A stretch of DNA of 64,000 nucleotides, taken from contig NC_088645.1 of the NCBI RefSeq assembly GCF_964019385.1, forward strand, positions 39,771,520-39,835,519, written 5' to 3'. Source of the stretch: Sycon ciliatum (lineage: Eukaryota; Porifera; Calcarea; Leucosolenida; Sycettidae). The notes beneath the pieces are model-generated. The model made no database searches. It had not been told where the DNA came from and saw only the letters and a list, made by a program, of their open reading frames with translations. A program made the position numbers and the translations under genes. Shown here piece by piece: positions 1-64,000 of the stretch. Each line of letters begins with the position of its first letter. Positions within the stretch are counted from its first letter, which is position 1.

Positions 1-95
1 TATTAAGAAAAGGAGAAAACGAGGAGACACATCATGGTCACGACCGAAACCCGAGCAGCAGCAGGAAACCGCAGACACTTACATATACTTACATT

Positions 96-2003
96 ATGAA
101 CACAACAGGAACAAGCACGCATCTCTACAGCATCTACCGGAAATACCCGTCCCCTACAAATTTCAACAAATACAAACACCAACGTAACTATGTAAAATGC
201 CTTTCCAGATCCTGCCATCGCTGCTACATCCGCAACCTCCGTGCCACGATATCTCCCACAAACCCTCGCCTCCCATCCCTCCCTGTGCTCATTCGTCAAC
301 TGCGAAATCCTACCAGCGCCCGGGTTATACCTTCGAAGATGGTGGGCCCCAATGGTCGAACAAGCACCTCTCCGGCATCCATTGGTAACTTATTGAACCG
401 CCACTTCGTTAGTGCTGGCTTACAGGTTGATCCCGGTGCTCCTATTCCCACTATTTCCTCTCTACCTCCACCAGCAACTACATTGCACTCCCTGATCATC
501 ACCTCATCGACTGTTCACAAGTATATTGCAAGACTGCCTCTGAACAAATCCCCCGGAGCTGATAGGATCACCAATGAGATCCTCAGGAAACTGAGCTACG
601 CAATTGCCCGCCCACTCTCCATTCTTTTTAACCTTTCCCTCTCCTCCGGCACATTCCCGTCACGATGGAAGTCAGCCACTGTCATTCCAGTGTACAAAAA
701 TAAAGGCGACAAGCACAACCCGTCTAATTACCGACCAATCTCCCTCCTGTCCTGCGTCTCCAAACTGCTAGAGAGAATAGTGTACGACCGCTTGTACGAC
801 CATATCTCCCCTCTTCTTCACCCCGCACAATCTGGCTTTCGTCGTAAGGACAACACATCCCTGCAATTATCCCGCATAATCCAAGACCTCTGCTCCCTAA
901 AAGACCAGCGGCAGGTCTCCTGCATCTGTTTCTTCGACCTCTCCAAGGCCTTCGACACCGTGTGGCACAAGGGCCTGATCGCCAAACTTCGTGCCCATGG
1001 TGTCTCCGGCTCCCTACTCGCCTGGATAACTAGCTACCTCTTGGACCGAAATCAGTGCGTCACAGTAAATGGAACCTTATCTGACCCCGAGTCTGTGACA
1101 TCCGGAGTGCCCCAGGGCTCCATTTTAGGTCCCCTGCTCTTCCTCACATACGTTAATGACCTCCCCTATTCAATTCCCAATATTTCTTTGTTTGCAGATG
1201 ATACCACTGTCCTTGCTTCCTCCCCATCTCACGCCACCCTGTACCCCAAAGTTCAGACCTGTATCAACGACATTGTTCACTGGATGAGCACTTGGTACCT
1301 TAAGCCAAATGTGACCAAAACCGAGCTCCTCCTGTTTCCCCCTCCCACAGATCCAGTGCCCATCTTCCACTTTCCCGATGATCCCGGTCACCCTATCTCT
1401 GTAGCGCCCCACCATAAACACCTTGGCATTGTCATAGATTCCGCCCTCTCCTGGTCTCACCATGCTGATCATGTGTCGTCCAAAGTATGCCGATCTGTCG
1501 GCATAATGTCAAGTCACTTGTCCCATTTGCCCAAAAATTGCCGGATTAATTTTTATAAATCATACATTCTTCCCCTCTTCACGTACGGCTTCCCTGCCTG
1601 GTCCACCAAGAACAAAACCCACATAGGTAAATTAGAAGTTCTCCATCGCCGTATACTGCGAATCATATTCCGTACTGATCGTTATACCTCAAATCTAGAC
1701 TTGTATGCTGCTGCATCCACTACCACTCTGCAACATTACCTTGATGCTTCCAAGTGCACCCTGGCGCATTCAATTTTCCTTGACCAGCACCCTGCTCATT
1801 TACAGTCCCTTAATTGGTTCAATTCAGGTGGCACCACCCGAAGCTGCGTTCGTCTCCCCCTAGCTAGGTCTACCCTATTCGTAAATTCCCCTTTCTTTTC
1901 CTCCTACTCCACGTGGCTCCAACTGCCTCCCAGTGTTAGACAAGCTCCAGATATGCCCAAATTCCGTACCCTCGTCAGACAGCACTTCAGTATCTCCCAG
2001 TAA
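96..2003 (+). CDS. LINE reverse transcriptase (CR1/Jockey group), 5'-truncated or cut by window edge
   Basis: This 635-codon frame encodes the linker, reverse transcriptase and C-terminal part of a non-LTR retrotransposon ORF2, the enzyme that copies element RNA into a nicked target. RT signatures run in order: NYRPISLLS near residue 210, FFDLSKAFDTVWH near 285, GVPQGSILGPLLF near 333 and catalytic FADD near 365. The C-terminus carries the usual tail motif with WLQLPPSVRQ. No endonuclease domain is present; the frame is open to the left window edge, so the element may continue outside or be 5'-truncated near base 96. No internal stop is seen over the RT, so it is fairly young. Clade assignment is inferred from RT motifs only. 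Confidence 0.9.
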   Translation: MNTTGTSTHLYSIYRKYPSPTNFNKYKHQRNYVKCLSRSCHRCYIRNLRATISPTNPRLPSLPVLIRQLRNPTSARVIPSKMVGPNGRTSTSPASIGNLLNRHFVSAGLQVDPGAPIPTISSLPPPATTLHSLIITSSTVHKYIARLPLNKSPGADRITNEILRKLSYAIARPLSILFNLSLSSGTFPSRWKSATVIPVYKNKGDKHNPSNYRPISLLSCVSKLLERIVYDRLYDHISPLLHPAQSGFRRKDNTSLQLSRIIQDLCSLKDQRQVSCICFFDLSKAFDTVWHKGLIAKLRAHGVSGSLLAWITSYLLDRNQCVTVNGTLSDPESVTSGVPQGSILGPLLFLTYVNDLPYSIPNISLFADDTTVLASSPSHATLYPKVQTCINDIVHWMSTWYLKPNVTKTELLLFPPPTDPVPIFHFPDDPGHPISVAPHHKHLGIVIDSALSWSHHADHVSSKVCRSVGIMSSHLSHLPKNCRINFYKSYILPLFTYGFPAWSTKNKTHIGKLEVLHRRILRIIFRTDRYTSNLDLYAAASTTTLQHYLDASKCTLAHSIFLDQHPAHLQSLNWFNSGGTTRSCVRLPLARSTLFVNSPFFSSYSTWLQLPPSVRQAPDMPKFRTLVRQHFSISQ

Positions 2004-2208
2004 ACAAAGTCACAGTCACCACTTCCGCTGCATAGCTCGCTGAGCATCCCATTGCTTTGTAAGTTGCTAATCCCTTCCCACTTTGTGTACGTGCTCTTAA
2101 TTTTCTTTTTTTCTCTTCTTCCGTGGTTGGTCTCACCCTCTCCTCAATTCAATTGGCTGTCTTGACATGCCACGAGGTGCAGAAATAAATAAAAAAAATA
2201 AAAAAATG
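2004..2208 (+). other. LINE 3' UTR and A-rich tail
   Basis: After the TAA stop comes about 170 bases of T/C-rich 3' UTR and then an AAATAAATAAAA-type tail at about 2183-2208. A related 3' end with CACGAG..GAAATAAATAAAAAA occurs at about 7270-7318, so both copies derive from the same LINE family. Confidence 0.75.
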
Positions 2209-2279
2209 AAGCATGGGCCATACTGGTCCGGAAGCGTGACACAATGGCAGGAAGAGAGAAGAGAAGAGAGAGAAATCGT

Positions 2280-2557
2280 AGCCACGCTCGGACGCACGCA
2301 CGCACACACACACACGTTCATACATACATGTGCATACACACATACCCGAACACACACACACACACATACACACACTCACCCACACACCACACACCCACGT
2401 ACTCACACGCACACGCACACACATAAACACATACACACACTCCCTCCACCTCCTGTCCTGTAGAGTCACTGCCGCAAAAGGGTCACGTGATCCCATCACT
2501 GGGAAACTTGAGAAGAGAGAGAGAGAGAGGACACGACGCTCGATGACCTCCACACAC

Positions 2558-2594
<37 letters not shown>

Positions 2595-2600
2595 GTCCAT
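2280..2600. repeat. CA/CG-rich microsatellite
   Basis: Imperfect (CA)n runs at about 2300-2445 and 2551-2592, separated by unique sequence. Long open frames across it on both strands consist of Thr-His or Cys-Val runs and are artefacts. From 2600 to about 3650 I see only a weak second CA-rich patch (3080-3215) and nothing else recognisable. Confidence 0.9.
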
Positions 2601-3649
2601 CACTACTACTAGTGTGTTCAGCTACCCTGTCGGGCCACGCCGATTCCAGAAGCGGCAGACAACGAGAAGAAGAGAGAATAGAAGAGAGAGAAATCCCAAA
2701 GTCAACAGAATTCGGCATGGTGCTGCAAATCTTGTGACCTTGAGAACCGCCTTTTGCAATGCTCAAACTCATGACGGCAGTTGTTACCAGCTGCACGTGA
2801 TATCTTTTTATCACATGCTCAGTGATGTTGGCTGGAATCAGAGCGGGAGTGAAAAGATCGGGAACAAATATCACATCGAAAAGTGTACGATTCATGGCGA
2901 ATAGATTCAACAGGGGCATCCGTACACACAGGACAGCGATGCACAGCCAGTCCTCCAGTGATCTACAACAACTGAATACACTTCATACACTGCCTGGCAT
3001 CCTTCTGTTGGGACACAGGAACTTTCGATGGGCAGTACACTTGTCGGAAGTCTCTAAACAGATAATCCGCCGCCTTTGCACACATATTCACACACATGCA
3101 AACGCATTAAGACACCTTCACGTCCTTCCACACACCGTCACACTTCGCATACATACGCACATGTGCGCCTACACATACAAAACCACGCGCACGCGTACAC
3201 TGACAGCCACACATAGAATTGCTTTGCAATGTTGTCAGTTCGTAGTAGACACGGGACTGCTGGAGCGCGGAGGTAACGAGGAATGGAGATGGAGCGAATT
3301 CTGTTAGGCAGGTTACTCCAACATAGCGCATCCCGGAAGGCAAATGTTCCCTTTCCAGTGTTGCTGCAGGCGGGTAATAGGCAGACCCATTGCGGAGTCA
3401 GGACGTGTGGATCGGGTACAAGCTGGTAGAAAAGTAAACTGAAGCTCAGGACTTGCTTGACCCTAGCGGCAGTTACCCAATACAGCGAGAGGCGTTCTAG
3501 TAGGTCATGTACCGATGTTCATGCCGGGTGTCCGAACACTACACGATCACCATGGTTTTCAGAACATGCAATGCCTGGTTGCCAGAGATGTTGAGAATGC
3601 ATTTGATCCATATCTAGAAGATCGGGCATGACGCAGCGTAAGTAGGTGA

Positions 3650-3812
3650 TCCGACCCTGTGTGCTGAGGCACACCTCGTGTATCTTAAGTCTGTCTACTA
3701 GCAGCTTCATTGGTGCCATTGCCACATGTATACCATTTCCGTTTCCCTATAACTGGTTGATGTGCGGTCAACAAGGTCCCTTACTTTTCAAGTTCAATTA
3801 AAACTGTTCCAC
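3650..3812 (+). mobile_element. Relic LTR of the gypsy element
   Basis: The sequence is similar to the 183-bp LTR at 58784-58966, clearest from 3691 (CTGTCTACTAGCAGCTTCA versus CTGTCTATTAGCACCTTCA) through the end near CTGTTCCA. It is followed directly by a primer-binding-site relic at 3814-3831 (TGGTAGAAGAGGATGGTT), which differs from the intact element's site by one base. The left boundary is approximate. Confidence 0.75.
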
Positions 3813-3824
3813 TGGTAGAAGAGG

Positions 3825-4200
3825 ATGGTTACCACTCGGCGTTTGGCATGTGTTCTGGTCGCTCTGCTTATGCTCCTGGTACTCGATGTTTGGCTGATTA
3901 TCGAGATCAGGAACGCTCAGCGAGTTAGCCAAGGAAGCCGAAAGATACATCTGAACTCGAAAACACGGAAGCCACTACTCCGATTTACCAAAGAGTCGCC
4001 TGTGTTTGTATGGGATTCCACTACATTCAAAGAATGGACGTTTTGCAGTGGACATGGCTGTACGGTCGTTCGCATTCCCCAATGCAGCGCAGGGGGTCGA
4101 CTACCCTGCAGGAATTTTGACCGCAAACGCTCGCCTTTGGCTGTTGGCGGCATTGGAAGCTAACCAAGTGCTTCCCGACGGGCCAGATCTAGAAGGGGCA
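3825..4200 (+). pseudogene. Gypsy gag remnant, frameshifted
   Basis: This is a decayed copy of the gag gene at 58980-59819. The first ~75 codons match in one frame, including the hydrophobic N-terminus and the [12 protein letters not shown] segment near 4022-4041. A one-base insertion near 4040 then shifts the match to the next frame, which reads on through [14 protein letters not shown]. Similarity ends near 4200, just left of a foldback MITE that starts at 4234. The remainder of gag and all of pol are absent, so this is a truncated old copy of the family that is intact at the right end of the window. Confidence 0.85.
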
Positions 4201-4233
4201 CTCCTTTTCTCCCTCCCCAGGCTTTTACGTTTC

Positions 4234-5120
4234 ACGAGAGAGCTTGAAAGCTCAGGGCCCAAGGCTATGCTTTTTTGCCAAGCTCATCATGTACTGTAGC
4301 GGACATGGAAATCCAGTCGCTTGACCGGGGCCGGCGCCCTCATGCTCAGCGCGTACAGAACGCTGCGTGCAGTGCACATGTTGATCCGATGCGACCGGCG
4401 TGCTGCAGCGCATAAATGCATGTGTGTACCGCCTATCCACGGCTGCATGGCCAGCGCCCTGGGGCCACTAGACGTGCGATCGGATTTCCATGCCCACGAC
4501 AGTATGTTAGTCGAGCTGATGGAAACCGTTTTTGCAATACAATGATGTAGCCAATCTGTTCTGGTACCATTACTGATGAAGTAGGAAAACAATGCATAAC
4601 GCAGGGCCCTGAGCTTTCAGTCTCTCCTGGTTCAGCCAAGCGCGATCGATGGCTGTTTGAAGTTGTTAATTACTCCCGTAGCTATGCAAAAGGCTTTACT
4701 TCAGTACCATACCGTACCATCAAAGACGGCTGGCCACAATATTCAAATAGGGCTTTCAAATGCCAGATCGTAACGTGAAGCTACTTGGAAAAATGAGTAT
4801 GTGTGCGAAGTGTATCGGGGGAATGCGGGCTCGACACCTAGGTTATGTTTAAAAAAAAAAAGGAGAAATGAACAATTTTAACATCCCTATGCTTTTTGCC
4901 TAGGTCATCAAGGTGGTAGTCGGTGTCGTTTTACCCTCGAATGGAAAAATAATATAATTTCTTTCGCTCAGGGCCCTACGCTATTCTTTTTCCTAGCTCA
5001 TCATGAATAGGGTAGCCAATCAATTGAAAAAACATTTCCATCAGTTTTAATAACATGCATGATGAGCTAGGCAAAAAAAAAAAGCATAGCGTAGGGCCCT
5101 GAGCTTCCAAGCTCTCTCGT
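4234..5120. mobile_element. Foldback MITE with nested palindromes
   Basis: Outer ends are inverted: ACGAGAGAGCTTGAAAGCTC at 4234 and its near complement ending at 5120. The same terminal module (GCTCAGGGCCC..GCTATGCTTTTTTGCC..AGCTCATCATG) recurs inverted at about 4585-4622, forward at about 4968-5005 and inverted at 5056-5120, so at least two short hairpin units are nested. A further half copy is at 35248-35370. No coding capacity is seen. Target duplication is not clear. Confidence 0.65.
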
Positions 5121-5455
5121 TTTTAAGCGCTCCCAGCTCAGCACTTGTCTACACAGCCTGGCAGAACTCATTCCCCTGTATAGCTTCGCAGAGAGATAAA
5201 GGAAGAATCAGGTGATGTTGAGAAGCGTTGGAAGTTCACGAGACCTCGAATCTTCAATGGTATGACAAGAATCCGTCTCAATCCTAATTTGAAAAAGACC
5301 ATTTCGGCTCTACAAATCATGGTTTTCTCCACTCTTTCTGCGGAAACTTTTGGTCGCTTTTAGCAGATCACGTATCATATCCTTGTCAGGTAATCACTGT
5401 CACTCACGTACAAATACCGTTATAAAATATAAAACACAAATTTTTCTCATCTTTT

Positions 5456-5768
5456 CAATTTATTTAGAAAGGAAGAGGACATTTCGATACGAGTTGAGAG
5501 TAACTCTCCCTCACTGTAACCAGATACTATATACAGTCAGAAAGTGCAACAACTAGGCACAAAGCTGACAAAGTACTGAAACATTCGACGTCCTGACATC
5601 TAGCTTCAACAGATCTCCGATTCCCCCCCCCCTCCGAATGTCTCAGTACTTTGTCAGCTTTGTGCCTAGTTGTTGCACTTTCTGATTGTATTTAGCATCT
5701 GGTTACAGTGATGGAGATTTACTCTTAACTCGTATCCATATGTCTTCTTTCTTTCTACATTTATTATT
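5456..5768. mobile_element. Hairpin MITE with ~120-bp arms
   Basis: The left arm (about 5456-5578) and right arm (about 5640-5768) are inverted copies of each other, about 85-90 percent alike by eye, including AGAAAGTGCAACAACTAGGC on the left and its exact complement on the right. The loop of about 60 bases holds a short C run. This is typical of a foldback MITE; I see no ORF. Confidence 0.75.
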
Positions 5769-5824
5769 GGCTCAACATCCGAGTTTCAATGTATTGTTTT
5801 CAATTAGCTTCAGCAAATTCATTT

Positions 5825-6645
5825 AAGAGAGCATGTCTGAGAAAACCAGAACATATGTGCAAGTCGATCTCTCAGATTTCGTTCAAATTTTGCAGGTAGG
5901 TTTGCTTTGGGGTGTAGATCGACATTCCAAAGCCCGCACAAAATCATTTGAAGGGAACCATGAAATTGGCATACCCCTCAATATTGGCCCAATATTGGCA
6001 CGATTTATGGGTCTACAAACGAGCCACGACACAGCGTACAAGAACAAGCTACGAACAAAACTCCATCAAGCCAACATTACCTCACCTTAGGAGAGTTCTT
6101 GGGGCAGCACCACTTAGCCACGCCAGCATCCCAGATGACGAGGGCAATCATCCCTTGACGCCACAAATGATCGTCTTGAAAATACCCAAATTACAAGCGC
6201 TGATAAAACAGCGACCTACGTCCTCAATAAGCAAACACTATACACCGGCAGATAGTAGAACACCTCTTCTAGCACTGAGGACATGTCCCCCATCATCCTT
6301 TTTGGGTTTTCTTGAAATAAACAATTAAGAATTTTTCCACTCGACCATTCTGAAATACGTCCAAACTCATACCTGCGCAGGAAAGCTCGCCCCTCCGCGA
6401 CGTCTAGTCAGCAATTTCTACTCCAACACCACTCCTAACGCTGCAGAACAAAGTGTATTGTTGATTCTGACAAGGAAAAGCAGCGGTGATCACTTGTCAC
6501 TCCAAACGACAAGCTTCTCCTTGCGCCACCAACATTTTTCGGTGTAACAGTTGATGCAAAAGTGACTGAATTTTTGCGTCTAGTTTTTGGATTTTACTGC
6601 AAGAGGAATGATGAAATCACGTGCCTCGCGACACAAGAATGCCAG
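5825..6645 (+). repeat. Degenerate copy 1 of the 41-43 kb unknown repeat
   Basis: Base-level similarity to 40867-41690 and to the complement of 42290-43124 runs through the whole block. It starts at AGAGAGCATGTCTGAGAA and ends past the GTGATCACTTGTCACTCC segment. Frame-disrupting changes are frequent, so this copy is older than the other two. What the repeat is remains unknown: no transposase or RT motif is visible. Confidence 0.8.
5833..6090 (+). pseudogene. Decayed MSEN-type small ORF
   Basis: Starts MSEKTRTYVQVDLSDFVQ and corresponds to the 73-codon frames at 40881-41102 and 43110-42889. Relative to those, an internal stretch (residues about 38-57) is scrambled by small indels. The stop codon that ends the other two copies is lost because ATGA has become ACGA, so translation runs on 12 more codons. 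Function unknown. Confidence 0.6.
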
Positions 6646-6909
6646 GTCTCATAGATCACGGTTTAGCAGTTGTTTCGAGTCATCTTGATCAAGCGCACCT
6701 GCACTTGCATGGATCACCCGTTGATCAAGATCGGATCAAGTGCATCTTGATGTCCAGCTCAAGAGCACGCATGTCGTGTTGTCGTCCGCCAACATGCCAC
6801 ACAAGCGCTCCAGAATCCGCGTACATTCTGGAGATGTGCTGCCAGCCGTGGCAAAGGCAAGAGGAGATTGTTTGAAGTTTTATTTTACATCGCAAACCAA
6901 ACAGCAGCT

Positions 6910-7318
6910 TTGCGTTTTGATCCACAGAATTCGCCTAGGTAAAATTCCCATTCATCTCTCCGTATTCAATTGGTTTTCTCTGTCCCGGTCCACTCGTAAT
7001 AGTCTCTCACTTCCCTGTGCTAATTCAGCCGCATTTACCAACTCTCCTCTGTTTTTGTCCTACAGCCTTTGGCTGCAACTTCCCCAGCATGTTAAGACAT
7101 CAAAATGTCTTTCCAGCTTTAAAAATGCACTCCGATCGCATAATGTAGTACGATAGGATCTCATTGCTGGATTTTTGTCTATCCTTCTTTCTTCTCTTTT
7201 TCTATATTCCTTTCTTTTCTTTTCCGTGGTTGGCTATCACCCCTCTCTCGCACTTTGCGTGCCAATTGGTCATGAACCACGAGTTGAGTGAAATAAATAA
7301 AAAAATAAAAAATAAAAA
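6910..7318 (+). pseudogene. LINE ORF2 C-terminus and 3' tail
   Basis: The frame ending at 7156 carries the same C-terminal segment as the LINE at 96-2003: FTNSPLFLSYSLWLQLP versus FVNSPFFSSYSTWLQLP. It is followed by a matching 3' UTR and an A/T-rich tail at about 7290-7318. The RT domain is missing, as expected for a 5'-truncated insertion. It is inserted into an older LINE 3' end. Confidence 0.8.
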
Positions 7319-7327
7319 ACGGGCATT

Positions 7328-7417
7328 AATAATAATAATACAGCACGCATATAGCTCATATGAAAAATAAAATGAGGGTCATGCATCTGTCGACAACGTC
7401 GAGCCAGTGCGTTCTGG
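7328..7417 (-). mobile_element. RTE-type LINE 3' end fragment
   Basis: The sequence from the AATAATAAT run at 7328 to GTGCGTTCTG at 7417 is almost identical to 54567-54657, which is the 3' end of the RTE-type fragment described there. Only the last few codons and the (ATT)n tail remain. Confidence 0.75.
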
Positions 7418-7451
7418 ATGCCCAATATTATGATGGCGATAGAATTAAAAG

Positions 7452-8455
7452 TGTGGGTCGATAAAGCTACACTTCAGAAAATGAGAAAACCGTCAATAGG
7501 AAGTATTTGTACCGGTAATTACAAGTCAAGTTCGAACGAAGTAACAATAAGGGAGAAATAGGAAGATGAGGTCCTATGCCAGAGGGAGGTGCTATTCGGC
7601 CATATTAACCGTAGAAAAACACTTTCAGCACTCTTTTAAACCGGGTTGGACGACGAGTAGACGTGAGTTCCTGTGGCAGGGCGTTCCAAAGCTTCACGGC
7701 GGAAACCAATGGTCGGCTATCGCCAGATGTTCGCCGAGTTTGCGGAACAACGTATTTGCAATTGTCATTGCCACGGGCAGGCACAGTGGGTTGCTCAAAG
7801 ACCATGATTGAGATACGAGAGGTACCTGGTTCAAGTCCTGCCTGGGAGCGGTTTTTCCAGCCGTGCTGCTAACCACAGTCCATTGGGAACTTGTGGCCAG
7901 GCACAAGGGGTACATGGATGCAGCTAATGGGGTCTCTTTCGGCACTTGTGCCAGTGGTTGTGAGACTTACCCACTCACCCCCACCGTTAGGCGCTGCATC
8001 TGCCGCTAGGGTTTATCGGGTGTTAGCGGCCGTCGTGAGTTCCCTTCGGAAACGGATACGATAATTTACTTACTTTATTGCCACGGGTGTTACTGGGAGG
8101 TTGGAGGGCCACTCTATCTTTCGGAAGAGGGCTGATGCTGCTGATGTGGACACGGTGCATAAGGAAACGGAGTTTGCATTTGGCACGTTCGATTACAGGG
8201 TCAGGGAAAGGCGAGTGTATATAGGAGTGGCATGGGACGGGAAGGGCAGATCGGCTACGCAGCGAACACATCGCTTGTGGAGGACAGTGAGCTGGTGCCG
8301 TTGCTGAGCCGTAAGCGCAGAGAAGAACGCGTTTGATCCATAAAGCATGTCAGGAAGTATGAGGCCAGAATCGAAGAGGAGTGACTGGCGTTCAGATAGC
8401 GACGGGCGGATGGTTCTCAGGGTGGTTAGCTTCTGGGAAGTTTTACGTACTATGC
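7452..8455 (-). pseudogene. LINE RT C-terminal region interrupted by a SINE
   Basis: Read on the - strand, 8455-8190 gives the post-RT region (SLSERQSLLFDSGLILPDML and SNAFFSALTAQQRHQL) and, after a frameshift, continues to a point near 8088 that ends in SNTRGN. The frame then resumes at 7777 (DNCKYVVPQTRRTSGDSRP) and ends with LWNALPQELTSTRRPTRFKR at about 7605. The two halves join across 7778-8076, which is a SINE insertion. The RT core and all upstream sequence are absent. Bases 7452-7604 are the probable 3' UTR. Confidence 0.8.
7778..8076 (+). mobile_element. SINE with 11-bp target duplication
   Basis: The 299-bp insertion is flanked by ATTGCCACGGG at 7767-7777 and 8077-8087. Inside, a pol III B-box-like GGTTCAAGTCC lies at 7828-7838 within a tRNA-like start; the A box is degenerate. 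Near the 3' end is GTTCCCTTCGGAAACGGATACGATAAT, and a related block sits at 23557-23590. Polarity is taken from the B box. The parent LINE is not identified. Confidence 0.8.
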
Positions 8456-8560
8456 TTTTTTCTTTTCTTTTTACAATGCAACACAATTATTGTGGAAAGG
8501 TCACAACAATAAGAGACAAGATCAAAAGGAAAGCTTTACAATAATAATAATAATAATAAA
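8456..8560 (+). mobile_element. Short LINE-like 3' end with (AAT)n tail
   Basis: About 80 bases ending in seven AAT repeats at 8538-8560 separate two identified LINE fragments. The tail type matches the RTE-type ends at 10663 and 54567 but in the opposite orientation. No codons can be assigned. Confidence 0.4.
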
Positions 8561-8612
8561 ACGTAGCCTGGAAGATGTGAAAAGTCAATGAGTACAGTTT
8601 AATTCAATATCC

Positions 8613-9116
8613 ATGTCCAGTATTTATAATAAAAATAATCTAGAATACGCAGTCCCGGTCTGGTCATTCGCCGTATCCCATTCAGATTCACTTACGTTAG
8701 ACCGACTGCAAGCCGTTGCTGCTCGTTCATATCTGCTTTGTAAGACCCGGCACCCTCCTGAGTGGGAAACCCCGAAGCTGATTCTTAATCGTACTTGTGA
8801 CTGGTCATCCCTGAAGTGGCGTCGTCAGATTCTGTCCTTGCTGTATTTTCATCATGTCTTTTACCAGTTTCCGTCTTTGCTAATTCGTTTCAAATTCAAT
8901 GTATCCCTTAGTTGTCGTCACCCGTCTTCTATAGTTTTACCTCGTTCTGGCGCCCATTTCCTTAAATCCCCTCTCTTCAGTTTATCTGTGGAATGGAACA
9001 AACTTCCAGAACACATCCGCTGCGTTCAGTCCTCTGTCAATTTTCGCATTGCTCTAAAGGCTCATTACTCACAGCATAGATATTCTCTGACTGGAATTCC
9101 GAACTTTTCCGTTTGA
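8613..9116 (+). pseudogene. LINE ORF2 C-terminal fragment
   Basis: The 167 codons encode the region downstream of the RT core: LEYAVPVWSFAVSHSDSL, LDRLQAVAARSYLLCKTRHP and the terminal SLSVEWNKLPEHIRCVQSSV. The order and spacing are those of CR1/Jockey-group ORF2 tails. The 3' UTR runs to about 9385 and ends TTTTAAATAAATACAATACA. The RT catalytic core is absent, so this is a 5'-truncated insertion. It belongs to a different subfamily from the LINE at 96-2003. Confidence 0.8.
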
Positions 9117-9429
9117 GAAATTTTTTTCCTTGAAATTAATCCTTGCTGGGTTTTTTTCATCTAAATGTCCCGCTATTATCTGCTGAGGTGATTTCTTCCC
9201 TCGTCGATTTCTTTCCTGCTTTTATACCTCGATATTTAGGTACTTGTTTCCCTTCTTCCCATGCTTCATCTTCCACTCTCCTCTCCCCCATTTCCCCATT
9301 TTTCTTGCGATATTTATGTGGGAGACTTCCGTGATAAGCATCCATTTGCTTTTGGAGAATCCTTTTAAATAAATACAATACAAATCTGCTGCAATTTCTA
9401 AATTCTCACATGCAAGCAACCTGGGCCTC

Positions 9430-9840
9430 AGCAACAACAAGCTCAGCAGACTCCGGATGCCGAACCGATCGCTCACGGAAAAGACCCCGTGAACCCCGCA
9501 AACACATGATGCATGATCGCAACAGAGCAAATGAGAGACGGCATCTGATGTAAGATATTACGTGGGAGTACTTCTCCTTCCTCCTTTCCGCTCTCAATAA
9601 CGCGATTCGGCGATAGAGTGATGTCGCCGCTCTTCCCATGCCACCACTTGCCGACAGCACAACAGGCATGAACGTCGCATGCTCCACCTCTCTCACTCTC
9701 TCTTCATAACATCGTCGCTTTTCTTTTTCATGGCGCCGATAGACAGTGGTGTGTAGTGCAGATCGATTTGAGCGTGCATGAGGATTAAAACCCCGTATAT
9801 CAAGTAAAGTACGCTCAAAACGACTGCCCCACAAACCACT
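9430..9840 (-). pseudogene. C-terminal fragment of SEKG-type reverse transcriptase family
   Basis: On the - strand the frame reads WGSRFERTLLDIRGFNPHAR, then REVEHATFMPVVLSASGGMG, then YIRCRLSFALLRSCIMCLRG. This is the C-terminal domain of a repetitive RT protein family common in cnidarian, sponge and mollusc genomes. A frameshifted relative lies at 33480-33880. The 5' border at about 9840 falls against a CR1-like element whose frame stops at VSGLWGSRFER, so the joint is an insertion or recombination point. Residue similarity is seen directly; the family's wider distribution is from general knowledge. Confidence 0.7.
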
Positions 9841-11070
9841 GACCGCTACTTCTAGCCTACGTACTATGCTGGAGACATGCGCGTCCCACCGAAGACAGGA
9901 ATCGATCTGTAGGCCCAGAAAGCGAGCAGTGGTGGTCTGGGTGAGAGGCGTCCCGTTTCAGTTAACGTTGAGTTCCAGGGTACTACGGCGTGATGCCTCA
10001 ATGGCTAAGACCTGCGTCTTGTCAGGGTTTAAAACCAGGCCTTTTCTGTGTAGGTAGTCAGCCAAGTTTGACACCGCAATTGATGAGACTTGATTTAGGG
10101 TTGCTACGGATCTGCTTGCGGTGTCGAGAAGGATGTCATCCGCAAACAGCTTGGAGTGTGCTGGGCTGGTGATGCTATGGACGTCCATTGTATAATTATA
10201 GTGAAAACAGCAAAGAACCCAGTAAACTACCCTGAGGGACTCCACACTCGCATGCAGTTAGGCCCAAGCACTACCCACTCCCCAGAACTACTCTCCGTCG
10301 ACGGTCCGTGAAGTAGCTCGCAAACCTACGCAATGCAGTCGAAGATACACCCAAAGCAAACAAATCTTGGATCATGAGCTGGTGCCGTACTTTATCGAAT
10401 GCCTTGCTCATGTCCACTAGTACTGCGCCAGTGTGTAGCTGGTGGTCTGCTGACGACAGATAGCGGTCCATGGCCAAAGTCAAGGCATCTTCCGTGGAGT
10501 GTTGTGGCCGGTACGCAAACTGATTGGCGGGCAAAAGTGAATGGGCTTGTAAGAAGTCACACAGGCGTTTGTGGACTATCTTCTCCAAGATCTTCGATGC
10601 TATTGGCAGCAAAGATATGGGACGGTAATTGCGAGATGTGTTCTTGTCACCAGACTTAAATAATAATAATAATAATAATAATGACAGTTCGCATTTCACT
10701 CATTGCATGAGGTCAACGCATCTGTTAACAATTTCGAGCCAAGCAGCTCTATCAGAAGCAGATTGCACAGCATCCAGAAGCGACAGATTAATGCATTGTA
10801 AGTCTTTCTTGACAACGTCGATCCATCTCAGACGGGGTCGTCCTCGGGGTCGTCGTATGTCTATTGTGTTGATTGACATTAGGAGGGCTTGGAAAGAGGA
10901 CGATTCTTCGCCTTCCCTCACTACATGGCCGAACCACAGCAGTCTCCGTTGCCAGCAGACTTGGGATAGTGGGGTCTGCTCGGTTCTGGCATACAGCGCT
11001 GTGTTCGAGATTCGTTGTGGACTTAAATAGGGGTCGAACATTTGCAATCTTCAAGGAGACGGGCACAATG
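9841..11070 (-). pseudogene. CR1/Jockey-group RT, frameshifted and interrupted
   Basis: From 11066 the - strand reads MPVSLKIANVRPLFKS, is interrupted by a 357-bp insert, and resumes at 10660 with FKSGDKNTSRNYRPISLLPI, then VLVDMSKAFDKVRHQ. A GVPQGS-type motif is present near 10240 but the following frame is shifted; KLFADDILLDTAS (catalytic FADD) and LNPDKTQVLAIE follow. The frame ends near 9850. The AP endonuclease at 11181-11830 belongs to the same element, but the EN-RT linker is largely deleted. Confidence 0.85.
10663..11019 (-). mobile_element. RTE-type LINE fragment with 10-bp target duplication
   Basis: Flanked by GACTTAAATA at 10653-10662 and 11020-11029, with an (AAT)n tail at the 10663 end marking the 3' end of a - strand insertion. 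Codons 11019-10700 read QRRLLWFGHVVREGEE and RRPRGRPRLRWIDVVKKDL, then WLEIVNRCVDLMQ at the stop. These are the tail motifs of RTE-like ORF2 and resemble the fragment at 54609-55166. It interrupts the CR1-like RT within its PLFKSGDKN segment. Confidence 0.85.
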
Positions 11071-11180
11071 CCAGACGAAAGGGATGCAATAATTAATATG
11101 GATAGCGAGTCGGTTCATATCCATCCATGCTAGGTTACGACCGCACTTGACAGCAGGAGGTTCCACAATGCAAAGGTAGG

Positions 11181-11830
11181 TCAATTACGACCACAAAGTG
11201 GTTTGCTGCTGGTACAAGGGAGAACCGTGCAGGAGGTTATCGCTCCATCCACAGCTAGGGCGATATCCAATGTTGTTCTGCTGCCGTGGGGGCAATGCGG
11301 GTAGTGTCCTGCACCTTGTTGCTGATATTGAACTGGTCGCAGAAGCGAAGTAAATTGTCGAGCTTGGCGCCGGCTTACGTCGACATTGAAGTCGCCCGTT
11401 AAAATCAGCGGGGACGATGGCATTGACACCGCAGCTGTGTCAACTGCGTTGGACAAGTCCTGCCAAAACTGTACTGGCGTGCCTGGAGGTCGATACACTC
11501 CTCCTAGGAGAATCCGGTTTTGATGACTTCTGATCTCCAGTAGCAAAAGTTCTATCTTGGTGTGGTCACCCACCACTCGTACTTGAAAGCGATTGTGGAC
11601 ATAGGCTGCTAAACCACCTCCATGACTGGGACGATCCCTCCTGAAAAGTGCATGGTTAGGTTTGCTGAGCAAGCTGTCTGCAGTAGTCCTAGATAGAAAG
11701 GTTTCCGCCAGTATCATGATGTCAATGTTTTGAGATAGTATGAAATCCTCAAATTCTTGCTTTTTATTAAGAAGGTGGCACACATTGAGGAACCCTGCTC
11801 TAAGATTAAGACTAAGGCCATTGTTGCTGT
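11181..11830 (-). pseudogene. LINE apurinic-type endonuclease domain
   Basis: The frame begins near 11830 with NVCHLLNKKQEFEDFILSQN and contains the endonuclease landmarks IMILAETFLS (catalytic Glu), GGGLAAYV, LLGGVYRPPG and ILTGDFNVDVS (Asp/Asn). This domain nicks target DNA to start reverse transcription. It breaks off at 11181 before the SDH motif, and RT codons resume only at about 11066, so the C-terminal part of the nuclease and the linker are deleted. Confidence 0.85.
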
Positions 11831-11889
11831 TCGATAAAGGGGCTAAATTAGGTGGGTGTGGTCTAGCATGGAATGGGATTGCATTAGGG

Positions 11890-12440
11890 TTTAGTGGGGT
11901 GTCGGCATTAATGATGTGGCTGAAGCTGAAGATATCTTATCCAAGGCGAATCTCCACTCTCGTGCACGCACCTCCGCTGGCCAGAAGTCTTCCTGCAGAG
12001 CTTTGTCGACTTGATCTCCTGGGATCACGACATGTGCGTACGCCAGTCCGAAGTACCGGGATTCTGACACACTGCACTTTATGACTGGCAGGTCTTTTTC
12101 TCGCACCAACCTACTATGGAATCAGCACTACATCCCATGTGGACATTGCCAAGGTGAATTGCGCGGCATTTTATCCGAAGGGCTCCACGAAAACTTGCAG
12201 GAGCTTTAGGTTTGTGCTGATAATACCAGGTGACAGTGGACTGGCCTGGCTTGTGTGCTACGTCACTGCTGGCAGTGGTAGTCCTATTTGCCAACGTGCG
12301 TGCAGGGTTTCGCGGTTTTCTCCATTCAACATCCTCCCACTCAGGTTCGAACGGTACGGGATCATATGTTGGTTCGCGTGGTGTACTTGTGTCAGTTGTA
12401 ACCCCTGAGCTGCAAACATTTGAATACGAGTTGCGTGTAG
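11890..12440 (-). pseudogene. LINE ORF1 (Gag-like) remnant
   Basis: Upstream of the endonuclease on the same strand, two frames joined by a shift near 12080-12110 read TVTWYYQHKPKAPASFRG and then HVVIPGDQVDKALQEDFWPA followed by EVRAREWRF. The FWP..VRVR-like segment resembles the C-terminus of ORF1 proteins in CR1/L2-type LINEs. Assignment rests on position and that weak motif. Confidence 0.5.
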
Positions 12441-12499
12441 CAGACCCTGAGTCAGATGGTTGGTTGGTTGGTATATTTTATTTTACTTCGCCAGAATGA

Positions 12500-13500
<1,001 letters not shown>

Positions 13501-13546
13501 GGATTGTTAAAAATGGATTTCGACATGAAGTTAGGTACAGAGAATG

Positions 13547-15745
13547 TTAATATGGGTAAATGCTGGGCAAGTCGAGAGCCGTGGCTAGAGCTTTAAATGT
13601 CTGCCAATCACCTTCCGTACGGACTGCAACTGGGAGAGCATTCCACAGAATGCTGCTAACAAACTGAATTGAACGACGTCCAGCAGGACCAGGGAGGAAC
13701 GGAACTCTCAGCAGGCTTGACACTTGACCCCGTGTCGTCCTCAGCTGAGGTGTGGCAGGGTCGTTGATCGGCACGAACAGATTCTTTAACAGGGGACTTG
13801 TCTTGTCATTTAAACATTTGAAAACGAAGATGGCAAGCTTCTGGAAGAGAAGCTGTGGCAAGCTTGGCACACCCAGTAGCTCGAGAAGGGGGGCAGTCGG
13901 GACCAGAGTCCTTTGCTGCAGGGTCGCTCTGACACCGGATTTTGACAGGCGGTGGAGTTTATCCAGGAGCTGCTTGGAAAGACTGGAGAAGAAACAGTTG
14001 GATCCGTAGGACAGATGAGCCTGTATCATGCTGACATACCAGACTTGGCGTGCTCTTAGGCTCAGGGACCTGCCGTGTCGCCATAGCTGTCCAATTACTG
14101 GCCCGATCTTGCGTGTTACATGGCTGATATGTGGCTGCCAGGAGAGGTCATTGTCGATTACAACACCCAGGTATTTCGCAGATGTTGTTGATTCCAGGGA
14201 TTGTCCTCGACAACGTACGTGTTCTTGAACATCAGCACCGCCTCTTGGCTTTACAAACAGAACTTGGGTTTTCTGGGCATTCAGAAGTAGGCCGATGTCA
14301 TCTAGCCACTTGGCGAGGTTGGTCAATGCAGACGACAGAGACTCGCAGACTTGCTTGGGACACGCGTTGGAGCAATCGAGAGCGATGTCATCAGCGAATT
14401 CCTGATCTGCCACATCCGGAGGCATCGTTGACTTGACGTCAGCAGTGTAAATTACAAACAGGAGTGGGCCTAAGACACTGCCCTGCGGAACACCGCGAGA
14501 GCAAGGAACAGTCCCTGACAACTGATCCTGCAATTTGATCTGCTGTGTCCGGCCAGACAGGTAACTGCAGAACCAGTTGAGTGCAGTTCCCGAGATGCCT
14601 AGCTTAAACAGTTCGGTAACAAGTCGCTCATGCCTGACGCGGTCAAAGGCCTTTGACATGTCGACAAACACGATGCCGGTATACTTGCGCTCTGCCCGTG
14701 CCATTTGCCATCGATCAACAGCATACGTTAAGGCATCTTCTGTGGAGTGAAGCTTTCGGTAGGCGAACTGAGTAGGCGGAAGAAGTTGCTTGGAGTCCAA
14801 GTACTGCGTGATCTGATTTTTTACAAATGCTTCTGTGATGCGGGAGATAACTGGGAGCAGTGACACAGGGCGGTAGTTCTTTGGCAAAGTTGGGTCTCCA
14901 CTCTTGAAGAGCGGACTGACGTGGGACAACTTGAAGGACAGGGGGAACTCACCGGAGGACAGGGATATATTAATGATGCGTGTAAGTGTGGGGGCAATGG
15001 TTGGATAACACTTTTGCAGGATGATGCTTGGAACTTGGTCACTGCCTGTTGCCTTGAAAGGGTTGACAGATTTCAAACTGCTTGCCACATCCTCGACTGT
15101 CACTACACTGAAGTCGGTAAATGCCCCTTCCGCCATTGGACCAGAGGGAGAACAGAGCTGAGGAGGACGCTGGGGATCATGGACAACGTCACCAAACAGC
15201 TTGCTAAGATCCGATATGGGTACTTGAGCAGTGTGCGATTGTTTCTTCCGGCCAACCACAGTATTGAGGACTGACCAAAGTTTACGTTGGTCAGAAGTCT
15301 GGCACTGCTGGATGAAATACGTGTTCTTCAGGCTCCTGTCCAGCTTCCTGGCCTTGGCACGAGCAGTGCGGTGTTGACTGCGGAGATCATCATTGCAGCG
15401 GTTCTTCATGAGCAGTCGATGGAGTCTGTCTCGCTCCCGTACGCAGGCCACAAGTTCATCTGTTACCCACGGGCAGGGACGTCTATCCCGATTTCGCCTC
15501 ATCCGCACTGGTGCATGCTTATCCAATGTTGACACTATGGAGGCGATGAAATATGATGCAAGGGTGTTGACATCATCTATGGCGAGCAGAGAGGCCTGCT
15601 CTGCACTGAGATCGCTGTTGAAGGTGTCCCAGTTTATCTTATGGATGCGGCGTGTAGGTCTGTAGCTGGAAGTACGGCCTGGTGCAAACCCTGCCACAGA
15701 GAGATTCCCAAGTACTGCAAAGTGGTCACTAATGTCTAGGTAGGC
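13547..15745 (-). CDS. CR1/Jockey-group LINE ORF2 (endonuclease end, RT, C-terminus)
   Basis: This is the most complete LINE frame here: 716 uninterrupted codons from 15697, extended upstream in frame to about 15745 through ISDHFAVLGNLSVAG, the catalytic SDH end of the AP endonuclease. Next come the linker, NYRPVSLLPVIS, FVDMSKAFDRVRH, GVPQGSVLGPLLF, catalytic EFADDIALDCS, a thumb region and the tail ILWNALPVAVRTEG. It ends at 13547 with SIYPY. Most of the endonuclease is missing, so the copy is 5'-truncated. The (GA)/(CAA) block lies just past its 3' end. Enzymatic residues of the RT look intact; the element alone could not nick its target. Confidence 0.9.
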   Translation of the reverse strand, partial: AYLDISDHFAVLGNLSVAGFAPGRTSSYRPTRRIHKINWDTFNSDLSAEQASLLAIDDVNTLASYFIASIVSTLDKHAPVRMRRNRDRRPCPWVTDELVACVRERDRLHRLLMKNRCNDDLRSQHRTARAKARKLDRSLKNTYFIQQCQTSDQRKLWSVLNTVVGRKKQSHTAQVPISDLSKLFGDVVHDPQRPPQLCSPSGPMAEGAFTDFSVVTVEDVASSLKSVNPFKATGSDQVPSIILQKCYPTIAPTLTRIINISLSSGEFPLSFKLSHVSPLFKSGDPTLPKNYRPVSLLPVISRITEAFVKNQITQYLDSKQLLPPTQFAYRKLHSTEDALTYAVDRWQMARAERKYTGIVFVDMSKAFDRVRHERLVTELFKLGISGTALNWFCSYLSGRTQQIKLQDQLSGTVPCSRGVPQGSVLGPLLFVIYTADVKSTMPPDVADQEFADDIALDCSNACPKQVCESLSSALTNLAKWLDDIGLLLNAQKTQVLFVKPRGGADVQEHVRCRGQSLESTTSAKYLGVVIDNDLSWQPHISHVTRKIGPVIGQLWRHGRSLSLRARQVWYVSMIQAHLSYGSNCFFSSLSKQLLDKLHRLSKSGVRATLQQRTLVPTAPLLELLGVPSLPQLLFQKLAIFVFKCLNDKTSPLLKNLFVPINDPATPQLRTTRGQVSSLLRVPFLPGPAGRRSIQFVSSILWNALPVAVRTEGDWQTFKALATALDLPSIYPY

Positions 15746-15762
15746 TATCTCACAAGGTCCCG

Positions 15763-15957
15763 TCAGCGGGGAAAGTCAGATGTGCGTGGGTTGATCACTG
15801 ATGTGGCAGTGGAGTACGTGGACTGGCCTGTTTGGGTACATGTACTCGTACCCAATTTCTGAACTTCCTCCCTGAGTGCCGCCACTTCGATTCTCAGGGA
15901 ATTGTTGTCAACAACAGCTTCTTTCATGGCAGCAAATTCCTTGATCAAACTACTCAT
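15763..15957 (-). CDS. Small coiled-coil ORF, possible LINE ORF1 fragment
   Basis: Sixty-four codons starting MSSLIKEFAAMKEAVVDNNS and continuing with a heptad-like segment (LRIEVAALREEVQKL) that would form a short coiled coil. It sits immediately 5' of the LINE ORF2 on the same strand, where ORF1 would be, but the intervening endonuclease sequence is missing. Calling it ORF1 is inference from position and the coiled coil. Confidence 0.4.
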   Translation of the reverse strand: MSSLIKEFAAMKEAVVDNNSLRIEVAALREEVQKLGTSTCTQTGQSTYSTATSVINPRTSDFPR

Positions 15958-17008
15958 GATCCCTATGAAAGATTCGCTACCGCAACATCTATGGTCATGG
16001 TCATTATTGTGTTCACATGGCGCTACCTAACGACACCGCTATTCAGACACGTTGTCTACGTAGCTACGTAAGTTTCTACGTAAGATGCTCGGTACTAGTA
16101 CCTGGTCCTGGACCAGGGAGCTACTCCATGGCTCCTACCATCGCGGGGCCGGCTGGCCGCATGCGTGTGCATTGCAGACTTTTTGTTGTTGCCTTTTCGG
16201 ATGTGCATACACGAGGAACTTCCTTCTTTGGAACTGCTTCTTGCATGAGCTGTTTCGTTTCGGCGCTGCTGAGACCTCCTTTCGCGGAATATTACTCAAT
16301 GACAGGTGAGTTGACCAATTCCCTTTGATTCATTTGCTTGTGTTGACTCTTTCATTTACGAAAAGTGTGCTGATTTTGGGTGGAATGCAATAAATATGGA
16401 AAAGCTGACAGGATGGATCTCTTTTCTAAATTTAGCTTTTCCGCTGCCGAGGCCTCCTTTTACGAAATACTCGATGACAGGGGATCTCTGAGTTGACCGG
16501 TTTCCTTCGATTCATTTGCTTATTATGCTCACCCTTTCATTAAATTCTACGGAAACGTGTGCTGACCTTATTCGGATTTAGATCCATTTTTATCTCTTTG
16601 CCCTTGTCTACAGTGTGCGAAGGACGCAAGTTCACCTTCTTGACGGTAAGGCTTATGTTAGATGTGTTGTCGAAATACTCATATTCATTGTACATAAGTA
16701 CGTTACAAGTAATGCACTGGTCAGTGGCATACTATCGTTAGCAGTTCCCAATCTGGAGGGAAAGGTTCAAGGGCCCATTGACCGAGTTTGCAAAATAAAT
16801 TCGCATATCAGGGAAAATCTCCAGAGTCTGGGCTTTTTGATTTGTGAGTACCGCCGAGATTGCACTGCCCCAAATACAGTTTCGTGCCACCAAAGCAAGA
16901 ATTACGATCTGCAATCTGTTTGTAGTACCAGCAAGAATGTGGAGTACATGTACATGTATCGTACTTTCTCTGTTGCTGTTTCAGTTGCCGTGATGTTGCT
17001 AAAGAAAG

Positions 17009-17288
17009 GTTCAGTAGAGAGGTTCTGCGAAACGAAAATTCGAACGAAGCTTCCCGACAGTCCTTGCGAAAGTGTGTATGAATTTTTGCACGAACTTTGC
17101 GTTCTGCACATTTTCGTGGTTTCTGGGGCCAAGTGCACGTACGATCTCACGAAATTTCCTACGACAGTTCATTTCGCGTTCCCTGCAAGTTTCGCGTCCA
17201 AAGTTGCGAAAGTTCGTGCGAAGTTTCGCACTTCATGACGTAGAGCGAAAGTTTGTACGCATTTTCGTTTTGCAGAACCTCTCTAGTG
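17009..17288. mobile_element. MITE nested in left foldback arm
   Basis: Ends are inverted: TAGAGAGGTTCTGCGAAACG near 17009 and CGTTTTGCAGAACCTCTCTA ending near 17288. The interior is rich in TTCG/CGAA words. A mirrored copy with the same ends is at about 19855-20140 in the right arm, so the insertion predates formation of the palindrome. Ends start and finish with TA, which may be the target dinucleotide. Confidence 0.65.
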
Positions 17289-18194
17289 ACTCATTTGTTT
17301 CATACGAGACGAGTCAATGAGTCGGTGTGGCTTAGAATCTTTCGCTGTAGAAGAAATCTATTCGTATGTCTATTGAAGAAATAATTGTATTCACTGGATA
17401 TAAAATTAATAGGTTAAGACAAACTCACAGAATAAATACCATCGGTCCCTTGGTGTTCGTCCTAAAGAGGTTCGACTGGATATCATTCATACTCACCAAA
17501 AGATGTGTAAGATTTTATTATTGTGGAGTGCCTTGTTTATCTCTCAGTACCTCCAACCATAGCCTTGCCCCTTTTATGCTCAGGATCAGTGTAGTTGTTG
17601 GAACGAGGTGTCGGACTCAGCAATTTATTGTTTACATTTTAATACATGTTTATTGTTCCTCCTTTGCTGTGTTGTTTTAGAAAATCGTGGACTAACAGTT
17701 TGAAGTCATTGAACTACTTCCAAAAGTTGTATCGACATCAACAAGATTACCATTTCAGTGCAATATGATGCAGGATGACCTTATCACAATAACCCATGAT
17801 TATAAACCATTATAAACACAGAATCAACAAAAACATCTGCGACACGCACATGGCTACATTTCTCAAATAAATCTGATCAAGGGTGGGGAAATATGAAATA
17901 TCTGAAAGGCAAGACAATTTTATGAGTCATGAAATTCTGCAACAGCAAGCTGCAACATGCACAGAATGACCTCCGTATAAAAAAAGTATCACCACCACCA
18001 GACCACTACTCACATGTCATGTTTCCCCGCAGAAGAACATGCAATTGCATTATGATAGCGCCATTTTCTGCAAGAAAATGCTTGCACATCAATGCGTATA
18101 ATACGGTATTGATATGATGTGAAGGCCATCATTTACATATTGATATAGGGCATTCCATTGATTGGTGACAGAAAAAACAAAAGAAATTATAGCA

Positions 18195-18930
18195 ATAAAA
18201 ACTGCTTTATGGCAGTTTTCTAAAAAAAGTTATTGTGTTCTAGTCCATGGACGGACCCCGTCTAAAAAGTAAGAAATTAACGAAATGTGATAGCCGAAAA
18301 TTAAAATTTCACACAAAACCTCACAATAATCACACACAGAATGAAAAGCTACATGTAGAAGACCTTTTCCCCTCGTGATCCTCTTTCCTATGCATGCATG
18401 TTGCCAATTGTTGGTGCAGTACAAGTTTAGTGTTGCAAGCAGCATTTCAAGTGTTGTGATTATTGTGAGGTTTTGTGTGAAATTTTAATTTTCGGCTATC
18501 ACATTTCGTTAATTTCTTACTTTTTAGACGGGGTCCGTCCATGGACTAGAACACAATAACTTTTTTTAGAAAACTGCCATAAAGCAGTTTTTATTGCTAT
18601 AATGTGATAGCTGAAAATTAAAATTTCACACAAAACCTCACAATAATCACAACACTTGAAATGCTGCTTTCAACACTAAACTAATACTTGTACTGCACCA
18701 ACAATTGGCAACATGCATGCATAGGAAAGAGGATCACGAGGAGAAAAGATCTTCTACATGACTGATTGTAGCTTTTAATTCTGTGTGTGATTATTGTGAG
18801 GTTTTGTGTGAAATTTTAATTTTCAGCTATCACATTTCGTTAATTTCTTACTTTTTAGACGGGGTCCATGGACTAAGAACACAATAACTTTTTTTAGAAA
18901 ACTGCCATAAAGCAGTTTTTATTGCTATAA
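18195..18930. repeat. Central alternating hairpin units of the foldback
   Basis: A block containing ATTTTAATTTTCGGCTATCAC and GACGGGGTCCGTCCATGG occurs inverted at 18222-18345, forward at 18455-18560, inverted again (partly) at 18602-18655 and forward at 18785-18900. The interior of each unit holds ATGCATGCATGTTGCCAATT or its complement. The centre is therefore two concatenated smaller palindromes rather than one simple loop. Confidence 0.7.
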
Positions 18931-19854
18931 TTTCTTTTGTTTTTTCTGTCACCAATCAATGGAATGCGCTATATCGATATGTAAATGATGGCCTTCACAT
19001 CATATCAAGAGGTTTATGTACTCTTGATCATATCAATACCGTATTATACGCATTGATGTCCAAGCCTTTTCTTGCAGAAAATGGCAATAGCATAATGCAT
19101 GTCCTTCTGCGGGGAAACATGTGAGTAGTGGTCTGGTGGTGGTGATACTTATTTTATACGGAGATCATTCTGTGCATGTTGCTGTTGCAGAATTTCATGA
19201 CTGTCATAAATTTGTCTTGCCTTTCAGATATTTTATATTTCCCCACCCTCGATCAGATTTATTTGAGAAATGTAGCCATGCGCCAGGTGCGTGTCGCAGA
19301 TGTTTTTGTTGATTCTGTGTTTATAATGGTTTATAATCATGGGTTATCGTGATAATGTCATCCAGCATCATATTGCACTGAAATCGTAATCCTGTTGATG
19401 TAATTTTTGGAAGTAGTTCAATGACTTCAAACTGTTAGTCCACGATTTTCTAAAACATCACAGCAAAGGAGGAACAATAAACATGTATTGATATGTAAAC
19501 AAATACATTGCTGAGTCCGACACCTCGTTCCAACAACTACACTGACCCTGAGGAGAAAAGGGACAAGGCTATGGTTGGAGGTACTGATACTGAGAGATAA
19601 ACAAGGCACTCCATGATAATACAATCTTATACACATCTTTTGGTGAGTATGAATGATATCCAGTCGAACCTCTTTAGGACGAACACCAAGGGACCGATGG
19701 TATTTATTCTGTGAGTTTGTCTTAACCTACATGTATCTTATAACCAGTGAATACAATTATTTCTCCAATAGACATACGAATAGATTTCTTCTACGGCGAA
19801 AGATTCTAAGCCACACCGACTCATTGACTCGTCTCGTATGAAACAAAAGAGTCA

Positions 19855-20140
19855 CTAGAGAGGTTCTGCAAAACGAAGATGCGTACAAACTTTCGCTCTA
19901 CATCATCAAGTGCGAAACTACGCACGAACTTTCGCAACTTTGGACGCGAAACTTGCAGGGAACGCGAAATGAACTGTCGTAGGAAATTTCGTGAGATCGG
20001 GTCATGGCGTACGTGCACTTGCCCCGCGCAAACTACGAAAAATGTGCAGAACGCAAAGTTCGTGCAAAAATTCGTACACACTTTCGCAAGGACTGTCGCG
20101 AAACTTCGTTCGAATTTTCGTTTTGCAGAACCTCTCTATT
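19855..20140. mobile_element. MITE nested in right foldback arm (mirror copy)
   Basis: This is the complement of the element at 17009-17288, with ends TAGAGAGGTTCTGC near 19856 and GCAGAACCTCTCTA near 20138. Small differences between the two copies, such as the ends of the interior CGAA-rich blocks, give a measure of arm divergence. Confidence 0.65.
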
Positions 20141-21539
20141 GAACCTTTCTTTAGCAACATGACGGCAACTTAAACAGCAACAGAGAAAGTATGATACATG
20201 TACTGCACATTCTTGCAGGTACTACAGGTACTACAAACAGATTGCAGATCGTAATTCTTGCTTTGGCGGCACGAAATTTTAATTGGGGCAGTGCATTCTC
20301 GGCGGTGCTCACAAATCAAACAGCCCAGACTCGAGTAAACAAATCCAATCATACAAGTACGAGATTTTCACGAGACTGCACCCATTGGCTTGTTTCGTAT
20401 TAAGCAAACAAGTTACTGAACCTATCCACAATGGAGATTTTCCCTGATATGCGAATTATTTATTTGGCAAACTCGGTCAATGAGTTCTTGAACCTTTCCC
20501 TCCAGATTGGGAACTGCCAACGATAGTATGCCACTGACCAGTGCCTTACTTGTAACGTACTAATGTGCAATGAATATGAGTATTTCGACAACACATCTAA
20601 CATAAGCCTTACCGTCAAGAAGGTGAACTCGCGTTCTTCGCACACTGTAGGCAAGGGCAAAGAGATAAAAAATGGATCTTAATCCGAATAAAATCAGCAC
20701 ACGTTTCCGTAAATGAAAGGGTGAGCATAAGCAAATGAATCGAAGGAAACTGGTCAACTCATTGATCAACTGTCATTGAGTATTCCGTAAAAGGAGGCCT
20801 CGGCAGCGGAAAAGCTAAATTTAGAAAGGAGATCCTGTCAGCTTTTCCATTATTTATTGCATTCCGCCCAAAATCAGCACACTTTTCGTAAATGAAAGAG
20901 TCAACACAAGCAAATGAATCAAAGGGAACTGGTCAACTCACCTGTCGACATGTCATTGAGTAATATTCCGCGAAAGGAGGTCTCAGCAGCGCCGAAACGA
21001 AATAAGCCAGGCCAGGAGACGAAATATCCGAAACAGCTCATGCAAGAAGCAGTTCCAAAGAAGGAAGTTCCTCGTGCATGCACATCCGAAAACGGAAAAG
21101 GCAACAACAAAAAGTCTGCAATGCACACGCATCCGATGGTACGTAGGAGCCATGGAGTAGCTCCCTGGTCCAGGACCAGGTACCGAGCATCTTACGTAGA
21201 AACTTACGTAGCTACGTAGACAACGTGTCTGAATAGCGGTGTCGTTAGGTAGCGCCATGTGAACACAATAATAGAAAAGCTGACAGGATCGCTTTTCTAA
21301 ATGACACATGCATGAGCACTTGCGGTAAGCAGGCAAGTTAGACAAGGCCACATCAAATTGGCATCCAGAAGAGCAATTTTCGCCCAAAAAAGGCGTGATG
21401 TCAACAGAACCGTCCATACCAGTGCTCGGAGAACCACTTTGGGCAATCGGGGTCGTACTAGAGCTATCTTCTCCGCTTTCTTTAGACCCGGCTGACATGG
21501 GCATGAGCTAGAATATTTGCATCCTACTCCTACACGTAC

Positions 21540-21715
21540 TCTGTAGACAGTTGGGGTGTACATGTGTTCCAATGGAAACGTACTAGAAACTGTTTCAAAG
21601 TCTGTTTCGTAATAAGCTGAAACAGTGACAAAGAGAATAATTATTTGTAGTTTCTCACAGTTAATGGTAAACCTATGTTGACTGCAGTGTTCATGGTTAA
21701 ATACATCTGAACGCA
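21540..21715. repeat. Dispersed repeat shared with 37130-37290
   Basis: GTTTCTCACAGTTAATGGTA and the surrounding 150 bases align with 37140-37285 (GTTTCCCACAGTTAATGTTA) at about 80 percent by eye, in the same orientation. Both encode on the - strand a short peptide ending in VRNYK or VGNYK, but no longer product is recognisable. Confidence 0.6.
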
Positions 21716-21724
21716 ATAAAAAGT

Positions 21725-21940
21725 GCCAAAATACAGCTGATTTTTGCTCTCATCGCTCTCTTCTGCCTCCTCCTGTTCCTTTCCATTCATCTCCTCCTCA
21801 TCTCGGTCCTCCCTCTCATCTTCATCCTCAGCATCAGTCACGTGCTCGTCCTCCGGATAATGCTCAATCTCAATGCACTCCTCATCACCCTCCATCCAGG
21901 TCTCCGTGCTCTCCACCAGCATCACAAGTCGTCTCATCAC
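21725..21940 (-). CDS. Hypothetical acidic protein fragment
   Basis: The - strand frame from 21940 encodes about 70 residues dominated by Glu and Asp, with DAEDEDEREDRDEEEMNGKE in the middle. This resembles acidic tails of nuclear proteins but has no domain. Beyond 21725 the frame runs into the dispersed repeat. It could be an exon of a host or transposon gene, or chance coding in a CTC-rich stretch. Confidence 0.3.
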
Positions 21941-22179
21941 TGCTCAGCCTTACCATTGCTCCATTCTCAGCTACTGCACATCCATTTACACTGTCCATTT
22001 TGCGTGGGCCATTCCAGGACGATGATGTATTGCTAGAGTAGGCTCTTCTGCTGTTCGCTGTGAGTTCCGAAGTGGTGGCCAGGTCATTGATGGCAAACCC
22101 ACCCCAGTCCCAGCTACCCACGGCACTGCAGGTGCTGGCGTCGGTGGTGGCCTGGGGACAGGTGGCACTGCCGGTGTCA

Positions 22180-22760
22180 TATAGTAGAATGACCCCCGTA
22201 GTGAAAGGCCCCCGGTCATTGTACTATATAGTAGATTGCCCCCGGGGTCACTCTACTATATAGTACAACGACCCCCCCTCGGCCGCTATTTTAGTAGAGG
22301 TCCGTGAACTCCTGAACTCCTGAATAATCCAAAAGGAGCAAGGAGCACACAGAAAACGCAAAGGAACACTGAACTTGCAAACTTTCTTCCAACTCCAAAA
22401 CAAAAACAATCCAACACAAGGTGGGGTGTTCATGTCTCCTAAAGAGGAAAAGTGCGCGACCTTTGTACAAATGTTGTGGACTTTTCACCACATATTCCCA
22501 CAATCAAGAGTACATAACCCCGGACTCTTGCCACAATCCATAATGTCCACGTGGAATCTGTGGTGTAAACTCCATCCCTTTCTACCTGCACGTGCGAAAC
22601 GACAAGTCTGGTGGACTCTGTAGTAGAATGACAGGGGGCAATCTACTATATAGTAGAACGACCCCCCGGTCATTGTACTATATAGTAGATTGCCCCCGGG
22701 GTCACTCTACTATATAGTACAATGCCCGGGGGTCCATCTGCTGGGGGGTCATTCTACTAT
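22180..22760. repeat. Two arrays of a palindromic ACTATATAGT motif
   Basis: ACTATATAGT, itself a perfect palindrome, occurs with G-rich or C-rich spacers in a left array (about 22182-22275) and a right array (about 22640-22760). The block GGTCATTGTACTATATAGTA plus GATTGCCCCCGGGGTCACTC occurs in both, in direct orientation. Between the arrays, 22275-22640 is unremarkable sequence. The pattern looks like a non-autonomous element with subterminal repeats, but no clear ends or target duplication are visible. Confidence 0.7.
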
Positions 22761-22839
22761 AGTACACCGGCCCAGCGTGTTTGTGTACAGAGCTAACTGG
22801 GTTCATGCACTGCCTACCTTGTTTCCGCTTCTTTTTCTC

Positions 22840-22995
22840 TGGCTGCTATGGTACGGATGGCCTTTGGCTGAGATTCCAGCAAGGCGTGTGTGCGGAGCGG
22901 ATTTCGCCTTAGCCCACGCGATATGCAGTCTAACTGGTGGCTGTCCAACAGTGCAGCACAATGAAGTAAGGGACTTGAATGCTAAACTGATAACA
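22840..22995 (+). pseudogene. SEKG-type RT family, zinc-knuckle-like segment
   Basis: The + frame reads LWYGWPLAEIPARRVCG, then HAICSLTGGCPTVQHNEVRD. This Cys..His..Cys..His spacing (VCG, HA..C, HNEVRD) is the segment that precedes the C-terminal domain in the RT family also seen at 9430-9840 and 33254-35145. Only this ~50-residue piece is found here, next to the ACTATATAGT arrays. Confidence 0.6.
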
Positions 22996-23556
22996 GTGGG
23001 TGCGCCCCAATGTCGCAGTTTAGCCTTTGCAGCTCCGATAAATGGGAAGTATTCACAGCAGCCTGCACCAACAATGCCGGTGATGCCTGATCGGACATAC
23101 CGAGTACGTGTGTTGTGGATTCAGTAACAGAACACATTCCTAGACGTTGGCGTTTTTCACCCGAAGCTTTACTCCACTTGTTTTCACCACGTCCGGCAAT
23201 GCGTCCAAAGAGTGAGTGCGGTCTCTTGAGCGGCTGTGCGAAATGCTGGGGCATTATGATGGTAAGCCGTATATTCAAGTCACAGCACATGTTAGGTGTT
23301 GCCTGTCCTCCTAGCGACAGTTATGTGCACCGGAGGAGCAAGATATATTCGGCCCATCAACGCCTTGCGTCCTTTGGTAATGGTAAAGGGAAGATTCTAA
23401 CAATCTTTATGATGATGGTCGGCTGTCATGATTACGTCGTTTGTTTGTTGGTTTTTTGTTGCAGAGGATTTTTACAGTATGACTCTGGAATTTTTAGCTC
23501 CTATCATCCATATTGCCCACTTTTTGTTTATTACCCAGTACACGTACTTGTGTTGT

Positions 23557-23592
23557 TGAGTTCCCTTCGGGAACGGACACGATAATATATTT
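23557..23592 (+). mobile_element. SINE 3'-end fragment
   Basis: GAGTTCCCTTCGGGAACGGA followed by CACGATAAT matches the 3' part of the SINE at 7778-8076. It contains a small perfect hairpin (GTTCCC..GGGAAC). No tRNA-like head is seen upstream, so this is a fragment. Confidence 0.6.
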
Positions 23593-23632
23593 TTTCTTAC
23601 TGGTAGTTACTTGTACACGGATGGAGAGCCAA

Positions 23633-24232
23633 GGTCTAATTTATACAAAAGAGAAAGGACCGAGGAACTACAAGTTTCGCTATACAGTCCACTAACACCA
23701 CCAGTTACTAAACAATCAGCTAAAATCCATCTAAATAATTGTCATAGCCGAAGTAACGTTACAGTGCTGTTTTACTGATGCGTTCGGTTTTTCATGATCA
23801 TTGTTCGCATAGCTTCCCCTTTTATTGATCTCCACATCTTTTCAGCCACCAAAGTTGTATGAAATGTTGCTTTGCGTACTTGAATCCTGGTTTGACCGTA
23901 ATGTGCAATGGTCTCGTCAGGATCGTTATCGACATGCATGAACATCTTGCAACTTCCTTCACAGCTGAGACATTCAACTCGTGCTTGTCTTGGTTTCGCT
24001 CACCTTCCCCTTCTTATGTTATTTCTAAATTAGAACCTTCCAAGTTGGAAGTTTGTTGGAGTGCGCATCCAAGATGTGCTAGAGCTGTTAGCCAGTTAGT
24101 TGTAGAACGTCAGTACCGTCGGTCAGTGTCGTATAATGGTATCGCATGCACGAGCTGATTGTTAAGTAACTGGTGGTGTTAGTGGACAGTACAGCGTAAC
24201 TTGTAGTTCCTTGGTCCTTTCTCTTTTGTATA
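23633..24232. mobile_element. 600-bp TIR element with an internal ORF
   Basis: The block from AATTTATACAAAAGAGAAAG (about 23637) to AACAATCAGCT (about 23722) reappears in complement at about 24146-24232, giving arms of about 90 bases. The interior contains a 100-codon + frame (23859-24158). Terminal bases and target duplication could not be fixed. Confidence 0.65.
23859..24158 (+). CDS. Hypothetical ORF inside the 23.6 kb TIR element
   Basis: One hundred codons, with LNPGLTVMCNGLVRIVIDMH near the start and the Cys-containing LEVCWSAHPRCARAV later. No recognised domain. Its 3' end overlaps the right arm of the inverted repeat. It may be a fragment of the transposase of the parental element or chance coding. 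Confidence 0.3.
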   Translation: MKCCFAYLNPGLTVMCNGLVRIVIDMHEHLATSFTAETFNSCLSWFRSPSPSYVISKLEPSKLEVCWSAHPRCARAVSQLVVERQYRRSVSYNGIACTS

Positions 24233-24396
24233 ACTTACTTGTGTTATTTGTGTCGAGTTTCACCATGATCAATTCAGGTTGCATTGTGTTATTGTCCCGT
24301 TTATTATGCAGTTTCCAGTGATCAATATTAATTAAAATGGTCTGGTGGTGACAGATACTGTTTTCTTCAGACTTTTTCCGTTCCCACCCCCAACCC

Positions 24397-24911
24397 CACC
24401 CGCTAGTAGGTCTGAATATGATCATTACATCTTGCTTTCTTTTCCTCCTCCTTCAGAAACGCCACCGGTCCAAGAAGGAGTGTTTGTTGTGCGTAGGTGT
24501 TCCATAAGTGGTGTGTGTGGCTATTCAAAGAAATCACCAGAGCAACGCATTGTTTTCCAGAGTGCCCCCACTTCTCAATTCGGTGCGCGGTATGTACAGC
24601 AGCCTTACTTCATTGGCAACACGATTAGTCGGCGCGACGACAGATGGGAATGGGACGTTGAAATGTTAAACACACTTCAGGTGGCACCAGAACAGGCCCT
24701 GTGCACGCCAGGTTTATACTTCATTCGTGAGGAAACCATCACTGGTTACAGATTGCGGTGTCTAGCCTACAAGGAGACCGTGCTGTGCGTAAGTAAAACA
24801 AAGGACAGTGATGGCTATCCTTTGATGATCCTTCCGCTAGACCAAGCAATGCAGCAACTCGCTTATACCTTCATCGATACGCAGGCGCCGTCATCTATAA
24901 TTGGAATGTGA
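24397..24911 (+). CDS. Unknown protein family, copy A
   Basis: From about SEYDHYILLSFPPPSETPP to the stop after SSIIGM the frame aligns with the one at 39533-40031. Shared landmarks are FPPPS, QEGVFVVRRCSISG, RIVFQ, FIGNT, the WEWDVE region and an almost identical C-terminal block from GLYFIREETITGYRLRCLAY through PLMILPLDQAMQQLAY. I do not recognise the family. A pyrimidine-rich tract ending in AG just before the conserved start (about 24370-24408) could be a splice acceptor, so this may be the last exon of a spliced gene. The 800-base 3' flank is also conserved with copy B. Confidence 0.6.
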
Positions 24912-25720
24912 TTTTCCTGGCTTCTCCTAGTGCCGTGTTCAGTGCCCTTTAACTTTCTTTATAGAAAAACATAATAGTATGTATGTCCATTGTACAACAA
25001 AAGCCCTCAATTTAATCGCACTGGATGTTGTCTGCCTACACCTCTGTAGCTAATACGTATGACATTGGTATACATATGAACCTCCAACTAGTGCAAGACT
25101 ACTCCCTTCGCCCACATCATTGCGGTGTTGATGAATGTAATCCTTGAGTGGGTTTACTCTCTCTGGATTCCATCACTTCGCGTACATGCAGGTGACGCTT
25201 TACGTACACACATTGCCTTCGTCTTCAACATCGCACACATCACCACCGTACGCTTGCAGTTTTGGTGATGCCTTGGGAGTTTTGTCTAATCACAGTGCCC
25301 ACGTTTTCCTCAAGAACATGTTCTACATGTATTGTACTGCATCTACAACATAGACAAGTATGCTTTCCTTCAACTTGTAAACGCGTATAACCATTCTTTT
25401 TCCAGTTTCTCACAATCTATTCCCACCATAAGCAGTGTTATGCACCGCCTCCGTACATTAACTACTCTTTCTGCTAGCTGGAATGCAGCCCGCGTTCACC
25501 TATTGTGTCACTTGCCCTCTGTAGGTACTTGCGCGCCCATAATTGCCGTAGCTATCCAGGCCCTTTAGCATTCTTTTCTCTCCCACTCGATCGCTGTCTC
25601 TCGGCTTGTCGTCAACTGTTACGTTAGTCTTTCATTTTGTCTCTTGTCTACCCCGATACATGTCGTCCTTTCATCTACTTGTGCTTTGTCCTTTTGCGCG
25701 ATGGAAATACAGCAGAGTTG
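24912..25720 (+). repeat. 3' flank of copy A, duplicated at 40032-40800
   Basis: Blocks such as CATAATAGTATG, CATTGCCTTCGTCTTCAACA and CCTTCAACTTGTAAACGCGTATAACCATTC and CTCCCACTCGATCGCTGTCTCTC recur in the same order at 40100-40735, at about 70-80 percent by eye. A third short stretch of the same flank surrounds the gypsy insertion at 58784 and 63864. The region from 25720 to 26990 shows nothing I can name apart from a small inverted pair (26395-26450 with 26708-26755). Confidence 0.65.
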
Positions 25721-26043
25721 AGTTTCAACAGTAGCACAACGTTTCTTGTCGACCTGCTGAACACGTTTTCACGTGCAGTCCTGTTCCGTTAGTAGTTACC
25801 TGACACTGAGGAGGGCATGTGTGGGAAACCCGAAGGATGTGTTCAACCTTCTGATTTCGCTCGCATTTTAGTGTAGATAAGAGCTGGGGCTACGAGACCG
25901 TAGATGGACTGTACAATGCACTGTACAGGGGTTTTGAAGGGATCCTCGACAATAGCATACCCTCGTGTAATTGCCCAGAGATTATCAAGGGGGTTTAGAA
26001 AATCACAGGAAATGATGGATACTCATTACACCAGTTGACGGCA

Positions 26044-26397
26044 TTAAACTTGAACAAAGGGATCGTAAAAGGACGTTAGCCGGACCTGGAAGGACGCTCG
26101 TAGTCCCATGTGACAAAACTCAGCACGTTCCTGTGTTTCTAGCACATATGGCGTCCCATGAAAACCGATCTTAGGGCTCAGATAGTTCTGGTATTGTGGT
26201 AGCAACGATTCATTACTATCAGGTTCGGCCCCATTTTCTCTTGAAAGAAGGATTTCCAAAAAGCAATAAACAGAACGAACTCTGCCGTCATCATCATGCG
26301 TCAAGGAAGTGAAATGTTTTCCATAATCGATTTCCATATCACTGTCATCAGTTCTTCTTATTCTTAACAAATTGTTGTCTCCGCGGCGTTTATTCAT
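26044..26397 (-). CDS. Hypothetical protein, unrecognised
   Basis: A 117-codon frame starting MNKRRGDNNLLRIRRTDDSD with a mixed composition and no low-complexity bias. No domain is recognised and no neighbour gives context. Its 5' end abuts a short inverted repeat. It may be a real exon or chance. Confidence 0.25.
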   Translation of the reverse strand: MNKRRGDNNLLRIRRTDDSDMEIDYGKHFTSLTHDDDGRVRSVYCFLEILLSRENGAEPDSNESLLPQYQNYLSPKIGFHGTPYVLETQERAEFCHMGLRASFQVRLTSFYDPFVQV

Positions 26398-27249
26398 AAA
26401 ATTTCACAAGCCAGATTTAAACCAGGCCCGAACGCACCTTGCCAGAGTGGCCAAACCGACAAGTCAGTGAGCTCTGCAAAACACAAACAACATAGGCACT
26501 ACCTCACACGAGAGTGCTCAACTGGTACAAGAGTAGGAGCGACATACATGTACTCAATCTGCGGACAGTCAGGGATCGTCATTATTTTTGTGGACTCATT
26601 AGCGCAGCACATACATAAATATCTATCCGCAGATGGAGTATTTCGCTCTTGCTCTTGTAGTAGTTGAGCAGTTTAGCTCACCGACTCGTCAGTTGGAGCA
26701 CTCTGACAAGGTACGTTCGGGCCTGGTTTATATCTGGCGTTGGAAAATTTATTTTTCATTGCAACCTGGTTCGGCCTCATTTTCTCTGTGCTGCGCTGAT
26801 GAATCCACAAAGGACGAAACAGTTCTGTCGGCAGATTTAGTATTTCGCTCCTGCCTTTGTAGTAATTGTGCACTCCCATGTGAGGAAGTGCCCTCGCTGT
26901 TTACGCTGTGCAGAGTTTTGGTTGACGTAGTCAAGTGGTGTGCTTCACTGTCCGAAGAGTGCTCCATGCCCATGTAGGGCAGAGCCTTGTACACAAGAGA
27001 GAGTTTGGAAGCTTTGTCACAACTCCGAGTTTCACGTATCTCTACGATCATCAGGCAACTGATGGATCCAAAACGGGCAGCCAGAACATAAGGGGGAGCA
27101 AGGTGGGAAATTTCGAGGGGTGTCATAGGCGACGCGTATCATAGCGCAAGAGTCAGGTGCAGGCGTGAATTTGCCAAGTCTTCAGACTTGGGGCTATGCA
27201 GCAGTAGTTCCGGCATGAATGATATATAATAGAGCTGGGGGCAAATGCC

Positions 27250-27356
27250 AAATCCACACATGCCCACACCACAACACAAACATACACCCACACTCTCTCC
27301 CTTTTCTCACATACACATACACTCACACGCGCGTCCGCACACACATTCTCTAAATC

Positions 27357-27399
<43 letters not shown>

Positions 27400-27552
27400 T
27401 TCATTCTCTATATCTCACACATACACACGCACACACACATTCATTCTCTATATCACACACACACACACACACGCATTCTCCAAATCTCACACACACATTC
27501 TCTAAATCTTACATACACACACACATTCTCCAAATTTCACAAAAACATTCTG

Positions 27553-27592
<40 letters not shown>

Positions 27593-27742
27593 GGCCACAA
27601 TACTCATCCTTTCATTCTCACACCTACCGCACACATACTTGCACCCGCACTTATCCAATCACCCACACGCACTCTCTTTCTCACGAATGCACACAAACAC
27701 ACACACACACACACATGCGCGCTCACACTCACACACACTCAT

Positions 27743-27773
<31 letters not shown>

Positions 27774-27780
27774 CACTTGG
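27250..27780. repeat. CA/CT microsatellites, left arm of Penelope element
   Basis: Interleaved (CA)n and (CT)n with short CAAATCTCACACA units. The mirrored right-arm block is 29490-30030. The two differ in repeat number, the GA run at 29889-29928 being longer than its left counterpart. Confidence 0.9.
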
Positions 27781-27794
27781 CAGCGGGACTACCA

Positions 27795-28103
27795 GCTAGA
27801 TTCACTTGACCTTGCGCGCAAAGTTACAGAGGTAGAACTTGTTTTCATGACGGCACTTGGACACAAGCTCTGACCTCTTGTTGAGGGAGCGGGTCTTGTC
27901 GGCCCAGGCAATCTCCAGCTTCTCGGCCAGACACAGGTTGCAGCGCTTCGAGATGTTAGAGTATGGTGCGGCTCTCCTCACAACGGACCACCTGATACTG
28001 TAAGGTTTGTTTTCATCCTTCAGTCTCCAGATGTGTCTGGACAGTCTCGTTGAGGTCTCGTGCTTCTTGTGGCGAATAGTATGTTGATGACCATTGAATC
28101 GTG
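27795..28103 (-). pseudogene. Inverted copy of Penelope ORF 3' end
   Basis: On the - strand from 28103 the frame gives RFNGHQHTIRHKKHETSTRL through KRCNLCLAEKLEIAWADKTR and ends NFARKVK at about 27808. It duplicates the C-terminus of the + strand Penelope ORF but keeps Trp where that copy has a stop. No RT part is attached; unrelated + strand RT codons start directly at the junction. Confidence 0.85.
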
Positions 28104-29366
28104 AAGTTCTACCCGTCTATCTCGGAAGAACTATTACTAACGGCGTTGGAGTTTGCCAGAGGCTTCACGTCGGTGTCTTCGGAGGACCAGGAAGCTATCC
28201 TCCATGCACGGAAATCCCTGCTATTCGGCCTCGGGAAAGAGTGGATGAAGAAGGGAAGCGGAGTATTCGATGTGACGATGGGATGCTATGACGGTGCTGA
28301 AGTCTGTGAGTTGGTCGGTACGCTGGCCCTGGCCAAACTATCCGAGGTGTACAACGACAGTGACATTGGACTCTACCGCGACGATGGGCTGGCAGTGTTC
28401 CGGAACGTATCGGGACCGGAAGTGGACAGGATCAGAAAGGACATGACCAAAGTTTTCAACAGCCTAGGACTAAAAATTACCATCCAGGCAAACCTGAAAT
28501 CAGTCGACTTCCTAGACATCACGCTGGACCTACGCACTGGCAAATACCGTCCATATCGGAAACCCAACGACCGGCCACTGTATGTCCATCACAAATCCAA
28601 CCACCCACCAATCATCATCCAGAACTTGCCCTCTTCCATCAGCCGACGACTAACGGACATATCAACGGATGAGGAGACATTCCAGGACGCATCTCAAATG
28701 TACAACAATGCGCTCAGAGACAGCGGGTACAATGAGACCGTCCAGTTCTTGGAGGAACGGAAGAGTGGGAAAAGGAAGAGACAAAGGAAGAGACACCGGA
28801 ATATCACATGGTTTAACCCACCGTTCAGTAAGAATGTGTCCACGAACATTGGTCAGCGATTCCTGCAACTCGTCAGCAAGCACTTCCACAAGGGTTGCAA
28901 ATTATACAAGAAATTTAACCGGAACACGCTAAAGTTCAGTTACAGTTGCATGCCAAATGTCGCCACCATCATCAAGCAACACAACAATAGTATCCTCCGC
29001 AGCGACCACCAGAATAAGACCAAGGATGTGAGAACCTGCAACTGCCGTGTCAAAAATTATTGCCCCTTGGTAGGAAACTGTCTAGCATCGAGCATTGTGT
29101 ACAGGGCACATGTAACCGGCAGCGACATGAAGGAGTACACTGGATTAACGGAAGGGACATTCAAAACACGATTCAATGGTCATCAACATACTATTCGCCA
29201 CAAGAAGCACGAGACCTCAACGAGACTGTCCAGACACATCTGGAGACTGAAGGATGAAAACAAACCTTACAGTATCAGGTGGTCCGTTGTGAGGAGAGCC
29301 GCACCATACTCTAACATCTCGAAGCGCTGCAACCTGTGTCTGGCCGAGAAGCTGGAGATTGCCTGA
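28101..29366 (+). CDS. Penelope-like RT with GIY-YIG endonuclease, 5'-truncated
   Basis: Penelope-like elements encode a telomerase-related RT joined to a GIY-YIG nuclease. The 421-codon frame starts inside the RT palm (KFYPSISEELLLTALEFA), shows the catalytic YRDDGLA near residue 92, a lysine/arginine-rich linker near 230 (KRKRQRKRHR), a Cys cluster (CNCRVKNYCPLVGNC), and the nuclease signature SSIVYRAHV..KEYTGLTEGTFKTRF near 333-355. The frame stops after KLEIA at a TGA. In the inverted left arm the same position is TGG and translation continues about 30 codons to NFARKVK, so the stop here is probably a later mutation. The RT N-terminus is missing. Confidence 0.9.
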   Translation: MKFYPSISEELLLTALEFARGFTSVSSEDQEAILHARKSLLFGLGKEWMKKGSGVFDVTMGCYDGAEVCELVGTLALAKLSEVYNDSDIGLYRDDGLAVFRNVSGPEVDRIRKDMTKVFNSLGLKITIQANLKSVDFLDITLDLRTGKYRPYRKPNDRPLYVHHKSNHPPIIIQNLPSSISRRLTDISTDEETFQDASQMYNNALRDSGYNETVQFLEERKSGKRKRQRKRHRNITWFNPPFSKNVSTNIGQRFLQLVSKHFHKGCKLYKKFNRNTLKFSYSCMPNVATIIKQHNNSILRSDHQNKTKDVRTCNCRVKNYCPLVGNCLASSIVYRAHVTGSDMKEYTGLTEGTFKTRFNGHQHTIRHKKHETSTRLSRHIWRLKDENKPYSIRWSVVRRAAPYSNISKRCNLCLAEKLEIA

Positions 29367-29669
29367 GCCGACAAGACCCGCTCCCTCAACAAGAGGTCAG
29401 AGCTTGTGTCCAAGTGCCGTCATGAAAACAAGTTCTACCTCTATAACTTTGCGCGCAAGGTCAAGTAAATCTAGCTGGTAGTCCCGCTGCCAAGTGTGTG
29501 TGTGTGTTTGTGTGTGTATGAGTGTGTGTGAGTGTGAGCGCGCATGTGTGTGTGTATGTGTGTGTTTGTGTGCATTCGTGAGAAAGAGAGTGCGTGTGGG
29601 TGATTGGATAACTGCGGGTGCAAGTATGTGTGCGGTAGGTGTGAGAATGAAAGGATGAGTATTGTGGCC

Positions 29670-29705
<36 letters not shown>

Positions 29706-29784
29706 CAGAATGTTTGTGTGAGATTTGGAGAATGTGTGTGTGTGTATGTAAGATTTAGAGAATGTGTGTGTGAGATTTGGAGAA

Positions 29785-29819
<35 letters not shown>

Positions 29820-29872
29820 TATAGAGAATGAATGTGTGTGTGCGTGTGTATGTGTGAGATATAGAGAATGAA

Positions 29873-29933
<61 letters not shown>

Positions 29934-30429
29934 GAGAATGTGTGTGCGGACGCGCGTGTGAGTGTATGTGTATGTGAGAAAAGGGAGAGAGTGTGGGTGT
30001 ATGTTTGTGTTGTGGTGTGGGCATGTGTGGATTTGGCATTTGCCCCCAGCTCTATTATATATCATTCATGCCGGAACTACTGCTGCATAGCCCCAAGTCT
30101 GAAGACTTGGCAAATTCACGCCTGCACCTGACTCTTGCGCTATGATACGCGTCGCCTATGACACCCCTCGAAATTTCCCACCTTGCTCCCCCTTATGTTC
30201 TGGCTGCCCGTTTTGGATCCATCAGTTGCCTGATGATCGTAGAGATACGTGAAACTCGGAGTTGTGACAAAGCTTCCAAACTCTCTCTTGTGTAAGTTTT
30301 GGTTGATGAAGTTAACATGTACATTGTACATCAGTCCAAACACTGATAATAAACAATCTCTTTTCATCTTGTTTTTATTTTTGTAAACACCTACCGGTAC
30401 TTTTACCCATTCTACTTCCCCATAGCTAG

Positions 30430-30645
30430 ATCTAGCTTTGCTTTACATTTCTGTTTCTTTTTCCTGGTGCGTGCTTGTGGCATTGAAGCCGAGACCTTTG
30501 GTCGGTGGAGCCCCTGGTACCTCACCATCACTGCTGCCCAGTGCAGCCCCTGCTCAGTAGCTGTTTGTTTTTGTCCACATAATTATTTATTTTACGAGTT
30601 GGGTTTGTGAATAATAGTAAAAAATAATAATAAAAAAATATGAAA
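30430..30645 (+). mobile_element. LINE-like 3' end with A-rich tail
   Basis: Contains GAAGCCGAGACCTTTGGTCGG at about 30484-30504, which can form a stem, and ends in an AAAAATAATAATAAAAAAAT tail by 30640. A related AAAGCCGAGACCTCTGGTCGG block is at 46300. The parent element is not identified. Confidence 0.45.
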
Positions 30646-30900
30646 TTTACGACCGGGCTGCTGCCTTTAAGGGGCACTCCGGGAATTTTTTCGGTTGTGT
30701 GGTCTCTTCATGGGGGCCTTGGTAGGCCTCTAAGGAATGGGGAATCGCAAAAACTAGAGCCAAAAAGTCGATATATGAAGCCAGCGGGGGCCAAGTTTGT
30801 CTCCTCCGTGGAGGGTTTTGATGACGTCGCGGGTTATTAGTATCCAAATTCCCTGCATTCGAAGGTGTTTGTTTTTTGAATTTTCTGGTGTTGAAGAACG

Positions 30901-31251
30901 ATGTTTGGTCGACATTCCCAAGCTTCACAACTGCGGCCATACTCCAAGGAACCTGAAGGGCCTCCTCAGGTGCCACTGGTAGAAACGCAACGTGATGAGG
31001 GCCAGGAGATTGGAGCAGACAACTTCACTGGTCGACAAGGAAGAAACGATTGGTGTTCCTGCCAGAAATGTGGAGTGATGCAGAGGGCAGTCGATTGCCT
31101 TTGTTGTCGAGAGAGCGATGGAGCTGTTAGCATTGACAACGCTTTGACATGCGTTACGCATCACCCCGACTTCCCGTCAGCTTGTCTAAACACTTACCAG
31201 CTCCTCGTTCGATCCCTTCTCCTGCTCGAGTTTTCGTTTGAGGTAATGTGA
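30901..31251 (+). CDS. P2X7 C-tail-like cysteine-rich domain protein
   Basis: A 116-codon frame with start ATG at 30901. Residues about 49-85 read NDWCSCQKCGVMQRAVDCLC then CRES, followed by ALTCVTHHPDFPSACLNTYQ. The WCxCxxC..M....CLCCRE..C.T.HP.F...CLN layout is that of the intracellular zinc-binding ballast domain of P2X7 receptors, which also exists as a stand-alone domain in many invertebrate repeat-derived genes. There is no channel part. It lies just inside the left TIR of the Kolobok-like element. Assignment is from pattern recognition and needs a profile search. Confidence 0.6.
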   Translation: MFGRHSQASQLRPYSKEPEGPPQVPLVETQRDEGQEIGADNFTGRQGRNDWCSCQKCGVMQRAVDCLCCRESDGAVSIDNALTCVTHHPDFPSACLNTYQLLVRSLLLLEFSFEVM

Positions 31252-31282
31252 TTCCTTTAGAGGTGTTGTTTTCAGTGTGGAA

Positions 31283-31565
31283 CTAGACTTTTCGGACACG
31301 CCTGAACTCGAAAATAACGTTGGCACTGCACCCTCCACGCGACGAGCTTACGAGGTCGCTTTTGCCTGACTGGCTGCTCATCGCTCCACTAGCCATAAAT
31401 TCGGTCATTATATCGCGCTGAAAGTGGGCTGAACACAAACGATCCCACTTTATTGGCTCAAAGAGCTTGTGGGTTTTCCCACCGGCGACTCGAGCTGCTC
31501 TGCCCATCTTTTTGACCCACGAAAAACACAACTCAGTGTCGTGGGGAAACATAAACCATGTCAAA
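31283..31565 (-). pseudogene. THAP domain, C-terminal part
   Basis: The - strand reads TWFMFPHDTELCFSWVKKMG and then IKWDRLCSAHFQRD: the FP..W..... segment and the C-x2-H zinc ligands of a THAP domain, a DNA-binding finger of Kolobok and P-element transposases. The first zinc ligands are missing here because they lie on the other side of the LINE, at about 32886-32925. The frame ends at 31283 in EFRRVRKV. Confidence 0.75.
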
Positions 31566-31574
31566 TGTGTATTA

Positions 31575-32885
31575 GTAGTAGTAGCAGTAGATTTTACTAT
31601 TTTACTAGGGGAGTCCCAACAGGCGTTGCCTTTTTCCTGGGACCCCTAGGTGAATTTTTACCATGTTTACATACAGAGTAAGAGACGGGGCCTGACGGCA
31701 GTCAGTGGGAAGAGCATTCCATCTGTCTGCCGCCAGGAAAGAAATAGAACGCATGCCATATTGCGTAGAAACAGGCGGAAGAACTAATGCAAGCTGTGCC
31801 TGGCCCCGCGTGCGAGCCTGGTGTCCAGGCACAGCAGCCCTAAGCCGGAACAAGGATTGGAGAAGGGGACTAGCAAGATGTGGGGTCAAGCAGCGGTACA
31901 CGAAAACATAGAGTTTAAGATTTATGCGCTGTTCAAAAGAATATAGATGATATTTGCGGAGAACAATTTCAGTAGACATCATACGGTCAAACCCAAAAAC
32001 CTTCTTCATTGCTATGTGACTGACCGTCACGATCTTATCCAACAGGGTGGCGCTGAGACAGTGCAGATAAGCGTTACTGGCATAGTCGGGAGTCGATTGC
32101 ACAATGGATAAATAGAACGTCCTCTTCGCTTCAGGTGTTAGGTTTTTTCGGCCATGTCTGAAGGCGGCAATCTTGCCGAACACCGCACCGCAGACCTTCT
32201 CGACTTGCGGCTGGCAGGTGAGATGCTCGTCAATGAGTAGTCCGAGATACTTCACGGTGGCTGCAGGGGTGAGGGGCTTGCCTTTACAAACTAGGGGGAT
32301 TAGTAGATGCGGCACAGGTTGGCGTGGTCACCGAAGGACCAGGAACTGCGTCTTGTTAGGGTTCATGAGAAGTCCTTTGTCATCTAGGTAGAGCTCATGA
32401 GCGCTAAGGTCATCCTGAGGCTTTCGCAGCATGACAGAGAGGTCTGATCCAATAGTGAAAAGGCAATGTCGTCGGCATAGAGCTGAGAAATGCTGCTCCG
32501 AACAATCTGTGGAACCTTGCGGATGTAGAGCCAAAAGAGGAGAAGGCCAAGGACGGACCCTTGCGGAATTCCCCAGGTGCAGGGCACAGTCCCACCGCGC
32601 TCCCCATTGACCATGACTTATTGACTTCGGGAGGACAGATAGTCCACAAACCATTTCAGCACCGAGCCGCCTAGCCCGACGTCAGCCAGCTCGTTGACCA
32701 GTTGCTGATGCTGTACACGGTCGAAAGCCTTGCTCATATCTTCGAACAGTATCGCGCATCGCTGGCCATTGTCCAGTGTTCTTGTCCACCTATCTATGAA
32801 ATCAGCGAGGGCATCTTCGCAACTGTGCTTTGGACGGTACTCAAACTGCTCCAGTGGCAAGGCAGGGTGTGCATGCCTCATCCTT
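31575..32885 (-). pseudogene. LINE RT (CR1/Jockey group) inserted in THAP gene
   Basis: The - strand from 32881 reads LPLEQFEYRPKHSCEDALAD and ILFEDMSKAFDRVQHQQLVN, then a TAA stop near 32616. After it come GIPQGSVLG, QLYADDIAF (catalytic YADD) and, in a shifted frame from 32315, TVKYLGLLIDEHLTCQPQVE through SFLAADRWNALPTDCRQAPS. A CTACTACTA-type tail lies at about 31572-31592. It is 5'-truncated within the RT fingers and carries one in-frame stop and at least one frameshift. Confidence 0.85.
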
Positions 32886-33057
32886 CACATCATTTGAACC
32901 ACCCGGAGCACAGCACCTCCGGATGACAGACAGGAAATCTGAAGCTGGCACATCGACGACATGAAAGAAACAAACTTGACAACCACCCTGCAACGCTTCA
33001 ACTCGACAGTTTCCGCAGTGTTCCCATTCGAGCTCCGGGAGCGCATTGAGCCCCTAA
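32886..33057 (-). pseudogene. THAP domain, N-terminal part
   Basis: Just beyond the LINE, the - strand at about 32925-32886 reads VIRRCCAPGGSNDV. This fits the beginning of a THAP domain, whose first two zinc ligands are spaced C-x4-C; here the second Cys is Gly. It would join the fragment at 31565 after removal of the LINE. The upstream part to 33057 has no recognised coding. Confidence 0.5.
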
Positions 33058-33253
33058 TCACACGTGACGTCATCAAAACCCTCCATGGATGAGACAAACT
33101 TTGCCCTACCTGGCTTCATATATCGACTTTTTGGGTCTAGTTTTCGCGATTCCCCATTCGTTGGAGGCCATACAAAGCCCCCATGAAGAGAACACACTTC
33201 CGAAAAAATTCCCGGAGTGCCCCTTTAAGCTCTGCCGACCAGAGGTATCGGCG

Positions 33254-35145
33254 TCATAGCTCGATGGACACACCAAAGGGAGATCGGGTAATATGAATGA
33301 ACAACCGTAAGCAGCTTGGCACCCATGAAATCATGGGATGGCCCACGCCTGAAAAAAAGAAGTAGAAGTCATTGAACAAAGCATACCACATTATGAAAAC
33401 ATTGGCAGATAGTAAAAATGGTGAAAGGATCATAGAGATCAAAGGGAGAAGAAAAATACTGGTATAGAATAGCAGCCTCGGCAACAGCAACCTCAGCGGA
33501 AGAAGTGGGGATGAACGAGAACACACGCCTAGCACCACGCAGGCAAATATGGCTGGCCCACAGCAGAGTAGAACGCAGGCCGCAGCGGAGCATAGCAAGG
33601 ACTGCAGAATAGCGCTCACCCGACTTTTCTGACAGCAGCGAGGCGATGCCCTTGTACAGGGCATTGGCACATGTTCCCATACCACCGGTCGTTGAGAGAC
33701 TGACAGGCGCAAATGTGGACTGTTCGACCTCCCTGATACGCTGCGCATATGCACGCTTCTTGGCTTTCTCATGCTTGGTGTATCAAGCAGGAAGTGAGGA
33801 GGAACGATTCGACGGCGCGAAGGGGTTAAACACCCTGACATCGAGAAAAGCGCGCTCCAATCGTCCTCCCCAAATGCCGCTCGCCACAACATCCACCCGA
33901 CCCTGGTCATGGCTGTGCGTTAGAGAAGCTGTTCGCCACTGAGGAGTTGCAGGTGGGGCTCTGTGGCGACCTGATGTGAGACCAACTTGAGGATAGTCAC
34001 CGTAATGTCACGAACCTCGTTATGCTGAACTGTAGGGAAACCTCCAAGCGAACACGAGAGTGCGTGGGCAACTGTAAATGCCTAGCCACACTGGCAATGG
34101 GAAGGCAACGCTGTGGTGTCCAGTCGTACCAGAAACATACGGCATCTCGGAACTCCTGCTTCGTCAGGGTTAGGCCATGGGCTTGGAGGGGTCGGCAGAT
34201 CAACCAGGCAGACGAACCTTTCTCAGACGCTAGGTCCAGTGTTTGATGCATAGCTGGCTCGACAAGAGAGGAGACCGTGGCCATATCATCCCGGATAGCG
34301 TCCCTCACCATCACGCGCACCTGCCGCTTGGCTTGCCGGGTCTCGGCTGCGGCACCTGCCCAGTCTGAAGTCCTGGCGCAGGATACGGTGAATGAGGGGA
34401 TATGAGATCCGTAGTGATGAGGCATATTGCACTGTTCTCGAAGACGGGTGGGGTAAGGCAAGGCCACCATGGCGACAAGGTAGACCAAGCACACCACGTT
34501 CCATGTCATCGGATGTCCTACGAAGCAGGGCAGGCAGAAAGGTGGACGTGATGGCGCGATCAAGGGGCTTTAGGTATTCTGCTATGTCCGGTGTTGGGCG
34601 GCACAGGAATGTCAATTTGCACTGAAGGCAATGGAAAAGAGCAGCATACGTTGACTGGGGTTGGGAGTCAGCTATCACACTCAGCCGTTCGACTTGCTCC
34701 AGCCAGTCTCTCACCTTGCCACTGACGTATAACTCCATGAATACGGGTGACCCATTTGCGAAGCCAAGGTAGTGGCAACCATCAGACTTGACAACTACGC
34801 CACTGCCCTCGAAGAGCTGTAGAGCTTCGTTGTGGAATCCTGGTTTCACGACCAGGATGCTTTTGCTGGCGTTGGGGATGTAACCGTATTTAGTGCCCAG
34901 TTGCAGCAGGCGGTCCCACCATACCCGAAGTCGACGAAGTGGCCCACCGGAGCCCGATTCGTCAGCAAACCAAGCCTGAACCACCCTGGGGATCGCATTC
35001 GCCTTGATGAGAGGGAGAATCCCTAACGCATACATTGCCATTGCGACCAGGTCTGTTGTGTGGTCCCTTCGCCGGACAAGATGGTCTCTCCGCCGACGTG
35101 AAGAGTTGCTTGGTGACGGTACGTGTTGATTACGAGGAGCGTGAG
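33254..35145 (-). pseudogene. SEKG-type reverse transcriptase family, RT to C-terminus
   Basis: Reading from 35145: NTYRHQATLHVGGETILSGE then GTTQ, a frameshift at the usual QGDP motif, LVAMAMYALGILPLI, and QAWFADESGSGG, where the second catalytic Asp appears as Glu. Then KYGYIPNASKSILVVKPGFH, the long thumb region, TLDLASEKGSSAWLICRPLQ and EFRDAVCFWYDW (34240-34110), and in shifted frames the C-terminal FNPFAPSNRSS region (33870-33830) and IREVEQSTFAPVSL. This family is abundant in several invertebrate genomes. At least three frame breaks show it is dead. Confidence 0.75.
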
Positions 35146-35189
35146 CGAGGGGCAAAGGTGTCGGATCGCACACACCCTGATGGTACGGT

Positions 35190-36140
35190 TCGGGACAGGT
35201 ATGGGATAGCGCCAGGCATGCAAATGGCACAAACAAACAAACACGAAACGAGAGAGCTTGGAAGCTCAGGGCCCTGCGCTATGCTTTGTTGCCTAGCTCA
35301 TCGTGCATGTTGTTAGAATTGGTGGAAATGCTTTTTCCTTTGATTAGCTTCATCATTGTATTGCCAAAACGTTTCAATGAGATACTGAAGTAACGTCTTC
35401 TGCATAGCTTCGGGACCGGCGCTGACTCTGCCGATCACGGGCGTTCTGCAGTCGATGGCGTTTCCTGGGACCGGCGCTGACTCTGCCGATCACGGGCGTT
35501 TATCTTCTTCTTATTATTATACTGGCGGCAACCAACATCCATTCTGATTGCATTTACTCGTCTCCCTACTTCGTATTTCTTTCCAGAAAATCTCCCCATA
35601 CAGCAGGGAGTCGTTTACATAATATGACTCCCTGCTCTACATCTACATGACTGTATAATTATACGTTATAGTTATTATGCTATCCGCCTACATGCGATTC
35701 CCGGGCAGGTCGACAGGCGGCCCAGCCAGCCTGCTAATGGGATCTGGGCCTCGCACACAAATCCACACAAAATGTTACTGCACTGAATGCATTCCCCCGA
35801 TACACTTCGCATATATACTAATGTCTTATTCTCTTGATGGTACCGTACTCTTGATGGTACGGGACAGGTACGGGATAGCGCCAGGCATGTCGATGGCACC
35901 AACACACAAAAATATTGTGGCCAGCTGTCTTTGCTGGTACGGTACAGTACGGGACAGATACGGGATAGCGCCAGGCGTGACACAAACAAACAAACAAACA
36001 CCAAATTAAAGCTGTGTGGACCCTGGCTAGCGCCAGACGTTACTGAAGTAACGTCTTCTGCATAGCTACGGGAATTAAAGCTGTGTGGACCCTGGCAAGC
36101 GCCAGACGATGCTGAACTAATGTCTTTTGCATTGCTACGG
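35190..36140 (+). repeat. Cluster of short direct repeats
   Basis: GGTACGG..GACAGGTAYGGGATAGCGCCAGGC recurs at about 35182-35218, 35855-35888 and 35938-35977, each followed by a run of ACAAACAAACAA type. CTGAAGTAACGTCTTCTGCATAGCT recurs at 35391 and 36043, with a diverged third unit at 36110; AATTAAAGCTGTGTGGACCC recurs at 36004 and 36072. A unit GGGACCGGCGCTGACTCTGC plus CGATCACGGGCGTT is tandemly duplicated at 35410 and 35466. Confidence 0.75.
35602..35637. other. Perfect 11-bp hairpin
   Basis: AGCAGGGAGTC at 35602 pairs with GACTCCCTGCT ending at 35637 across a 13-base A/T-rich loop. It is isolated between two repeat clusters and no coding is nearby. Role unknown. Confidence 0.7.
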
Positions 36141-36149
36141 GAATTAAAA

Positions 36150-36815
36150 CGCTAGGTAACTGCTATTGTTCTTGCTACTGTGCTCTATGGCTGCCAGACC
36201 TGGACCATCTCACAAGCTAGCCGAAATCGAAATAGAGCGTTTGAGCTCAGGTATCTGCGAAAGCCGCTTGGCAGCAAATACCATCATCACTGCACAAATG
36301 AGTCATTACTGCAGGAAGTCAAGTATGCTATTGGCCCATTCACACGCCTTGATTCAACTGTAAAACGCACCAAGTTATAGTGGTTTGGACATGTAGCAAG
36401 GCGGGAGGATAGCTACTCCCACTATTTCTTGGATGGAATGGTGCCTGGATCACGACCCCGTGGTCGCACCCGTCACAATTGGTCCACCAACATCCAAGAC
36501 TGGACAAATAACTCTTACACTTTCCCTCTCTCGCTCTCGTTGCTGCTGATCGTGATAGGTATAGGCAGCTTGTTTATCAGTGTATTTAGGCATTTTTTAT
36601 GCTGCTGCCTTATGACACACAAGACGTCCAGAATGGTTATGGGTTATACATACATATTTCCTATTTCCAATTGACTGTTTTCTCACTGTCTCAAGTACGG
36701 CTTTATCAAGGCACACTTTTTTTTATTCTATCGCCATCTTAATATTGGGCATCAAATGCCCGTTTGGTTTTGCGATGTAAAATAAATTTCAAACAAAAAC
36801 AAAAAAAAACAAAAA
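36150..36815 (+). pseudogene. RTE-type LINE C-terminus and 3' end
   Basis: The + frame reads TVLYGCQTWTISQASRNRNR, RYLRKPLGSKYHHHCTNESL, then an in-frame TAG near 36378, WFGHVARREDSYSHYFLDGM and RPRGRTRHNWSTNIQDWTNN. These are tail motifs of RTE-like ORF2. The 3' UTR to 36795 matches, in complement, the split fragment at 6869-7451, and the tail is AAACAAAAACAAAAAAAAAC. RT core absent. Confidence 0.8.
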
Positions 36816-36819
36816 CAAC

Positions 36820-37690
36820 TCGTGAACACCAGATAGCAGCGTGAGTCAGTGTCGCTCTTGGCGCAAACCCTTTATTTCAAACCATCACCGAACTCGCAAT
36901 CACTATTTCGTAAAAATAATAATATTATTCAAGTGGAAATCATGAATAAAATGACTGCAATAGAGTGCGCGGGAAACGAAATACTAGGATAACGTGTGTT
37001 ACTGACTTTGTTGCTTTTTTGTGCATTATTAATGAAGGAACCTCGAATAATCAACTCTACGCTAGGCAAGAAGGTCAACGTAAGCAAACGTGGATATTTT
37101 CCTTACCGTGGTGCATGCGTGCAACAGTAGACTGATCGAGTGTACATTTGTTGCAGTGGAAACGTCCTAGACACTGTTTCGAAGCCTGCGTCGTAATAAC
37201 CCAAAAAAGCGACAAGGTTAATTGTTTGTAGTTTCCCACAGTTAATGTTAAACCCATGGCGACTGCAGTGAGCATGTTTATCTTATCCCCAGTGGGTCCA
37301 TTTTCTCTTCCAAATAAGTGACTTCATCAGGCCTCAGCAGAGCAGAACCCCACACCCTCCAATTCCCGGTTTAGTCGTGGACCTACATGTATGTTCTTGT
37401 TGTGTCTTGCATATTGTGATGTCATAATTCGATGTTGCTCATCACACCGGTGAAGCTAAGTGTGGTCAACAACTTTTTGAATAAAAGCAAAAGAAAATGG
37501 CTTTTTTATTTTTAAAACATTTCCAGTAATCCAAGGATAAACTTGCTCTGAAAGTTTCACTTCGGGCTCCCCTAGTAGTTTACGCGCGAAGTGTGTGGTT
37601 ACAGCGAGGTGTTGCCCCGTCAGCCGATGTAGTTTCACAGGAATCGTGAGTTGCGAAGTTTGAACACAATGTTGAACAGTCTGTTTGGAT
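36820..37690. other. Mostly unassigned sequence
   Basis: Apart from the dispersed repeat at 37130-37290 shared with 21540-21715, I see no gene, no clear element ends and no strong tandem repeat. An 82-codon - strand frame at 37456-37704 has no recognisable motif. Confidence 0.5.
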
Positions 37691-37694
37691 GACA

Positions 37695-37775
37695 GCTGCA
37701 CCATAGATCAGTGATTAGAGCATCGCTGCCCTCAAGCAAAGATCCTTGGTTCGAACCCTTGTTTTAACAGTCAAG
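37695..37775 (+). mobile_element. tRNA-like sequence, probable SINE head or tRNA pseudogene
   Basis: TAGATCAGTGATTAGAGC resembles a pol III A box, and GGTTCGAACCC at 37750-37760 is a canonical B box. The spacing is tRNA-like, but the anticodon stem is poor and position 33 is not T, so a functional tRNA is unlikely. No matching second copy or target duplication was seen. Confidence 0.5.
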
Positions 37776-38003
37776 TTTTCCTCTCCATTCCATCAAACCG
37801 TAAAGACGACAATAATCACCCTTAGCAAACAACGGTAGCACTATTTTTTACGGTACTCGTACCTTGATCACCCAAATAGTGTTGAAGCTGCAGCGTAAAA
37901 ACGTTATTGGGCTTATTTATCGTTGTGACCAACGGTACGTTTTTTGGCCAATCATTGCATTGTCCGTACGCATTTAACCTTGTACCGCGTATATGGTGAA
38001 AGT

Positions 38004-39185
38004 TAAGCCTAGTTCACATTCGACGCAACGCTGACGGTACGGGACGTAAGGGCTTGTTGGGAGGGCTGGGGTGAGCTGTAAAATCCTGTACGATTCGTAC
38101 GACACGACATGCAGCAGTCATTGCGACGTTCAACGTCGAACGGCGCGAGTCATAAGGCACGGTCCGTGACGGGGTGACTTTCGGACCTATTTTCTCGTTT
38201 ATCGGGACTTCTTTTCACTTATTTCTCCTTGAAAGAAGCGGAACCAAGTTCACAATACCAGTTTTTCATGAAGACCAAAAAATTAGCCCTGAAAGTTGTG
38301 GCATTCAAATAATAGCCCCAGGAAATGATAGAATAGTTCGTCTGTCACGCTTCTGAACTATCCCTAAATACAATAAGTGACATGAGATCTTATGTTGCTA
38401 AAATTCAACTCCAGTCGTGCTAGCCATTCTGTGAATTATCATGGGAAGTTCAGTGTTCGAAATGCTAAAAAATTCCAAGTACGAATCGGGAGCAGTCGGC
38501 GCACGACGCCGTCTCCTGTTCACACTCGAATTGCAGCCGTTTTGTACCCTTGCGTCCCCGTCTACGCCCGTCTACGGTATGAAAAGTTGGAGCGATCCAA
38601 CTCTTCCCGTCGCTTCCCGATCTGTACGGTAGTACGGTTGCGTTCCCGTTGCTGGTGTTCACACTGGACGCCGTCAGACCGTCCCGTCGCTTCCCGTCGA
38701 TCCTTACGTCGCGTCCCGTCGCGCCCCGTCGAATGTGAACTAGGCTTAAGCCTAGGCTTAAGCCTAGTTCACATTCGACGGGGCGCGACGGGACGCGACG
38801 TAAGGATCGACGGGACGGTCTGACGGCGTCCAATGTGAACACCAGGGACGGGAACGCAACTGTACTACTGTACGGATCGGGAAGCGACGGGAAGAGTTGG
38901 ATCGATCCAACTTTTCATACTGTAGACGGGCGTAGATGGGGACGCAAGCGTACAAAATGGCTGCAATTTGAGTGTGAACAGGAGACGGTGTCGTGCGCCG
39001 ACTACTCCCGATCCGTACTTGGAAATTTTTAGCATTTCGAACACTGCGCTTCCCATGATAACTCACAGAATGGCTAGCAAGACTTGAGTTGAATTTTAGC
39101 AATATAAGATCTCATATCACTTATTGTATTTTAGGGATAGTTCAGAAGCGTGACAGGCGAACTATTCTATAATTTCCTGGCCCAA
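38004..39185. mobile_element. CGTCG-rich foldback MITE pair
   Basis: TAAGCCTAGTTCACATTCGACG at 38003 and its complement ending near 38756 bound a TIR unit of about 750 bp. It is joined head to head, through CTTAAGCCTAGGCTTAAG at 38745-38762, to an inverted copy of its right part that runs to about 39185, where CTATTCTATAATTTCCTGG mirrors 38320-38337. The centre is rich in CCCGTCG/CGACGGG words. No ORF is credible; the Arg/Ser-rich frames are shadows of that word. Confidence 0.75.
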
Positions 39186-39532
39186 TTCACGGTATTTCCC
39201 CCCTACGGTAATACCCTTACAACATAACGTTGTTTGTTGGGTGTCTAATAAGTGAATTGCATGATACTAATAAAAAAGCAAGTCGCGCATTCCACACATT
39301 GACGAAACTTTTCGAGAAGCTCATTCATTTCGTAATTGGATCTAAGTTCAGCCTACGAACATCAATGAAGATGGTATAAATGGTGAAAGCCAGTAGCTAA
39401 TGTGATGGTGTTACCATACTCCAAGCTAAACCCAGTGGCACACCAGCAACCATCATCAAACCTTCGACCCATATGATCTGATCCCCTTGTAGTGATGCAT
39501 GCTAATGTTGCATCACTCCCCGCTGCGTGTAA

Positions 39533-40031
39533 CTCTGATTACGCCTTGCTTCCTTTTCCTCCTCCTTCAAACAATCGACTGATTCAAGACGGTGTGTTCG
39601 CTGTTAGCACGTGTTCCATAACTGATGGGTGTTGCGGACCAGAGAAACGCATCGTTTTCCAGGCGGCTGACGAATCTACAGGTTGTTCAGTCGGTTTCCC
39701 ATATATCAAGAAGCCTCACTTCATTGGTAACACGCTTAGCTTGCGCACGGACGCAGCACAGATTAGCCCGAGCAACGACACATGGAAATGGGAAGCTGAA
39801 ATAATTGTTACAAACAATTTTATTCCCCAAGATGCTCTGGTCAAGCCAGGGTTATACTTCATTCGTGAGGGACCCATCACTGGTTACCGATTGCGGTGTC
39901 TAGCCTACAAGGAGACCGTGCTTTGCGTAAGTAAAACAGGGGACAGTGATGGCTATCCTTTGATGATCCTTCCGCTACATCAAGCAATGCAGCAACTCGC
40001 CTATACCTTCACCGATACGCAGGCGCCGTAA
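39533..40031 (+). CDS. Unknown protein family, copy B
   Basis: The frame is open from an ATG at 39492 and homologous to copy A from about NSDYALLPFPPPSNNRLIQD to the stop at 40029-40031. Its C-terminal 65 residues (PGLYFIREGPITGYRLRCLA through QQLAYTFTDTQAP) differ from copy A at only a few sites, whereas the first 100 are strongly diverged with indels. TTGTAG at 39487-39492 is a possible splice acceptor, so the ATG may not be the true start. Not recognised; no signal peptide or membrane segment is evident. Keeping the frame open in both copies suggests coding, but selection was not tested. Confidence 0.6.
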
Positions 40032-40800
40032 TCTGCAATTGGAATGTGATTTTCCTGGCTTGTCCTATTGCCGTGTTCAGTACCTTTTAATTTTCACTAT
40101 AGATACACATAATAGTATGCACGTACATTGTAGGAAACAAATCCTCAGTTGAATCGCACTGTTTGCGATCTAAACACACCTCTCCTGCTTATATTCATGA
40201 CTTTGGTATGAATGTGCTACTTCCGTGCAACACTAGTCTCCTCGCCCACGCCATTGTTTTCGTAATAAATGTAATCTTACAGCGTCTTTATTATGTTTAT
40301 ATTCTATTAATTGCGTGCATGTAGCTGACGTCATCTTTACACGCATTGCCTTCTTTTTCAACATCGCACTAATAACCACCATACGTTTGCGGTGTTGGTT
40401 ACAAATTGGGCACTTTATCTAATCTCTGTGCCCATTTTCCACGAGATTATTTTCTATTGTACTGCATCTAGAAGATAGACTAGGTGTCTTTCCTTCAACT
40501 TGTAAACTCGTATAACCATTCTTTATTCAGTTGCTCTAAATCTATTCCAAACAAAGGTAGTGTTAGGTACCGGCTCCCGTACATTGCCTTCTTCTGCATC
40601 ATTTTTCTTCCTGGCTTGCATGCATACTGTATACAGCTTTTGTTCCATTGGCCTTCCTTAGGGCGCTCATGATTGCCATAGCTACCCAGGCCCTTTGTCT
40701 GGCACTCTTTCTCTCCCACTCGATCGCTGTCTCTCCTCTACCCTCATGTGCAAGAATCCCCAAGGAAGTGCTGATTCTCCCGATGTCGCTCGCATTTCGA
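40032..40800 (+). repeat. 3' flank of copy B, duplicated at 24912-25720
   Basis: It matches the copy A flank block by block up to CTCCCACTCGATCGCTGTCTCTC at about 40708-40732. The MSEN repeat follows about 130 bases further on, whereas copy A lacks that repeat at the same place. Confidence 0.65.
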
Positions 40801-40880
40801 GGTAGGTTTTCATTCAAGCGCAGTTTGCATTGCCTCATACAGGGTTTTCTAACTCATTCTTAATTAATTTTAAAGAGAGC

Positions 40881-41102
40881 ATGTCTGAGAATACCAAAGT
40901 ATGTGTGCAAGTGGATCTCTCCGATTTCGCTCAAAATTTGCAGGTAGGTTCCCTTTGGGGTGTGGATCGCTTGTGCAAAGCCCTTGAAAACGTTTCTGAA
41001 GGGAACATTGAAATCTGCATACCCCTCAAAAATGGCCGAAATATCACATTATTTATGGGTCTAGAAACGAGTCACGCCACAGCGTATACGAACAAGCTAT
41101 GA
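40881..41102 (+). CDS. MSEN small ORF, copy 2
   Basis: Seventy-three codons starting MSENTKVCVQVDLSDFAQNL, with SLWGVDRLCKALENV and ending ETSHATAYTNKL. Open in copies 2 and 3, with mostly conservative differences (DRLCKALENV versus NRLCKALEKV). The stop TGA overlaps the ATG of the next frame as ATGA at 41099-41102. No domain is recognised. The hydrophobicity is moderate and no membrane segment is seen. Confidence 0.45.
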   Translation: MSENTKVCVQVDLSDFAQNLQVGSLWGVDRLCKALENVSEGNIEICIPLKNGRNITLFMGLETSHATAYTNKL

Positions 41103-41206
41103 ACAAAACTCCATCAAGCCAACATTGCCTCACCTTAGAAGAGTTCCTGGAGCAGTACCGCTTAGCCACGCCAGCATCCCAGAAGACGAGGTCCATCACG
41201 CCCTGA
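41099..41206 (+). CDS. 35-aa ORF overlapping MSEN stop, copy 2
   Basis: Begins at the ATGA overlap and reads MNKTPSSQHCLTLEEFLEQY then RLATPASQKTRSITP. The LTLEEFLEQYRLA segment is amphipathic helix-like. Copy 3 has the identical frame. It could be a second cistron reached by termination-reinitiation, the continuation of the first frame after a frameshift, or chance. Confidence 0.35.
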   Translation: MNKTPSSQHCLTLEEFLEQYRLATPASQKTRSITP

Positions 41207-41263
41207 CGCCACAAATGATCGTCTTGAAAATTGCCAGTTTACAAGCGCTGGCAAAACAGCCAG

Positions 41264-41542
41264 CTACGTCCTCAATTGGCCAGAACTATACACCGGCAGA
41301 TAGTAGAACACCTCTTCTAGCGCTGAGGACATGTCCCCCATCTTCCTTTTGGGGTTTTCTTGAAAATAAACGTTTTTGAATTTTTCCACTCGACCATGCT
41401 GAAATACGGCCAAAGTCATACCTGCGCAGGAAAGCTCGCCCCGTCGCGACGTCTCCTCAGCAATTTCTACTCCAACACTACTCCCAAGGCCGCAGAACAA
41501 AGTGATGTTTTGACTCTGACAAGGAAAAGCAGCGGTGATCAC
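41264..41542 (-). CDS. Antisense ORF within MSEN repeat, copy 2
   Basis: Ninety-two codons on the opposite strand: NITLFCGLGSSVGVEIAEET, GRVEKFKNVYFQENPKRKMG and ALEEVFYYLPVYSSGQLRT. In copy 3 (42450-42674, +) the first 60 residues are conserved but an indel in the AAAACCCC run shifts the frame. Copy 1 has a stop in the corresponding place. Real coding cannot be decided between this and the sense frames. Confidence 0.3.
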   Translation of the reverse strand: MITAAFPCQSQNITLFCGLGSSVGVEIAEETSRRGELSCAGMTLAVFQHGRVEKFKNVYFQENPKRKMGDMSSALEEVFYYLPVYSSGQLRT

Positions 41543-42784
41543 TTGTCACTCCAAACGACAAGCTTCTCCTTGCGCCACCAATAATTTTTTGTGCGACTGT
41601 TGATGCAAAAGTGACTGAAGGCCTGAGCGCAGTTTTTGAATTTTATTGGAAGATGCACGGTGAAATCACGTGCCTTGTGACGCAAGAATGCCAAGTCGCG
41701 TGGCCCACGGCTCTCGAGATTTCAGAGTCACCTAATCCTTTGTCAAGTGCGCTTGTTAGAAATGTTACTCGCCTTGAACGCCCGTGGCGTTGGTCTGGAA
41801 GTGATCACACTTGTGTTGTTAGCGCACAAGAACACGCTGACTGTGTTGTAGGCCTACGAACCGGGACTTTCCCCGACCATGTAGGTCGAAGACCAGTGAA
41901 ATGAAATCACATTCTTTATGACGTAAGAAATCTCTCATGCAGTTCACGCGACAAGTGCGTGCAGCCAGTACTGCTCGCGAGCCAGTCAACACAAAGCCGG
42001 ATCGAGCTAGCCGCTTTTGTCGAGCTTCGACATGAAAACAAGGGACTTTTACTGTTGGACTATGTTCGGGATTGCAGGAGGTAAGTGTGAAAGACGAATA
42101 ACTCTCCATGCTGTATGGGGCATATTTCAACGGCTTGCTGCCATTGCAACACTCCTAGGACAGTTTGTGGGGGTTCTCAGCAGTTCAAGCAGGAAATGAA
42201 GCTCATCTTACCTCTGCCATCCTGGTCTGTTCCGAGTAGCGTTCCAGGCACATTCGCGATCGATGGCCGCGTATCGCGATGCAGGAAGCGTCATCCTACG
42301 TCACAGAGCACGCGATCTCACCGTGCATCTTGCAATAAAATTCAAAAACTGCGCTCATGATGAGCTCAGGCCTTCAGTCACTTTTGCATCAACAGTCGCA
42401 CAAAAAATTATTGGTGGCGCAAGGAGAAGCTTGTCGTTTGGAGTGACAAGTGATCACCGCTGCTTTTCCTTGTCAGAGTCAACACTACACTTTGTTCTGC
42501 GGCCTTGGGAGTAGTGTTGGAGTAGAAATTGCTGAGGAGACGTCGCGGAGGGGCGAGCTTTCCTGCGCAGGTATGCCTTTGGCCGTATTTCAGCATGGTC
42601 GAGTGGAAAAATTCAAAAAAGTTTATTTCAAGAAAACCCCAAAAGGAAGATGGGGGACATGTCCTCAGCGCTAGAAGAGGTGTTCTACTATCTGCCGGTG
42701 TACAGTTCTGGCCAATTGAGGACGTAGCTGGCTGTTTTGCCAGCGCTTGTAAATTGGCTATTTTCAAGACGATCATTTGTGGCG

Positions 42785-42892
42785 TCAGGGGGTGATGGAC
42801 CTCGTCTTCTGGGATGCTGGCGTGGCTAAGCGGTACTGCTCCAGGAACTCTTCTAAGGTGAGGCAATGTTGGCTTGAAGGAGTTTTGTTCAT
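42785..42892 (-). CDS. 35-aa ORF overlapping MSEN stop, copy 3
   Basis: The identical 35 residues to copy 2, from MNKTPSSQHC to SQKTRSITP. Complete amino-acid identity across the two arms shows only that the duplication is recent, not that the frame is used. Confidence 0.35.
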   Translation of the reverse strand: MNKTPSSQHCLTLEEFLEQYRLATPASQKTRSITP

Positions 42893-43110
42893 AGCTTGTT
42901 CGTATACGCTGTGGCGTGACTCGTTTCTAGACCCATAAATAATGTGATATTTCGGCCATTTTTGAGGGGTATGCAAATTTCAAGGTTCCCTTCAGAAACT
43001 TTTTCAAGGGCTTTGCACAATCGATTCACACCCCAAAGGGAACCTACCTGCAAATTTTGAGCGAAATCGGAGAGATCCACTTGCACACATACTTTGGTAT
43101 TCTCAGACAT
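42889..43110 (-). CDS. MSEN small ORF, copy 3
   Basis: The same 73-codon frame as copy 2 with five or so amino-acid differences, and the same ATGA overlap (42892-42889) with the downstream 35-codon frame (42892-42785). It lies in the right arm of the inverted duplication. Confidence 0.45.
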   Translation of the reverse strand: MSENTKVCVQVDLSDFAQNLQVGSLWGVNRLCKALEKVSEGNLEICIPLKNGRNITLFMGLETSHATAYTNKL

Positions 43111-43639
43111 GCTCTCTTTAAAATACTAAAATAATTCTCCGCATCCGTAGGAACGCAACCGCCCCCAAGGATCAAGGCGCAGTCTTGACACAAAGCATAC
43201 CCTCAAATACCGGCCCCAAAATCAGATAATTCAAGGACCTAGAAAATAGTCCTAGAACAGTGCACACTATTTATCAACAAACAAAACACCATCAAGCTAG
43301 TATTGCTAACCTAGTGTTAGAGCCTAGTGTACCTTCCACAGGAGCGACAAGACGGTATGCAAGCATCCATTGGGTCAAAAAAGCCTGAGAACATGACAAA
43401 ATGACACACATTCCAGGGAAAGTCGTAGCTAAATTTCTCCAGAATTCGCCTGCACCTGTCACAAAATTGACAGCCTTTTATAGCATATGGAGACAGGCAG
43501 CGAACTCACGGGCGATATTCGTGCAGTCCATCCCGTCAATCTTTTCGATGTGTCCTCTGGTTGCAAATTATGTTTTATTTGAAGGATTTCCCAAAGGCAA
43601 AGCCGATCGGGGGGGATCTCCTAACAGTGAAAATGATCC

Positions 43640-43960
43640 TTGATTTATATACTAGTGAAGCGACTTGTGCAGGCAAATATATGCTGTTTATAATGAGCGC
43701 GAAATTGTGTCCCAAATTCTGAAACAGAATCTATAGCGGTTATCTTGGCTGGAAGGCAATTCCATAATTTGCCGATTTCATATAAGAAAAGTGAGGATGA
43801 AAATTTCCCATGAGAGTCGCTACAGCTGTCTATGCCTCTGTGTGTGAGAGCATATTTGAAGCGAGAAATTAGGGGTATCTCCTCATCGAATCATAGTCAA
43901 GTTTTCAAATGCAAAATATTTCGTTAAATACGCTTCTTATACGGGCATTAACAGAACATT
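43640..43960 (-). pseudogene. LINE ORF2 C-terminal fragment
   Basis: The - strand reads PLISRFKYALTHRGIDS, SLFLYEIGKLWNCLPAKITA and FGTQFRAHYKQHIFA, the standard terminal segment of CR1/Jockey-group ORF2. Nothing of the RT is left. The flanks 43130-43640 and 43960-44340 show no recognisable feature. Confidence 0.55.
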
Positions 43961-44361
43961 ATATCAACGACTGGGCACAGCAACTAAAGAAAAAGCAGAA
44001 AAAGTGTATTGGTATAATGTCCTCAACCATTGCGATATCATTTTGGTATATTCTTGATAGTCTATTTTAGATCAGTCTGTATCTGATACTCGTGTTAGCT
44101 AGTTGCCAACAACCCACGCTTCGGACACAGAAACATTAAATTTGAAGATGCGTCATCCATCACCCTTCATATTATATTATTTTATTCCAAGATGGCGTGA
44201 CGCCAATAAGGACAATTGGTAAGTGTGATAGAACTGATACTAGCCAGAAACAGCTAGATGGAAATTACCCGGGGACGCAAGAAGCAATTGATCATGAAAA
44301 ACAAGTGGGGGCAAAAACGTAAGCAGGGGTGATCGGGGTAGTTAATTACCAGTTCGAGATA

Positions 44362-45055
44362 TCAGAAGCCAGGGAGGTGCGCGGAGCAGGAGCAGGAACT
44401 GCTCAAAAGAAGATTGGATGATTTGTTTCGGAAATAATTTCTACGATGTTGGGTTGTGATGTCGATAAGGAGCGAGTTGTAGAGTCTGAGGGCACTGTTG
44501 ATGGGGGAATTTCGGTGCCTGCTTGTGTGTGCGTGTCCGATGGAGTAGGTCCTTGTCTGTCGAAGGGTGTATGGTTGTTGTTGATGTTGTAGTGCGAGAT
44601 GTGGTTGTTGCAGGTGTGGTGGGGAGGTTTGGTGGTGGATGTCCCATGCTAGTAGGACTTGTTTAACAAGGAGTCGTGAGCTAAGCGTAGGAAGCTTTGC
44701 GTGATGGAGGAGGGAACTGTGGTAAACTGGTGCAAAGAGGGGAATCCAAAGCAAATGCGTATAGCACGGTGTTGAATTCTCTCCAGTGTGTACCGCTGTT
44801 TCTGTGTGGTGTTGGAGAGAGCAAGGCTGCCATATTCGAGAACTGTTCGGATGTAGGTCGTGTATTTTAATAATAGGCTGGAGCGTTCATTATGCCACAT
44901 GTCTTGTGGAGTTGGTGTAGTAGTTTTTTTGGTTTCGTTGGTAGTTTCTATGATGTGTTGGGTCCATCGCATATCGTCTTGGAGTGTAACACCTAGGTGC
45001 CTATTTCGGTGGACCTGCTGCAGCACCGTATCCCAAGGAAAATGGTGGGCGAACA
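44362..45055 (-). pseudogene. LINE RT C-terminal half, cut by hAT relic
   Basis: From 45055 the - strand gives HHFPWDTVLQQVHRNRHLGV, MRWTQHIIETTNETKKTTT, YTTYIRTVLEYGSLALSNTT and LERIQHRAIRICFGFPSLHQ. After a frameshift near 44750 it continues with INSALRLYNSLLIDITTQHR and ends near 44362. These are the post-palm motifs of LINE ORF2 (HLGVTL, LEYGS, LERIQ). The upstream RT core is missing; the break coincides with the left end of the hAT element at 45059. Confidence 0.75.
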
Positions 45056-45058
45056 GTC

Positions 45059-46162
45059 TAGGGCCGAAACGATTATACCGATTACTCGTATATCACTCGT
45101 TATGGATGAAATCGATAATCGTTATGATCGATAACGATTATGACTGTACAGTGCGAGAGCGTCATGATGTCAGTACATGCAGACCATGCATGGCATCATG
45201 CACGCGCGTCATCAGGTCATGCACACAAGTACATCAACGTCGAAGTACACGTGCATGAAGCCGTAGGTCCGTACAATCACTGTGCTCTTGATCATTTTTG
45301 GTACTCGATCGTAGTCGTAGATCTACATCCCGCGCATTCACTGCACTAGTCAGCGTAACCAGAAAGTGTAACAACCGGAAAGCTTCATAATGATAAGGTT
45401 GTAGCGAAACTGTGAGTGTGGCTGCCGGCCTTCTAATTTGTTCAGTTATTGGCAAAAACTTACAGTTAGTTTCGAGTTTTGGCGAGGAGAGCAGTGACAA
45501 TGCTGCCGCCTGTAAAAACGAAAGTTAGTCCGACCAAGAGATCGCCAGTTTGGGCATACTTCGAGGAAGCTGGTAGCTTAGCGAGATACAATTTGTGCAG
45601 CCGCGAGTTTGTCCGTCAAAGCGGCACAACCAACTTGTTACAGCACCTGATTTCTGCTCATAAAAACCAGTACGCCGCTGCGGAAGGGAAAGGACCAGCA
45701 ACCCAGTCGACAGCAACGACAACTACCAGCAATGTTGAGCGCAGTGACAATGCAACGACCAGTGCTGGAACGAAGCACGTCACATCGTTTTTCGGCACAG
45801 GTAACTTGGAAACGTGCGACAGCAGGCGCTCAGGCATGTTGACGGAGTCGACCATCGACTGGATTGTCGATTCTAGTCGACCCTTCGCCATTGTACAAGA
45901 CAGAGGACTGATCATTGATGTTTAATGGCAGAGGAACACTGCTCATATCACGTTGCGAATTTCATTGGTCTTTTTTGGGCCTGTGTGGATCTTTCACCCG
46001 TACGTACCTGTACATAGTTGAACAAATTCAATTTTTTTTCCGTATACTGATGTCCAACATGACACGAATAGAACTTGTTCGGAAAATTGGTAAAACCAAT
46101 AAATCGATTGTTAGTGATATTGGTTAATTGTTAAGGCAAAATGGGCAATCGTTTCGGCCCTA
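45059..46162 (+). mobile_element. hAT-type DNA transposon, internally deleted
   Basis: Perfect 16-bp terminal inverted repeats TAGGGCCGAAACGATT at 45059-45074 and complement at 46147-46162. GCGAACA occurs at 45049-45055 and again at 46163-46169, an imperfect candidate for the 8-bp hAT target duplication, with three extra bases at the left. The element is 1.1 kb and carries only the N-terminal part of a transposase (45479-45925), so it needs a helper. A C run of about 24 bases (46169-46192) follows the right end. Confidence 0.75.
45479..45925 (+). pseudogene. hAT transposase N-terminus with BED finger
   Basis: The 148-codon frame holds a BED-type finger: SPVWAYFEEAGSLARYNLCS, then TTNLLQHLISAHKNQY, giving C..H-x..H ligands. 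The first Cys of the usual C-x2-C pair is Tyr (ARYNLC), which should abolish zinc binding. A Ser/Thr-rich linker follows, then LTESTIDWIVDSSRPFAIVQ, the start of the hAT catalytic region, which stops at 45925. The RNase H-fold core and the dimerisation domain are absent. Confidence 0.8.
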
Positions 46163-46199
46163 GCGAACACCCCCCCCCCCCCCCCCCCCCGCAGACACG

Positions 46200-47620
46200 C
46201 AACCATGTTCCTGCATGAGGCGCCATGCTATTGAATCAGCAACGTTCGGCTCGACACAATTGTCGACTATTAGTCAGAGTGCATAGGGATCCATGGAGCT
46301 ATAAAGCCGAGACCTCTGGTCGGCTGAGCTTAAGGTGTCCCACAACCACACTCCAGTATTCATCCCAGTGTCTGTAGGTATGTGGATTGTGTAGAGAAAA
46401 AACGTAAAGTGACGGACGAAGGGCTGAAGACAAAAGGACAGAAAAACAGCAGATGGTGAGTAGGTCATACGCACGTTTGGATTCCCTCTACAGTAGTGAT
46501 GCACGTGACATCGAGTTCAAGTAACAATCCAGAGCACAACAACCACGTGATATGATGACGCACGAACATTCTGTCAGCTGTCGAAAATGACACCACCCAG
46601 GGACACAGTGCGATCTACAAAACTTGCTTTCCGAGCTTGGTATGGTATTGTTCCTAAACCAGAGAGCCTGCAGTTCCCTGATTTCATTTCAGCGAATCCA
46701 ACACGATCCTGCCATTTGCGTCTGGCTCACATCGTCACTATGAAGAACACTGTGCTTGCCAATACCAACTCAGAGCCCCAGTTTTTTGGTTTGCAGGAGT
46801 TCGCTGCGCTAAGACTCAGACGGCCAACTCCTGTGACTCTCGACTAGAGTGGCAGACGCCGGTAAATGTCATACATGCTCTTGCTGCATTGATATTGGAG
46901 AAAATCCCTAATATTTTGAAATTGATAGAGAAGCTGGCGAATGCGAGTACGCTTTACGTGATAAGTAATTCCGGTGAATTGCATAGGACCAATGGTCATA
47001 TTGATATGTTCAACTTCATGAATGCTACTAAAATGAAAAGGGGTTTGTCAACTAACAACCGCTTTATTTAGTTTTCAAGTCACCCATAGTCAGAACAATT
47101 AACAAGGGCAGAAGCTGGCCATTTATAACGACAGCAAGTGAGAGCGTGTGCATGGCAATGTACAAAACAATCGAGACACGCAATAGCCGTACTTGGTCCG
47201 CCCAGGTACATTTGGCGCTTATCTTCACACTTGTCTCAGGCAGAAAAGACGAATATTCGAAGCAAGCCACGATCACAAAGCACTATGTACATGATTATTT
47301 ACATGTCAGTAAGCAACTCAGTCGAAAATTCAAGCAAGTTACACATCCTCCTCGCCACTATCGTCGCTAGAGGAAGATCTCAAAACGTTCGATCCGGACA
47401 GCTGCTGCATGTATCATAGCTTGTTCCACTTCTCATCATCTCGAACCACGCTCAAAGGTAGTGCGTGTCTGTCACCTTGCCGATCAGAAGCTGCGTAAAA
47501 CTGCCCGCATGTTGGCTGTAAGTGTTATCCCCGCTCGTGGCAATAATGCGACTTTGTTTGAGACAAAAAAGGCACGCAGTGTCCTTTTTTTCAAATCGCC
47601 TCTTTCGCTTCTCGTACTAT
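46200..47620. other. Largely unassigned; one possible LINE tail
   Basis: A hairpin-capable AAAGCCGAGACCTCTGGTCGG at 46300 recalls 30484. The + frame 46587-46847 contains FRAWYGIVPKPESLQFPDFI and RSCHLRLAHIVTMKNT, possibly a decayed LINE C-terminus, but the match is weak. I see nothing firm elsewhere in this stretch. Confidence 0.3.
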
Positions 47621-47900
47621 ATAATATATATATATATATTTTTTTTTTACAAAGACCACTTTATGCCAAACATGAGATGCAGCTAGGGGAAGCACGCACA
47701 ACCTGAATCGTGGCAGTGGTGGTGAGGTTTAGGGAGCTCCTCCGACCTAGGGTCTCGACTTCATAGCCACCTATACGCACCAAGAGTGGGTGGGGGAGAG
47801 AGAGCGAGAGAGAGAGCGAGAGAGAGAGAGAGAGAGAGAGTGAGGGAGAGAGAAAGAGCAAGAGCAAGAGCAAGAGAGAGAGAGAGAGAGCGAGAGAGCC
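47620..47900. repeat. AT and GA low-complexity tracts
   Basis: A short (TA)n-T tract at 47621-47648 and GA-rich repeats at 47797-47898. The latter borders the 3' end of the - strand LINE at 48037-50150 and may be its microsatellite tail. Confidence 0.8.
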
Positions 47901-48036
47901 AGCAAAGTCATAATTGTTACAGTAGGCCAGCTATTACATGAACAAGGGAGCTACTGTGCCGCCACATAGAGCGGGGGAGAGTATACAAGCTAGCGAAAAA
48001 CTTCAAAAAGACACTGTCTCAGACGCGGTGTGTGCA

Positions 48037-50150
48037 CTACGGCTGAGGTGTCTGTAAGAGGTCTGTTAGAGTATCTCTGTCGCCCAGCTCCAGTGGTGCA
48101 GCTGAAGGTGACGGTGGACACATCACTTGCAGGCCCTTCAAGTGTGGGGGTCTCAGCAGTATGCTTTGGGGCATAGCATTCCGTGTTTGCACAGCGCTGG
48201 CAGGAAATGCGCGAAGACAGCTGTTTCGGTTGCGTGCTGGCAGGTTAGTCGATAGCTGGTGTGGGTGCGTAGGCTGAGCAGACACATGGGTGGGCGTGTA
48301 TGTCCTGAGGTCGACGTTGGTCACCAGGGGGGAGGATCTTCTTTGGCGGGCTGTCCGCATCTAGGCAGAATAGCTTGTACAAGGTTGCAAGCGAGGCCAT
48401 TGTCCGCCGCAGAGATAGACTAGGGAGCCATGAGCCCGATCTGATGATGTGGATGGCTCGTCGCTGGATCTGGTCTAATTTGGCCAAGCATGAGGGTGGC
48501 GCACCAAGCCAGAGAAGGGGACAGTGCTCCAGCACAGGTCGAACAAACCCATTGTAGGCTCGGAGTCGGCCAGGGGGCTCTAGGATAGCAGAGGCCTTCC
48601 GCAGGAAGCATAGGCGTTGCTGTGCTCTGGAGCGGATCGTGCGGATGTGCTGCGCATATGTCAGCTGGGAGTCAACGGTGACGCCCAGGAGCTTCAGGTG
48701 GCCTGCCTCGCTGACTGGTGTAGCGTCGAAAGTGGTTCCCGGGAGCTGCCAAGGCTGGCGATGATGTGCGATTGTCATGGCTTGGGTCTTGGAGGGCTCA
48801 AACTTGATCTTCCACTCCACGCCCCAGCGAGACAGTGCATCCACACCCTGTTGCATGATAGCAGAGCTGCCAGGTATGGACACTCTTGAGGTGATGAAGT
48901 TGAAGAGCGAAGTGTCATCGGCATATGCTGCGATGTCCATTCCAGGAGGGAGATGGTCCTCGGCGTCATTTGTGTACAGGATGAACAGTGTCGGTCCCAG
49001 GCTGCTGCCCTGGGGGACGCCAGCTCTCACCGGTTAGGGCTGAGATAGCTCCCCACCAACAGCTGCGGTTAGGTTCCGGTTGCTCAGGTAGTCGCGGAGC
49101 CAGCCAAGCAGGTGACCAGCTACGCCATAGCACTCTGCCTTGTGGAGCACTCCGGCGTGCGAGACACAGTCAAACGCACCAGCCACATCTACTGCGATCA
49201 CCCTTACTGCACCACCGCTTGCGGCCACCCTGCCCCACTGCGAATTCAGTAGGGTGAGGATATCCTGGGTGCCAAGTCTGCGGCGGAACCCATACTGGCT
49301 CTGGGAGAGGATATTGTTTGACTCAAGGAATTTCCTGAGGGCACGGTTGACGATAGCCTCCATCACCTTGGACAAGATGGGGAGGAGTGAGATAGGTCTG
49401 TAGTTGCTCACATCAGATTTCGATTTCTTCTTGTGGACGGGTACAACCATGGCAGTCTTCCATATGGTAGGCTGGCGTCCTGCCCAAAAGGACTTTGCGA
49501 ACGGTTTCGACACAGGGACTTAAAGTTCCTTGTTGCACTCCTGCAAGACTCGGCCAGGCAGGCCATCTGGTCCTGTGGCTTTTTCAGGGGAGACCTTCCT
49601 GAGCTCGCGCTCGACCGCACAAGGTCGGAAGTGCACTGTGTGGAGCTGCGCATCTGAGCGGCGACGAACTGGTGGGAGCGCGTCTGCCTGCAAGTCATCC
49701 GTACCCAAACTGCACTTTGACGAGAAGAACTTTCCAAAAGCCTCAGCTTTCGCTGCGCTCTGCCCAACTTCGACACTGTTGGCCTGGTTCAAGGTCGGGA
49801 TCTCCGAGGAACGGCTGCTATGGCCACCAGCACGTTTGATCGTAGTCCACCACTCTCGGCTGGAGAGACCTCCAGCGCTGATCTTGCGCCTCACTGTTGC
49901 AATGTGGGCCAACTTTACTCGATGCAGAGTGGCGACTGCGGCAGTTGCTGCCTCCTTGGAGATTGAAAGAATTGCAGCATCATCTGGGGAGGCCCGATGA
50001 CGCCTCCACGCCTGTTGTTTTCTGTCCACACATGCTTGGCATTCTAATGATAGTTGCTTGCCGATCAGCACCCACGCGAGCCGCTGGTGCTTGTACATGC
50101 AGCGCAGTGATAGCTTCCGCTTGCATTTGATGTAGCACCAGTACCTGTCC
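48037..50150 (-). pseudogene. LINE ORF2 RT with two in-frame stops
   Basis: One long frame from about 50150 carries the linker (ECQACVDRKQQAWRRHRASP), KATGPDGLPGRVLQECNKEL, a TAA at 49520, then NYRPISLLPILSKVMEAIVN, IAVDVAGAFDCVSHAGVLHK, a TAA at 49034, GVPQGSSLGPTLFILYTN and AAYADDTSLF (catalytic YADD). It continues with HLKLLGVTVDSQLTYAQHIR to a stop at 48245. A shifted frame then supplies the terminal segment SCLRAFPASAVQTRNAMPQS down to 48037. Without the two stops and the last shift the region would be a continuous RT. No endonuclease is present. Bases 50150-51120 hold nothing I recognise. Confidence 0.85.
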
Positions 50151-51819
50151 GTACTGCACCTAAGCCCTAAGTCCTAACGCCGTGCACGAGGCTTTTCGGC
50201 TTGTTTCCTGAAAGTCCTTTGCACGAGTGTTTCCCTCAGGACTTGGTGTATATTTTGATTAGCTCCTTTGCCCTGTCCTCTGTGAGCTTCAAAGTGTGTC
50301 CGCCGGATTTGTCTCACTTTCTGGAGATGTCGACATGAGCTGCAGTTTCTTCGTCAGCGATTTGCTGGTGATAGATAGCCCTTCACTAGGCGCTGTACTG
50401 TGCAAACACTGAAATTCAAGCTCGCGAAGTGCATTTTCAGCTTTTCTATACCTCCCCGGGGTAAACAATCCTTCCCCTTCAGACAGCTGGAATTAGATAG
50501 AAACTGTAATCTCCATCGCTCTTAAATGCGAACATCCTAAACTATTTTACGGACTCGAGCGGAGGTTGCAGTGTTTTCTTGCGCTGACGGAAGTGTTCGT
50601 CGGCGGCAGATCCGTCAAAAAGACTCAAACGAACCGATCGCAACTTCTGTGATGGTTTGTGCTGCCATGTCGTCGGATGCAATGGTCATTGGTTATGTTT
50701 GGATGGTGAATCGGTGGTTCAACGCCGTGTGACACAGGCAGAACACATAAAAACCAAGTGAGAAGATAAGCGCCAATTTTAACTTGGCGGACCAAGTATA
50801 AATATGCATGTACAACAGGCAAGGGGAAGTGTGCTGAAAGACTGGGTACGTAGCAGCTCAGCAGATTTTAAAGCGCATGAAATGTGTGTACGAAGGTGTA
50901 TACCACAACCATTGTGTGTGCAACCCTGTACAAACACAGCAAAATTTAGCAGTTTCGCTGTGAGGGTGCTCACATCGATGAGAACACTTTTTAGGTATCG
51001 TTCCCTCTTCACTGCGACGTTATTACCGGACACAATCTTTATGATTTCTATGCATTAAGAAGCTGGATCGCCGCATGGCTAGGGCTACGGTGGTGTACTA
51101 TGTTGACGTCAAATTGTCTGTATTATATGAACCAACGTTCTTGTCATATTCATCAGTGGAAAGTCGTGACTGAAGAGTAACCATGCGGAACGATGATTAG
51201 ACGTTTAAATTGAGACTTAGCAGAACATAATGTGTCAGAAGACCGCGCAATGTCGTCTTTTAGGAATACTCTCTCTCTCTCTCTATTGCTAATGAGTGAT
51301 CTTCTTGAAGCGCTGCAGGGAAAATGGAGTGTGCCCTACCTCCATCCAGACGAGGGTGCACAAAGCTCGTAAATATCACTCATTAGCAATAGAAAGAGTA
51401 TTCCTCATAGACGACATTGCGCGCTCTAGTGACACATTATGTTCCGTTAAGTCTCAATTTAAGGTGGCAGACTACCCAAAATTCGCTGAAAAATCGAATT
51501 TGTAAATTCATATTGAGTGCTAAGGCAGTTGAAAGAGCTTGAAAATATCACTCATTAGCAATAGAAAGAGTATTCCTCATAGACGACATTGCGCGCTCTA
51601 GTGACACATTATGTTCCGTTAAGGGGGCACATCACCCAAAAATTTCATATGGCATTCAATTGACCGTAACTTTGGTGTTTCTAAATGGATTTGAGTGAAA
51701 TTTTGACCACACACTCCTGCCACTATGCTGGCCCTCAGGACATGATTTACAAGTTCTTGCGTCTCACTGACAGGCTTTCCAGGCCGGAAAAACTCAAATT
51801 TCCGGCATAGTGCTACGGT

Positions 51820-52188
51820 GTGCGAGCCACCCAGGAGCCAAACAAATGCATTTACATTTTTTTCACATTTTCGTGCCCATTCTGTCCGTGCGCGGGACCC
51901 AAACCTAAAACAAGTCCAGAAGCAGCCATGGGTGGTGGGGTAGGGCCCCTCAACGTGGCCCTGGAATCTGTCACAACGGAACGAGTGGGCGTTCTTTCAC
52001 GGACTCCCACAGACCCAAGGCAATTTTTGAATTTTTTTAGGTTTGGCACGTGCTACGAGGTCGTACCTTTGTTACAACATCCAGTGCTGGGACCTCCACA
52101 GCAAGCCATTTCCACAGCGCTGCAAACCAAATCCAGGATGCCCTCAGAAACCGGCAAAGACTGCCACTCACGTTTCACTACTGCCTAG
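51820..52188 (+). CDS. Hypothetical ORF in TTAA element A
   Basis: 122 codons, MRATQEPNKCIYIFFTFSCP to SRFTTA, with CPFCPCAGPKPKTS and GGGVGPLNVALESVTTERVG. Element B encodes the same frame (54234-53866) with about 17 substitutions. No domain recognised. Conservation between two copies of a mobile element does not prove translation. Confidence 0.35.
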   Translation: MRATQEPNKCIYIFFTFSCPFCPCAGPKPKTSPEAAMGGGVGPLNVALESVTTERVGVLSRTPTDPRQFLNFFRFGTCYEVVPLLQHPVLGPPQQAISTALQTKSRMPSETGKDCHSRFTTA

Positions 52189-52307
52189 TACTGAATCCTA
52201 CCTGACTTCTTGACACGACTCAAACTTGCCAAAGTCACTAAATCAACGTCAACTACAATAATCAAGCCACATATCTGCAACGTCACGAGGGTGCTGGCAA
52301 AAGTCCT

Positions 52308-52344
52308 GCTGCACGGCGGCGGGCTTCGCCCGCCGCCGTGCAGC
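52308..52344. other. 17-bp perfect GC hairpin in element A
   Basis: GCTGCACGGCGGCGGGC (52308-52324) and its exact complement (52328-52344) flank a TTC loop. The corresponding place in element B has only about 10 bases, so the hairpin is an insertion specific to copy A. Confidence 0.85.
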
Positions 52345-52684
52345 CCAATACGTGGTTTTTTAACGTGATTTTTTGGACTTTTTTGGACTTGGGGCAAAAT
52401 TCTGCACACTTTCGCGTGTTTCCATAATACGACAAGTTGCGCACGGTCTGCTCACATTCAAATACAGTGCTGCCAACAAATGACAGCATGCAACAAAAAA
52501 ATCTTTCCTTGCAAGGGCACATTTTCGGCCATAACTCTTGAACGGCTGGTCAGATAGGGACACAGTTTTCAGAGAATTTGCAGCTATTCATGCTCTTTCA
52601 ACTGACGTAGCACTCAATATGAATTTACAAATTCGATTTTTCAGCGAATTTTTGGGTGATGTGCCCCCTTAAGTCTCAATTTAA

Positions 52685-53425
52685 CCCTTTCCATGCCAGC
52701 CTGTTTGCCTGTGTTTGCCACGCATTGTTCAGGCGCTGAGCTCAACTGTTCAAAGCTGCACGCGCACATCAGAACAAAATATATTGCTATTTCACTATAC
52801 CTTGATGGATTTTCACGATCCATGGCTTGTTGGAAAGATCTGGACAACAGGAAGCCATTTCAGGGACTCACAGCGCGACAGGCATACCAGGGCCTCTTCC
52901 ATCTCCTCTCAAAGTCCCCCTACCATGCCTGAAAATAACAAAACGACTGCCTCTCATGTTTTCTTTCGTCTTCTTGCTCATTGTGAACTGATTTTCACGA
53001 TTCAAACTGCTTTGGAAAGCTGAGATTCAAGCACGTTTGTTGCAGTTGACTGCGCACGCGCTGTGTCTAGGGAAAATCCCCTAGCCCGCACGAAGTCGCG
53101 AACAAAAATTTGAATCGATCGCCAAAAAATGAAATTTGCGCATTCTGGCCGTCCAATTTATCGCCGCTCGGTCATCCCTTATCGTATCGCGAAGAACTTT
53201 ATATCCCTGGAAAGCTGAGCTCAAGACCTTTCCAGCGGTGTCTCAACCCTAGCAGTCCGAGATATTTCGACAGAGTTACGACAGTTTGTACACTCGTCTA
53301 TAGCGCGCGATACACATGTACTGAACAGTGTACATTGTACAGTGTAGGCAGAACGCGTAAACGCGTCCACGGCCAATCGGCTCATACTAAAAAAACGCGT
53401 ATACGCGTCCATGGCATGGAAAGGG
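52685..53425. mobile_element. TTAA element C (PiggyBac-like MITE)
   Basis: A 741-bp unit between TTAA at 52681-52684 and TTAA at 53426-53429, with inverted ends CCCTTTCCATGCC. TTAA followed by CCC is the PiggyBac signature. The interior near the right end has ACGCGTAAACGCGTCCACGG and ACGCGTATACGCGTCCATGG in tandem. No transposase. It separates element H sequence from the left end of element B. Confidence 0.8.
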
Positions 53426-53429
53426 TTAA

Positions 53430-54431
53430 GGTGGCAGACTACCCAAAATTCGCTGAAAAATCGAATTTGTAAATTCATATTGAGTGCTACGGCCGTTGAA
53501 AGAGCTTGAATAGCTGCAAATTCTCTGAAAATTGTATCCCGATCTGACCAGCCGTTCAAGAGTTATGGCCTAAAATGTGCCCTTGCAAGGAAAGATTCTT
53601 TGTTGCACGCTGTCATTTGTTGGCAGCACTGTATATGAATGTGAGCAGACCGTGCGCAACTTGTCGTATCATGGAAACACGCGAAAGTGTGCAGAATTTT
53701 GCTCCAAGTCCAAAAAATCACGTTCTTGAGCCACATATTGCGCTGCAAGACTTTTGCCAGCACCCTCGTGACGTTGCAGATATGTGGCTTGATTATTGTA
53801 GTTGACGTTGATTTAGTGACTTTGGCAAGTTTGAGTCGTGTCAAGAAGTCAGGTAGGATTGAGTACTAGGCAGTAGTGACACGTGAGTGGTAGTCTTTGC
53901 CGGTTGCTGAGGGTATCCTGAATTTGGTGTGCAGCGCTGTGGAAATGGCTTGCTGTGGACGTCCCAGCACTGGATGTAGTATCAAAGGTACGACCTCGTA
54001 GCACGTGCTAAACCTAAAAAAAATCAAAAATTGACTTGGGTCTGTGGGAGACTGTGACAGAACGCCCACTCGTTCCGTTGTGACAGATTCCACGGCCGCG
54101 TTGAGGGGCCCTACCCCACCACCCATGGCTGATTCTTGGCTTGTTTTAGGTTTGGGTCCCGCACACGGACAGAATGGGCACGAAAATGTGAAAAAATTGT
54201 AAATGCATTTGTTTGGCTCCTGTGTAGCTCGCACAGCGTGGCACTATGCCGGAAATTTGAGTTTTTCCGGCCTGGAAAGCCTGTCAGTGAGGCGCAAGAA
54301 CTTGTAAATCATGTCCTGAGGGCTAGCATAGTGGCAGGAGTGTGTGGTCAAAATTTCACTTAAATGCATTGAGAAACACCAAAGTTACGGTCAATTGAAT
54401 GCCATATGAAATTTATGGGTAGGCTGCCCCC
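53430..54431 (-). mobile_element. TTAA element B (non-autonomous)
   Basis: A 1002-bp unit with TTAA at 53426-53429 and 54432-54435 and inverted ends GGTGGCAGACTACCC / GGGTAGGCTGCCCCC. It is an inverted relative of element A, carrying the mirrored 122-codon frame at 54234-53866. A stray copy of its left end, with its H-derived flank, is at 51454-51540. Confidence 0.8.
53866..54234 (-). CDS. Hypothetical ORF in TTAA element B
   Basis: 122 codons matching the frame in element A from MRATQEPNKC to TTA with identical length. Differences are mostly single substitutions. Function unknown. Confidence 0.35.
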   Translation of the reverse strand: MRATQEPNKCIYNFFTFSCPFCPCAGPKPKTSQESAMGGGVGPLNAAVESVTTERVGVLSQSPTDPSQFLIFFRFSTCYEVVPLILHPVLGRPQQAISTALHTKFRIPSATGKDYHSRVTTA

Positions 54432-54566
54432 TTAAACGTCTAATTAATGTTCAGCACGGTAAAATTCAGTCACGACTTTCCACTGATGAGTGTGAAACCA
54501 ACATGGATTTTGGTATACTTTCATGACTTCGTTGTAGTGTGGCGATGGCAGCAAAATTTGTTCTCT

Positions 54567-55248
54567 TTAATAATAATAGTACAGCACGCATATAGCTCAT
54601 ATGAAAAATCAAATGAGGGTCATGCATCTGTCGACAACGTCGAGCCAGTGCGTTCTGTCTGAGGCAAGTTGCTCCGCTTCCAAAAGAGACATATTGAGAA
54701 GTAAAAGGTCATTCCTAATGTTGTCTACCCATCTGGTCACTGGGCGACCTCTGGGCTTCTTTATATCTGTTATATTCATTGCCATGTGAAGGGCTTTGTA
54801 CGACACAGCGTCCTTCCCTTCACGAATGACATGTCCAAACCATAATAAGCGCCGGCGTCTACAGACTGCACTTATTGGGCATTGAGCAGTTTTAGCATAA
54901 AGAGCATTATTCGAAATTTTATTGGGAAAGATGATTCCAAGTATGTATCTGAGTTTACGGCGGTGCCATACATCAATTTTGCTTTCTAAGGCTTTTGTTA
55001 GAGTCCATAGCGCGCAGTTATATAGGAGAACTGGCAAAATGAGACAGTTGAACATGCTTAAGCGGGACTGCTGGGTATGGCGTTTCCATGATACACTGGA
55101 AAATGCCCGGTTCGCTGCTATGATACGTGCATCAATGTCCTCCGCTGACCCCAGACGAGAACCCAACAGTTTGACCGACCTCCAGGAGGCATCTGACTTT
55201 GTAGCTGTTACAAATTGTGTTTTGCTGATCTCTTTATTGCTATTATAA
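54567..55248 (-). pseudogene. RTE-type LINE ORF2 C-terminal fragment
   Basis: From 55235 the - strand reads KTQFVTATKSDASWRSVKLL then GSRLGSAEDIDARI, CLILPVLLYNCALWTLTKAL, RRRLLWFGHVIREGKDAVSY, RPVTRWVDNIRNDLLLLNMS and WLDVVDRCMTLI, ending at 54609. An (ATT)n-type tail lies at about 54567-54580. It is uninterrupted but 5'-truncated at about 55248. The 3' end recurs at 7328-7417. Bases 55250-55391 hold nothing recognised. Confidence 0.85.
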
Positions 55249-55391
55249 AATCGGTGTCTCCGCGTCGATTATGAGCAATTACAGCTATAACAATAGGAGA
55301 GTAAAGTTCATGATTCCTGTTACACCAGTCAAATGGAGTGGAAGACTGGCGAGCAACCCCGCTTTGCACCTCCTGCGTAGTCCAGTCGAAG

Positions 55392-55675
55392 TGTAGCGTT
55401 GGCACGCTGGTGATTTCAAAGCGTATAGCGTTTATTGTTTAGAGTATAGCCTATGCCCGTACTGTATCCCCGTACATTAGCGTACGGAGTCTGCCTTTGT
55501 ATCAAAGCTGCTGCTCACGATTCTTTTATAGCCAGTTAGTTAATTTAGTTGCCAACCAGTTAATTTCATGGCCAGTTATAGTTAATTTCGTTTCCAGTTA
55601 CATTTCAATTGCCAGTTACAGTGTGTTCACTGAGACCCTTGTATTTTTGCCTACGAGATATTGCGGCCCGCTACA
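55392..55675 (+). repeat. 5' LTR of ubiquitin-carrying element
   Basis: 284 bp, TGTAGCG..CGCTACA. Contains repeated CCAGTTA words (GCCAGTTAGTTAATTTAG, GCCAGTTATAGTTAATTTCG, TTCCAGTTACATTTC) in its second half. Confidence 0.9.
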
Positions 55676-55979
55676 AATTGGTGGCAGCGGTAAATTCATT
55701 TTGTTTTATTTTCTATACCTAACTGTGTTACTTTACACGTTTCTCGGACCCCCATGGCTCAACCCGCTACAGCTCCGTGCGGCGAATCAAGATGAGAATC
55801 CTGTTTCTTGCCTTCCTGGGCTTGGCCCTGCATATTATCCTGCAGCACAGTCAGGGTGCTAGCGTTGATCACCTTCTCTCCGCACGGCACACACTGGAGA
55901 CTCCGATGGCGATTCCAAGCGACCCACTACCTACATGTTTACTACCGGTGGTGATGGCGAAGCTGATGAGGACGACATG

Positions 55980-56235
55980 CAGGCTGCTGACCAACACAAG
56001 GAGGGTATTCCCCAAGACCAGCAGCGTTTGATTTTCGCCGGCACCCGGTTGGCAGACGGCCGAACCCTGAGTGACTACAACGTTCAGCAGGAGTCCACTA
56101 TTCACTTGGTACTTCGTCTCCGTGGTGGGATGCAGATTTTCGTCAACACTCTTCCTGGCTAGACCATCACTCTTTACGTCGCGCCAAGCCATGCTATCGA
56201 CAATGTGAAGACCACGATTCAAAACGAGGGGTGAT
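55980..56235 (+). pseudogene. Polyubiquitin fragment captured in LTR element
   Basis: The frame reads [40 protein letters not shown] and [15 protein letters not shown], then an in-frame TAG, then TITLYVAPSHAIDNVKTT. This is the C-terminal half of one ubiquitin joined head to tail to the start of a second, as in a polyubiquitin gene; the RLRGG end and M1 junction are kept. Linkage lysines are mostly replaced: K48 is Thr, K63 is Gln, K6 is Asn, the K11 codon is the stop. The upstream sequence (an ATG at 55935 followed by an acidic stretch) is not ubiquitin. A signal-peptide-like frame from 55777 overlaps the front part. Confidence 0.85.
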
Positions 56236-56974
56236 CTGTGTGACGCCGAGCTAGCCGCTTTGAGTGACCGGCTCAATCAAGATGAAGATAAAACCTGGCT
56301 CGCCCTCCGCCGTAGCTCCAGACGCCGCCGTGGTTACTAACGCTGATTCCAGGTATGGCATTTTCTTTCCTCTCTTCCTTCAGTCTCCCTGTTCTCTTCA
56401 GTCTTCCTTTATGCGAGTGTGTGAATCCAGTTTAGTTTGGTGGGCGTCTGATCATGGTGAGCCACGGCTTACCCAGCTAACGTGGGACAATGTGTTTGAC
56501 AACGCCCCTTATAGTTATAGTGTATTCAGTTCGGTTTTTGAACTGCGATGTTCCTGGCGGGTTGTGCCAGCGTTGTGCAGCAAGAGTGCTGTGGTTTTTC
56601 AGGTCCTATTTGGAGGACAGTTCTTTTCCCTTGTGACCCCGTGAGATCGTGTGAACCTGGTGTACTTCTACTTTTTGATTTTGTTTATCAGTTCCTTCTT
56701 CTGTCTATTCCAAAAGTTATCATTTCCGATATTTTGCCATACTCCGGTTGACGCTCTCCCAGTCATTCGCGATCTACTATAATGTTCACGACTCCATACC
56801 TATACTATATTATGCAAGTCATCCATTATGCATATCTCTTATCGTCGAGTTTATTCCGACGCGACCATGCATGCCGCCAGTTTTTTTCTAAGTAGCAGCC
56901 AGTTGTTGATGTCCAGCTATCACCTACATGTAGTATTCGAATCACGAGGACGTGATTGTGTTTAAGAGAGGAGG

Positions 56975-57258
56975 TGTAGCGTTGGCACGCTGGTGATTTC
57001 AAAGCGTATAGCGTTTAGTGTTTAGAGTATAGCATATGCCCGTACTGTATCCCCGTACATTAGCGTACGGAGTCTGCCTTTGTATCAAAGCTGCTGCTCA
57101 CGATTCTTTTATAGCCAGTTAGTTAATTTATTTGCCAGTCAGTTAATTTCATGGCCAGTTATAGTTAATTTCGTTTCCAGTTACATTTCAATTGCCAGTT
57201 ACAGTGTCTTCACTGAGACCCTTGTATTTTTGCCTCCGAGAGACTGCGGCCCGCTACA
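56975..57258 (+). repeat. 3' LTR of ubiquitin-carrying element
   Basis: 284 bp and the same length as the 5' LTR with about nine substitutions, roughly 3 percent, so the insertion is not brand new. Confidence 0.9.
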
Positions 57259-57269
57259 GAAGCAAGAGT

Positions 57270-57520
57270 TGACGTAAACAAAATTCACCTTGAGCTAGAG
57301 CAGATTTGGAGAGTAACGGTGAGGAAGGATGTCCTATCAACCCAACTCGCATCTATATTGGTATACCAATTTGAGTGCCGACAATGCAGTAGTCAGTACG
57401 TTGGTAGGACTCTTCAACATCTGAACACACGTATCACCCAGCACGTTCCACTGCACATGTCGACTGGCTCGGAACGGTCCCTGCTGCCCAAACGCGGCAG
57501 GCCACCTAGGAACCCTTAGC
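57270..57520 (+). pseudogene. GIY-YIG fragment of a second Penelope-like family
   Basis: The frame contains LVYQFECRQCSSQYVGRTLQ then HLNTRITQHVP, a GIY-YIG signature (VYQF..YVGRT..L..RI..H) with the upstream Cys pair typical of Penelope-like nucleases. It differs in sequence from the one at 28101-29366. The frame ends at 57519 with no recognisable continuation. Bases 57520-58070 show nothing I can name. Confidence 0.6.
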
Positions 57521-58399
57521 CACAGCAATCGTTAGTACAATTGCAGCCAACGGTCATAGTGCCTTCATTACCCGTATTGAAGCCTTGGAGACGGAGGATT
57601 CGCACGCTGTCAACTCAACTGAAGAGCGCCCACTAAAACAACATCCGGTTCAAGTCAAAACTTGACTCTGGGATGAGGGGATGCCCCGATCGATAGCGAG
57701 AGTGACGGCAACATCGACACATGGACGCGGGATGTAGAAATGATATCCACCCAGGCACTTTTATAGAACACCCTGCCATCCGACGTGCGTGGTATTACTC
57801 AGTTCCACCAGTTCAAACAAGCCTGCCTCCCGTTCTGTCTTGCTAGCAGTAGCACCAACTACTCAACACTACAGGAACCTTTGAACGTTTGCGGTACTCC
57901 ACAGAACCAGTCATGTGCTGTTTACCGCTTCCCCGGTGTTGTATTCTAACGGTAACGTTATTCATTGACTGAGCGTTCTTTGCTTTGCTTTGTACTTCAC
58001 TCGGTTATCATGTTACCGCACTTCCCCGGAAGTTAGTATGTACGAACTTCCGAACTTAGCAGCCACAGGAGTTTTTTTTGTTGTTGACAGGATCGTGAGT
58101 TGTTGTTGTTGTTGTTGTAGAAGTTTATTTAACGTCGCACCACAAACAGACGTATTCGCCTGCTTTGATACAATGTCATGTGGACGACAGAAGGAATGAG
58201 AGAGGGGGAGGGGACAGAAATACTGTCAAGTGTCCGTGCATATGATGTATGTACTGTACGGTGCCCGTACATGTAGGACGGGTACGAACTTACTATCTTT
58301 CGGGGAAACTTTCTTTCGGGGTGATAACCACGGCAGTGGAAAGTGTATTTTTATAGGGGGTACCAAGTCATTGGGGAGAACTTACTTACAGGGAAATAC

Positions 58400-58495
58400 G
58401 GTAGGCTATTTCCTACAGTATTTTACTCTTTCCATTCGCTTCCATGTAATTTGGCCAACCGCCCGTTTGGTTCTGCTAATTCAAATAAAAAAGTA
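58400..58495 (+). mobile_element. LINE 3'-end fragment
   Basis: GGCCAACCGCCCGTTTGGTTCTGCTAATTCAAATAAAAAAG resembles the 3' end at 36750-36795 (GCCCGTTTGGTTTTGCGATG then TAAAATAAA). Only the last ~100 bases before the tail are discernible. A (TTG)n run lies at 58087-58110. Elsewhere in 58070-58780 I recognise nothing beyond the weak flank match described for 58730-58783. Confidence 0.45.
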
Positions 58496-58783
58496 CCTGC
58501 CTACCTAGGCACATACGGTAAAGGCAACTGAGGATTCTATTACATAACCTCGTCCTCTGGAATCCTCCAGTGTCTCGCCTTTCCAGAGGCTTTGCTCTGC
58601 GTCATTCCCACCGCGGTTCAGGACAGCTCCAATGTCTCTTGCTATCTACTCATCATCCGTTCGCAGGCGGAAGCAATAAAGAAGAGGTATGCCTATCAAT
58701 TTTTTTATGCGGATGGTGTGTCATACTGAATACAATCTGCTCTTTCTTCGTGCCATCTCTCCCCTGGCCCACACCAATGCTTT

Positions 58784-58966
58784 TGTAACAGTTTTCCCCT
58801 GTTCTCTATAACTTTACACTCCCTCGCACCTCATGCGTCTTACGCCTGTCTATTAGCACCTTCATTGGCGCCATTGCCACATGTATACTATCACATTTTG
58901 CATATAACTGGTCGAGGCACGCTCAACCAGGCCTCTTACTTTTCAAGTTTGATTAAACCTGTTACA
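58784..58966 (+). repeat. 5' LTR, gypsy element
   Basis: 183 bp, begins TGTAACAGTTTTCCCCTG and ends TAAACCTGTTACA. TATAACTT near base 22 of the LTR could act as a TATA-like element, but promoter use is inference. Confidence 0.95.
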
Positions 58967-58967
58967 C

Positions 58968-58985
58968 TGGTAGCAGAGGATGGTT
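58968..58985 (+). promoter_or_regulatory. Primer-binding site, initiator Met tRNA
   Basis: TGGTAGCAGAGGATGGTT, one base after the LTR, is the exact complement of the last 18 bases (with CCA) of animal initiator methionine tRNA. The gag start codon ATG at 58980-58982 lies inside this site. Confidence 0.9.
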
Positions 58986-59819
58986 ACTACTCTGCTTTTG
59001 GCAGGTGTTCTGGTCGCTCTGCTTACGCTCCTCGTACTCGTCGTTCGGCTGATAAACGATATCAAGACCGCTCAGCGCGTTAGCCAAGGAAACCGAACGA
59101 TACATCCGAACTCGGAACCGTGGGAGCCAACACCCCGCCTTACGAAAGAGCCGCCTGTGTTTGGAGGAGATTCCGCTACATTCAAAGAATGGACGTTTAC
59201 AATGGACATGGCCCTACGGTCGTTGGCACTCCCAAATGCGGCACAGAGGGTCGACTACGCGGCAGGATTTTTGACTGGAAACGCTCGTCTTTGGTTGATA
59301 GCGGCATTGGAAGCTAACCAAGTGTTTTCCGACTGGCCTGCTCTGAAAGCGGCACTTGGCGATGTGTACGGACCACGGCACAACGAGGAAACATCGCGTA
59401 TGGGACTAATTTCCGCAGGGCAGCGCGGGTCGCTGGACGCATACATTGCTGCTTTCACTCGCCTCAGCCTGCAAGTGCCGGAAATCGACCACCACACCAG
59501 AGCGCTGCTGTTCGTCAGGGGTCTTATGCCGCACATCCAGCGACAGGTCATGCGTGAGCATCCACGTACCCTGGAGCAAGCTGTCATGGCAGCAAACACC
59601 GTGGAGCAGTCGCCAGGGCCACCGGCGTCGGGGCCACCAGCCAGTAGAGAGTCGCGTTCCGTGCCCAGCTTCCGTGGTCAGGGCCTCCGCAAGCTGACGG
59701 ACCAAGAGCGTGTCCAACTGCGAGCAATGGGACACTGCTTTGCTTGCAGGAAGCCAGGCCACCTCGCTAAAGACTGTACTGAGGGTGGACAGCGCTACCC
59801 AAACGCTGGTCGCCAGTAA
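58980..59819 (+). CDS. gag: Gypsy Gag polyprotein
   Basis: 279 codons. Residues 5-27 are strikingly hydrophobic ([20 protein letters not shown]), like a membrane anchor or signal segment, which is unusual for Gag. The capsid-like middle holds [38 protein letters not shown] and LRVP-type helices with [15 protein letters not shown] single zinc knuckle [14 protein letters not shown] is at about 253-266. It ends at TAA 59817-59819, inside the hairpin of the frameshift signal. The start is the first ATG after the LTR and overlaps the primer site. The relic at 3825 keeps the hydrophobic start, so it belongs to the family. Confidence 0.9.
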
Positions 59820-59844
59820 GAAAGGGGGTGCGCTTACTGGCGAC
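59798..59844 (+). promoter_or_regulatory. -1 ribosomal frameshift signal
   Basis: CCCAAAC at 59798-59804 is read in the gag frame as C CCA AAC, the canonical slippery arrangement. After a 4-base spacer, GTCGCCAGTAAG (59809-59820) pairs perfectly with CTTACTGGCGAC (59833-59844) around a 12-base loop containing GGGGG. Slipping back one base enters the open pol frame. The spacer is slightly short of the usual 5-9. A G-loop to downstream CCC pairing could make a pseudoknot. Confidence 0.75.
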
Positions 59845-60922
59845 GACCCAAGCACCCACGCCGGTACCAGTCGCTAACCGGTTCGGAGCTCTGGAGGTTG
59901 AAGACGTTGCTCTCCAGGAACCTACGGAGCCGGAGACACCCATAGCTGTAGGAAATTGTCCCGTTGCAGAAAGGTGTCATGTCAGCAACGTCAGCGTCGG
60001 CAATGAACCTGAACACGACCTACTGCGCATACAGGGAAAGATCGGCGGTCGCCATGCAGTGATGCTGATAGATTCCGGTTCGACGCATGACTTCATTGCA
60101 GACGGTTTTGTTCGAAAGCATCATCTTGACACGGATGCAAGCTCAGAAATGCTGAGCGTAACATTGGCGGACGGCTCGACCAGCGAGGTCCCGCAGATTT
60201 CCACACGCACGCTAAAGGTGACAGTCGGGGGCTTCAGTGAGGAACAGCACTTTACTGTGTATCCCCTGACTCGCTACGACGCTATTCTTGGCAAGCCGTG
60301 GCTTACAAGGAACAACCCCAGTATCAACTTCCGTACGAACGAAGTTCAGTTGGACGGTGAGCCCTTTGTTGCCAAATTGCCTTCAGCTAACCCGCCGACA
60401 GCCGACCGGCCATCTGTGGAAAGCATGTTTATCAGTGGCCGACAAGCTCGTCATGCCCTGAGGAGTGGAGCCGAGGGGTTTCTTGCATGGGTCACTGCTG
60501 CAAACGAGGAGAATCGTTCCGGGCCACAACTCCAGGAATCAGAGCAACAGGACATCCAGAACCTGCTCAAGAGGTACCAGGATTTATTTCCAGACGAGCT
60601 GCCGAATGAGCTTCCACCGAAGAGACCAATCGACCATGAAATCCAGATAGAAGATGGAACCAGACCACCGTCTCGACCCGCCTACCGCTTGCCGAAACCA
60701 GAGATGGACGAGCTCCAGTCACAGCTGTCAGAATTACTTGAGAAGGGATTCATTGAGCCAAGTAAGTCGCCATACGGTGCACCCGTGTTTTTTGTGAAGA
60801 AGTCGGATGGTACTCTGAGAATGGTGTGCGATTGGCGAGAATTGAATAGAATTACGATCAAAAACAAAGCTTGTCTTCCTAATATTGATGACTTATTCGA
60901 CACGATCCAGGGCAGTGCATAG
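59828..60922 (+). CDS. pol: Gypsy Pol, part 1: protease and start of RT, ends at amber codon
   Basis: The pol frame is open from the slippery site. An aspartic protease active site, [17 protein letters not shown], lies about 80 residues after 59828 and forms a homodimeric retropepsin. The RT begins near residue 275 with a [20 protein letters not shown] stretch and [20 protein letters not shown], then [14 protein letters not shown]. The frame stops at TAG 60920-60922 directly before FSKLDLRSGY, whereas related elements continue without a break here. The downstream frame at 60932 is the same reading frame, so only this one codon divides pol. Confidence 0.9.
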
Positions 60923-63481
60923 TTCTCCAAGTTGGACTTGCGGTCGGGGTACAATCAAATCAGAATTCAAGACTCGGATGTTTCTAAGACGGCCATTAAT
61001 ACGCCGTTCGGCCACTTCCAATTTGGAGTCATGGGATTCGGGCTGACTAATGCCCCGGCAACCTTTCAGTCACTCATGAACTCTATTCTGCAACCGCATC
61101 TCCGAAAATTCGTTGTAGTATTCTTGGATGACATTCTAGTTTTTAGCAAGACCTGGGAAGATCATCTGCATCATCTTCAAACAGTTCTAGAAACACTTAG
61201 AAATAGCGAGCTGTATTGCAAACAGTCTAAATGCGAATTCGGCGTGAGAGAAGTTCTCTTCTTGGGGCATAAAATCAACGGCACATCAATTTCCCCTGAT
61301 CCCAAGAAGATAAGTGCTGTGGAAACATGGCCAACTCCGTCGTCAGTAACTGATGTGAGGAAGTTTCTTGGCTTTGCAAACTATTTCCGAAGGTTCATAG
61401 ATCAACACTCGACCATCTCTCGTCCATTAGAAGAAATCACCGGAAAACATTCACGCTTTGAATGGAGCGCTGCTAGACAGAAGGCATTCGAGTCTCTAAA
61501 ATCAGCATTACTCGAGGCGCCAGTGTTGCAACTGGCCGATGTTGAGAAAAGCTTCACGGTAGAAACTGACGCAAGTGACTTTGCCGTGGCGGGTGTGCTC
61601 CTGCAGCAGGGAGAAGATATGGATTTGCATCCCGTAGCCTATTGTAGTCGGAAACTGTCAGCTGCAGAACGCAACTATACTGCGGCCGAGAGGGAAACGT
61701 TGGCTGTGGTATTTGCATTAAATTGCTGGAGAATCTATCTATTTCGCCACTTTGACCTGATGACTGATAATATGGGTGTTGTCTATTTACGAACCAAACC
61801 GACTCTCACCAAGCGTGAGGCAAGATGGGTAGAGTTTTTAGCTGACTATGACTTCACGGTCTTTCACAAACCAGGAAAGAAAAACATTGCCGACCCGCTT
61901 TCACGCCGTCCAGATCTGTTCAGTGATTCTGAAATAGGCGGGTCATCCTATCCTCCTAACATTCAGTTGAATGCCATTGAGCATACCCTAGAGATTAGTC
62001 CAGACTTAGCGCAGTTAATTGTCAGCGGTTACAAGTGCGACAAGGATCTTGCTCCCATTATCAGGAGACTGAAAAATTCAAGCCATGACAATCTGCACGA
62101 CCGTTACCTTCTAAATGAAACACCCGGTTATCTTTATCTCAGATCTTCACCACAGAACAGGTTATGCATTCCAAAGAGTAGCAAACTCCGACTCGCCCTG
62201 CTTCAAGAATACCATGACTGTGTGACTGCGGGGCATCCCGGTCGAGATCGCACCTATTTCAGACTCGCTAGGTATTTCTATTGGCCCAGAATGGGACTGG
62301 ATGTAAAGGCGTTTGTCAAGTCATGTGACGTCTGCCAACGAGTTAAAGGCGGCCAGCTAAAAACTGGTCTCTTGCAGAATTTACCAGTGCCCAGTCAACC
62401 GTGGGCGGATATCTCGATGGATTTTATCATGGGTTTGCCTAGGACCGATACAGGTCATGATGCAATATATGTATTTGTAGACCGCTTGACAAAGTGTGTA
62501 CATTTAGCACCTACTTCCTCTACTATTGACGCTAAAGGAAGTGCTGATATGTATATTCAACATGTATTTCGACTTCATGGTTTGAGTTCTAGTATTGTAT
62601 GTGATCGTGATCCAAGATTTACGGCAGCATTTTTTCAGGAATTGTTTGATCGCTTAGGAACGAAACTAGCATTTAGTACTGCCAATCACCCTCAGACAGA
62701 TGGCCTAACTGAACGAGTAAACAGAATAGTAGAGGATGTGCTGAGGGCTTTTGTAAATCATAAACAAGATAACTGGGATATGCTCCTACCTCTCTGTGAG
62801 TTTTCTATCAACAGCGCTACTCAATCATCTACAGGAAACACACCGTTCTTCTTAAATTACGGTCTAAATCCCAGAGCGCCACCCGACTTCCTCAACCCTA
62901 TTCAGGGAGGCAGAGATTCAGCTGATTGGTTGCAAGCAAGACAAGACGCGGTCAAGATCTCACAAGATGCGCTAGTGGCAGCTCAAGCTCGTCAGGCCTT
63001 CTATGCAGATCGGACAAGGGTCGAGGGAAAGCTGAAGGTGGGAGATTTGGTAATGGTCTACCGGGATTTCCTCCTGACTCCTGAAGCTCGGGACCGACCA
63101 TCCCATAAATTACGCCCCAAGTGGTTTGGCCCCTTTCCTATAACCCATGTGGTCGGCCCGAATGCCTACAAGCTCAAGTTGCCTCATACCAGCCGCTGTC
63201 ACCCGGTATTTAATGTGTCAGCACTCCGTGCCTACGAGAAGAACGCTATTCCTAATAGGAGACAGCCTACGCCTCCGCCTATCACGGACCTTGATGGTCA
63301 TGCCCGCTATGTGGTGGAGAACATTCTCAGTCACCGCCGCCGGCAGAATCAGCTTCAGTACCTAGTTAAGTGGCAAGGCTACTCTGATGCCACTTGGGAG
63401 CCTGAACATTATTTGTTGGATGAATCTGGTAATGACATTGTTCCACTTCAGAAGTACAAAACCTTGGCTTCTGCCCGCTGA
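60923..63481 (+). CDS. pol: Gypsy Pol, part 2: RT, RNase H, integrase, chromodomain
   Basis: In the same frame as part 1; 849 codons from the first internal ATG at 60932. RT palm: GFGLTNAPATFQSLMN and VVVFLDDILVFSKTW with catalytic DD. RNase H: TVETDASDFAVAGVLL near residue 208 and a downstream TDN. Integrase: HHCC finger (HDCVTAGHPGRD..CDVCQRVKGG), then D,D,E in MDFIMGL, VCDRDPRF and GLTERVNR. The C-terminus, residues about 793-830 (ARYVVENILSHRRRQNQLQY then LVKWQGYSDATWEPEHYL), is a chromodomain keeping the Y, W and Y cage residues that read methylated histone H3. The domain probably guides integration to heterochromatin, as in other chromoviruses. Confidence 0.95.
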   Translation, partial: FSKLDLRSGYNQIRIQDSDVSKTAINTPFGHFQFGVMGFGLTNAPATFQSLMNSILQPHLRKFVVVFLDDILVFSKTWEDHLHHLQTVLETLRNSELYCKQSKCEFGVREVLFLGHKINGTSISPDPKKISAVETWPTPSSVTDVRKFLGFANYFRRFIDQHSTISRPLEEITGKHSRFEWSAARQKAFESLKSALLEAPVLQLADVEKSFTVETDASDFAVAGVLLQQGEDMDLHPVAYCSRKLSAAERNYTAAERETLAVVFALNCWRIYLFRHFDLMTDNMGVVYLRTKPTLTKREARWVEFLADYDFTVFHKPGKKNIADPLSRRPDLFSDSEIGGSSYPPNIQLNAIEHTLEISPDLAQLIVSGYKCDKDLAPIIRRLKNSSHDNLHDRYLLNETPGYLYLRSSPQNRLCIPKSSKLRLALLQEYHDCVTAGHPGRDRTYFRLARYFYWPRMGLDVKAFVKSCDVCQRVKGGQLKTGLLQNLPVPSQPWADISMDFIMGLPRTDTGHDAIYVFVDRLTKCVHLAPTSSTIDAKGSADMYIQHVFRLHGLSSSIVCDRDPRFTAAFFQELFDRLGTKLAFSTANHPQTDGLTERVNRIVEDVLRAFVNHKQDNWDMLLPLCEFSINSATQSSTGNTPFFLNYGLNPRAPPDFLNPIQGGRDSADWLQARQDAVKISQDALVAAQARQAFYADRTRVEGKLKVGDLVMVYRDFLLTPEARDRPSHKLRPKWFGPFPITHVVGPNAYKLKLPHTSRCHPVFNVSALRAYEKNAIPNRRQPTPPPITDLDGHARYVVENILSHRRRQNQLQYLVKWQGYSDATWEPEHYLLDESGNDIVPLQKYKTLASAR

Positions 63482-63667
63482 GTTTTGCAGTTGAACTTCT
63501 AGTTTCACCTTACACATTTGTTGAGCTTATTACACTTTATTTGCATGGAGTTTCAGTCGTCTTATTGTGTTACTTCAGTGCGAAGCCTTTTTTCGTCTCG
63601 CACGTGTTTGCGCTTATTGTACTCTATTCCACTTGAGCATTTGGGTTATAAGCTCCTTCCTCTCCAT

Positions 63668-63680
63668 AGGAGGGGGATGA
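63668..63680 (+). promoter_or_regulatory. Polypurine tract
   Basis: AGGAGGGGGATGA immediately before the 3' LTR; plus-strand DNA synthesis would start here. Confidence 0.8.
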
Positions 63681-63863
63681 TGTAACAGTTTTCCCCTGTT
63701 CTCTATAACTTTACACTCCCTCGCACCTCATGCGTCTTACGCCTGTCTATTAGCACCTTCATTGGCGCCATTGCCACATGTATACTATCACATTTTGCAT
63801 ATAACTGGTCGAGGCACGCTCAACCAGGCCTCTTACTTTTCAAGTTTGATTAAACCTGTTACA
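63681..63863 (+). repeat. 3' LTR, gypsy element
   Basis: 183 bp with no difference from the 5' LTR that I can see, followed by GCTTT of the target duplication. Confidence 0.95.
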
Positions 63864-63868
63864 GCTTT

Positions 63869-64000
63869 GGTAATGAATATATTCCTTGAGTGGGCGTTCT
63901 CTTTTTTTCTTTCTTTACACGTATTGCCTTCGTTTTCAGCACCGCACATAATTATAACCAATATAATTACACACACTTGAGAGGGACGAAAAGAGTTTCT
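63869..64000 (+). repeat. Interrupted third copy of the 25 kb / 40 kb flank
   Basis: AATGAATATATTCCTTGAGTGGGC and ACGTATTGCCTTCGTTTTCAGCACCGCACATAATTATAACCA align with 25130-25250 and 40265-40385. Just left of the gypsy element, CCCACACCAATGCTTT (58769-58783) aligns with CCCACATCATTGCGGT at 25110. The gypsy element thus landed in a third copy of that repeat. Confidence 0.6.

Follow-up and report, generated by a model that had tools for sequence, protein, structure and literature searches.

A family of non-autonomous LTR elements in the sponge Sycon ciliatum carries a ubiquitin unit nested within a spliced segment of a second host gene

Positions 55392–57258 of the window, by which we mean the whole 64-kb stretch of S. 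ciliatum DNA that was analysed, were found to be a complete non-autonomous Ty3/Gypsy-type LTR element of 1867 bp (Table 1). With high probability it belongs to a large family of such elements with a nested cassette of spliced host-gene and ubiquitin sequence, built by template switching and mobilised in trans, the chimeric open reading frame (ORF) being a passenger. The two 284-bp LTRs claimed in a preliminary description of this DNA were confirmed: they show 9 mismatches over 284 bp (K2P 0.032), have TG...CA ends and are bordered by a GAAG duplication. The same description had the element capturing polyubiquitin sequence, which is supported by the presence of the same segment, with the same stop, in other copies; the refuting condition set there, that all other copies be free of ubiquitin, does not hold. 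Its account was right about the ubiquitin cargo but incomplete, as the unit sits inside sequence from another host gene, namely its spliced 5′UTR, signal peptide and acidic region. No tRNA genes were detected in the 64-kb window, and no Rfam families in its positions 55000–58000. Directly left of the element there is a 185-aa ORF (54609–55166, minus strand) that by eye is like the C-terminal part of non-LTR retrotransposon proteins and has no Pfam match.

Table 1. Features of the element and of its borders, in window positions
Feature	Position	Strand	Remarks
Target-site duplication, left copy GAAG	55388..55391	.	exact 4-bp repeat with 57259–57262
5′ LTR (LTR type A)	55392..55675	+	284 bp
Putative primer-binding site TGGTGGCAGCGG	55679..55690	+	from the sequence; identical in the autonomous relative L016
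Remnant of the gag start ATGGCTCAACC	55754..55764	+	end point of L016 homology
Captured host 5′UTR	55765..55791	+	host exon 1 on C109 vs. copy L013: 87% over 93 nt
Part coding for the predicted signal peptide (host exon 1 and first bases of exon 2)	55792..55857	+	
Acidic linker (host exons 2–3)	55858..55970	+	frameshifted in the window copy
One circularly permuted ubiquitin repeat (~residues 31–76, then 1–33)	55971..56228	+	
TAG at ubiquitin K11	56160..56162	+	terminates the 124-codon chimeric ORF of intact copies
Captured host gene, downstream continuation (LSDAEL..LNQ region), behind the stop	56229..56310	+	shown on copy L013
Remaining cargo common to LTR type A and type B carriers	56311..56755	+	
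40-nt protease-region remnant of the autonomous relative	56839..56878	+	90% identity to L016
Polypurine tract AAGAGAGGAGG	56964..56974	+	from the sequence; adjoining stretch common with L016
3′ LTR	56975..57258	+	284 bp
Target-site duplication, right copy GAAG	57259..57262	.	4-bp repeat

The window element does not encode gag-pol. L016 (C12:25281304–25286780), an autonomous relative whose termini match, has LTRs ~84% identical to those of the window element and a 4-bp duplication; besides reverse transcriptase (RVT_1), RNase H and integrase, it has a gag-like ORF bearing a zinc knuckle. The two elements are homologous in the LTR, in the leader and up to the gag start, where the homology stops; it returns in the protease-region piece and again just before the polypurine tract. 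This gap indicates that the cassette replaces most of gag-pol. Gag-Pol of L016-like relatives may copy the element in trans. In acute transforming retroviruses (gag-onc capture) host sequence replaces gag-pol just after the gag start, and the Sycon cassette begins at this point too; unlike them, the Sycon element is without a fused gag frame. Its gag-start frame (55754–55795) is 13 codons long, and the TGA that closes it shares bases with the start ATG of the captured ORF, so that reinitiation could be possible.

The ubiquitin-ubiquitin junction reported in the preliminary description was borne out both by tblastn in the 64-kb window (E=6e-35, 60/86 residues identical) and by a Pfam ubiquitin match (E=4.2e-16). 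Local ubiquitin alignments of the copies begin anywhere from residue 13 to 36, because the acidic linker aligns weakly to ubiquitin, and strong identity is seen only from residues 31–33. Past the junction, the second ubiquitin part ends at residues 33–41 (35 in many copies), and the unit is entered and left at identical ubiquitin codons. It is flanked by the DNA motifs CAAGACAAGGAGGG at entry and CAAGACGAGGAGGG at exit, which were picked only after the junctions had been seen; with A or G allowed at two more places, both are intact in 21 of the 43 aligned copies. Their spacing in these 21 is 228 nt in 10 copies, 191–207 nt in ten and 336 nt in one, the 10 copies at exactly 228 nt being those without a change in length. 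At the matching place the host exon carries the similar stretches CAAGACGAGGA and GAGGAGGG. A search of prokaryote contigs gave 7 matches, restricted to query residues 57–113, that is, the ubiquitin part; no relative was found in the viral contigs searched. An internal deletion in the ubiquitin half shifts the frame (GTQSEAGAHSS) in a subfamily to which L055, L057 and L066 belong, together with several ENA ORFs.

The lysine states given earlier for the window copy also hold (K6 = N, K11 = TAG, K48 = T, K63 = Q), and they extend to the family. Among the 43 aligned loci, which include the likely duplicates L010–L012 and L014/L015, K48 is T in 41/41 readable copies, K63 is Q or H in 40/40, K6 is N, I or T in 41/41, and K11 is TAG in 41/42. 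The K11 stop was also present in 17/17 readable sequences of 20 further copies chosen by non-coding DNA. Being common to nearly all copies, the stop is older than the amplification of the family. By a hand count against canonical ubiquitin instead of the donor DNA, and to be taken as a remark only, 5/7 ubiquitin lysines are lost vs. 11/69 other residues (Fisher p=0.004).

Around the ubiquitin unit lies a longer captured segment, the spliced 5′ part of a second host gene. When the first 66 residues of the chimeric ORF were used as a query, 49 ORFs on ENA contigs and one Sycon ciliatum protein, P0148, were returned. P0148 is without ubiquitin, and its acidic stretch is uninterrupted. It is annotated as transcription initiation factor TFIID subunit 7-like, partial, a name that looks spurious; a Pfam search with the protein gave no family matches. 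Compared with copy L013, P0148 reached a local score of 230 on the 5′ side of the ubiquitin unit (shuffle maximum 70 in 500 shuffles) and of 88 on the 3′ side (shuffle maximum 52), the latter match having 18/26 identical residues (E=6e-9, single comparison). For the stretch behind the stop a Death-domain reading had been considered; it was dropped, as P0148 matches that stretch.

A chromosome-level S. ciliatum assembly exists (PMC12419799), and our genome searches covered 538 Mb in 313 contigs. Contig C109 matches P0148 at 100% in three exon pieces. The host gene there has at least three exons with GT..AG splice sites and introns of ~2.5 kb and ~0.6 kb; exon 1 comprises the 5′UTR and the predicted signal peptide, which was assigned by eye, exon 2 is GASVDQPSLRSPRSG, and exon 3 holds the acidic region to NQEEDEAK; the contig stops short of the next host exon. 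Exon 3 at this locus contains no ubiquitin. In the window element, exons 1 and 2 are joined between 55855 and 55856, with the intron absent, and exons 2 and 3 between 55899 and 55900. Both introns are precisely missing and the 5′UTR is included in the outer segment together with the signal peptide and acidic region, which shows that the capture came from a spliced transcript. Judged from these alignments, the cassette appears to join segments of a ubiquitin gene and of a gene for a secreted acidic protein, both from the host.

The spacing of 228 nt between the junction motifs suggests template switching. Both captured pieces would have been acquired in reverse transcription, by switches between co-packaged RNAs. 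Those into and out of polyubiquitin mRNA may have taken place at CAAGACRAGGAGGG, in ubiquitin codons 31–35, which resembles the acidic host exon; two switches, separated by the length of one repeat but at identical codons of ubiquitin, would leave one circularly permuted unit in frame. We consider it unlikely that a chimeric gene with signal peptide, acidic region and ubiquitin arose in the host first and that its one spliced transcript was then captured in a single step. Such an origin would fit the insertion being in frame (228 nt = 76 codons), and since 150 of the at least 1388 first-look candidates found with P0148 in the genome were scored, a chimeric host paralogue may hide among the element copies. 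Yet the only host locus found is the one on C109, with no ubiquitin in exon 3, and the acidic stretch of P0148 is continuous; a protein search with P0148, which covered proteins of ~56–178 residues, gave 20 matches, namely P0148 itself and 19 element-type ENA ORFs.

Copies of this patchwork are present on many S. ciliatum chromosomes, and all copy counts given here are lower bounds. With the LTR as a query at least 42 genomic matches were obtained (40 of 443 candidates scored), corresponding to 34 distinct loci, that of the window element and 33 others, the latter taken with flanks of ~2–2.5 kb on each side. Fourteen of the 34 contain ubiquitin, L024 has distal cargo only and L016 is autonomous; the other 18 consist of lone LTRs or fragments of LTRs, some leader bases being kept in a few. 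Ubiquitin is therefore present in 14 of the 15 LTR-matched loci still holding cargo, L024 being the exception, and an additional cargo locus, L043, adjoins a copy on C2. Among the 150 scored candidates of the P0148 search, one was the host gene and 149 matched residues 1–80 or less, at 59–69%. All 28 loci chosen by the secreted-protein part (L054–L060 and 21 further down the list) contain ubiquitin, their alignments extending from the signal-peptide part across the whole ubiquitin interval. Non-coding cargo DNA found at least 694 first-look candidates, of which 40 were scored; every one of the 40 had ≥95% identity. In 20 of these the ORF region was read, and it reached into the ubiquitin part in every case, with nearly the whole ORF matched in 18 and parts of it in L101 and L102.

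The same cargo was found on two LTR backbones. L055, L057, L059 and L060 carry cargo 89–95% identical to that of L013 beside a different LTR, type B, which is 342 bp long in L059 and has only patches in common with the window LTR; both type B LTRs were fully read in L059 and L060. The type B leader is unlike that of type A, and the joint between ATGGCTCAACC and the cargo is identical. Either the cargo has passed from one LTR family to another, or recombination has exchanged the element ends. That the cassette reached the second family by recombination of DNA copies (gene conversion), not in reverse transcription, is in our opinion quite unlikely. The identity of ~87–95% between the cargoes of carriers, next to strongly different LTRs and leaders, would agree with such an event. 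Against this, L059 has its own duplication (CCTT) and LTRs that are 98.8% identical, and hence retrotransposed after the swap; this concerns the time after the swap, and an earlier exchange at the DNA level is compatible with it. In L060 (positions 1791–1991) the type B primer-site leader is tandemly repeated, which might be the product of slips in reverse transcription.

The predicted product of intact copies consists of the signal peptide, the acidic linker, half a ubiquitin and a short tail. Its 124-codon ORF holds ubiquitin residues ~31–76 followed by 1–10 only, so the 76-residue fold is incomplete. The in-frame state considered in the preliminary description applies to 19 of the 43 copies, where this ORF is intact (the near-identical, likely duplicated L010–L012 are among them), but not to the window copy, in which a frameshift between the signal-peptide and ubiquitin frames precludes a chimeric product. 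AlphaFold, run on a shallow 18-row alignment, predicted no ubiquitin fold for the chimeric product (mean pLDDT 45.4). The lysine states had earlier been taken to mean that a product could not build normal ubiquitin chains; the states are correct, but for the product this argument is moot, because the ORF begins with a signal peptide, has ~residues 31–76 before the junction, ends at K11 and has no predicted fold. It is unlikely that the chimeric product works as ubiquitin. Judged from coding sequence, the ORF is most likely a tolerated passenger.

It is very unlikely that the chimeric ORF is a selected element gene whose product, a secreted half-ubiquitin protein, would aid the element or bind host factors. 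The 19 intact copies would favour such a role, as would further ORFs, 82–97% identical, in the protein database and the internal-branch values of a 34-copy test. In the latter (34 of 43 copies; L011, L012, L014, L025, L040, L056, L063, L066 and L070 dropped) the signal peptide had 13 synonymous vs. 3 non-synonymous changes (dN/dS 0.07) and the whole ORF 27 vs. 45 (dN/dS 0.50). As this sample was mostly chosen by protein similarity and hence biased, a further 20 copies were chosen by non-coding DNA. These, nine LTR-matched copies and L043 form a sample of 30, in which shared changes in the whole ORF were 9 synonymous vs. 41 non-synonymous, as expected by chance (p=0.85). In the ubiquitin half they were 3 vs. 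17, and purifying selection on that half was not found in the 30 copies; for the signal peptide they were 5 vs. 5, a marginal synonymous excess (p=0.06), with which a coding function of this part would be compatible. Pooling of all 58 copies gave p=0.06 for the signal peptide and p=0.38 for the ORF. The missing ubiquitin fold and the frameshifted window copy also speak against a selected gene.

Smaller samples gave an ORF ratio of ~1.1 for 12 copies (L011, L012, L014 and L024 dropped) and, on internal branches of 17 copies (L011, L012, L014, L025 and L040 dropped), 0.69 over the ORF, 0.45 over signal peptide plus linker and 1.19 over ubiquitin plus tail. Between the host gene and the element, dN/dS for signal peptide plus linker was 0.35, a value that is unusable because the host branch is included. 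The signal-peptide constraint seen with 34 copies is not relied on, yet nothing else speaks as strongly for a coding role. We also regard as highly improbable that the element is an assembly line for secreted proteins, joining two spliced mRNA pieces in frame at a motif of the ubiquitin repeat, with the signal peptide selected in active lineages and the product made and secreted. If this were true, the loss of five of the seven ubiquitin lysines would be part of the function.

LTR elements are known to capture host genes, with the best examples in plants (PMC13317346), and the Sycon case is of this kind; it is set apart by the sponge host, the nested two-gene cassette with its one ubiquitin repeat, the identified intron-bearing outer donor and the two LTR backbones. 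No description of this element family was found in the literature searched, which was mostly outside subscription journals. The closest known system is maize Bs1, described as an LTR element with segments of three host genes and, like the Sycon element, a chimeric ORF (PMC13317346). In contrast to Bs1, the Sycon element is found in an animal, has two captured pieces, one of them nested, exists in many copies, and its cargo is on two LTR backbones. Short non-autonomous TRIM elements with foreign sequence are similar as well; the same source names an Arabidopsis P450-like fragment and the long form of wheat Veju, for which template switching was proposed (PMC13317346). Unlike in these, the donor of the outer capture in Sycon is identified, namely an intron-bearing gene of the host; at 1867 bp in the window copy, the element is also longer. 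Sycon Triactinin, Diactinin and Spiculin are described as Asx-rich, short, secreted acidic proteins with a signal peptide (PMC5390275); the captured P0148 gene is like them by description only, and no biomineral role is claimed for it.

The family is a well-preserved record of an animal LTR element assembling a gene-like unit out of host RNAs: the genome still contains the outer segment's donor, both intron losses are legible, and near-identical motifs, one repeat apart, flank the ubiquitin unit. The high copy number makes the steps datable, and the finding of the same cargo on two LTR backbones suggests that families have exchanged it. A transcript, if found, would make it possible to test directly whether domains are shuffled through RNA template switching in an early-branching animal.

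Independent insertion of a processed polyubiquitin pseudogene into the window LTR copy alone is scarcely conceivable and was rejected: intact copies do have the unit between 14-mers that differ at one base and resemble a target duplication, but these lie at the same ubiquitin codons and are accounted for by ubiquitin's own repeat period, no poly(A) tract is present at the unit end, and the same unit with its substitutions and K11 stop occurs at other genomic sites, several with 4-bp duplications of their own. Such duplications flank 12 of 17 lone LTRs and 6 of the 7 paired-LTR elements examined; the six include the autonomous L016, and L014 and L015 stem from one insertion that was duplicated. 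No target duplication was found at the ends of carrier L009. This copy, on C7, has a nested 3.5-kb insert (L009:1890–5445) with 561-nt terminal inverted repeats that match at 98%. On C226 (469938–474569, part of which is L062) four matches are spaced by exactly 1465 bases, which suggests tandem element copies sharing LTRs. L014 and L015, both on C9, share flanks and are thus probably one insertion within a segmental duplication; each later gained a different small insertion with inverted repeats.
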